Positions 1 through 29,776 of a DNA stretch of 29,776 nt are shown piece after piece (the first letter of the stretch is position 1; every line of letters begins with the position of its first letter). The notes under the pieces are model-generated. The model did no database searches and was not told the origin of the DNA. It saw nothing but the letters and a program-made list of their open reading frames with translations. The position numbers and the translations under genes were made by a program. This stretch comes from a virus. The DNA lies in the IMG/VR virus record IMGVR_UViG_3300008267_000244, positions 1-29,776 of that record. One strand, given 5' to 3'.

Positions 1-114
1 TGCTGCTCTTTATGGAAAAGAAGATTTGAAAATCTATGTTTCTTCTAACATTTACAGAGCTTACGTTCGTGCATTGGGTGGATTTGCTGCTGCTGGAGTA
101 GGTGCTAACGGTTA
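1..114. repeat. Terminal direct repeat, left copy (contig closes into a circle)
   Basis: These 114 bases are identical to 29663-29776. They lie inside the major capsid gene and keep its reading frame, so they are best read as the overlap left when a circular or circularly permuted genome was assembled as a linear contig, not as a biological terminal repeat. Removing one copy gives a circle of about 29,662 bp. Confidence 0.95.
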
Positions 115-397
115 CGATAACAAAGGAACTAACCAATCATTGAATGATTTGTTCTTTGACGGTGTTCCTGTATTTATGGCTAACGGACTTGCTGCTAATA
201 CTGCGTTACTTTCTCAAACTACTAACTTATTCTTTGCGACATCGCTAATGTCGGATATGAATGAAGTACGAGTAATTGACATGGCAGAAAATGACGGCTC
301 ACAAAATTGTAGAGTAGTTATGCGATTTTCTGCTGATGCTAAGTATGGTTTTGCTTCTGACGTTGTAACTTACGGTATTACAAACTCTGCTAACTAA
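2..397 (+). CDS. Major capsid protein, 3' part (gene split by contig ends)
   Basis: This is the C-terminal part of the HK97-fold-type major capsid protein; the 5' part is at 29109-29776. The frame is open from base 2, and an ATG at 26 is only an internal Met. Joining 29109-29662 to 1-397 gives 951 bases, or 316 residues plus stop, with no frame break. The role is inferred from position (protease, paralogs, scaffold, then this gene), from the Ala/Gly/Asn/Thr-rich composition typical of capsid subunits, and from the strong hairpin terminator just downstream. There is no long N-terminal delta domain, which fits the separate scaffold gene. I judge the capsid role as very likely; the exact fold is inferred. 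Confidence 0.85.
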   Translation, partial: AALYGKEDLKIYVSSNIYRAYVRALGGFAAAGVGANGYDNKGTNQSLNDLFFDGVPVFMANGLAANTALLSQTTNLFFATSLMSDMNEVRVIDMAENDGSQNCRVVMRFSADAKYGFASDVVTYGITNSAN

Positions 398-416
398 TAT
401 AAACTAACTTAAAACG

Positions 417-445
417 AGGGGAGGTAAAATGCCTTCCCTTTTTTG
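417..445 (+). terminator. Rho-independent terminator after the capsid gene
   Basis: An 8-bp stem AGGGGAGG (417-424) pairs with CCTTCCCT (432-439), with one G:U pair and a 7-base loop, and is followed by a T run. It lies between the capsid gene and the probable tail tube gene and may set the ratio of the two products. Confidence 0.85.
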
Positions 446-468
446 TTTAACATTAAAAATATAATAAA

Positions 469-1038
469 ATGAGCTGTGATATAGCAAACGGAAGATTAGA
501 AGCCTGTAAAGATGCAATTTCAGGACTTTTAAACATTTACTTCATTAACTATGGAGATTTAGCAACAGAAGACATTACTTACGGTACTTCGGGTAATTCT
601 GATGTAATTGAAGCATGGACTCCAGCCTCTCAATTGTCTTTGTACAAATATGAGTTAAAAGGTGCTAACGGATTTGAGCAAACTATCCAAACTTCAAGAG
701 ATAACGGTACTACATTTTTTGAGCAAGTATTGACTGCACAATTGAAAAAGCAAGATATTGCTACGCACAAGAATGTAAAAATGTTAGCTTACGGACGCCC
801 AAGAATCGTTGTTGAAACAAGAGACCACCAATATTTCTTGGCTGGACTTGAGCAAGGATGCGACGTAACTGCTGGTACTGTTTCTTCGGGAACTGCAATG
901 GGAGATTTCAACGGATATAACTTGACTTTTACGGCCATGGAGCGCATACCGGCCAATTTCTTGGATTGTACTACTGAAAGCGAATTAGCTGCTATCTTTA
1001 ACGATGGTACTGATGACGCTATAATTGTTACCAATTAA
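469..1038 (+). CDS. Probable major tail tube protein
   Basis: A 189-residue protein encoded directly after the major capsid gene. I cannot place it in a family with certainty. Its C-terminal third has a pattern (residues about 144-165: GDFNGYNLTFTAMERIPANF) that reminds me of the end of siphovirus tail tube subunits, where a Gly-rich turn and an LTF strand precede a Pro-Ala. The gene is insulated by terminators at 417-445 and 1061-1090, as expected for a highly expressed structural subunit, and no other gene in the genome looks like a tail tube. There is no Shine-Dalgarno sequence; the A-rich leader ending in ATAATAAA precedes the ATG. It could instead be another virion protein such as a head decoration or completion protein. 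Confidence 0.5.
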   Translation: MSCDIANGRLEACKDAISGLLNIYFINYGDLATEDITYGTSGNSDVIEAWTPASQLSLYKYELKGANGFEQTIQTSRDNGTTFFEQVLTAQLKKQDIATHKNVKMLAYGRPRIVVETRDHQYFLAGLEQGCDVTAGTVSSGTAMGDFNGYNLTFTAMERIPANFLDCTTESELAAIFNDGTDDAIIVTN

Positions 1039-1060
1039 TCCATATATATCTTGCAGAAAG

Positions 1061-1090
1061 ACCCTACCATTACGGTGGGGTTTTTTGTTT
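1061..1090 (+). terminator. Rho-independent terminator after the tail tube candidate
   Basis: ACCCTACC (1061-1068) pairs with GGTGGGGT (1074-1081), 8 bp with one U:G pair and loop ATTAC, followed by TTTTTG TTTTT. Confidence 0.88.
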
Positions 1091-1124
1091 TTGGACAATT
1101 TCTAAGTTTTGGCGTTATAGATAT

Positions 1125-1457
1125 ATGATTGTACTAACAACAGATACAACCCCGCAAACATTTGCGTTTATTCCACGTAGTTCGACTTTTAATGACGTGT
1201 ATATTACAGACGACCAAACAAATGAAACAGTTAAAATAACACCGTTTACATTTACAGAAGGTGAATATTATTCTACGTTAGAAGCTGAATATAATTTAGT
1301 TGAAAATCATTTTTACGATTTACTAATTAAAGACGGTGACACGATAGTTTACCGTGATAGAATATTTTGTACAGACCAAAGTATAGTAAGTTTTTCAGTT
1401 AACAACGGACAGTATGTTTCAAACACTACTGGCAATACATTTATAGTTTATGAGTAA
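1125..1457 (+). CDS. Small beta-rich virion-region protein, unknown function
   Basis: A 110-residue protein just upstream of the portal gene, which it overlaps by 8 bases. It alternates short hydrophobic and polar stretches (for example the N-terminal MIVLTTDTTPQTFAFIPRSS), suggesting an all-beta, immunoglobulin-like fold. It has no signal peptide, membrane segment or catalytic motif. Similar short beta-rich proteins are common next to portals in phages of Bacteroidota, from general familiarity rather than a search. The overlap suggests translation coupled to the portal, so a neck or capsid accessory role is a guess. Confidence 0.6.
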   Translation: MIVLTTDTTPQTFAFIPRSSTFNDVYITDDQTNETVKITPFTFTEGEYYSTLEAEYNLVENHFYDLLIKDGDTIVYRDRIFCTDQSIVSFSVNNGQYVSNTTGNTFIVYE

Positions 1458-3201
1458 TATACACGTTTTAAATTTAAGTGCTTACACAACGCCTACGATT
1501 CAAGAATCTAAAAGAGATGCTTGGGTTGAATTTGGTGAAGACAATAATTACTTCCAATATCTAATCGACAGATACACGAATTCTACGACGAATAACGCTA
1601 TTATAAACAATATTAGTAGATTAGTATATGGACGTGGTTTAAGTGCTTTAGATGCGTCTAAAAAGCCAAATGAGTACGCTCAAATGATGACTTTGTTCAA
1701 TAAGGATTGTATTCGTAAAATGGTTATGGATAGAAAAATGTTGGGGCAGTTCGCTATCCAAGTACATTATTCAAAAGACCACAAGACTATTTTAAAGGCT
1801 TATCATATACCTGTAAATTTATTAAGAGCTGAAAAGTGCAATAAAGAGGGTGAAGTTGAGGCATATTATTATTCTGATAATTGGTTAGACGTTAAGAAAT
1901 ATGCACCTAAAAGAATACCTGCATTTGGATATTCAAATGAGCAAATCGAGATTTTATTTGTAAAGCCGTATGCTGTTGGAATGAAGTATTACGCTTATCC
2001 TGATTATCAAGGTGCTATTCCATACGCTTTACTTGAAGAAGAAGTTGCTGACTATTTAATTAACGAGGTTCAAAACGGATTCTCGGGCACTAAGGTTGTA
2101 AACTTTAACAACGGTGTTCCAAGTGAAGAACAACAAGAAATTATTTCAAATAAAGTTTTAAGCAAATTAACAGGTTCGAGAGGTCAAAAGGTTATTGTAG
2201 CATTTAATTTAAACCAAGAAAGTAAAACTACTGTTGATGATATTCCTTTAAATGATGCACCTGACCATTATACTTATTTAAGTGAAGAATGTTTGCGTAA
2301 GATAATGTTAGGACACAACGTAACTTCTCCTTTGTTATTTGGTATTGCTTCAACTAATGGGTTCTCAAGTAACGCTGATGAGCTACAAAACTCAAGTATT
2401 CTATTTGATAACATGGTTATTAAGCCATTGCAAGAAGAATTATTAGATGCGTTTGATACTATTTTAGCTTACAACGGAATATCTTTAAAATTATTCTTTA
2501 AAACGCTTCAACCTTTAGAATTTACAGACTTAGAAAACGCACAAACAGAGGAACAAGTAGCAGAAGAAACAGGAACGGAGTTAAGTTCACAAACTGATGC
2601 GTTAGCTCAAGCATTAATTGACTTAGGCGAAGACGTTAATCCCGAATGGATATTAATAGACGAACACGAAGTAGATTACGATACAGACGATTTAGATAAC
2701 GAAATACTAAGCAAAGAACCTAAACAAAGTTTATTGTCTAAGGTTGTAAATTTAGTTAGCACAGGCGATCCAAGACCTAACTTAAGAAGCGGTCAGGATG
2801 CGGTAATTGACGGTGTTAAGTTTTTAACTCGATATGTTTATGCTGGTGATACTGGAGGTAAGTCAGGAAAAGGCAGGCCGTTTTGTAAAGCAATGATGGG
2901 AGCAAATAAAGTTTACCGTAAAGAAGATATTTTAAAAATGGATGGGCAACCTGTTAACCCGGGTTTTGGAATAAACGGAGCTTCTAAATATTCTGTATGG
3001 TTGTATAAAGGTGGGCCAAATTGTTATCACCGTTGGAACAAACAAGTTTATGCAACATTTGAAGGTAAAGCTATTGATGTAAATGAGGCTAAACAAATTG
3101 CTGGACGTAAAGCTGAAAAATTAGGTTACATAATTAAAAATCCAACTTTGGTAAGTCAAAGACCTTTTGATATGCCAAATAGAGGATATTACAAAAAATA
3201 A
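1450..3201 (+). CDS. Portal protein with C-terminal minor-capsid (gp7/gpF-like) domain
   Basis: A 583-residue protein. Residues about 20-350 read as a portal: an N-terminal DAWVEFGEDNNYFQYLIDRY segment, helical stem-like stretches, and a conserved SPLLFGI region near residue 294. A Glu/Gln-rich acidic linker follows (about 360-420). Residues about 455-545 resemble the C-terminal domain of SPP1 gp7 / Mu gpF minor head proteins: TRYVYAGDTGG, RPFCKAMM (476-483), a YRKEDI segment, and a Gly-rich GGPNCYHRW (521-529), whose Cys and His residues suggest a metal site or disulfide. Portals form the dodecameric DNA gate at one capsid vertex, and gp7-type proteins sit on the portal. Fusing them fits the absence of a separate minor head gene here. 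Confidence 0.85.
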   Translation: MSNIHVLNLSAYTTPTIQESKRDAWVEFGEDNNYFQYLIDRYTNSTTNNAIINNISRLVYGRGLSALDASKKPNEYAQMMTLFNKDCIRKMVMDRKMLGQFAIQVHYSKDHKTILKAYHIPVNLLRAEKCNKEGEVEAYYYSDNWLDVKKYAPKRIPAFGYSNEQIEILFVKPYAVGMKYYAYPDYQGAIPYALLEEEVADYLINEVQNGFSGTKVVNFNNGVPSEEQQEIISNKVLSKLTGSRGQKVIVAFNLNQESKTTVDDIPLNDAPDHYTYLSEECLRKIMLGHNVTSPLLFGIASTNGFSSNADELQNSSILFDNMVIKPLQEELLDAFDTILAYNGISLKLFFKTLQPLEFTDLENAQTEEQVAEETGTELSSQTDALAQALIDLGEDVNPEWILIDEHEVDYDTDDLDNEILSKEPKQSLLSKVVNLVSTGDPRPNLRSGQDAVIDGVKFLTRYVYAGDTGGKSGKGRPFCKAMMGANKVYRKEDILKMDGQPVNPGFGINGASKYSVWLYKGGPNCYHRWNKQVYATFEGKAIDVNEAKQIAGRKAEKLGYIIKNPTLVSQRPFDMPNRGYYKK

Positions 3202-3202
3202 G

Positions 3203-3703
3203 ATGGCAGAAGTATTATTAATTACGAGAGATGACGTTGTAAAGTTTACTGCTATGAATGGCAATGTAGATACTGATAACTTTATTCAATGGATAAAAGT
3301 AGCTCAAGATATTCATATCCAAAACTTTTTAGGAACTCGTCTTTTGGACAAGATTAAGACGGATATTGAAAACGATGACTTGACAGGTGATTATTTATCG
3401 CTTACAACAACGTATATAAAACCTATGCTGATACATTGGGCTATGGTTGAATACTTACCCTTTGCAGCTTATACAATCGCAAATAAAGGCGTTTATAAGC
3501 ATAATTCAGAGAATGCTACAAACGTAGAAAAAAACGAAATCGATTTCTTAATAGAAAAGGAAAGAAGCATAGCACAACATTATACAGAAAGATTCATTGA
3601 TTACATGAGTTTTAACATGAATTTATTTCCAGAGTACAATCTTAATTCAAACGGAGATATGTATCCTGATACTAATAATAATTATTTTGGTTGGTTTATA
3701 TGA
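3203..3703 (+). CDS. Head-tail connector/adaptor-like protein
   Basis: A 166-residue protein that starts one base after the portal stop codon. I prefer this ATG to an in-frame one 36 bases upstream inside the portal gene, because it gives normal spacing. The sequence is largely helical: an N-terminal MAEVLLITRDDVVKFTAMNG, a helix with IQNFLGTRLLDKIK, and a conserved-looking IKPMLIHWAMVEYLPF segment. This helix-bundle layout and the position directly behind the portal are those of head completion proteins (gp6/gp15 type) that extend the portal channel. The C-terminus is Asn/Tyr-rich. The role is inferred from position and helical pattern. Confidence 0.65.
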   Translation: MAEVLLITRDDVVKFTAMNGNVDTDNFIQWIKVAQDIHIQNFLGTRLLDKIKTDIENDDLTGDYLSLTTTYIKPMLIHWAMVEYLPFAAYTIANKGVYKHNSENATNVEKNEIDFLIEKERSIAQHYTERFIDYMSFNMNLFPEYNLNSNGDMYPDTNNNYFGWFI

Positions 3704-3828
3704 AAAAACGGTACAATCCAAAGGAAGAAAACATAAAGAAGTTACAAATATATTTAAGTAAAATAAATGGCGGACGTAAAGATAAGTCAACTAACAGCGA
3801 AAGCGGCTACGTTAGAAAGAACAGATAG
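3700..3828 (+). CDS. Possible 42-residue basic protein
   Basis: A short frame coupled to the connector gene by an ATGA overlap at 3700, the junction type this phage uses repeatedly. The product (MKKRYNPKEENIKKLQIYLS at the N-terminus) is strongly basic and then Ser/Asn/Gly-rich. It overlaps the next gene by 62 bases, which is more than usual here, and the second half may only be a shadow of that gene. I keep it because 63 bases would otherwise be non-coding in a tightly packed operon. Confidence 0.35.
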   Translation: MKKRYNPKEENIKKLQIYLSKINGGRKDKSTNSESGYVRKNR

Positions 3829-4204
3829 GATTCCAATAGCTGATTATAACGGTTCTACGTATGATTCTAAGTACGTAACAGGAGCAGAGATAGTACAGAT
3901 AGCTGGTGTAAAATATAGTGCTTCACACACGCTTACTTTGGATAATTCGTATTACATGGTTGAGATAGATAGTTCAAGTGCTGAAACGGTAACTATCCCA
4001 GCCAATGCAACTACGGCAATTCCTGTTGGAACGGTAATTTATGTTTGTCAGTTAGGCACAGGTCAAGTAACTATTTCGGGTGCTTCTGGTGTTACTTTAA
4101 GAAGTTCGAATGCTGAATATAAGACAAACGGACAATATTCAGTTATAACATTAAGAAAACGCCTTACAAACGAATGGGTAATGTTTGGTGATAAAACTAC
4201 GTAA
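3767..4204 (+). CDS. Short tail-fibre or appendage protein
   Basis: A 145-residue protein with the N-terminal MADVKISQLTAKAATLERTD that begins many phage fibre and appendage proteins, followed by a beta-rich C-terminal half. Residues about 75-140 (VTIPANATTAIPVGTVIYVC, GQVTISGASGVTLRSSN, then an ending with NEWVMFGD) have the repeated short strands seen in C-terminal fibre domains that bind the cell surface. It stands directly before another receptor-binding-type gene, with two bases between stop and start. A virion surface or tail-tip role is likely; the ligand cannot be read. Confidence 0.65.
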   Translation: MADVKISQLTAKAATLERTDRIPIADYNGSTYDSKYVTGAEIVQIAGVKYSASHTLTLDNSYYMVEIDSSSAETVTIPANATTAIPVGTVIYVCQLGTGQVTISGASGVTLRSSNAEYKTNGQYSVITLRKRLTNEWVMFGDKTT

Positions 4205-4206
4205 TT

Positions 4207-5139
4207 ATGGCAAATAGTAACGGATGGGGTGACGGTGCAGCTAACAACGCAATAGGTTGGGGGCAAGGTGCAAACAATGCTATTGGTTGGGGTGATATTC
4301 ACGCAGATAGTTGGGCGGGTTTAACGGATATTTCAGGAGCTCCAACATTTACAGGATTACTTGACACTTATTCAGGTGCTGCTGCTGCTTATTCACTTAG
4401 AAGATTAAGCACTTCTTACACAGGTTCTTTAATTCGTGTTCGTAGAAGTTCAGATAATACTGAATTAAATATAGGTTACGATTCAAATAATGTTTTAGAC
4501 GAAACTGCTTTAACTACTTTTGTTGGTGCTGGTAGTGGATTTATAACTACATGGTACGACCAAAGTGGAAACGCAAATAATGCTGTTCAAACAACTGCGG
4601 CTAATCAACCAAGAATAGTAAATTCAGGAACTATTGATAAAATAAATAATAAGCCTTGTGCTGTTTTAGACGGAACAAATGATTCTTTTAACTTGACAAG
4701 TACAATAAATGTTTCTGCTTCAAACTATCAATCGTTTGTTGGTAAAAGAACAGCTTCTGGGAATAGATTATATGCTTTAAGTGGTGGTTCTGCTCAACAG
4801 TATTTATTTAGTTTATGGACTGATGATAAATATTATTTACAAGCTAAAACAACTCATTATATAGCAAGTAATTCTGCTGATACAACAACTGCTCAATTAT
4901 TATTAACTGGTTTAAATGCAACTGGAACAACATCAATTTATAAAAATGGTAGTTCACTTGCTTCTACTGAATTAACGGCTTCAATTACAAATCAAATAGG
5001 TTCGATTGGAAATTATTTAGGCGGTAATGGATTTTTACCAACTTGTAGTTTACAAGAAATTGTTTTTTATAATTTAAATCAAAGTACAAATAGAACAGGA
5101 ATTGAAACAAATATTAATACTTTTTATTCAATATACTAA
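4207..5139 (+). CDS. Receptor-binding/tail-fibre protein with lectin-like domain
   Basis: A 310-residue protein. Residues 5-38 hold a Gly/Trp/Asn repeat (GWGDGAANNAIGWGQGANNA and a second copy ending GWGDI). From about residue 50 a beta-sandwich-type region begins (AAYSLRRLSTSYTGSLIRVR, then ITTWYDQSGNANNAVQ at about 115-130). This resembles the arabinofuranosidase B/LamG-type concanavalin-like fold often found at the tip of phage fibres. No glycosidase acid pair can be assigned, so binding rather than cleavage is the safer call. Its codons at Trp and Gly make the first 100 bases unusually G-rich. It probably determines host range together with 3767. Confidence 0.65.
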   Translation: MANSNGWGDGAANNAIGWGQGANNAIGWGDIHADSWAGLTDISGAPTFTGLLDTYSGAAAAYSLRRLSTSYTGSLIRVRRSSDNTELNIGYDSNNVLDETALTTFVGAGSGFITTWYDQSGNANNAVQTTAANQPRIVNSGTIDKINNKPCAVLDGTNDSFNLTSTINVSASNYQSFVGKRTASGNRLYALSGGSAQQYLFSLWTDDKYYLQAKTTHYIASNSADTTTAQLLLTGLNATGTTSIYKNGSSLASTELTASITNQIGSIGNYLGGNGFLPTCSLQEIVFYNLNQSTNRTGIETNINTFYSIY

Positions 5140-5381
5140 TGCAAGTAACAGGTTATAAATACACGAACGAACAAGATGCTATTAACGCAAGGGAACAAGT
5201 AGATACTTATTACGGAATACCTGTTTCTCCTACTGACATAACTCAAAATTGGATAGAATATAATATTGCTCAATTAAACACACCTGTATTTTGGTATATT
5301 ATATACGATGAAAGTTTACAAGTAGTTTTAGGAGATTCCGAAACATTTGAAGTTATAACTCCTAATCCTTTTGAAAATTAA
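5139..5381 (+). CDS. Small protein following the fibre gene, unknown function
   Basis: An 80-residue protein whose ATG overlaps the stop of the fibre gene (TAATG), so the two are translationally coupled. It contains no motif I recognise; the pattern of Tyr/Trp-rich strands (NWIEYNIAQLNTPVFWYIIY) suggests a compact alpha/beta fold. Coupling to the fibre gene suggests a chaperone, cap or small virion subunit, but that is inference from position only. Confidence 0.55.
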   Translation: MQVTGYKYTNEQDAINAREQVDTYYGIPVSPTDITQNWIEYNIAQLNTPVFWYIIYDESLQVVLGDSETFEVITPNPFEN

Positions 5382-5388
5382 TTAAACT

Positions 5389-5637
5389 ATGATACCTTTA
5401 ACAAATCAAATTTTAGAAGTAGTAAAAAAACACGGAGCAATCGGTGTACTTGCATTATGGTTAGGATATACACACTTTGAGGTGCAAGATTTAAAAGTCC
5501 GTCTTTATAACTGTTTAGAAAAAGAATCAGTTACAAAAGACCAACAGCAACCAATTGCACCAATAAAAGACACAGCCGTTATAAGCTACGAATCTAAAAA
5601 GAGAAAGCAAGAAGTATTACACTACGATGCACCTTAA
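5389..5637 (+). CDS. Holin-like small membrane protein
   Basis: An 82-residue protein with an N-terminal amphipathic segment, one hydrophobic stretch at about residues 14-30 (KHGAIGVLALWLGYTHFEV), then a charged helix with QDLKVRLYNCLEKE and a basic/acidic tail. Short helix, single membrane segment, charged coil is the layout of BhlA/UviB-type holins. It lies 9 bases upstream of the endolysin gene. Holins permeabilise the inner membrane at a set time so that the endolysin reaches the peptidoglycan. The call rests on topology and neighbourhood; a spanin or anchor role is possible. Confidence 0.55.
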   Translation: MIPLTNQILEVVKKHGAIGVLALWLGYTHFEVQDLKVRLYNCLEKESVTKDQQQPIAPIKDTAVISYESKKRKQEVLHYDAP

Positions 5638-5646
5638 AACTAAGTT

Positions 5647-6195
5647 ATGAGCAACGTAAAAAGCTACACAGATAATCAATTATTAGCACGAGTAAAAGCA
5701 ATGCCTAACTACAAAAGTATTCCAAGTGGTTTATGGTTATTATTTGTTCGTTCTAATGAAGACGGTAACGATCAGTTTGACGATAAGTGTTATGTTTGGA
5801 TAGGTGAGAAATTTCAGTTTGTAACTTCATGTACTACAAACAAAGGCAATAAAGGAACTGCCGTAATGGAAGCTGACCTTTGGAATTACGATGCTTATTC
5901 ATACGGGCTTCATAGAGGCAAAATGGAGGCACTTAGACAGCGTAAAGGCGTTCCATATCGACGAGATTATACAAACGACGGTAAAACGAATCCTACAACA
6001 GAAATAAAAACGGATATTATTTACATGAATATTCATGGAGCAACTTACAATAAAGGTAGTCAACAAGTAGCCACTAAAATTGGCGGTTGGTCAGAGGGTT
6101 GTTTAGTGTTGAATAACAATCCAGACTACGAAAGAATGGTAAGGATGGCAAAGGACTATCCAAGTGTTTCAATATGTTTAATTAACGAATTTTAA
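5647..6195 (+). CDS. Endolysin with YkuD/L,D-transpeptidase-like His...Cys motif
   Basis: A 182-residue protein. The C-terminal part has IIYMNIHGATY with His130 and, 19 residues later, GGWSEGCLVLNNN with Ser149 and Cys152. This is the His-x(n)-[S/T]-x-G-C arrangement of YkuD-fold L,D-transpeptidases and related phage peptidoglycan peptidases, where the Cys is the nucleophile. The N-terminal half (LLFVRSNEDGNDQFDDKCYV, then a TAVMEADLWNYDAY region) looks like the strand-rich front half of the same fold. There is no signal peptide, so release would depend on the holin-like protein upstream. I infer that it cuts peptide cross-links; the specific bond is unknown. Confidence 0.7.
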   Translation: MSNVKSYTDNQLLARVKAMPNYKSIPSGLWLLFVRSNEDGNDQFDDKCYVWIGEKFQFVTSCTTNKGNKGTAVMEADLWNYDAYSYGLHRGKMEALRQRKGVPYRRDYTNDGKTNPTTEIKTDIIYMNIHGATYNKGSQQVATKIGGWSEGCLVLNNNPDYERMVRMAKDYPSVSICLINEF

Positions 6196-6196
6196 A

Positions 6197-6475
6197 ATGG
6201 CAAAGAAAAAGATTAAAATAGATACAGATAACTTCGATATGGATTTAGAAAAAGACGGAGTAAACTTGAAAGTAGATATTGACACTAAGAACGTGGATGT
6301 AAACATAGTTAAAGACGAATTGACGAAAGAATTTAACCTTGACGGTAAAAATATTGACATTCACGTGAAAAAATCCTTTGAAGGTTTGGAGGTGAAAGTC
6401 GATGCTAAAGGGGGATTCTTTAAATTATTGGCAAAAAGAATCGTTAAATTTGTTTTGAAAAGATTTTCTAAGTAG
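6197..6475 (+). CDS. Small protein with cationic amphipathic C-terminus; lysis-cassette candidate
   Basis: A 92-residue protein starting one base after the endolysin stop. Residues 5-70 are alternating charged and hydrophobic short strands rich in Asp, Lys and Val, with repeating units such as NLKVDIDTKNVDVNI. The last 20 residues (from FFKLLAKR to VLKRFSK) form a basic amphipathic segment with about seven Lys/Arg and no acids, like membrane-disrupting peptides. No family recognised. Its place after the endolysin and before the late terminator suggests a third lysis step; a spanin-like or disruptin-like outer-membrane role is speculation. It has no signal peptide or lipobox. Confidence 0.5.
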   Translation: MAKKKIKIDTDNFDMDLEKDGVNLKVDIDTKNVDVNIVKDELTKEFNLDGKNIDIHVKKSFEGLEVKVDAKGGFFKLLAKRIVKFVLKRFSK

Positions 6476-6511
6476 ATTTGTACGCATTTCTTCATAATGC
6501 TTTGTTTAATT

Positions 6512-6541
6512 AACCTCTGTTTCGGCAGGGGTTTTTTATTT
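6512..6541 (+). terminator. Rho-independent terminator closing the late operon
   Basis: AACCTCTG (6512-6519) pairs with CAGGGGTT (6526-6533), 8 bp with one U:G pair and loop TTTCGG, followed by TTTTATTTTT. It separates the late genes from the early promoter at about 6600. Confidence 0.88.
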
Positions 6542-6574
6542 TTATGAAACTTTTTTTAAAATATTTCGTATAGA

Positions 6575-6607
6575 TTGGTATTATATTAATAATTTATATT
6601 AATTTAG
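6575..6607 (+). promoter_or_regulatory. Early promoter A, Bacteroidota type, with shared 5'-UTR box
   Basis: TTG at 6575-6577, 22 bases, then TAATTTAG at 6600-6607, one base off the Bacteroidota -7 consensus TAnnTTTG. Downstream, AATTAAACAAG (6616-6626) lies 4 bases before the ATG at 6631. The same box precedes the genes at 11779 and 14872, which supports this as a functional promoter/leader even though the -7 is imperfect. Confidence 0.6.
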
Positions 6608-6630
6608 CAGAAAATAATTAAACAAGTCTT

Positions 6631-6774
6631 ATGAAAAAACGAACAGGAATCTTAATTACATCAGTTGTATCTTTGATAGGATATAATTTTGAAAGCTATT
6701 TTTTAATGGGGTTGGGTATATTTTGCCTAACTTTAGTATTAATCTCTAAAACTAAAAAACATGAAATCAACTAA
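6631..6774 (+). CDS. Small membrane protein, 47 residues
   Basis: First gene behind promoter A. It starts MKKRTGILITSVVSLIGYNF, has a hydrophobic segment at about residues 6-18 and a longer one at about 24-39 (FLMGLGIFCLTLVLI), and ends in a basic tail KTKKHEIN. Two short membrane segments are likely. It is preceded by the shared AATTAAACAAG box. Early phage membrane peptides of this size often act in superinfection exclusion or host takeover, but nothing in the sequence shows the role. Confidence 0.65.
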   Translation: MKKRTGILITSVVSLIGYNFESYFLMGLGIFCLTLVLISKTKKHEIN

Positions 6775-6925
6775 ACATGAAAATGTGTATTATCCACATC
6801 GTCCTAACATCACTTATTTAAAGCGTAAATGGAAAACAAAGATTTGCCCGGAGGACAAAGGCGGATCATTCAACGAAAAACTTTACAACGATTATTTAGA
6901 AGCAATATTAAACCCTACAAAATGA
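6761..6925 (+). CDS. Small early protein, 54 residues, unknown function
   Basis: The ATG lies 14 bases inside the end of the preceding gene, and the stop overlaps the next start as ATGA. The product has a Tyr/Pro/Arg-rich N-terminus (HENVYYPHRPNITYLKRKWK) and a C-terminal helix with NEKLYNDYLEAIL. I prefer this frame to a longer overlapping one that starts at 6829, because it explains all bases between 6761 and 6925 and joins its neighbours with the usual junctions. No family recognised. Confidence 0.65.
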   Translation: MKSTKHENVYYPHRPNITYLKRKWKTKICPEDKGGSFNEKLYNDYLEAILNPTK

Positions 6926-7203
6926 ACTGGCAAATTAAGCAAAAACGAACAAAGGAAGTTCACATCAAGTTAGAGTGGACAGAAAAAAGCGATTTAACGC
7001 TAATTTTAAGCGATTTAAAGGACTTAATTAGTTCAGGAATAGAATCACACCATGGAGATAGAAAAAGCTCGGAGAATGAAGATAAATGGCATAAATTCGA
7101 ATTTACACAATTTTACCATGAGTTACGTCCTATTGAAGATTATAGTTCAGTTGAAAGAGATATAAACGGAGAATTGAAACTTGTAATAAAAAGTAAGGTA
7201 TGA
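6922..7203 (+). CDS. Early protein, 93 residues, unknown function
   Basis: Start chosen at the ATGA overlap (MNWQIKQKRTKEV), not at the in-frame ATG at 6829 that would run through the upstream gene. The product mixes basic strands and a helix (SDLTLILSDLKDLISSGIES), followed by a polar His/Asp/Lys-rich region and a C-terminal strand ending LKLVIKSKV. There is no membrane segment or catalytic motif. It is part of the early operon from promoter A. Confidence 0.65.
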   Translation: MNWQIKQKRTKEVHIKLEWTEKSDLTLILSDLKDLISSGIESHHGDRKSSENEDKWHKFEFTQFYHELRPIEDYSSVERDINGELKLVIKSKV

Positions 7204-7301
7204 TTGAAGAAGCTAAAATGGCGTTATTACTTTTTGGAGTTGGGTTTTTAAGTATTTGTATTGGACTGATATATAACTACTTTAATGGAAAATCTAATTA
7301 A
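7200..7301 (+). CDS. Very small membrane protein, 33 residues
   Basis: Coupled to the upstream gene by ATGA at 7200. The product is a single membrane helix (residues about 7-24, MALLLFGVGFLSICIGLIYN) with an acidic N-terminus (MIEEAK) and a short polar C-terminus. It overlaps the next gene by 17 bases. The clear topology and exact coupling support it being real despite its length. Confidence 0.55.
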   Translation: MIEEAKMALLLFGVGFLSICIGLIYNYFNGKSN

Positions 7302-7572
7302 AGAATTGTATTTATTAAAAGTTCCTTTTGCTGTTGTAATATCAGAGGAAATTCATGGTACGTGTTTTAGTATCGTTTATCGCAGAATTGGAATACAATC
7401 AAGGCAGTTATCAAATGACGAACGCAAATATTTTAATTCTATAAAAGAACACGGACGTAAAATCAACTACGGTTACGAGGGAATTATATATGAGTATTTT
7501 AACTTTAAAGCAAGGCTTGATATTAAAGTAAGACACCAATTTATTGAAGGATTAAATTACGGAAGAAAATGA
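7285..7572 (+). CDS. Early protein, 95 residues, unknown function
   Basis: A soluble alpha/beta-looking protein: an N-terminal helix (MENLIKELYLLK), a strand pair (FAVVISEEIHGTCFSIVYRR) and a basic C-terminal half with IIYEYFNFKARLDIKVRHQF. No motif recognised. It overlaps the small membrane protein upstream and is coupled to the basic 44-residue gene downstream through ATGA at 7569. Confidence 0.6.
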   Translation: MENLIKELYLLKVPFAVVISEEIHGTCFSIVYRRIGIQSRQLSNDERKYFNSIKEHGRKINYGYEGIIYEYFNFKARLDIKVRHQFIEGLNYGRK

Positions 7573-7703
7573 AAAAACGAATGAAGAAACGCAGAAACCT
7601 AACAAGGTTTAGACACCAACCTTTAATGGTAAGGAATTTAAGAGTAGAAAAATACTGGAAAAGAAAATTAATAAAAATTTGGATAAACAACGAGTTTGAT
7701 TAA
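7569..7703 (+). CDS. Highly basic 44-residue protein
   Basis: Coupled to the preceding gene by ATGA. About 18 of 44 residues are Lys or Arg (MKKRMKKRRNLTRFRHQP at the N-terminus), with two Trp near the C-terminus. The charge suggests nucleic-acid or ribosome binding, as in small phage takeover proteins; this is inference from composition. Its last codons overlap the promoter element TTTG at 7695 for the structured RNA downstream. Confidence 0.55.
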   Translation: MKKRMKKRRNLTRFRHQPLMVRNLRVEKYWKRKLIKIWINNEFD

Positions 7704-7722
7704 AAAATAATTATTATATTTG
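7695..7722 (+). promoter_or_regulatory. Promoter for the structured RNA, Bacteroidota type
   Basis: TTTG at 7695-7698, 16 bases, then TATATTTG at 7715-7722, a perfect match to TAnnTTTG. The expected start of transcription is about 5-8 bases downstream, close to 7727-7730, exactly where the hairpin RNA begins. Confidence 0.75.
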
Positions 7723-7726
7723 TAAA

Positions 7727-7820
7727 CAGTTCGGCTTCACACTATAGAACTGAAAAGAAGTTATTAAGCCTCTTAATGAATTTGGATGTGAAGCCCCAAA
7801 GGATTTAAGGGGTTTTTTTT
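7727..7820 (+). ncRNA. Structured leader or small RNA with loop that can pair with the terminator arm
   Basis: About 94 bases with three hairpin elements. Stem 1: CAGTTC (7727-7732) with GAACTG (7747-7752), 14-base loop. Stem 2: ATTAAG (7763-7768) with CTTAAT (7772-7777), loop CCT. Stem 3: GGCTTCACA in loop 1 (7733-7741) is the exact complement of TGTGAAGCC (7787-7795), which would form a 9-bp pseudoknot. The last bases of that segment are also the 5' arm of the terminator AAGCCCC (7791-7797) with GGGGTTT (7809-7815). Pseudoknot and terminator are therefore mutually exclusive. It may be an attenuator for the genes from 7865, or a free small RNA. No known class fits. A 10-codon frame starts at 7776. 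Confidence 0.6.
7791..7820 (+). terminator. Terminator of the structured RNA
   Basis: AAGCCCC pairs with GGGGTTT (four G:C, one G:U, two A:U; 11-base loop), followed by the rest of an 8-base T run at 7813-7820. The 5' arm overlaps the partner of the upstream loop, see 7727-7820. Confidence 0.7.
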
Positions 7821-7864
7821 ATGTTTAAAAGTTTACTGGTTTTCTGAAAACCTTTACAACCAAA

Positions 7865-8077
7865 ATGGTACAAATTATTTTTTATGGTTCTGAAAAATCA
7901 GAAACAACCGACCACGAATTAAGATGTTTTTGTAATACAAAGCAAGAAATTTTTATTGGGATAAAAGAAGAAGCAGCTCCTGAAATTTGGATTGCTTTAG
8001 ATAAAAAAACCGCAATAAGATTTAGTAAAGAATTACGTAAAGAAATAGCACTGATAGAAGATGAGAAAAACATTTAA
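7865..8077 (+). CDS. Small early protein, 70 residues, unknown function
   Basis: First gene behind the structured RNA. A 6-bp hairpin (GGTTTT 7838-7843 with AAAACC 7847-7852) lies in the leader close to its ATG. The product reads as two strand pairs and a C-terminal helix (KKTAIRFSKELRKEIALIED), with a CFCN at about residue 20. It overlaps the replication protein gene by 17 bases and may be coupled to it. No family recognised. Confidence 0.6.
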   Translation: MVQIIFYGSEKSETTDHELRCFCNTKQEIFIGIKEEAAPEIWIALDKKTAIRFSKELRKEIALIEDEKNI

Positions 8078-8672
8078 CTTTTATCGTAGCTATTGGGATG
8101 TAGCAAACGAATTAAACGACAAGGATCGTTTAGCATTTTACGATGCGTTAATGAAACGACAATTTACTGGAGTTGAAACTGATTTAGAAGGCATGGTTAA
8201 ATTCGCTTATCTTTCTCAAAAACATTCTATTGATAGACAAATTGAAGGTTATGAAAACAAAACTAAAGAGCCTTTACAAGACCCTACCGAAGGGGGTAAG
8301 CAAGGGGGTGTTGAAGCCCCTACGGTACAATTAAAAGAGAAAGAGAAAGAGAAAGAAGAATATACTAAAGTTCCTTTTCAGGAACGTGTAAATAAATTTT
8401 TAAATTGGTTTAATGCTGAATTTGTAAAACACGGAAAACCTCAAGCTAAATTTAGAACCTTAAACAACCAAACAGAAAATAATTTAAAAAAGTTATTGGA
8501 TAAATACACTACTGATGAATGGAGTTTAGCTTTTGAAAATATGATTAATAACGTTTGGGTAATTGAAAATAAAAATGCAACACCTGATCATTTTTTAAGA
8601 CTTGCTAATTTTGAAAAATACCTAAATGAAAATAGACCAAAAGAAAATAATTTTAAATTCGCATGGCAATGA
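8061..8672 (+). CDS. DUF6291-like replication protein (replisome organiser candidate)
   Basis: A 203-residue protein. Residues 1-65 (FNFYRSYWDVANELNDKDRL, then AFYDALMKRQF and FAYLSQKHSIDRQIEGY) match my memory of the DUF6291 domain found in phages just upstream of helicases. A low-complexity Lys/Glu linker (about 93-100) and a helical C-terminal half (VNKFLNWFNAEF to ENRPKE) follow, like DnaD-type replisome organisers that bring the helicase to the origin. The linker DNA (8286-8326) is unusually GC-rich and can form a hairpin. It is directly upstream of the helicase, with the stop in an ATGA junction. The domain call is fairly sure, the function inferred. Confidence 0.7.
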   Translation: MRKTFNFYRSYWDVANELNDKDRLAFYDALMKRQFTGVETDLEGMVKFAYLSQKHSIDRQIEGYENKTKEPLQDPTEGGKQGGVEAPTVQLKEKEKEKEEYTKVPFQERVNKFLNWFNAEFVKHGKPQAKFRTLNNQTENNLKKLLDKYTTDEWSLAFENMINNVWVIENKNATPDHFLRLANFEKYLNENRPKENNFKFAWQ

Positions 8673-9688
8673 TAGAAGGATTTAAAATAACAGAACAAGG
8701 TGATGTAGTAAGTAAGCTATATAAACACCGAGATAATTACCATAACAAAGGAAAGTATTTAGGCTTTGTTGAACTTCATAAATACTATTCAATGAGTTTA
8801 GGCAACTGTACTGATTGGACTGGATTTCCTCAAAGTGGAAAAACCCAGGTTTTAATGGAATGTTTAATTAATACTTCAAAGTTTTATGGTTGGAAACATT
8901 TAGTTTATTTTCCTGATGTTGGTAATACAACTGAAATTGTAGCGGATTTAATTCAGAAAAAGACGGGTAAAAGTTTTGATCCAAACGCAGAAAATGTAAT
9001 TACAGATTTAGAAATTACAATGGGAATGGAATGGGTATTAAACCATTTTAATATCATAACACGAAAAGACACAAAAGGAAAAATAACACCTAAGGAATTT
9101 TGGGAATGGGCTGTTGAATTAAAGTACGAAAAAGAATTACATACAGCTTCAATCGATAGCTGGAAAGATTTAAACCACGATTATGCAACGTATGGAGGAT
9201 ACGCACAATATTTAGAATATATTTTACCTTTGAGAAATTATTTAGCAGAAGAAAACAATTTACATTTTCACACAATTATACACCCTAAGTTGACTGAAAA
9301 AGAAAACGGAAAAAGAAACCCACCAAGTCCATACGATTTAAAGGGTGGTAGTGAATGGTATAATTCAGGAAAGTGCATGATAACAGTACACCGTGAAAAT
9401 CATGAATATAATGAAGCAGATATTATATTTCATAAAATAAAACCACGTTCAAATGGTGAAGTAGGTAATTTAAAAATAAAATTTGATAAAGCAACTTTAT
9501 GTTATTATTTTGATAGTTTAGAAAATAATAGATTTGTAAAAGTTTTTGCAAGTGAAGAAAAACAAGAAATTAAACCTAAACAACCCGAACAAATAATAGA
9601 TAAAGACGGACAATCAGCCTTAAATTGGGGTGGTGGTTTAATGTCAGCAAGTGAAAAGATTAGATTAGCAAACGAAAATCCATTTTAA
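8669..9688 (+). CDS. RecA-fold replicative helicase-like ATPase
   Basis: A 339-residue protein, start taken at the ATGA junction; an ATG two codons upstream (8663) is an alternative. It has Walker A GFPQSGKT near residue 53 and a Walker-B-like ASIDSW. A HTIIHPKLTEKENGKRNPPS segment leads to PYDLKGGSEWYNSGKCMITV, the pattern of DnaB/Twinkle-type phage helicases around their sensor and arginine-finger strands. Unlike DnaB, it lacks a large N-terminal primase-interacting domain, so a partner such as the protein encoded upstream (8061) may recruit it. I saw no separate primase or DNA polymerase gene, so replication must rely on the host for both. Confidence 0.75.
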   Translation: MIEGFKITEQGDVVSKLYKHRDNYHNKGKYLGFVELHKYYSMSLGNCTDWTGFPQSGKTQVLMECLINTSKFYGWKHLVYFPDVGNTTEIVADLIQKKTGKSFDPNAENVITDLEITMGMEWVLNHFNIITRKDTKGKITPKEFWEWAVELKYEKELHTASIDSWKDLNHDYATYGGYAQYLEYILPLRNYLAEENNLHFHTIIHPKLTEKENGKRNPPSPYDLKGGSEWYNSGKCMITVHRENHEYNEADIIFHKIKPRSNGEVGNLKIKFDKATLCYYFDSLENNRFVKVFASEEKQEIKPKQPEQIIDKDGQSALNWGGGLMSASEKIRLANENPF

Positions 9689-9689
9689 T

Positions 9690-9983
9690 ATGAGCCTTGA
9701 ATTAATAAAACGCAAGTCAGGAATGAACACGCTTTATTGGAGATTAAAGTACAGTCTTGACGAAATACAAGAGAAACACCCTGAAAGATTGGACATAATT
9801 TGTCCAATGGAAGAAAGCATGAAAGAAGTAGCTGCAGTTGTTGAATATTTAACGCATTGTGAAAAGGTTTATCAAGCTACGGAAAGACGAAGCCACAAGT
9901 TAGAATTAGAAAACTTACAGCTAAAACAAGAAAACAGAAGTTTAAGTGAACATTTAAAAACCTTAATTAGTGGTGAGATATGA
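9690..9983 (+). CDS. Coiled-coil protein, unknown function
   Basis: A 97-residue protein that begins one base after the helicase stop. Its second half is a predicted coiled coil rich in Leu, Glu, Lys and Gln (RRSHKLELENLQLKQENRSL), so it probably forms a dimer or binds a helical partner. The N-terminal half is helical as well, with a single CPMEES turn. It sits between helicase and methyltransferase and is coupled to the latter by ATGA; a helicase loader or accessory role is a guess. Confidence 0.6.
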   Translation: MSLELIKRKSGMNTLYWRLKYSLDEIQEKHPERLDIICPMEESMKEVAAVVEYLTHCEKVYQATERRSHKLELENLQLKQENRSLSEHLKTLISGEI

Positions 9984-10654
9984 AAAAATATAGAATACTT
10001 AATTTATACGCTTGTTTAGGTGGAAATCGTTACAAGTGGGATGAGGTAGCTGACAATTTAGAAATAACAGCCGTAGAGTTAGACCCGGAAGCCGCACGTT
10101 TATATCAAGAGCGATTCCCGAATGACAAAGTAATAGTTGCAGACGCACACCAATATTTATTAGAACATTACAAAGAGTTCGATTTTATTTGGAGTTCACC
10201 TCCTTGTCCTACTCATTCAAGAGCCAGATATTGGAATAGTTCAAATTATGATACTACAACAGAACCCGTTTACCCAGATATGAAATTATATGAAGAAATT
10301 TTATTTTTACAGCATTATTTTAAGCACGGTAAATTTGTAGTTGAAAATGTAATTCCATATTACGAACCTTTAATTCACGCACAAAAAAGAGGAAGACATT
10401 TATACTGGACAAACTTTAATTTACCGAATGATTTAAACGATAGAAGGTTTGCAATTAGCCAAGCAAAAGACGAATTAAAAGGGTTATGTAAATTTCATGA
10501 TTATGATTTTAAAAAATATAACGGAACACAATTAGTAGTTAAAATGGCTCGTAACTTAGTAGATTATGAAGCAGGAAAAACAATACTTGAAACAGCTTTA
10601 AATATATTTAGAAAGTCAGATGTAAATCAATTATCAATACTTGATGAACTATGA
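9980..10654 (+). CDS. C5-cytosine DNA methyltransferase, short form
   Basis: A 224-residue protein. Motif I is ILNLYACLGGNRYKW (residues 6-20). The catalytic PC motif is in WSSPPCPTHSRAR (71-83, Cys76). ENV (122-124) is motif VI, whose Glu activates the cytosine. Usual enzymes of this class have 300-450 residues, with a target-recognition domain and a C-terminal motif X that I cannot find here; the C-terminal 90 residues are short and helical. The adenosylmethionine-binding loop has ACLGG instead of the common AGxGG. Probably a solitary phage methyltransferase that marks phage DNA against restriction; no nuclease partner is encoded beside it. Confidence 0.8.
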   Translation: MKKYRILNLYACLGGNRYKWDEVADNLEITAVELDPEAARLYQERFPNDKVIVADAHQYLLEHYKEFDFIWSSPPCPTHSRARYWNSSNYDTTTEPVYPDMKLYEEILFLQHYFKHGKFVVENVIPYYEPLIHAQKRGRHLYWTNFNLPNDLNDRRFAISQAKDELKGLCKFHDYDFKKYNGTQLVVKMARNLVDYEAGKTILETALNIFRKSDVNQLSILDEL

Positions 10655-11181
10655 AAACACGAAAATGTAAATATTGCCGTCAACAATTCCAACCATACAC
10701 AACTCTACAAAAAAACTGCTTTGAACCAGATTGTGTAACAGCATGGATACAAGAAACAAAAGAAAAGAATTGGAAAAAGAAAAAAGCTAAGTTAAAAATG
10801 GATTTAATGACAATCCAGGACTACATAAAATTAGCACAGCAAGTATTTAACAAGTGGATAAACCTACGAGATAAAGGATTACCTTGTATAAGCTGCGGTA
10901 AGCCAATTAACGGACGTGTAAACGCTTCGCATTACTTCAATGCTAATAATCATTGGAATGTTCGTTTTAATGAATTTAACGTACATTCATCTTGCATTAC
11001 GTGCAACCAATATTTAAGCGGTAATTTAATCGAGTACAGAAGTAGATTAATTAACAAAATAGGAATTGAACAATTAACACTTTTGGAGCTGGAGGCTAAT
11101 AAAACACGGAAGTTTACAATAGAAGAATTAAAGCAAATAATTAACACCTATAAATTAAAGATTAAACAACATGAATTATAA
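10651..11181 (+). CDS. ninG: NinG/Rap-like recombination protein
   Basis: A 176-residue protein. Cys6, Cys9, Cys23 and Cys28 form an N-terminal zinc-finger-like site (KCKYC...C...C). A helical region with IKLAQQVFNKWINLRDKGLP follows. Then comes an HNH-like second site: CISC (79-82), ASHYF (92-96), and an FNEFNVHSSCITCNQYLSGN block (106-125). This is the layout of lambda NinG (Rap), a structure-specific nuclease that cuts recombination intermediates. It is coupled to the methyltransferase by ATGA and stands in the same early block as the ERF/exonuclease pair, so it fits the resolution step of phage recombination. Confidence 0.85.
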   Translation: MKTRKCKYCRQQFQPYTTLQKNCFEPDCVTAWIQETKEKNWKKKKAKLKMDLMTIQDYIKLAQQVFNKWINLRDKGLPCISCGKPINGRVNASHYFNANNHWNVRFNEFNVHSSCITCNQYLSGNLIEYRSRLINKIGIEQLTLLELEANKTRKFTIEELKQIINTYKLKIKQHEL

Positions 11182-11356
11182 ATACATTTCAAAGATTTAT
11201 GTAAAGCACCCAAAAATGCTGTACACATATTTTATCATAAAAGCACCTAAGACTAAAAAATATCTTAAGTGTTTTCGTAAAGAAAAAGATGCTATTGAAT
11301 ATTTACACCAATACGCAAAGGAAAATAATATTAACGAATTTAATTTATTAAAATGA
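11171..11356 (+). CDS. Small basic protein, 61 residues, unknown function
   Basis: Overlaps ninG by 11 bases and the next gene by 4 (ATGA). The product is rich in Tyr and Lys, with strands at the N-terminus (YKYISKIYVKHPKMLYTYFI) and a C-terminal helix (EKDAIEYLHQYAKEN). No family recognised. Confidence 0.55.
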   Translation: MNYKYISKIYVKHPKMLYTYFIIKAPKTKKYLKCFRKEKDAIEYLHQYAKENNINEFNLLK

Positions 11357-11712
11357 TTACAGGATTTGAAACATACACCCATGAGTTGACTAATGAAGAA
11401 CTTGAAATCTTACCTTTGGTGATGCACGGATTTAGGCACTACAAAAAGACGAACCCAATAAAGGCAGAGTTGATTGTATCTCGAATGAATGTATTTCTAC
11501 ATGAACACGGATATAAAATTAAAATGAGTGGGCCCAGATTACGCAAAATGGTTAACTACATTCGCACAAATGGACTCATGCCGCTAATTGCGACCTCACA
11601 AGGATATTTTACAACTGATTGCAAGGTAACTATCCAAGAACAAATAACAAGCCTTCAAGAACGCGCAAATTCAATTGAGAGATGTGCGCAAGGATTAAAG
11701 AAATTTCTGTAA
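11353..11712 (+). CDS. Putative winged-helix DNA-binding protein
   Basis: A 119-residue protein. The central segment (GPRLRKMVNYIRTNGLMPLI, then ATSQGYF) looks like the recognition helix and wing of a winged-helix domain. The last 25 residues form an amphipathic helix (TSLQERANSIERCAQGLKKF) that may dimerise it. Proteins of this pattern are familiar from replication regions of phages of Bacteroidota. It is the last gene before promoter B, so a role in controlling early transcription or replication start is plausible but inferred. Confidence 0.55.
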   Translation: MITGFETYTHELTNEELEILPLVMHGFRHYKKTNPIKAELIVSRMNVFLHEHGYKIKMSGPRLRKMVNYIRTNGLMPLIATSQGYFTTDCKVTIQEQITSLQERANSIERCAQGLKKFL

Positions 11713-11727
11713 TTTTTTTTTGAAGTA

Positions 11728-11757
11728 TTGTTATATTAAAAATTATTATTAAATTTG
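11728..11757 (+). promoter_or_regulatory. Promoter B (recombination genes), Bacteroidota type
   Basis: TTG at 11728-11730, 19 bases, then TAAATTTG at 11750-11757, matching TAnnTTTG. The leader then carries AAATTAAACAAAG (11761-11773), 5 bases before the ATG at 11779, the box shared with promoters A and C. Confidence 0.8.
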
Positions 11758-11778
11758 TAGAAATTAAACAAAGTAATT

Positions 11779-12300
11779 ATGAAACATTTATTTAAAAGTC
11801 TGGCAGCGTTCCAGCAAGAGGTGAAGGTAATTCACAAAGCAACTCAAGGTTACGGATATTCTTATTCGGATTTACCAAAGATATTTAGCGAGATTAATCC
11901 ATTGTTACAAAAACACGGATTAGGCTTTACGCAACTAATCAATTCAAAAGACGGATTGAACTATCTTAAAACTGTTTTATTTCATATTGAAAGCGGAGAA
12001 ATGATAGACTCTGAAACATTGATACCTTACGTACAATTAAAAGGCATGAATGACTATCAGTCTTTTGGATCAGGTGTTACGTATTTTCGTAGATACTGTT
12101 TGAGCTCAATTCTTGGATTAGTAACTGACAAAGACACGGACGCCTCAGGTGAACAGATTAAACCAAAGAAACCAAAGATTGAAAACGATAGGCTTATGAA
12201 AGCTATTGCAGCGGTTAAAGCTGGTAATTATGAATTGGCTGATATACCGTTGAACTTTGATTTAACTGATGAGCAAATAGAAATACTTGGAAAGGTATGA
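11779..12300 (+). CDS. ERF-family single-strand annealing protein
   Basis: A 173-residue protein. The ERF signature is plain: GYGYSYSDLPKIFSEINPLL (24-43), KHGLGFTQ (45-52), and MNDYQSFGSGVTYFRRYCLS followed by SILGLVTDKDTDASG. Members coat single-stranded DNA and anneal complementary strands, the Beta-like half of a two-component phage recombinase. The partner exonuclease follows in an ATGA overlap. The C-terminal 45 residues are a Lys-rich linker and helix. It has its own promoter and the shared A-rich leader box, suggesting strong early expression. Confidence 0.92.
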   Translation: MKHLFKSLAAFQQEVKVIHKATQGYGYSYSDLPKIFSEINPLLQKHGLGFTQLINSKDGLNYLKTVLFHIESGEMIDSETLIPYVQLKGMNDYQSFGSGVTYFRRYCLSSILGLVTDKDTDASGEQIKPKKPKIENDRLMKAIAAVKAGNYELADIPLNFDLTDEQIEILGKV

Positions 12301-12971
12301 AAGTAAGATGTTCACAAATAGGAAAGATTATGACGAACCCCCGTACCAAGGGGGAGAGTCTTTCTCAAACTGCTAAAAGTTATTTACTTGAGTTAGCTAT
12401 TGAAGAAAAATACGGTATTCAAAAGGAGTTTTGGAGTCGATATACAGACAAAGGGAACCAAGTAGAAGACGAATCAATTAAATTAGTTGAAAAGGTTTTA
12501 GACTTGGGCTTTATGTACAAGAATGATGAGTTACTCGAAAATGACTGGGTAACAGGAACTCCCGACATAAACACGGATGTACTGATTGACGTAAAAAGTT
12601 CTTGGGATGCGTTTACATTCTTTGAAAAAGTAGTAGAAGACGAACTAAAAAACAAAGATTACTACTACCAGCTTCAAGGATATATGTGGTTAACTAACAA
12701 ACAAGAAGCTTATTTATGTTATTGTTTAGTAGATACACCTTTACAAATAGTAGAAGACGAAATAAGAAGGGAACATTGGAAGAATAATCTAATAGACGAA
12801 AACGACGATTTAAGAGCATTTGTAGAAGCTAAACATAGTTACAGTCATATCGATATACAAAAGCGTGTTAAAACGCACGTAATTAAGCGAGATGATAAAG
12901 TAATCGAAGCTATCAAAACACGAATTGAAGAATGTAGAGAATATTATAACCAAATAATTAATGAATTATGA
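12297..12971 (+). CDS. PD-(D/E)XK exonuclease (lambda Exo/YqaJ type)
   Basis: A 224-residue protein, start at the ATGA overlap with the annealing gene. It begins VRCSQIGKIMTNPRTKGESL, the helix seen at the start of phage recombination exonucleases. Metal site: GTPD (87-90, Asp90) and IDVKSSW (Asp98, Lys100), with Glu57 (QVEDES) as the likely upstream acid. YYYQLQGYMWL (122-132) carries the conserved Gln of the family. It would chew one strand from a double-strand end to make the substrate for the annealing protein upstream. The C-terminal third is helical and acidic. Confidence 0.88.
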   Translation: MKVRCSQIGKIMTNPRTKGESLSQTAKSYLLELAIEEKYGIQKEFWSRYTDKGNQVEDESIKLVEKVLDLGFMYKNDELLENDWVTGTPDINTDVLIDVKSSWDAFTFFEKVVEDELKNKDYYYQLQGYMWLTNKQEAYLCYCLVDTPLQIVEDEIRREHWKNNLIDENDDLRAFVEAKHSYSHIDIQKRVKTHVIKRDDKVIEAIKTRIEECREYYNQIINEL

Positions 12972-13765
12972 AAAACACAATTAAAAGAAAAGGGGTTACT
13001 GAAAAATATTTAAAGTTTTTAAATGTTTTAAAAAATGAATTAAACAATAATTCAATTAAAGAACCGCATTATATGATGGTTAAGTATAATGTGTCAACTC
13101 ATTGGATATCATTTTTGCAAAAAAATAATATTATATATAAAGATGAAAATTATAACTATAAATGGAATGATAAAATACCTATTTCAACAAAGATAGTTGA
13201 TGAATTTAGAAATAATGTAAAAGAAAAACAAATTAAATATAAAGAAAAATTAAAAACGGAATATATGCAACCTAAATTAGATTTTAATGTTTCAAGTGTT
13301 GAAATACCTAAAAATAGAAGGTCATGGGAAAGCAGAGCAACAACTGAAAAATGGTTACATAATCTTTTTTTTATTAAAAATGAATTAGATAATATAGAAT
13401 ATTATAAACTTATAGATTTAAAAAGTTCATTACCTAATTCGAAGTCTTGGCAAGCATTTTTAATTAGAAATAATATAATATATAAGAAAAATACAGGGCG
13501 TTATGTTTGGAGTGATAAAATTCCAATTACTTATAAACTAATTGAAGCATATAGAAAAGAGCAGCGAATTAATAATTATAGACAAAAAATAATAAATAAA
13601 CAATTAGAAACACAACCTAAATTAAAATTTGACATGAGAGATATAGAGATTCCAACAGAAATAAAAGTTCAAGAATCAATAAACAAATTTACTCAACAAA
13701 ATGAATATGGAGTTATTCGTAAATTATTGAAATTGGTATGGAGATTTTTAAAATGGTTATGGTAA
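12968..13765 (+). CDS. Protein with two copies of an unrecognised ~105-residue domain
   Basis: A 265-residue basic protein, coupled by ATGA to the exonuclease gene. Residues about 12-117 and 127-233 are repeats of each other. Each begins EKxL, contains NNIIYK, then WxDKIPI, a K-[IL]-[IV]-[DE] helix start, and ends PKLxF followed by x-E-I-P. Each repeat may be a small winged-helix-like unit (a 'NNIIYK ... YxW' hairpin between helices). The C-terminus is an aromatic amphipathic segment (LLKLVWRFLKWLW). The gene is even more AT-rich than its neighbours. I do not recognise the family; its linkage to the recombination pair suggests DNA binding. Confidence 0.65.
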   Translation: MKNTIKRKGVTEKYLKFLNVLKNELNNNSIKEPHYMMVKYNVSTHWISFLQKNNIIYKDENYNYKWNDKIPISTKIVDEFRNNVKEKQIKYKEKLKTEYMQPKLDFNVSSVEIPKNRRSWESRATTEKWLHNLFFIKNELDNIEYYKLIDLKSSLPNSKSWQAFLIRNNIIYKKNTGRYVWSDKIPITYKLIEAYRKEQRINNYRQKIINKQLETQPKLKFDMRDIEIPTEIKVQESINKFTQQNEYGVIRKLLKLVWRFLKWLW

Positions 13766-13932
13766 AATTAAAAGTTATGAACCCAGAGATTAACCAAGAA
13801 ATTCAAGATTTAAAAAAAGAACTAAAAGAATTAAAGCAATTAATAAAAGCTTTAACAATAGCAACTGATGAAGGAGTAATATTAAATGCAGATTCTTTAA
13901 TAATTAAAATGTTAAAATTAAAAACAAAATAA
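13759..13932 (+). CDS. Small coiled-coil protein
   Basis: Start taken at the ATG that overlaps the upstream TAA; an in-frame ATG at 13738 would add 7 residues. The 57-residue product holds a leucine-zipper-like helix (EINQEIQDLKKELKELKQLI) and a second amphipathic helix. It probably dimerises. No family recognised. Confidence 0.55.
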   Translation: MVKLKVMNPEINQEIQDLKKELKELKQLIKALTIATDEGVILNADSLIIKMLKLKTK

Positions 13933-13934
13933 AA

Positions 13935-14171
13935 ATGGAAAACAAATTCGACAATTCAGGAGCATTATTCACTAATGACAAAAAAACTAAGGAAACTCAT
14001 CCAGACATGAACGGAAAAATTACGATTAACGGTAGAGAATTTTACATAAGTGCATGGAGAAAACAATCAAAAGACGGAAAAGGATTCTTAAGTTTATCTA
14101 TAAAACCTGTTGACGGTGTTAAAACAGTACAATCTAATCAAAGTTTAGACGACTTTTTAAACAATTTCTAA
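13935..14171 (+). CDS. Small protein of SSB/DUF736-like appearance
   Basis: A 78-residue protein beginning MENKFDNSGALFTNDKKTKE, then HPDMNGKITINGREFYISAW and a Gly/Lys turn followed by FLSLSIKP. This pattern (NSG.LF.N, a HPD, a short beta-barrel with an aromatic strand) is common in small phage proteins that accompany recombination or replication genes. It resembles half of a single-stranded DNA-binding OB fold. There is no other SSB candidate in the genome, so an SSB-like role is reasonable but unproven. Confidence 0.55.
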   Translation: MENKFDNSGALFTNDKKTKETHPDMNGKITINGREFYISAWRKQSKDGKGFLSLSIKPVDGVKTVQSNQSLDDFLNNF

Positions 14172-14374
14172 TGAAAACAGCAGTAGAATTATTTAAGTTA
14201 AGACTAATTCAAAGGGGAATTGGATGTAGAGAGGAAGATTTTAAAGAAGCTAAAGAAATGGAATCCAAACAAGCACAAGAATATGCTGAATTTGCAATTA
14301 GATGTGATAGAAAAGATATGAAGATTTTAAACTTTGATGGATACATGAATTTAGAAACCTTTAAATCAGAATAG
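14171..14374 (+). CDS. Small protein, 67 residues, unknown function
   Basis: The ATG overlaps the upstream stop (TAATG). The product is helical with many charged residues (CREEDFKEAKEMESKQAQEY), then a C-terminal DGYMNLETFKSE. Its last codons are the first copy of a 20-base direct repeat that also holds the start of the next gene. No family recognised. Confidence 0.55.
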   Translation: MKTAVELFKLRLIQRGIGCREEDFKEAKEMESKQAQEYAEFAIRCDRKDMKILNFDGYMNLETFKSE

Positions 14375-14378
14375 AATG
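14359..14378 (+). repeat. 20-base direct repeat around a start codon, copy 1
   Basis: CTTTAAATCAGAATAGAATG, identical to 14574-14593, 215 bases apart. Both copies end in the start codon of a gene (14376 and 14591). Copy 1 also encodes the last five residues and the stop of the preceding gene. Confidence 0.9.
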
Positions 14379-14579
14379 GAACCTAAAGAAAAAGCAAAAG
14401 ATATTTGGATGAAGTTATTCCAAAAGCAAATAGAAGTAACAGGTAGCGGAGATGGTAATTTATGTGTTGAGATGGCATTAATTGCAGTGGATGAGATAAT
14501 TGAAGAACTAATAGTAACAGACCTTGCAAATAGGTTTTCTTATTGGCAAGAAGTTAGACAAGAAATTGAAAATCTTTAA
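14376..14579 (+). CDS. Small helical protein, 67 residues, unknown function
   Basis: Starts at the end of direct-repeat copy 1 and stops inside copy 2. The product has an N-terminal helix (KEKAKDIWMKLFQKQIEV), a turn with TGSGDGNL, and an acidic helix (VEMALIAVDEIIEELIV) ending in an aromatic YWQEVRQEIENL. Short proteins of this pattern are frequent in phage early regions, but I know no function. Confidence 0.55.
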   Translation: MEPKEKAKDIWMKLFQKQIEVTGSGDGNLCVEMALIAVDEIIEELIVTDLANRFSYWQEVRQEIENL

Positions 14580-14593
14580 ATCAGAATAGAATG
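14574..14593 (+). repeat. 20-base direct repeat around a start codon, copy 2
   Basis: Exact copy of 14359-14378, ending in the ATG of the HTH gene. Here the repeat lies mostly after the upstream stop codon, so it is preserved although it is mostly non-coding, which suggests a translation-start role or a recent duplication. Confidence 0.9.
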
Positions 14594-14800
14594 AAAGCAA
14601 GTAAGATAATAGCGAACAGTGACGAGATAATTAGGAAAATGATTCGTGATTATCTAACGAAACACGGAATAACATTAAATGCTTTTTGTTTAGATGCTAA
14701 GTTACACCAAAGTAATATCCATACTTTTTTAAACGGTAAGTCTTTAACAAGTAAAACAATTCAGAGAGTAGCAAAGTATCTTAACGAAAAAGGAATGTAA
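14591..14800 (+). CDS. Cro/XRE-type helix-turn-helix regulator
   Basis: A 69-residue protein. Residues about 20-62 form an XRE-like domain: YLTKHGITLNAFCLDAKLHQ then SNIHTFLNGKSLTSKTIQRV, with the recognition helix at about 39-49. It has no C-terminal oligomerisation domain, so it is of Cro size. It stands immediately upstream of promoter C (14815-14847), which it may repress or activate. No opposing CI gene or integrase is seen, so a lysis-lysogeny switch is unlikely and a timing role in the early-late transition is more likely. Confidence 0.75.
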   Translation: MKASKIIANSDEIIRKMIRDYLTKHGITLNAFCLDAKLHQSNIHTFLNGKSLTSKTIQRVAKYLNEKGM

Positions 14801-14814
14801 AATATTTTTTAAAA

Positions 14815-14847
14815 TTGTTTGTAATTAAAATAATTATATTAATTTTG
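14815..14847 (+). promoter_or_regulatory. Promoter C, Bacteroidota type, with shared 5'-UTR box
   Basis: TTGTTTG (TTG at 14815-14817 or TTTG at 14818-14821), 18-22 bases, then TAATTTTG at 14840-14847. The leader has AATAATTAAACAAAG (14852-14866), 5 bases before the ATG at 14872. It is the last recognisable promoter before the sigma factor, methyltransferase and terminase genes. Confidence 0.78.
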
Positions 14848-14871
14848 AAGAAATAATTAAACAAAGCGTAT

Positions 14872-15243
14872 ATGAAAACTATTGATTTTAACAGAAACTG
14901 GAAGTTAATTAACTTAGACACAAACAAGGATAAAGGTTATTTTGACCTTGACTGCGGTAAGTTTGGAGTAATGTTTTTTGAATTTGACATTGACTTTAAT
15001 GTAGATTCAGATTTTGAATTTGAAAGCGTTGATGTTAAGTTAAGCAGTTACGATTGGGATTGTGATGGATTGAAAAGTGGAATGTTAAACAACAGAAACA
15101 CGAAATTAATTTGTGAAAAGTTAGAAGAAAGAATCTCAAATGATCCTGAATCATGGGGATTTGATAGTGAACAGTTAAGATACGAAGCACAATTAGATTT
15201 TGAAACAGAAAGAGAAATTGCGTATTTTAATGAAAGGTGTTAA
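14872..15243 (+). CDS. Acidic protein, unknown function; DNA-mimic candidate
   Basis: A 123-residue protein with about 29 Asp/Glu against 15 Lys/Arg, so strongly acidic. Residues 20-65 alternate aromatic and acidic residues (FFEFDIDFNVDSDFEFESVD, then SSYDWDCDG). It is the first gene behind promoter C and has the shared A-rich leader box, so it is probably made early and strongly. Acidic proteins with alternating Asp/aromatic strands include DNA mimics that block restriction or other DNA-binding host enzymes. That role is only inferred from composition. No family recognised. Confidence 0.6.
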   Translation: MKTIDFNRNWKLINLDTNKDKGYFDLDCGKFGVMFFEFDIDFNVDSDFEFESVDVKLSSYDWDCDGLKSGMLNNRNTKLICEKLEERISNDPESWGFDSEQLRYEAQLDFETEREIAYFNERC

Positions 15244-15252
15244 CTTTGGTGA

Positions 15253-15462
15253 ATGACAAGGATTTTAGAGATTTTAGTATTACCGTTATTTGCAACTCTG
15301 TTCTTTGTGGATAGGGTTGTTTTGCTTTTTATGTGGAATGAAAGCGGACATAGGTTTGGTAAGTGGTTGTATAATGAAACGCTGATGTTGAATAGTGTTA
15401 TTCGTGTTTTTATATTTATGACTGTATTTAGTTTTGTGTTTTTATTTGCGATAAGTGAATGA
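15253..15462 (+). CDS. Small membrane protein with two membrane segments
   Basis: A 69-residue protein: membrane segment 1 at about residues 5-27 (LEILVLPLFATLFFVDRVVL), a polar loop (MWNESGHRFGKWLYNET), and segment 2 at about 49-67 (IRVFIFMTVFSFVFLFAI). It overlaps the sigma-factor gene by 8 bases. It could anchor a regulator of the sigma factor, act in superinfection exclusion, or be a second holin; nothing discriminates. Confidence 0.6.
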   Translation: MTRILEILVLPLFATLFFVDRVVLLFMWNESGHRFGKWLYNETLMLNSVIRVFIFMTVFSFVFLFAISE

Positions 15463-15994
15463 AAAATTCTTATACCATTTATATGAGCACCACAATGAGT
15501 GGGTTAAGATTGTACGCAACTTTGGAGAGCAATTTTACGCAGAAGACATAGTTCAGGAAATGTATCTTAAATTAGCAAAACACGAAAACAACGAAAGGTT
15601 TTACCGTAATGGAACTATTTATAAAGGCTTTGTTTGGATTGTACTTAGGAATATGTTTTACGATTACGAGAAAGCAAAGAATAAGCTGGAGAAAGTAAGT
15701 TTAACAGAGGCAATTCAAATAAAAGACGATGGAGAGCCATACGAAAAAACGAACGCACAAACAATCATAGACATTAAAATATCTGAAACAATAAACAACT
15801 GGCATTGGTACGATCAAATGTTATTTAAACTTTACAGAGATACAGGATATAGCACAAGGCAAATAGAGAAAGAAACAGGTATTAGTTTTAAGAGTGTTTG
15901 GGCAACTTTAAAAGAATGTAAAGAGTCTTTAAAGAAAGAAGTAGGTGAAGAATACCAAGATTATTTAAACGAAGATTTTGAATTAATAAAATAA
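15455..15994 (+). CDS. Sigma-70-like (ECF-type) RNA polymerase sigma factor
   Basis: A 179-residue protein with a GTG start, the only start in frame near the 5' end (the nearby ATG at 15459 is in another frame). Region 2-like: residues about 14-75 with FYAEDIVQEMYLKLAKH and a FVWIVLRNMFYDYEKAK helix. A spacer with acid residues follows. Region 4-like: about 113-160, with DQMLFKLYRDTGYSTRQIEK, then ETGISFKSVWATLKECKESL as a helix-turn-helix. Domain order and size are those of ECF sigma factors. It lies at the boundary between early genes and the methyltransferase/terminase block, so it probably directs host polymerase to late promoters, which I could not identify. Confidence 0.75.
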   Translation: MNEKFLYHLYEHHNEWVKIVRNFGEQFYAEDIVQEMYLKLAKHENNERFYRNGTIYKGFVWIVLRNMFYDYEKAKNKLEKVSLTEAIQIKDDGEPYEKTNAQTIIDIKISETINNWHWYDQMLFKLYRDTGYSTRQIEKETGISFKSVWATLKECKESLKKEVGEEYQDYLNEDFELIK

Positions 15995-15997
15995 ATT

Positions 15998-16399
15998 ATG
16001 GCAAAAAGAAAAAGACGAACTAAAGCTGAAATATTAGCAGCTGAAAGTCAAGGATTAGGAGATACAGTAGAAAAAGTATTAGAAGTTACAGGAATAGCAA
16101 AGGTAGCTAAATGGTTACTTGGTGAGGATTGCGGATGCGATGCACGTAAAGCAAAGTTAAACGAGTTATTTCCATACAGACAGCCTAAATGCTTAGAGCA
16201 ACCAGAGTACGATTGGTTAAAAGAATGGTTTGACAAAAACACGAATGTAGTAAAGCCAAGCGAACAAAAAACAATAATGAATATTCACAGCAGAGTATTT
16301 GGAGTAAGAAACGAACCAACAAGTTGTGCTCCTTGTCTTCTACACAGAATAGAACAATTAAAAACTGTATTTAATACTTACGAAGATGCAGTTAGTTAA
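15998..16399 (+). CDS. Cys-containing protein, unknown function
   Basis: A 133-residue protein with a very basic start (MAKRKRRTKAEILAAES). It then has a hydrophobic helix ahead of GEDCGCDARKAKLNELF with CGC, and Cys residues in QPKCLEQPEY and SCAPCLLHR. Five Cys and a His could bind metal. The NIHSRVFGVRN region is followed by CAPCLLHRIEQLKTVFNTY. The gene lies between sigma factor and methyltransferase and overlaps the latter by 14 bases. Similar proteins recur upstream of terminase genes in phages of Bacteroidota, as far as I remember, but no function is known to me. Confidence 0.55.
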   Translation: MAKRKRRTKAEILAAESQGLGDTVEKVLEVTGIAKVAKWLLGEDCGCDARKAKLNELFPYRQPKCLEQPEYDWLKEWFDKNTNVVKPSEQKTIMNIHSRVFGVRNEPTSCAPCLLHRIEQLKTVFNTYEDAVS

Positions 16400-17579
16400 A
16401 ATAAGTGAGGTTAAACCAAACCCAAAGAACCCAAGAATAATAAAAGACGGAAAATTTCAAAAGTTAGTCAAGTCTATCCAAGAATTTCCAGATATGCTAA
16501 ATAAACGCCCCTTAGTAACTTTTACTGATACAGACGGTAAATATGTTGTCTTAGGTGGCAATATGCGTTTAAAAGCCTGTAAAGAAATAGGATTAAAAGA
16601 AATACCGATTATAGTAGCAGACGAATGGACTGAGGAACAAAAAAACGAATTCTTAATAAAAGATAACGTAGGTTTTGGTGAATGGGACTGGGATAGTTTA
16701 GCAAATGAATGGGACGTTGAAAGTTTAGATAACTGGGGTTTAGATTTGCCAGTTGATTTAAGCGTTCAGGAATTAGAAGCTGAAGAAGATGACTTTGATG
16801 TGCCTGAAGGTGGTATTGAAACGGATATTGTTTTAGGCGACTTATTCGAAATAGGCGAACACCGTTTACTTTGTGGAGATAGTACAGATAGCGACCAAGT
16901 TGCTAAATTAATGAACGGACAAAAAGCGGACTTAGTATTTACAGACCCACCTTATGGAATGGCATATGAAAGCAATGCTTGGGATAGTAAGAAAAGCGAA
17001 GTAAAACAAAAAAGAACTGACACACAAATTTTAAACGATGAGAATACAAATGTAGGACAAGACGCATTAAGTTTAATTCCATTATTTTTAGAAAATAATA
17101 GACATTTTTATATTTGGTGCAGGTGGGATTGCTTTAATGATTTTAAAGAAGTTTGTGAAAATATTGGTAAAATTAAAAGTGTTGTAGTATGGGATAAAGG
17201 CGGTCCTGGTTTAGGTGATTTAAAAGGTTCTTATGGTGATAGTGAATGGGCAATATTTGGAATGATTGGAAGGCGAGAATTACACGAAAGGCAAAATGGA
17301 GTTTGGCAAGTAAATAGAATGAAAGGTTTACAAATGCAACACCCAACACAAAAGCCTTTAGAAATATGCGAAAGAAGTATAAATAATTCAACAAACATTA
17401 ATGAATTAATTTTAGATTTCTTTTTGGGCAGTGGCTCAACAATGGTAGCTTCACACCAACTCAAACGCAAATGCTACGGTATGGAATTAGACCCTAAATA
17501 CTGCCAAGTAATAATTGACAGAATGAAAAAACTTGACCCGAGTTTAGTTATTAAGAAGAACGGAGTTGAAATTAAATAA
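16386..17579 (+). CDS. ParB/sulfiredoxin-like domain fused to beta-class DNA methyltransferase
   Basis: A 397-residue protein. Residues 1-110 are a ParB-N-like domain: ISEVKPNPKNPRIIK, then YVVLGGNMRLKACKEIG with the GGxxR-type motif, and VADEWTEEQKNEFLIKDN. Residues about 145-380 are a DNA methyltransferase: DPPY at 187-190, and FFLGSGST at 345-352 followed by KCYGMELDPKYC. With the catalytic DPPY before the FxGxG cofactor motif, this is the beta order of N6-adenine/N4-cytosine enzymes. An acidic linker joins the parts. It stands just upstream of the terminase genes; such solitary fusions are common in phages and mark or protect DNA. The target site cannot be read. Confidence 0.88.
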   Translation: MQLVKISEVKPNPKNPRIIKDGKFQKLVKSIQEFPDMLNKRPLVTFTDTDGKYVVLGGNMRLKACKEIGLKEIPIIVADEWTEEQKNEFLIKDNVGFGEWDWDSLANEWDVESLDNWGLDLPVDLSVQELEAEEDDFDVPEGGIETDIVLGDLFEIGEHRLLCGDSTDSDQVAKLMNGQKADLVFTDPPYGMAYESNAWDSKKSEVKQKRTDTQILNDENTNVGQDALSLIPLFLENNRHFYIWCRWDCFNDFKEVCENIGKIKSVVVWDKGGPGLGDLKGSYGDSEWAIFGMIGRRELHERQNGVWQVNRMKGLQMQHPTQKPLEICERSINNSTNINELILDFFLGSGSTMVASHQLKRKCYGMELDPKYCQVIIDRMKKLDPSLVIKKNGVEIK

Positions 17580-17597
17580 CAGCGAAATTACAGCGAA

Positions 17598-17936
17598 ATG
17601 CCAAATAAAGAAAATATAGAAAAACACGAATTCAAAAAAGGCGAAAGCGGAAACCCTAACGGCAGACCTAAAGGTGCAAAGAATAGAAGCACAATAGCCA
17701 AGTATTGGTTAGAAGTTAATCAAAAACTCAAGAACCCTTTAACTAACCAAGAAGAAACAATGAGCCAAGAAGATTTAATGACTTTGGCTCTAATTAAAAA
17801 AGCACGTGAAGGAGATGTAGCGGCTTATAAGGCACTAATGGATAGTGGTTACGGTGCGCCATTACAACAAATTGAACAAACAGTTTTAGAACAACCTATA
17901 TTTCCTGATGTTTCTGCGGACGACTTCGACGAATAA
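17598..17936 (+). CDS. Putative terminase small subunit (DUF5681-like)
   Basis: A 112-residue protein. Residues 10-35 are the conserved FKKGESGNPNGRPKGAKNRS motif of DUF5681-type proteins, which often precede large terminases. The rest is helical (EDLMTLALIKKAREGDVAAY, then KALMDSGYG) with an acidic tail. The large subunit overlaps its end by 29 bases. The small subunit recognises the packaging site and regulates the motor. The role is based on motif and position; an HTH is not obvious. Confidence 0.7.
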   Translation: MPNKENIEKHEFKKGESGNPNGRPKGAKNRSTIAKYWLEVNQKLKNPLTNQEETMSQEDLMTLALIKKAREGDVAAYKALMDSGYGAPLQQIEQTVLEQPIFPDVSADDFDE

Positions 17937-19068
17937 AATACTTAAACTCAAAAAGAGGGTACGTATTATTCAGGGTGGCACGTCGGCTGCAAAAACTTAC
18001 GGAATATTATCCGTTTTAATAGCACGTGCTTCTGCAATACATGGTCTTGAAGTTAGCGTAGTTGCTGAAAGTATTCCGCACTTACGAAGGGGTGCTTTAA
18101 AAGACTTTATTAAGCTAATGAAGTGGATGAATAAATGGAATGAAAACCAATTCAACAAATCTTTATTAACCTATCAATTTTTAAATGGAAGTAGCTTTGA
18201 GTTTTTTAGTGCAGACGATTCAAGTAAATTACGAGGTGCAAGGCGTGATGTTCTATATATAAACGAATGTAACAACGTAACCTTTGAAAGTTACAACGAG
18301 TTAGCAATACGTACAAAGAAAGCTATTTATTTAGACTTTAATCCAGCTAATGAGTTTTGGGTACACACCGAACTAAAAGACGAACCCGATGCGGACTTTA
18401 TAATATTGACGTACAAGGATAATGAAGCGTTAGATGACTCCATAGTTCAGCAGATAGAAAAGAATCGCTTAAAAGCAGAAACAAGCACATATTGGGCTAA
18501 CTGGTGGCGAGTTTACGGCTTAGGTGAAATAGGAATGCTTGAGGGTGTTATATTTTCTAATTGGAAACAAATTGATAGCCTACCAAAAGATGCACGATTA
18601 CTTGGAATAGGATTAGACTTTGGATATACGAATGATCCGACCGCAGTAATAGAAGTTTATAATTGGAACGGTAAAAGAATAATCAACGAACTTGCTTATC
18701 AAACAGGAATGCTTAATTCAGATATTGCAAAGATACTACCAAAACACGTAATAGTTTACGCTGATAGTTCAGAACCTAAATCAATAGACGATATAAAGAG
18801 ATACGGCATAACAATTAAAGGCGTTACAAAAGGAAAGGACTCCATAAACTTTGGTATAGACACAATGCAACAGCAAGAGTATTTGGTTACTTCTAACAGC
18901 GTTAATTTAATAAAAGAACTTCGGGCCTATACTTGGGATTCAGATAAAACAGGAAAGCGTTTAAACAAACCTATTGACAATTTTAACCATGCTATTGATG
19001 CTTTGAGGTATCATGAAATGGAAACTTTAGGAATAAACGCAACTTACGGACAGTATTTTATTAAATAA
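17908..19068 (+). CDS. terL: Terminase large subunit
   Basis: A 386-residue packaging motor. ATPase domain: Walker A-like GGTSAAKT at 23-30; Walker B DVLYINE at 114-120 with catalytic Glu120; a coupling region around LDFNPANEFW (142-151). Nuclease domain (RNase H fold): Asp237 in GIGLDFGYTNDPTA, Asp286 in VIVYADSSEP, and Asp364 in NHAIDALRY. The N-terminus is very short before Walker A, so the start at 17908, inside the small-subunit gene, is the most upstream reasonable one. It cuts concatemers and pumps DNA into the procapsid through the portal. A circularly permuted genome, as seen here, suits headful cutting. Confidence 0.93.
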   Translation: MFLRTTSTNKILKLKKRVRIIQGGTSAAKTYGILSVLIARASAIHGLEVSVVAESIPHLRRGALKDFIKLMKWMNKWNENQFNKSLLTYQFLNGSSFEFFSADDSSKLRGARRDVLYINECNNVTFESYNELAIRTKKAIYLDFNPANEFWVHTELKDEPDADFIILTYKDNEALDDSIVQQIEKNRLKAETSTYWANWWRVYGLGEIGMLEGVIFSNWKQIDSLPKDARLLGIGLDFGYTNDPTAVIEVYNWNGKRIINELAYQTGMLNSDIAKILPKHVIVYADSSEPKSIDDIKRYGITIKGVTKGKDSINFGIDTMQQQEYLVTSNSVNLIKELRAYTWDSDKTGKRLNKPIDNFNHAIDALRYHEMETLGINATYGQYFIK

Positions 19069-19077
19069 TTTACACCA

Positions 19078-19254
19078 ATGACAGATGACCTCCCGATGAT
19101 GGTACACACTGTTGAGCAATTCATTCAGGATAAGACTGGAAAAAAGGTGAAAATAATATTTAATGACCCTATGAAAATACGAATGCACACAAAAATGCTA
19201 ACACAAGCATACGATATTGCATTTGCTTACTACAATTCTAAAAATAAAAGTTAA
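19078..19254 (+). CDS. Small protein after the large terminase, 58 residues
   Basis: The gap between terminase and tail chaperone holds this complete frame: a start MTDDLPMMVHTVEQFIQDKT, a basic strand (KKVKIIFND), then a helix (MHTKMLTQAYDIAFAYYNSK). No family recognised. The clean fit (9 bases after terL, 6 before the next ATG) supports it being real. Confidence 0.6.
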   Translation: MTDDLPMMVHTVEQFIQDKTGKKVKIIFNDPMKIRMHTKMLTQAYDIAFAYYNSKNKS

Positions 19255-19260
19255 AGAAAT

Positions 19261-20016
19261 ATGAAAGCAGAACTAAAAGTTCCTACTAAACTAAGTGAGA
19301 TTCCATTAACAGCCTATCAGGAGTTTATTAAACTAATTGATAAGTCCAACGATAATGAGTTAATTGCACAAAGAACTATTCAAATATTTTGTGGTTTAGA
19401 AATGAAAGATGTTTTGCAGATACGTTGGGATTCTATTTTAGAACTTACCAATCACTTTGCTGAATTATTTAAACAAAAACCAGCGTTTCAAAATAGGTTT
19501 AAATTAGGTGAACACGAATTTGGGTTTATTCCAAACTTAGAAGAAATGAGTTTTGGAGAATACATTGATTTGGAGTCTAATATCGGAAGTGTAGAAAACT
19601 TTCACAAGGCTATGGCTGTAATGTACAGACCGATTACTCAAAAACGAAAAGACACTTACCAAATACTACCATATACCGGTACTGACGAATTTGCAGAGGC
19701 TATGAGATACGCACCGCTTGATGTGGTTATGGGTGCTACGCTTTTTTTTTGGAGTTTAGGAAACGACTTAGTACAAGCTTCTCTTTCATATTTAGAGGAG
19801 GAGATGGAGAAGAATCAGAAGTTGAACACGACTATTCAGAACGGACTCAATTCTCTAAACAATGGGGATGGTACAATTCAATCTATGCAATCGCTAAAGG
19901 CGACCTTACAAAGTTTGATGAAGTTACCCGAATGGGAGTTAGGAAGTGCCTCACGTGGCTCACATACGAAAGACAAAAAAACGAAATTGAACACAGAGAA
20001 TTTAACCGTAAATTAA
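19261..20016 (+). CDS. Tail assembly chaperone, G-like (0-frame product)
   Basis: A 251-residue helical protein. Residues 1-160 start KVPTKLSEIPLTAYQEFIKL and continue with MSFGEYIDLESNI and PLDVVMGATLFF, a pattern I associate with G-type chaperones of siphoviruses of Bacteroidota. At residue 161-163 the frame crosses a run of nine T. Reading on in frame 0 gives another 88 residues, rich in Leu, Asn and Gln (KATLQSLMKLPEWE), ending at 20016. A -1 slip gives the G-T form. G coats the tape measure protein and recruits tail tube subunits, and is absent from the virion. Confidence 0.75.
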   Translation: MKAELKVPTKLSEIPLTAYQEFIKLIDKSNDNELIAQRTIQIFCGLEMKDVLQIRWDSILELTNHFAELFKQKPAFQNRFKLGEHEFGFIPNLEEMSFGEYIDLESNIGSVENFHKAMAVMYRPITQKRKDTYQILPYTGTDEFAEAMRYAPLDVVMGATLFFWSLGNDLVQASLSYLEEEMEKNQKLNTTIQNGLNSLNNGDGTIQSMQSLKATLQSLMKLPEWELGSASRGSHTKDKKTKLNTENLTVN

Positions 20017-20030
20017 ATAAACATGGCTAA
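19261..20030 (+). CDS. Tail assembly chaperone G-T fusion by -1 frameshift
   Basis: If ribosomes slip back one base on T TTT TTT (19743-19749), residues 1-163 of G are joined to a 93-residue extension read from 19749 to 20030, about 256 residues in all. The extension contains FSKQWGWYNSIYAIAKGDLT then KFDEVTRMGVRKCLTWLTYE and a charged helix, a pattern I recognise from T-domain extensions in this phage group. The -1 frame is open only from 19722, and the T run is the sole slippery site in that window before the conserved part. The T part binds the tail tube subunit during assembly. The downstream gene begins inside its last codons. Confidence 0.75.
19742..19750 (+). promoter_or_regulatory. 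Programmed -1 frameshift site (nine T)
   Basis: C TTTTTTTTT GG, read in frame 0 as CTT TTT TTT TGG. Tandem slippage of two Phe codons by -1 enters the T frame at TTG (19749). I see only a weak possible stimulatory hairpin downstream. An indel error in this homopolymer would mimic or hide the shift, so read support matters. Confidence 0.7.
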
Positions 20031-20478
20031 CTATTTTACATTACTAAATACTTTAAGAACTCACTTTGAAAATGATGCATTCATAAACACGGTAACAGAG
20101 GGAGATATATTCAAAGTTGATTTAGCTAAACAAACAATATTTCCTTTAACTCATATTATAGTTAACTCAAGTTCTATTGAAAATAATATCATTCGTTTTA
20201 ACGTAAGTATTTTGTGTATGGATATTGTTGACATTTCTAAAAACACAGCTACTGACCAATTTATAGGAAACGATAATGAACAAGACGTGTTGAATACAAT
20301 GTTTGCTGTTCAGAATAGATTATACGATGTTTTAAGGCGTGGTGATTTATACTCTGATAATTTTGTAACGGAGGGTAACGCAACATTAGAGCCATTTGCA
20401 GAAAGGTTTGAAAATTACTTAGCTGGTTGGACAATGACCTTAGATATTTTGATGTCTAACTCAATGACTATTTGCTAA
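20023..20478 (+). CDS. Tail terminator/completion-like protein
   Basis: A 151-residue alpha/beta protein. It starts with helix ANYFTLLNTLRTHFEND, has a strand/loop FPLTHIIVNSSSIENNIIRF followed by NVSILCMDIV, a helix with EQDVLNTMFAVQNRLYDVLR, and a terminal strand pair GWTMTLDILM. This fold order (helix, strands, helix, strand) is that of siphovirus tail terminators (lambda gpU type), which stop tail tube growth and join tail to head. Position among tail genes supports it. It overlaps the end of the frameshift extension by 8 bases. Confidence 0.6.
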   Translation: MANYFTLLNTLRTHFENDAFINTVTEGDIFKVDLAKQTIFPLTHIIVNSSSIENNIIRFNVSILCMDIVDISKNTATDQFIGNDNEQDVLNTMFAVQNRLYDVLRRGDLYSDNFVTEGNATLEPFAERFENYLAGWTMTLDILMSNSMTIC

Positions 20479-21017
20479 TGACAGAAGTATTACAAGCCTT
20501 AGAAAAATTTAGAGATGAGGTCGTAAAAGAAGCAAGAAGCCAACTTGCGGCTAAAGGAAAAAACTCGTCAGGTGCTTTATCTAAATCAATTCAAGGTGAA
20601 GTAAAACAGATGCCTAACTCCATAGGTATTTATTTTAAAATGTTGCCCTATGGTAATTTTCAGGATAAAGGGGTTAACGGAACGCAGATAAATCATGGTG
20701 CACCTTATTCATTTAAAAGCAAAGGTGGTGTAAAAGGTTTAAAAGGAATGCCTCCACCAAGCAAGTTAGACAGTTGGATGGTTCGAAAAGGAATAGCACC
20801 AAGAAATGCTGGTGGACAATTTACCTCAAGAAAGGGGTTGCAGTTTTTAATTGCACGTGGAATATTTAAAAAAGGAATTAAGCCAAGTTTGTTTTTTACT
20901 AAGCCATTTGAGGATGCTTTTAGAAGTTTGCCTGATGACTTAGTAGAAAAATACGGATTAGATATGGAACAAGATTTATTAACGATATTACAAGAGAATT
21001 TAAGACGAATGATATGA
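20478..21017 (+). CDS. HK97 gp10-like head-tail or minor tail protein
   Basis: A 179-residue protein, start at the TAATG overlap with the upstream stop (a TTG two codons earlier is less likely). Residues 5-60: helix LQALEKFRDEVVKEARSQL, then the basic SSGALSKSIQGEV and IGIYFKMLPYGNFQDKGVNG. This is the recognisable core of HK97 gp10-type proteins, where a helix is followed by 'LxxSI' and 'Y..f.e.G' motifs. A Lys/Gly/Pro-rich middle and a helical end (PSLFFTKPFEDAF) follow. It is involved in joining or completing the neck/tail. Confidence 0.7.
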   Translation: MTEVLQALEKFRDEVVKEARSQLAAKGKNSSGALSKSIQGEVKQMPNSIGIYFKMLPYGNFQDKGVNGTQINHGAPYSFKSKGGVKGLKGMPPPSKLDSWMVRKGIAPRNAGGQFTSRKGLQFLIARGIFKKGIKPSLFFTKPFEDAFRSLPDDLVEKYGLDMEQDLLTILQENLRRMI

Positions 21018-22087
21018 GTATATTTGCACGAAGCCCCTATATTGTAGAAATTAGTGAAACAGGACAAGAGGGTTCTAAGGTTCAATTATTTATTTGGAAT
21101 GGAACGGGCTCTGCTCCAGCTAATCCGCAGTACACTTTAGATAAATTAATTCCAGCCTCAAACAACGTAAAGACGTATTACAATATTTCTCCTTACATTC
21201 GAGAATATATCACTTGGAATACAAGACAAACACCTTATAACACTTTTTCAGCAAGTCAAACAACACAGTGGTGTAACGTCAAAATAAAGAAGTTTAAATT
21301 AGATGCTGGTACATATACTCAAGTTGGTAGTGATATAAACCTAAAAGCATTTGACGGATTTGGATATTATGAACAAGGTTACAACCCAAGTTTGACTTAC
21401 GATATTTTACACGATGAGGGTACTTTTACTTACGCCTACGATGCTGCTATAAATTACGGAACCAACTCAAATTACTACGGTGGTTTTATCATGGTTCAAA
21501 CAGCAACAAGTTATAAAGCAAAATACACCAACTTAATTTCAGGAGCTACATTTACTCAAAGTTTAAACAACGATCAACTTGTAGATGTACTTAGAGTTTA
21601 TCCAAGTTATGTATCTGCTGGTAACAAACTTGAAATTTTAAATAGTGCAAATGCTGTACTTTGGACAGCGACATTTAAACCCAACTTAAATTGCCGTTAT
21701 ACGCCTGTTGTGTGCGACTTTGTAAATAAATATGGGTGTTGGCAAAGGACATGGTTTTATGCTGCTTCTAATGACACGTTAAGCGTTGAAAACACGAATT
21801 ATAATTTGATGCAATCAACCTTTGCAAACTACAATACTTTGGAAGGTCAAACAAAGAGCTTTAACACAAACGGTAAAAAATCACTTAAGGTAAACACGGA
21901 TTGGGTAGATGAGAGTTACAACGATTTACTTAAACAACTCATGCTAAGTGAAAGAATAGTTCTAAATAATTATCCAGCAAGTTTAAAAACACAAAGCACA
22001 GAATTATTCAAGAATATAAACCAAAAGACGATTAACTACACATTAGAGTTCGAATTTAATTACAACGCAATCAACAACGTAATATGA
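21014..22087 (+). CDS. Structural tail protein, distal-tail type
   Basis: A 357-residue, beta-rich protein, coupled by ATGA to the upstream gene and to the large downstream tail gene. The N-terminus FARSPYIVEISETGQEGSKV is followed by many Tyr/Asn/Thr strands (YNISPYIREYITWNTRQTPY) and a C-terminal ELFKNINQKTINYTLEFEF. Large beta proteins in this position, upstream of a bigger partner and the tape measure, are distal tail or baseplate subunits. I recognise the pattern from phages of Bacteroidota but not a named family. Confidence 0.6.
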   Translation: MSIFARSPYIVEISETGQEGSKVQLFIWNGTGSAPANPQYTLDKLIPASNNVKTYYNISPYIREYITWNTRQTPYNTFSASQTTQWCNVKIKKFKLDAGTYTQVGSDINLKAFDGFGYYEQGYNPSLTYDILHDEGTFTYAYDAAINYGTNSNYYGGFIMVQTATSYKAKYTNLISGATFTQSLNNDQLVDVLRVYPSYVSAGNKLEILNSANAVLWTATFKPNLNCRYTPVVCDFVNKYGCWQRTWFYAASNDTLSVENTNYNLMQSTFANYNTLEGQTKSFNTNGKKSLKVNTDWVDESYNDLLKQLMLSERIVLNNYPASLKTQSTELFKNINQKTINYTLEFEFNYNAINNVI

Positions 22088-24411
22088 AGCGTACAGTCCA
22101 AGTTTATATCGAGGGTGAACAAGTTGAATTATTCAATGATGAGCAAATTAGTGTCAACTCAAGTGTTCAAAATATTTCAGATATTTCAAAAGTATTCACT
22201 GACTTTTCGCAGAGTTTTACCGTTCCAGCTTCAACGCATAATAATGCAATATTTAACCACTTCTATCAGTCGGACGTAGAACAGACCATTGACTCTAACA
22301 AAAGACGAACAGCATGGATAGAAATCGATTTAACGCCATTCAGACGAGGTAAAATACAGTTAGAAAAAGCCAACGTAAAAAACGGACAAGTAGAAAGTTA
22401 TACAATTACATTTTACGGTGATATTCTTGCGTTAAAAGATAAGTTTGGTGAGGATAAATTGTTCAACTTAAATTTGAGTAATTTAGAATTTGAGTTTAAT
22501 TCTACGGAGGTGTACGATAGAATCACGGACTTAGCTACGGATTATGATGTTAGATACCCACTAATTGCTAACACGAGATATTGGACTTACAACGATTCAG
22601 GAACACAAGACATTACTCAAAATGCTCATGCCATTCAATACGATGAGTTGTTTCCTGCTGTAAAGATTAGTAAAATATTTGAAGCTATTGAAACAGGTTA
22701 CGGTGTTACATTTCAAGGTACGTTTCTAAGCAATCCAAGATTTACACAATGTTTCTTGTGGGGTAAAAATACAACTGAATATACTTGGGTAAGTGAACAG
22801 TCAAATATTGATATTGACCAAATTGTAGCAACGGTTGTTGATCCAAGCTTACCGAATCCAGCTAACTATGTAAATATTTACACAAGCGAAATAAACGTAC
22901 AATATTTAATAGGTGTTCAAAGCCACATAGTTACGTTTGACATACTTAATTTAAGTGCTGTTGGTACTTGGTATATAGACGTATATCAAGACGGTAATTT
23001 ATTTCAAACTGTTCAAGGGGATTCAACAGGAACATACGGAAATATTAGCATTCAAAATACAGCTGGTTTAAACACCGTTTTAACATTTAGACTTAGGGCA
23101 ACTGCTGCTATGGATGTGGATATGTATATTATATATCAAATGTTGGGTACGAATGGAATTACTAATTATGCTCAAATGAGTACGGTAACAACTTCATTAA
23201 CAGGAAACGTAAATTTAAACAACGTATTGCCTGACATGAAGATTGCTGATTTCTTCGCTGGGGTTTTAAAGGAGTTTAACATGACTTGCGTAGGTATTGA
23301 AGAAGATGTTTATGAGGTTTTACCTTTAGACGATTGGTACGGTCAAGGTGCAATTGTAGATATTACTCCATACACAATTACAGATGAAATTGATTATGAG
23401 AGAATTAAGTTGTATAAAAAAATTAGTTTTAAATATCAGGATAGCGAATCGTTTGTAAACAAAGACTATTTTAAGACGAACAACCAACAGTACGGAAACT
23501 TAGAATATCAATTTACTTACGATGGTGAAGAATATACAGTAGAAAGTCCATTTGAGAATTTATTATTTACTCGAGCTTTAGATAATACTTCACCTGTTCC
23601 AAATTACGCAATTTTAGGATATGCTTTAAATGAGAATTTTCAGTCTTACGTTCCTAAGCCTTGTTTGATGTATTTGTACGGTTCAAGTCAATCGTTAGCA
23701 CATGACATTAAATTCTTTGACGGTACGACTCATTTCAATATTGACACTTACGCTTTGTTTGGCCAGGACTTAACTTATCAAAACACGAAATACAGTTTGA
23801 ACTTTGGAGCAGATAATTCAATTATTCATAACGAAACAATTCAACAAGGTTTATACGCTACATATTACTTTCCGTATTTAACTAATTTATTCAACCTTAA
23901 AAACAGATTAGTCCACGTAAAGACTATTTTACCAATTAGCCTATTAACTAATTTAAGGCTAAATGACAGACTTATAATAAGAGATAAGAGATATATCATA
24001 AACGAAATGAAATCTAATCTTACAAATGGCGAAGTAGAGTTTAGTTTATATTTAGATTTTCGTCCGTTGATTGCTCAGGATATAATCCAACCAAATAAAG
24101 ATGCGCAATGTTTAGACGTTCGTGTTAATTTACCAAACGGTGCTGTAAGTGCTACAATCACAACAAGTTTTGGAGGCGTTACCATTACACCAAGTACAAT
24201 TACAAGTAGTTCAACGATTGAAGTTTGTATTCCTGAAAACACGAATAGTCCAAGTAATTTATTAGCAGAAAACAACAATAAGATAATTTCAGAGATATTC
24301 CAAAACATAGTAACGGAAAACAGCAGTCAACAAGTAATCACTTTGACAGTTACATATACGTTTACTGACGGAAGCCAAGCAAGTAATCAAATAACAATAA
24401 TACAGCAATGA
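22084..24411 (+). CDS. Large tail-tip/baseplate protein
   Basis: A 775-residue protein starting MKRTVQVYIEGEQVELFNDE, with a FSQSFTVPASTHNNAIFNHF motif at about 42-61. Beta-rich blocks follow, then a region at about 385-420 with LPDMKIADFFAGVLKEFNMT like tail hub proteins, and a C-terminal beta domain (about 680-775, CLDVRVNLPNGAVSATI). Size and position fit a tail hub or tail-associated scaffold that carries fibres. No lysozyme or peptidase motif is visible. Confidence 0.6.
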   Translation: MKRTVQVYIEGEQVELFNDEQISVNSSVQNISDISKVFTDFSQSFTVPASTHNNAIFNHFYQSDVEQTIDSNKRRTAWIEIDLTPFRRGKIQLEKANVKNGQVESYTITFYGDILALKDKFGEDKLFNLNLSNLEFEFNSTEVYDRITDLATDYDVRYPLIANTRYWTYNDSGTQDITQNAHAIQYDELFPAVKISKIFEAIETGYGVTFQGTFLSNPRFTQCFLWGKNTTEYTWVSEQSNIDIDQIVATVVDPSLPNPANYVNIYTSEINVQYLIGVQSHIVTFDILNLSAVGTWYIDVYQDGNLFQTVQGDSTGTYGNISIQNTAGLNTVLTFRLRATAAMDVDMYIIYQMLGTNGITNYAQMSTVTTSLTGNVNLNNVLPDMKIADFFAGVLKEFNMTCVGIEEDVYEVLPLDDWYGQGAIVDITPYTITDEIDYERIKLYKKISFKYQDSESFVNKDYFKTNNQQYGNLEYQFTYDGEEYTVESPFENLLFTRALDNTSPVPNYAILGYALNENFQSYVPKPCLMYLYGSSQSLAHDIKFFDGTTHFNIDTYALFGQDLTYQNTKYSLNFGADNSIIHNETIQQGLYATYYFPYLTNLFNLKNRLVHVKTILPISLLTNLRLNDRLIIRDKRYIINEMKSNLTNGEVEFSLYLDFRPLIAQDIIQPNKDAQCLDVRVNLPNGAVSATITTSFGGVTITPSTITSSSTIEVCIPENTNSPSNLLAENNNKIISEIFQNIVTENSSQQVITLTVTYTFTDGSQASNQITIIQQ

Positions 24412-24572
24412 TAGGTTTAATTTTAGAACTGTTAAAAACGAGTGATTTTTATAACGTGAGTGATGTGGTTGATATTGCCAAAGGAAAACACGAATACACT
24501 CCAAAATTTAAAAAGATTTATAAACAACAACTTAGAAAAAACTATAAATGGAAACAAGGACAGTCCAATTAA
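24408..24572 (+). CDS. Small basic protein before the tape measure, 54 residues
   Basis: Coupled by ATGA at 24408 and overlapping the tape measure start by 25 bases. The N-terminal helix MIGLILELLKTSDFYNVSDV is followed by a Lys/Tyr/Gln-rich basic tail (KFKKIYKQQLRKNYKWKQ). It fills a gap that would otherwise be non-coding. It might chaperone the tape measure protein; not recognised. Confidence 0.55.
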   Translation: MIGLILELLKTSDFYNVSDVVDIAKGKHEYTPKFKKIYKQQLRKNYKWKQGQSN

Positions 24573-26857
24573 ACGTACAGACTAACGCAGCAACTACTCA
24601 AGATGAGTTTAAAAGGTTGCACCAAGAAATCGCTAAAGCTGAACAAGAGTTTGAAGACTTAAATAATACGCTTGGTGAAACTGATGCCGCTACCGTAGCC
24701 GCTAAACAAAAAGTAACAGACCTTAGAGGTGCTTATACTCAATTAAATCAAACGGCAACAGACTTAGACGGTACTTTCGAACAAGTTTACGGACAATTAC
24801 AACCGTTGACAACACGAATGGGTGAAGCGGAAGATCGTTTATATGAATTAGCTTTAGCTGGTAAACAAGCAACTCAAGAATATAAAGACTTAATGGCTGC
24901 TACTCAAAACTATTTGCGTACTCAAATGCAAGTAGATTTACAAGTAGAGGCTGGTGCAATGCCAATGGCTCAAAAGTTAACTATGGCTGTTGGTGGTGTT
25001 GCTGGTGCTTTTAGTGCTGCGGAGGGTGCTATTGCTTTATTTGGTGTTGAATCACAAGCGATGCAACAAACTTTATTAAGGTTAAACGCATTATTGGCTA
25101 TTACTTCGGGAATGATGGCTATAAAAGAAGCAATTCCTGTTTGGCAAAGCATGGGGGTAGCTGCAAAAACTGCATTAGCTGGAATTAGAACTGGTGTTTT
25201 AGCAACTGGTATTGGTGCTTTAGTAATTGCTGTTGCTTCTTTAGTTGCTTTTTGGGATGACATTAAAATAGCAATAAGTGGTGCTGGTGCTGAACAAGAA
25301 AAACTTGCTAAAAATGCTAAGAAAAAAGTTGAAGCGGATAAAACTGCATTAACTGTTTATGAAAAGCAATGGGAATTATTAAAGGCACAAGGTAAAACTG
25401 AAAAAGAAATTGCGAAATTGCAATTAGGCAAACTTAACACAATGATTAAGAATGCTGAAATACAATTTGCAACAGCTAAGAAAACACGAGAGGCGGAAAT
25501 TCAATCCTCTAAATGGTGGGCTAAGTTTTGGCAGGGAATGTGGGATGCTTCTGCTGGATTTTTAAAAGGTTTGTTTGGTGGTCTTGATGCTATTGGTCAA
25601 GTGCTTGGTGAAGATTTTGGACTAACAAAATGGTTAGACGAAACAGGAAAAGGTTTTGTTAAATTCTTTGCTGATCCTGAGGCTGTAATGGCTGAACAAG
25701 ATAAAATTGTTGCAGAGTCAGAAGTTTATTTATTGGATTTAAAAATAAAATACAAGGAAGCAGAAAACACAATTAGTGAAGTAATAAAAAAAGAGGGAGA
25801 TAAAAGAGTAGAAATTACTGATAAAACCCAAAAAGATAAACTTGATTTAACGCGTCAAAATAGAGATAAGGAAATTGAATTAATGCAAGAGGGTATAGAA
25901 AAAGAACGTGCAATAATTAAAGAAAAATACAAACGAGAAAAAGAAGATTTAGAGGCAAATTCTAAGGATAAAATTGTTGATAAAGAACAGTACGCTGCTG
26001 CTGAAAAATTAATTCAAGAAAATTTAGATAAAGAATTACTTGCATTAACAAATAAATATAACAAAGAGCAATACGATAAAGACCAAGCTGCTTTACAAGA
26101 AAGAATTAAATTAGAAGATGAGCAATGGAATGCTTTACAAAAATTAAAGAACTCACAACAAGAACAAGAATTATTAGAACTTGAACAAGCATACGATGCT
26201 AAATTTGAAGCGGCTAAAAACAATGCTGAACTTGAAAAAGAATTAACTGAACAATTTAAACTTGAACAATCAGCTATTATAAAAAAATATCGTGATATAG
26301 ATGAGGCAAAAGCAAAAGAGGCTGCTGAAAAACAAAAAGAAAGAGACAAAGAAGTTGCAAATGCTAAAGTGCAAATTGCATTAGACTCATTAAATTTAAT
26401 TTCTGAAATAACTACTTTATTTGGAAGTCAAAATGAGAAAGCGGCTAAACGTGCATTTTTAGTTGATAAGGCAGCTAAATTAGCAAGTGCAAGTATTTCA
26501 GGTATTGAGGGAACTATCAATGCTTATAAGACTGCTCAATCATCACCTATAACAGCTTTGTTTCCTGCTTACCCTGCTATTCAAGCTGGTTTGGCTGGTG
26601 CATTTGCTGCTGTTAATATTGCTAAAATATCACAGTCTAAGTTTGGAGGTTCTACTCCAACTCAAGATACGGGTGGTGGTGGTGGTGCGGCTGGTGGTGG
26701 TGGTGGAATGACTGCACAGTTTAACACGATAGGCACAAGTGGAATAAACCAATTAGCAACTTTACAACAACAGCCTGTACAAGCGTATGTAGTAAGTGGT
26801 GAAGTTACTTCTGCTCAATCCTTAGATAGAAATCGAGTACAAAACGCAACATTATAA
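24548..26857 (+). CDS. Tail tape measure protein
   Basis: A 769-residue protein. The N-terminal 140 residues are coiled coil (FKRLHQEIAKAEQEFEDLNN). Hydrophobic segments lie at about 144-166, 180-196 and 216-236 (GVLATGIGALVIAVASLVAF). A long Lys/Glu/Gln coiled coil runs from about 250 to 620. A Gly-rich stretch near 710 (TGGGGGAAGGGGGM) and a polar tail follow. This is the standard layout of tape measures, which fix tail length and enter the host membrane at infection. At about 1.5 angstrom per residue (a rule of thumb) the tail would be near 115 nm. The length and the chaperone pair both argue for a siphovirus. Confidence 0.88.
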   Translation: METRTVQLNVQTNAATTQDEFKRLHQEIAKAEQEFEDLNNTLGETDAATVAAKQKVTDLRGAYTQLNQTATDLDGTFEQVYGQLQPLTTRMGEAEDRLYELALAGKQATQEYKDLMAATQNYLRTQMQVDLQVEAGAMPMAQKLTMAVGGVAGAFSAAEGAIALFGVESQAMQQTLLRLNALLAITSGMMAIKEAIPVWQSMGVAAKTALAGIRTGVLATGIGALVIAVASLVAFWDDIKIAISGAGAEQEKLAKNAKKKVEADKTALTVYEKQWELLKAQGKTEKEIAKLQLGKLNTMIKNAEIQFATAKKTREAEIQSSKWWAKFWQGMWDASAGFLKGLFGGLDAIGQVLGEDFGLTKWLDETGKGFVKFFADPEAVMAEQDKIVAESEVYLLDLKIKYKEAENTISEVIKKEGDKRVEITDKTQKDKLDLTRQNRDKEIELMQEGIEKERAIIKEKYKREKEDLEANSKDKIVDKEQYAAAEKLIQENLDKELLALTNKYNKEQYDKDQAALQERIKLEDEQWNALQKLKNSQQEQELLELEQAYDAKFEAAKNNAELEKELTEQFKLEQSAIIKKYRDIDEAKAKEAAEKQKERDKEVANAKVQIALDSLNLISEITTLFGSQNEKAAKRAFLVDKAAKLASASISGIEGTINAYKTAQSSPITALFPAYPAIQAGLAGAFAAVNIAKISQSKFGGSTPTQDTGGGGGAAGGGGGMTAQFNTIGTSGINQLATLQQQPVQAYVVSGEVTSAQSLDRNRVQNATL

Positions 26858-26868
26858 GTTAAGGAATT

Positions 26869-27471
26869 ATGGAAAAGTTTGAGATTATAGAATTACTGAT
26901 TGACGATAATAAAATCGAAAGTGGTATCAATGCGGTTTCAGTTGTTGAAAGTCCAGCAATCGAAGAAAACTTTGTAGCCTTAAAAAAACACGAAGTAGAA
27001 CTGAAAGAAGTAGATGCAGAGAAACGTATCTTAATGGGTGCGGCTTTAGTGCCTAATAAACAAATTTACCGTAAAAACAAGGATAAAGAGTTCTACATTT
27101 ATTTTAGTGAAGATACAGTACGTAAGGCAAGTGAGCTATTCTTAATGAGAGCTAATCAAAACAACGCAACCTTAGAACACGAAAAGAAAATGTTAGAGGG
27201 AATGTCAGTTGTTGAAAGTTGGATCATTGAAGATGAGAAATTAGATAAGTCAGTTAAATACGGATTTAGCTTACCTAAAGGCACTTGGATGATCTCAATG
27301 AAAGTAAACAACGATGAGATTTGGAATAAGGTAAAAGCGGGTGAAGTAAAAGGATTTTCTATCGAGGGTTACTTTGTAGATAAATATGAAATGAGTTTAC
27401 AAGAAAGTGAAGACGAAATAATGATTGAAAAAATTAAATACTTAATTAATAAATATGAAAAAGGTGAATAA
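26869..27471 (+). CDS. Capsid maturation protease (Peptidase S78_2/XkdF-like)
   Basis: A 200-residue protein. VSVVESPAIEENFVAL (24-38) is followed by ILMGAALVPNKQIYR (54-68) and FYIYFSEDTVRKASELFLM. Then come ATLEHEKK with His104, SVVESWIIEDEK, LPKGTWMISMKV and VKGFSIEGYF with Ser164. His and Ser in this order are the likely catalytic pair of the XkdF-like prohead proteases, which trim scaffold and capsid subunits before packaging. It shares the short string KHEVEL (40-45) with the proteins from 27455 and 28104. The last 17 bases overlap the next gene. Confidence 0.8.
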   Translation: MEKFEIIELLIDDNKIESGINAVSVVESPAIEENFVALKKHEVELKEVDAEKRILMGAALVPNKQIYRKNKDKEFYIYFSEDTVRKASELFLMRANQNNATLEHEKKMLEGMSVVESWIIEDEKLDKSVKYGFSLPKGTWMISMKVNNDEIWNKVKAGEVKGFSIEGYFVDKYEMSLQESEDEIMIEKIKYLINKYEKGE

Positions 27472-27850
27472 CATTCTAAAAATGATTTCGCAAATGGAAT
27501 CAAACGCTAACGAAATTAAATTAGCTAAACACGAAGTTGAATTAGGGTTGTTACAAGATGCTCAAAAAATGGTTACGGCTTCTGAAAAAGCATGGTTAGC
27601 AGCAAATCAAAAAATAAATATAATTAATGCAAAAGCTAAAGAGGCTATTGATGCTTTAATTAAAGCTCAAGGTGAAAATGCTGCAGCGTTAAAATTAGTA
27701 AATACATTAATTACAAATACTAAAGATTTAGGTCTTCCAATTAGTCCTGAATCTCAAAAAATGTTTGATATGTTATCAACAAGATCAAAATCGTTAAATG
27801 ATGGTATTGCAGCAGTAAAACAAGTAAATGTTCAACAAATAAAAGGATAA
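27455..27850 (+). CDS. Helical capsid-region protein, paralog of the product of 28104
   Basis: A 131-residue all-helical protein, Ala/Lys/Asn-rich. LAKHEVELGLLQDAQKM (23-39) and TKDLGLPISPESQKMFDML (about 92-110) correspond to LAKHEVNLALAGDIKNA and TSDLGLEMPPKMLENEKVI in the gene at 28104, so the two are diverged copies. Both lie between protease and scaffold. No family name is known to me; a small scaffold or internal head protein, possibly cleaved by the protease upstream, is reasonable. Confidence 0.6.
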   Translation: MKKVNNILKMISQMESNANEIKLAKHEVELGLLQDAQKMVTASEKAWLAANQKINIINAKAKEAIDALIKAQGENAAALKLVNTLITNTKDLGLPISPESQKMFDMLSTRSKSLNDGIAAVKQVNVQQIKG

Positions 27851-27856
27851 ATAATA

Positions 27857-28051
27857 ATGGGAACAGAAAGTAAAGTAAGTCCACGAGGTGGCAAAAGAGG
27901 TTGTCTATGTAAAGACGGAACATACAAAAAGAAATGTTGCGACGGTAGTTTAGAAGCTCAAGGAATAGGAAAAACAGCTGGTACAGGAACAGATGTAGTA
28001 AATGTAACAGAAGATAACGGAGTAAGAACTATCGTTCGTCAAAACAGCTAA
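27857..28051 (+). CDS. Small Cys-rich protein between the paralogs
   Basis: A 64-residue protein. RGGKRGCLCKDGTYKKKCCD has four Cys (CLC, then CC) that could bind zinc or, less likely in the cytoplasm, form disulfides. The second half (EAQGIGKTAGTGTDVVNVTE) is Gly/Thr-rich and probably extended. I recall similar CLC...CC proteins beside capsid genes in Bacteroidota phages, but no function. A head decoration or scaffold helper is a guess. Confidence 0.6.
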   Translation: MGTESKVSPRGGKRGCLCKDGTYKKKCCDGSLEAQGIGKTAGTGTDVVNVTEDNGVRTIVRQNS

Positions 28052-28103
28052 AAAAGGAACAAGTATAAATTCAAAAGTTATAAACATATAAAATAAGATT
28101 ACC

Positions 28104-28493
28104 ATGAATACACAAAAAGCAGTTTACGAAAAATTATTTAAAGCTGATAAAACTGAGTTAGCAAAACACGAAGTTAATTTAGCATTAGCTGGAGATATTA
28201 AAAATGCAATTGATGCAACTTTAGCATATAAAGATATGAGAAGTAAAGCATGGAATAAAGCGAGTACTCCTTTAATTGCATTATTTGATATTTTAAGAGC
28301 AGAATTAGGAACAGCACAAACAGCTTTGAGAGGGATAGAAGAATTAAAACAAAAAACTTCTGATTTAGGTCTTGAAATGCCTCCAAAAATGTTGGAAAAT
28401 GAAAAAGTAATTAATGATCTTTTGAAAACACGAAAAACAAAAGTAGATCAATTGGATAAAATTCTTAAACAAATACCGGGATTGGTAGCATAA
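28104..28493 (+). CDS. Helical capsid-region protein, paralog of the product of 27455
   Basis: A 129-residue helical protein that shares LAKHEVxL near the N-terminus (19-26) and a DLGL-then-P segment near residue 91 with the gene at 27455. Between these, the helices keep pattern but not identity. Its leader (28052-28103) is 52 bases without a recognisable promoter or terminator. A role in capsid assembly is inferred from the position between protease and scaffold. Confidence 0.6.
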   Translation: MNTQKAVYEKLFKADKTELAKHEVNLALAGDIKNAIDATLAYKDMRSKAWNKASTPLIALFDILRAELGTAQTALRGIEELKQKTSDLGLEMPPKMLENEKVINDLLKTRKTKVDQLDKILKQIPGLVA

Positions 28494-28505
28494 ATAAAAA
28501 CAAAA

Positions 28506-29084
28506 ATGAAAAATAGCCTAATAAACCAAATCAAAACTTTGCTCGGAATGGAAGTAAAACTTGAGCAAATGAAATTAGCTGACGGTGTAACAGTTTTAGA
28601 AGCTGATGTATTCGAAGCTGGAAACGAAATCTTTATCGTAACAGAAGACGAACAAAAAATACCTGTTCCTGTTGGAGAATACGAATTAGAAGATGGTCGT
28701 ATTTTGGTAGTAGTAGAAGAAGGGATAATCGCAGAAGTGAAAGAGAAAGAAGTAGAGGAAGAAGAAGTAGAAGCTCCTGAGGCAGAAGTAGAAGTAGAAA
28801 CTGAAAAGAAAGAAGAAATGGAAACTTCAAAAACAGCTCCTAAAAAAACTATCGAATCAGTAGTTAAAGAAACATTCTTTTCTGAAATCGAAAAACTACA
28901 ATCTGAAAACGAAACTTTAAAAGCTGAATTAAGCAAATTGAAAGAAGAAAAAGAAGTAGAACTTTCAGAAGTTAAACCAATTTCTTTCAACCCTGAAAAC
29001 GAAAACAAAGTAGAATCTATTAAAATTGCGTCTAAAAGACCACGCACTATTATGGATTCAGTATTAGAAAAACTAAATAAGTAA
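28506..29084 (+). CDS. Probable capsid scaffolding protein
   Basis: A 192-residue acidic protein directly upstream of the capsid gene. Residues about 22-75 form a small beta domain (DGVTVLEADVFEAGNEIFIV, then VGEYELEDGRILVVVEEG). Residues about 78-108 are almost pure Glu/Val/Lys. A coiled coil (FFSEIEKLQSENETLKAEL) and a basic C-terminus with KRPRTIMDSVLEKLNK follow. Acidic linker, coiled coil and a short basic end are the features of scaffolds, whose C-terminus binds the capsid subunit. An antisense frame over the low-complexity region is an artefact. Confidence 0.75.
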   Translation: MKNSLINQIKTLLGMEVKLEQMKLADGVTVLEADVFEAGNEIFIVTEDEQKIPVPVGEYELEDGRILVVVEEGIIAEVKEKEVEEEEVEAPEAEVEVETEKKEEMETSKTAPKKTIESVVKETFFSEIEKLQSENETLKAELSKLKEEKEVELSEVKPISFNPENENKVESIKIASKRPRTIMDSVLEKLNK

Positions 29085-29108
29085 TAATTAATTTTTAAAT
29101 AAAAAAAA

Positions 29109-29776
29109 ATGCCAACAACAACTTCAATCACAACTACTTACGCTGGTGAATTTTCAGGTAAGTATATTGCAGCAGCTTTATTGTCTGCTCCAACTTTAGA
29201 AAAAGGCGGTATGACTATCATGCCAAACGTGAAGTACAAACAGGTAATCAAAAGAGTAGCTACTGATGACATTATCAAAAATGCAACTTGTGATTATGAC
29301 CCTACTTCAACAATTACATTAACTGAAAGAGTTCTTCAACCAGAATCTTTCCAAGTTAACTTGACTTTGTGTAAATCAGATTTCCGTTCAGATTGGGATG
29401 CTATCCAAATGGGTTACTCTGCATTTGACGTATTACCTAAGTCTTTTGCAGATTTCTTAATCGCACACGCTGCTGAGAAAGTAGCTGCTGGAATGGAAAC
29501 TTCTATTTGGCAAGGTGTTAACGCAACTGCTGGTCAGTTCGCTGGTATCATGACACAATTAACAACTGATGCTTCTTTACCTTCTGCTCAAGAGGTTGCT
29601 GGAACTACTGTTACTGCTGCTAACGTAATTACAGAGCTTGGTAAAATAGTTGATGCTTGTCCTGCTGCTCTTTATGGAAAAGAAGATTTGAAAATCTATG
29701 TTTCTTCTAACATTTACAGAGCTTACGTTCGTGCATTGGGTGGATTTGCTGCTGCTGGAGTAGGTGCTAACGGTTA
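29109..29776 (+). CDS. Major capsid protein, 5' part (continues at contig start)
   Basis: The N-terminal 222 codons of the 316-residue capsid subunit; the rest is at 1-397 after removing the 114-base overlap. It begins MPTTTSITTTYAGEFSGKYI, continues with a LSAPTLEKGGMTIMPNVKY segment, a CDYDPTSTITLTERVLQPES strand region and helix FADFLIAHAAEKVAAGMETS. N-arm, long spine helix and an A-domain rich in Gly/Ala fit an HK97 fold. It follows the scaffold with an A-rich leader (nine A before the ATG) that favours strong initiation in Bacteroidota. Confidence 0.85.
   Translation, partial: MPTTTSITTTYAGEFSGKYIAAALLSAPTLEKGGMTIMPNVKYKQVIKRVATDDIIKNATCDYDPTSTITLTERVLQPESFQVNLTLCKSDFRSDWDAIQMGYSAFDVLPKSFADFLIAHAAEKVAAGMETSIWQGVNATAGQFAGIMTQLTTDASLPSAQEVAGTTVTAANVITELGKIVDACPAALYGKEDLKIYVSSNIYRAYVRALGGFAAAGVGANG
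29663..29776. repeat. Terminal direct repeat, right copy
   Basis: Identical to bases 1-114. See the left copy; it marks circular closure within the capsid gene. Confidence 0.95.

Follow-up and report, generated by a model that had tools for sequence, protein, structure and literature searches.

A structured RNA ahead of early genes in Flavobacteriaceae phages, with a 5′ hairpin loop predicted to kiss the loop of its own terminator

Positions 7727-7820 (plus strand) of the window, by which the whole 29,776-base viral record IMGVR_UViG_3300008267_000244 is meant and whose numbering is used here, appear to encode a member of an unrecognised family of structured RNAs about 94 bases long. The favoured explanation, held at a probability of roughly 0.6, is that this RNA is a cis-acting, promoter-proximal leader of the attenuator type, belonging to an early phage operon. 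The nearest annotated relatives of the window phage, by protein comparison, are Flavobacterium phages. Since an exact repeat of 114 bases occupies both ends of the record (1-114 and 29663-29776), it is probably a complete genome. No further copy of the element was found within the window.

The element is preceded by a sigma-A-type promoter (7695-7722, plus strand), recognised from the sequence and its homologues, with TTTG at 7695-7698 (-33) and TATATTTG at 7715-7722 (-7). The promoter consensus and spacing were taken from PMC6847099 and PMC9723704; the box is placed at -12 to -5 (PMC9723704). Since the G of TAnnTTTG sits at -5 in Flavobacterium (PMC6847099), the predicted transcript start is 7727, the first base of hairpin P1. 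Hairpin P1 (7727-7752), which would form the very 5′ terminus of the RNA, pairs CAGTTC (7727-7732) with GAACTG (7747-7752) and closes a loop of 14 bases, GGCTTCACACTATA (7733-7746). It is followed by an A/U-rich linker (7753-7765), unpaired in the model, with a conserved AAG...TTATT whose columns are 93-100% conserved. The terminator hairpin P2 (7766-7815) has an outer stem (AAGCCTCTTAA, 7766-7776, with TTAAGGGGTTT, 7805-7815), an internal loop (TGAA, 7777-7780, opposite GGAT, 7801-7804), an inner stem (7781-7785 with 7796-7800) and an apical loop (7786-7795). A U-tract of eight T (7813-7820) ends the element, its first three bases being also able to pair in the outer stem. The P1 loop contains kissing strand 1, GGCTTCACA (7733-7741), and the P2 loop contains kissing strand 2, TGTGAAGCC (7787-7795), which is its exact reverse complement; as a free duplex this kissing helix has a predicted energy of -13.9 kcal/mol. 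The minimum-energy fold of the window segment yields both P1 and P2, and both hairpins covary. The promoter box, P1 with its 14-base loop, the complementary partner and the T8 ending at 7820 had all been pointed out in an earlier sequence-only reading of this DNA, and each is present as it described.

Complementarity between two short stretches is by itself not rare in such AT-rich sequence: 9-base complements 40-70 bases apart number 4 in the window vs about 10 per Markov shuffle. A search of 300 window shuffles for the full arrangement (a promoter, a P1 with 5 bp or more, a terminator hairpin whose loop complements that of P1, and 6 T or more) turned up a single instance. Because the lone complement is common in shuffles and the fold energy of the element is unremarkable (z of -1.4 to -1.7), it is the homologues that settle whether the element is real. 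Chance was rejected as an explanation since the whole arrangement and its homologues, unlike the 9-base complement, are rare.

The homologues closest in form to the window element are called type I here, the type names being our own, and 99 distinct type I sequences make up alignment A3. Standard pairs fill 98.7% of its pair cells vs 69.4% in shuffles, and sliding the partner by 1-3 columns lowers the value to 33.7-49.7%. Both sides change in 25 of the 28 modelled pairs. These comprise all five modelled pairs of P1 (99.8% of cells paired), 14 of 15 in the P2 stems and six of eight in the kissing helix, the remaining two being nearly invariant. There are 28 forms of the kissing helix, of which 27 pair fully in register and one with a one-base shift. 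When all column pairs were ranked by mutual information, the 22 strongest came from this one fold, six of them being kissing pairs, and no alternative helix was seen to covary among the 99 sequences. The compensatory changes between 7733-7741 and 7787-7795 for which the earlier reading had proposed a covariance search are thus present in the relatives. P1 and P2 were used in fitting A3 and the kissing helix was not. Most loci were retrieved blind to the loop partner, by protein synteny, by a partner-blind pattern or by a covariance model whose structure left out the kissing helix, and a minority came in through a pattern requiring both loop strands. The first alignment, A1, was chosen partly for complementarity; partner-blind loci dominate the final one.

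Besides the linker motif, the nearly invariant positions are the last two kissing pairs (AC/GT), the P1-loop bases A and ATA that follow them, and one A preceding kissing strand 2. The TAnnTTTG box is present in 97 of the 99 homologues, most often five bases ahead of P1, and the U-tract is kept in every one (at least 5 T among the 8 bases past the stem). Judged by this alignment, evolution appears to have kept the shape of the RNA while its sequence was rewritten dozens of times.

The element also occurs in other forms. Eighty loci were fetched by protein, 13 of which had too little upstream sequence, leaving 67 testable syntenic loci. By hand count these hold 48 complete and two truncated type I elements, 12 of type II and three of type III; none was found in the other two (L075 and L079). 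Visual inspection and a script, rather than a calibrated model, served to recognise types II and III and the FCV-1 form. In type II, whose kissing helices were likewise compared by eye and script, a P1 loop of 6-8 bases (GGGCAG, AGGCAG, GTGCAG, GATGCAG, AATGCAG, GAGCAG, AGTTACGG or AGTAGTGC) pairs with the P2 loop, and the internal loop AGTA/GAA resembles a sarcin-ricin or loop-E motif. In type III (L008, L022) the kissing strands are ACAACC, in the P1 loop, and GGTTGT, and the U-tract is missing; its leaders lie upstream of position 1159 in L008 and of 4001 in L022/L023, and ACAACC appears once more directly at the start codon. The variants keep the architecture with unrelated loops.

Several named phages carry the element. 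In the Flavobacterium phage FCV-1.01 (MT431535.1) an element with the loops AAGTAGAGAG/CTCTCTAC lies at 35.78-35.88 kb, and one of type II at 40.27-40.35 kb precedes a NUMOD4/HNH endonuclease gene. Two elements are found in the Tenacibaculum phage Gundel_1, one of type I in the Flavobacterium phage FL-1 (18.93 kb) and one that is type II-like in the Flavobacterium phage 11b (33.63 kb); types I and II occur together in L026, L224, L315 and L317. A promoter-linked detector gave two matches in Gundel_1, two in FCV-1.01 and one in the window, vs one, one and none, respectively, on ten shuffles of each. In Fpv5, 6H, P12024L and the first half of crAss001 it gave nothing or matches judged to be chance. 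FL-1 has a further candidate kissing leader, GGGCTGAA/TTCAGCCC, at 3.70 kb (L350:3702-3801), inside an intergenic region roughly 1 kb long that follows the terminase gene. Free-standing NUMOD4/HNH genes with their own promoter and a type II leader are seen at L016:3237-3324 (+), L224:3521-3608 (+), L317:5857-5944 (-) and L337:6148-6234 (+; FCV-1.01), and gene and leader look as if they travel together. In L084, L093, L094, L098 and L100, which are viral contigs of no relation, an inverted repeat GGCTTCACA...TGTGAAGCC also recurs; it has a different layout and was excluded from the family by eye.

Neither the window nor 18 loci covering all variants had a match in Rfam 15 at the gathering threshold, and a permissive scan of 7600-7900 gave sub-threshold matches only, in keeping with the earlier opinion that no known RNA class fits. 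Among Flavobacteriaceae genomes one of 397 matched, on a short contig (strict filters were applied above 40 genomes). A further 16 genomes yielded a single weak match, and the detector saw no kissing fold there. A host RNA was considered and rejected: a pattern scan of genome contigs gave at least 118 stretches, and the matches listed looked like chance on inspection. No conserved reading frame of a leader peptide was seen by eye.

In the window the first downstream ORF (7865-8077, plus strand) begins 44 bases past the U-tract and encodes 70 amino acids with no family found. It is followed on the same strand by a DUF6291 protein (8061-8672; Pfam), presumably a replication gene and the first gene common to most homologous loci, and by a 341-residue helicase-like protein (8663-9688; PHROG 5482), which matches primase/helicase families weakly and serves as the synteny anchor. 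The DUF6291 protein forms one family across 86 loci, and it and the helicase-like protein are the usual downstream genes of type I. Type I also stands before a BT4734-like-N protein (e.g. L316) and before an AntA/KilAC antirepressor (Gundel_1), and type II precedes NUMOD4/HNH endonuclease and other genes. In all 99 type I elements an ORF of at least 25 codons begins on the same strand no more than 50 bases downstream of the stem (16-35 bases in 87), and only one has a TAnnTTTG box within 40 bases past the stem. The ORF nearest to the element on its upstream side shares its strand in 87 of 100 loci, and 52 of those 87 form one family resembling the C-terminal helix-turn-helix of DnaA, with a Pfam score just below the cut-off.

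The remaining two intergenic promoters of the sigma-A type in the window that have a -33 element (11750-11779 and 14840-14872) lead to short, similar 5′ UTRs (AATTAAACAAAG) with no hairpin leader. The ORF at 15455-15994 resembles a small sigma factor by the appearance of its sequence, and the record of the related phage P12024L annotates a protein with sigma-70 region 2. A strong terminator-like hairpin, AACCTCTGTTTCGGCAGGGGTT (6512-6543), followed by a T-rich stretch, lies past an ORF ending at 6475.

In a cis-acting leader, RNA polymerase of the host type would transcribe the element from its own promoter, starting at P1. Most transcripts would end at the U-tract and the early genes downstream would be expressed by read-through, the kissing fold setting how often the terminator stops the polymerase. 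A protein, a ligand or the state of the polymerase may shift this balance, if anything does. We infer the transcription start, the termination at the U-tract and the dependence on read-through from the sequence. A role in cis is favoured because the element lies at a fixed distance of about 25 bases from a start codon on the same strand, with no promoter between. Furthermore, the element is retained before different downstream genes, and other early operons use the architecture too, with sequences that are unrelated. The two testable loci in which no element was found (L075 and L079) speak against the leader. As in an attenuator, a promoter, a leader and a G+C-rich hairpin with a U-tract lie ahead of a gene. 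No antiterminator pairing covaries among all column pairs, and the one proposed by the sequence-only reading pairs at shuffle level; since no alternative fold covaries, a switch made of RNA only has no direct support. The lack of an antiterminator fold may be compatible with read-through that depends on a factor.

In part of the family the loop may have a third partner. The P1-loop stretch recurs no more than 30 bases before the start codon in six of 18 elements outside type I (L043, L047, L053, L054, L008 and L022), which have different loops, each with its matching copy, vs about 0.2 expected from background hexamer frequencies, the 18 elements being not fully independent. Since the loop sequence recurs at the start codon, the P2 loop would be able to pair with either the P1 loop or the start region. 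The terminator loop of this subset would have a choice between the P1 loop and the second copy near the start codon, and the kissing fold would also govern access to that codon, an indication that translation is controlled in cis in some members. Such a copy is missing from almost every type I element, that of the window included: a 7-base copy is found in three of 99 (L294, L304, L333) vs about 0.2 expected, and the repeat was therefore rejected as a general type I trait.

A free small RNA gene, acting in trans, is the most serious of the other explanations, and we consider it unlikely rather than implausible. The promoter, the compact RNA of about 94 bases locked by its kissing loops and the strong terminator would then form a transcription unit whose product has its target, a protein or an RNA, elsewhere; its siting before early genes would serve only early expression. 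The element's own promoter and the U-tract in all 99 type I homologues agree with this, as do conserved unpaired bases like those of a binding site and the occurrence of type I before non-homologous genes. A gene of this kind should be independent of its neighbour, yet the element always lies at a fixed short distance before an ORF on the same strand (99 of 99) and a promoter hardly ever intervenes; type III, moreover, has no U-tract, and some elements have the start-codon copies. Sequence alone does not separate an attenuator from a free RNA, the two outcomes that the earlier reading had put forward, but the fixed distance and the lack of an intervening promoter favour the cis-acting leader.

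A riboswitch is improbable. Its pocket would be formed by ACA..ATA of the P1 loop, the AAG...TTATT linker and TGAA/GGAT, closed by the kissing helix, and the binding of a ligand would alter termination. The near-invariance of these unpaired bases beside freely covarying helices would suit a ligand site, and the terminator is integral to the fold. However, the other variants have the same architecture with different loops and internal loops, the downstream genes have no common metabolic theme, no switching partner structure covaries, and the conserved A bases may simply make tertiary contacts.

In the model of the sequence-only reading, the P1 loop pairs with the 5′ arm of a terminator AAGCCCC/GGGGTTT and so prevents termination; these base pairs are possible in the window, but across the homologues the helix AAGCCCC/GGGGTTT pairs in 63.0% of cells vs 62.5% in shuffles, without covariation, and the model is very improbable. 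The 5′ arm that is conserved is AAGCCTCTTAA (7766-7776) and not AAGCCCC. The partner is in fact the apical loop of the conserved terminator hairpin, and the loop pairing and the terminator are conserved in the same molecules, within the single fold that holds the 22 strongest covarying column pairs. Since the partner sits in the terminator's loop, pairing it need not undo the terminator; kissing and termination appear compatible on paper, and the kissing helix may affect the folding of the terminator kinetically. What survives of the attenuator or riboswitch logic first proposed is a structured, promoter-driven and terminator-ended leader before replication genes; the pairing that would undo the terminator does not. 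A primer or replication-control RNA linked to an origin, to which the DnaA-like family directly upstream (52 of 87 loci, just below the curated Pfam cut-off) and the replication-type genes downstream might point, has just as little to recommend it, since the architecture is also found ahead of HNH endonuclease and antirepressor genes, some genomes have two copies, and a terminator ends it.

A structured leader with a terminator is of a known general kind, and the cis-acting leader favoured here would belong to it. The recurrence, with unrelated sequences, of a 5′-terminal hairpin that kisses the loop of its own terminator matches nothing in Rfam, and the titles and abstracts of the open-licence literature gave no description of such kissing leader RNAs. 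Because the shape is kept despite repeated rewriting of the sequence, the RNA is probably a new means of controlling early phage genes. A wider proposal, to which we would give somewhat less than even odds, is a new class of regulatory RNA at several early operons of Flavobacteriaceae phages, in which the loop of a 5′ hairpin kisses that of the terminator in the same transcript, while in some members the terminator loop may capture the start-codon region instead; this three-partner switch would set read-through and translation, the loops being rewritten and the shape kept. The element would then be a compact means of control in wide use, with very strong covariation, and would show an RNA architecture conserved across nearly complete turnover of sequence. 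Bacteroidota mRNAs have no Shine-Dalgarno sequences (PMC6847099), and little was found in the open-licence literature on the timing of early genes in their phages. The element might also become a part for gene control in Bacteroidota, and since it is present in the cultured phages FCV-1.01, FL-1, 11b and Gundel_1, it can be tested at once.

Each known system shares some of these features. In phage lambda, the promoter pR′ is followed by the 6S RNA and the terminator tR′, and the Q protein acts at the promoter to control the late operon. Like the element, it combines a phage promoter with an immediate terminator, a short default RNA and genes reached by read-through; unlike the element, it depends on a protein, Q, at the promoter, has no conserved kissing fold and serves late rather than replication genes. 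The put RNAs of phage HK022 act on the polymerase so that it passes later terminators. They too are cis-acting two-hairpin RNAs near the start of an early phage transcript, but the layout differs, since the second hairpin of the element is the terminator itself and its loops kiss. The purine, preQ1 and SAM-II riboswitches fold through loop-loop contacts or pseudoknots, and share with the element a leader RNA, a tertiary helix mediated by a loop and conserved unpaired bases; the element differs in having no Rfam match, no three-way junction, no H pseudoknot of the preQ1 type and no separate expression platform. In the pRNA of phage phi29, loops pair between molecules to build the packaging ring. 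It is likewise a phage RNA with two complementary loops, but the element, which may also dimerise, lies before early genes, and the gene context (replication, antirepressor, HNH) gives no support to a packaging role of this type. The rep leaders of the plasmids pT181, pIP501 and ColE1 are controlled by antisense RNA. These also have kissing loops upstream of replication genes, some of them working through a terminator, but the plasmid leaders pair two separate RNAs, whereas the element has both loops in one strand.
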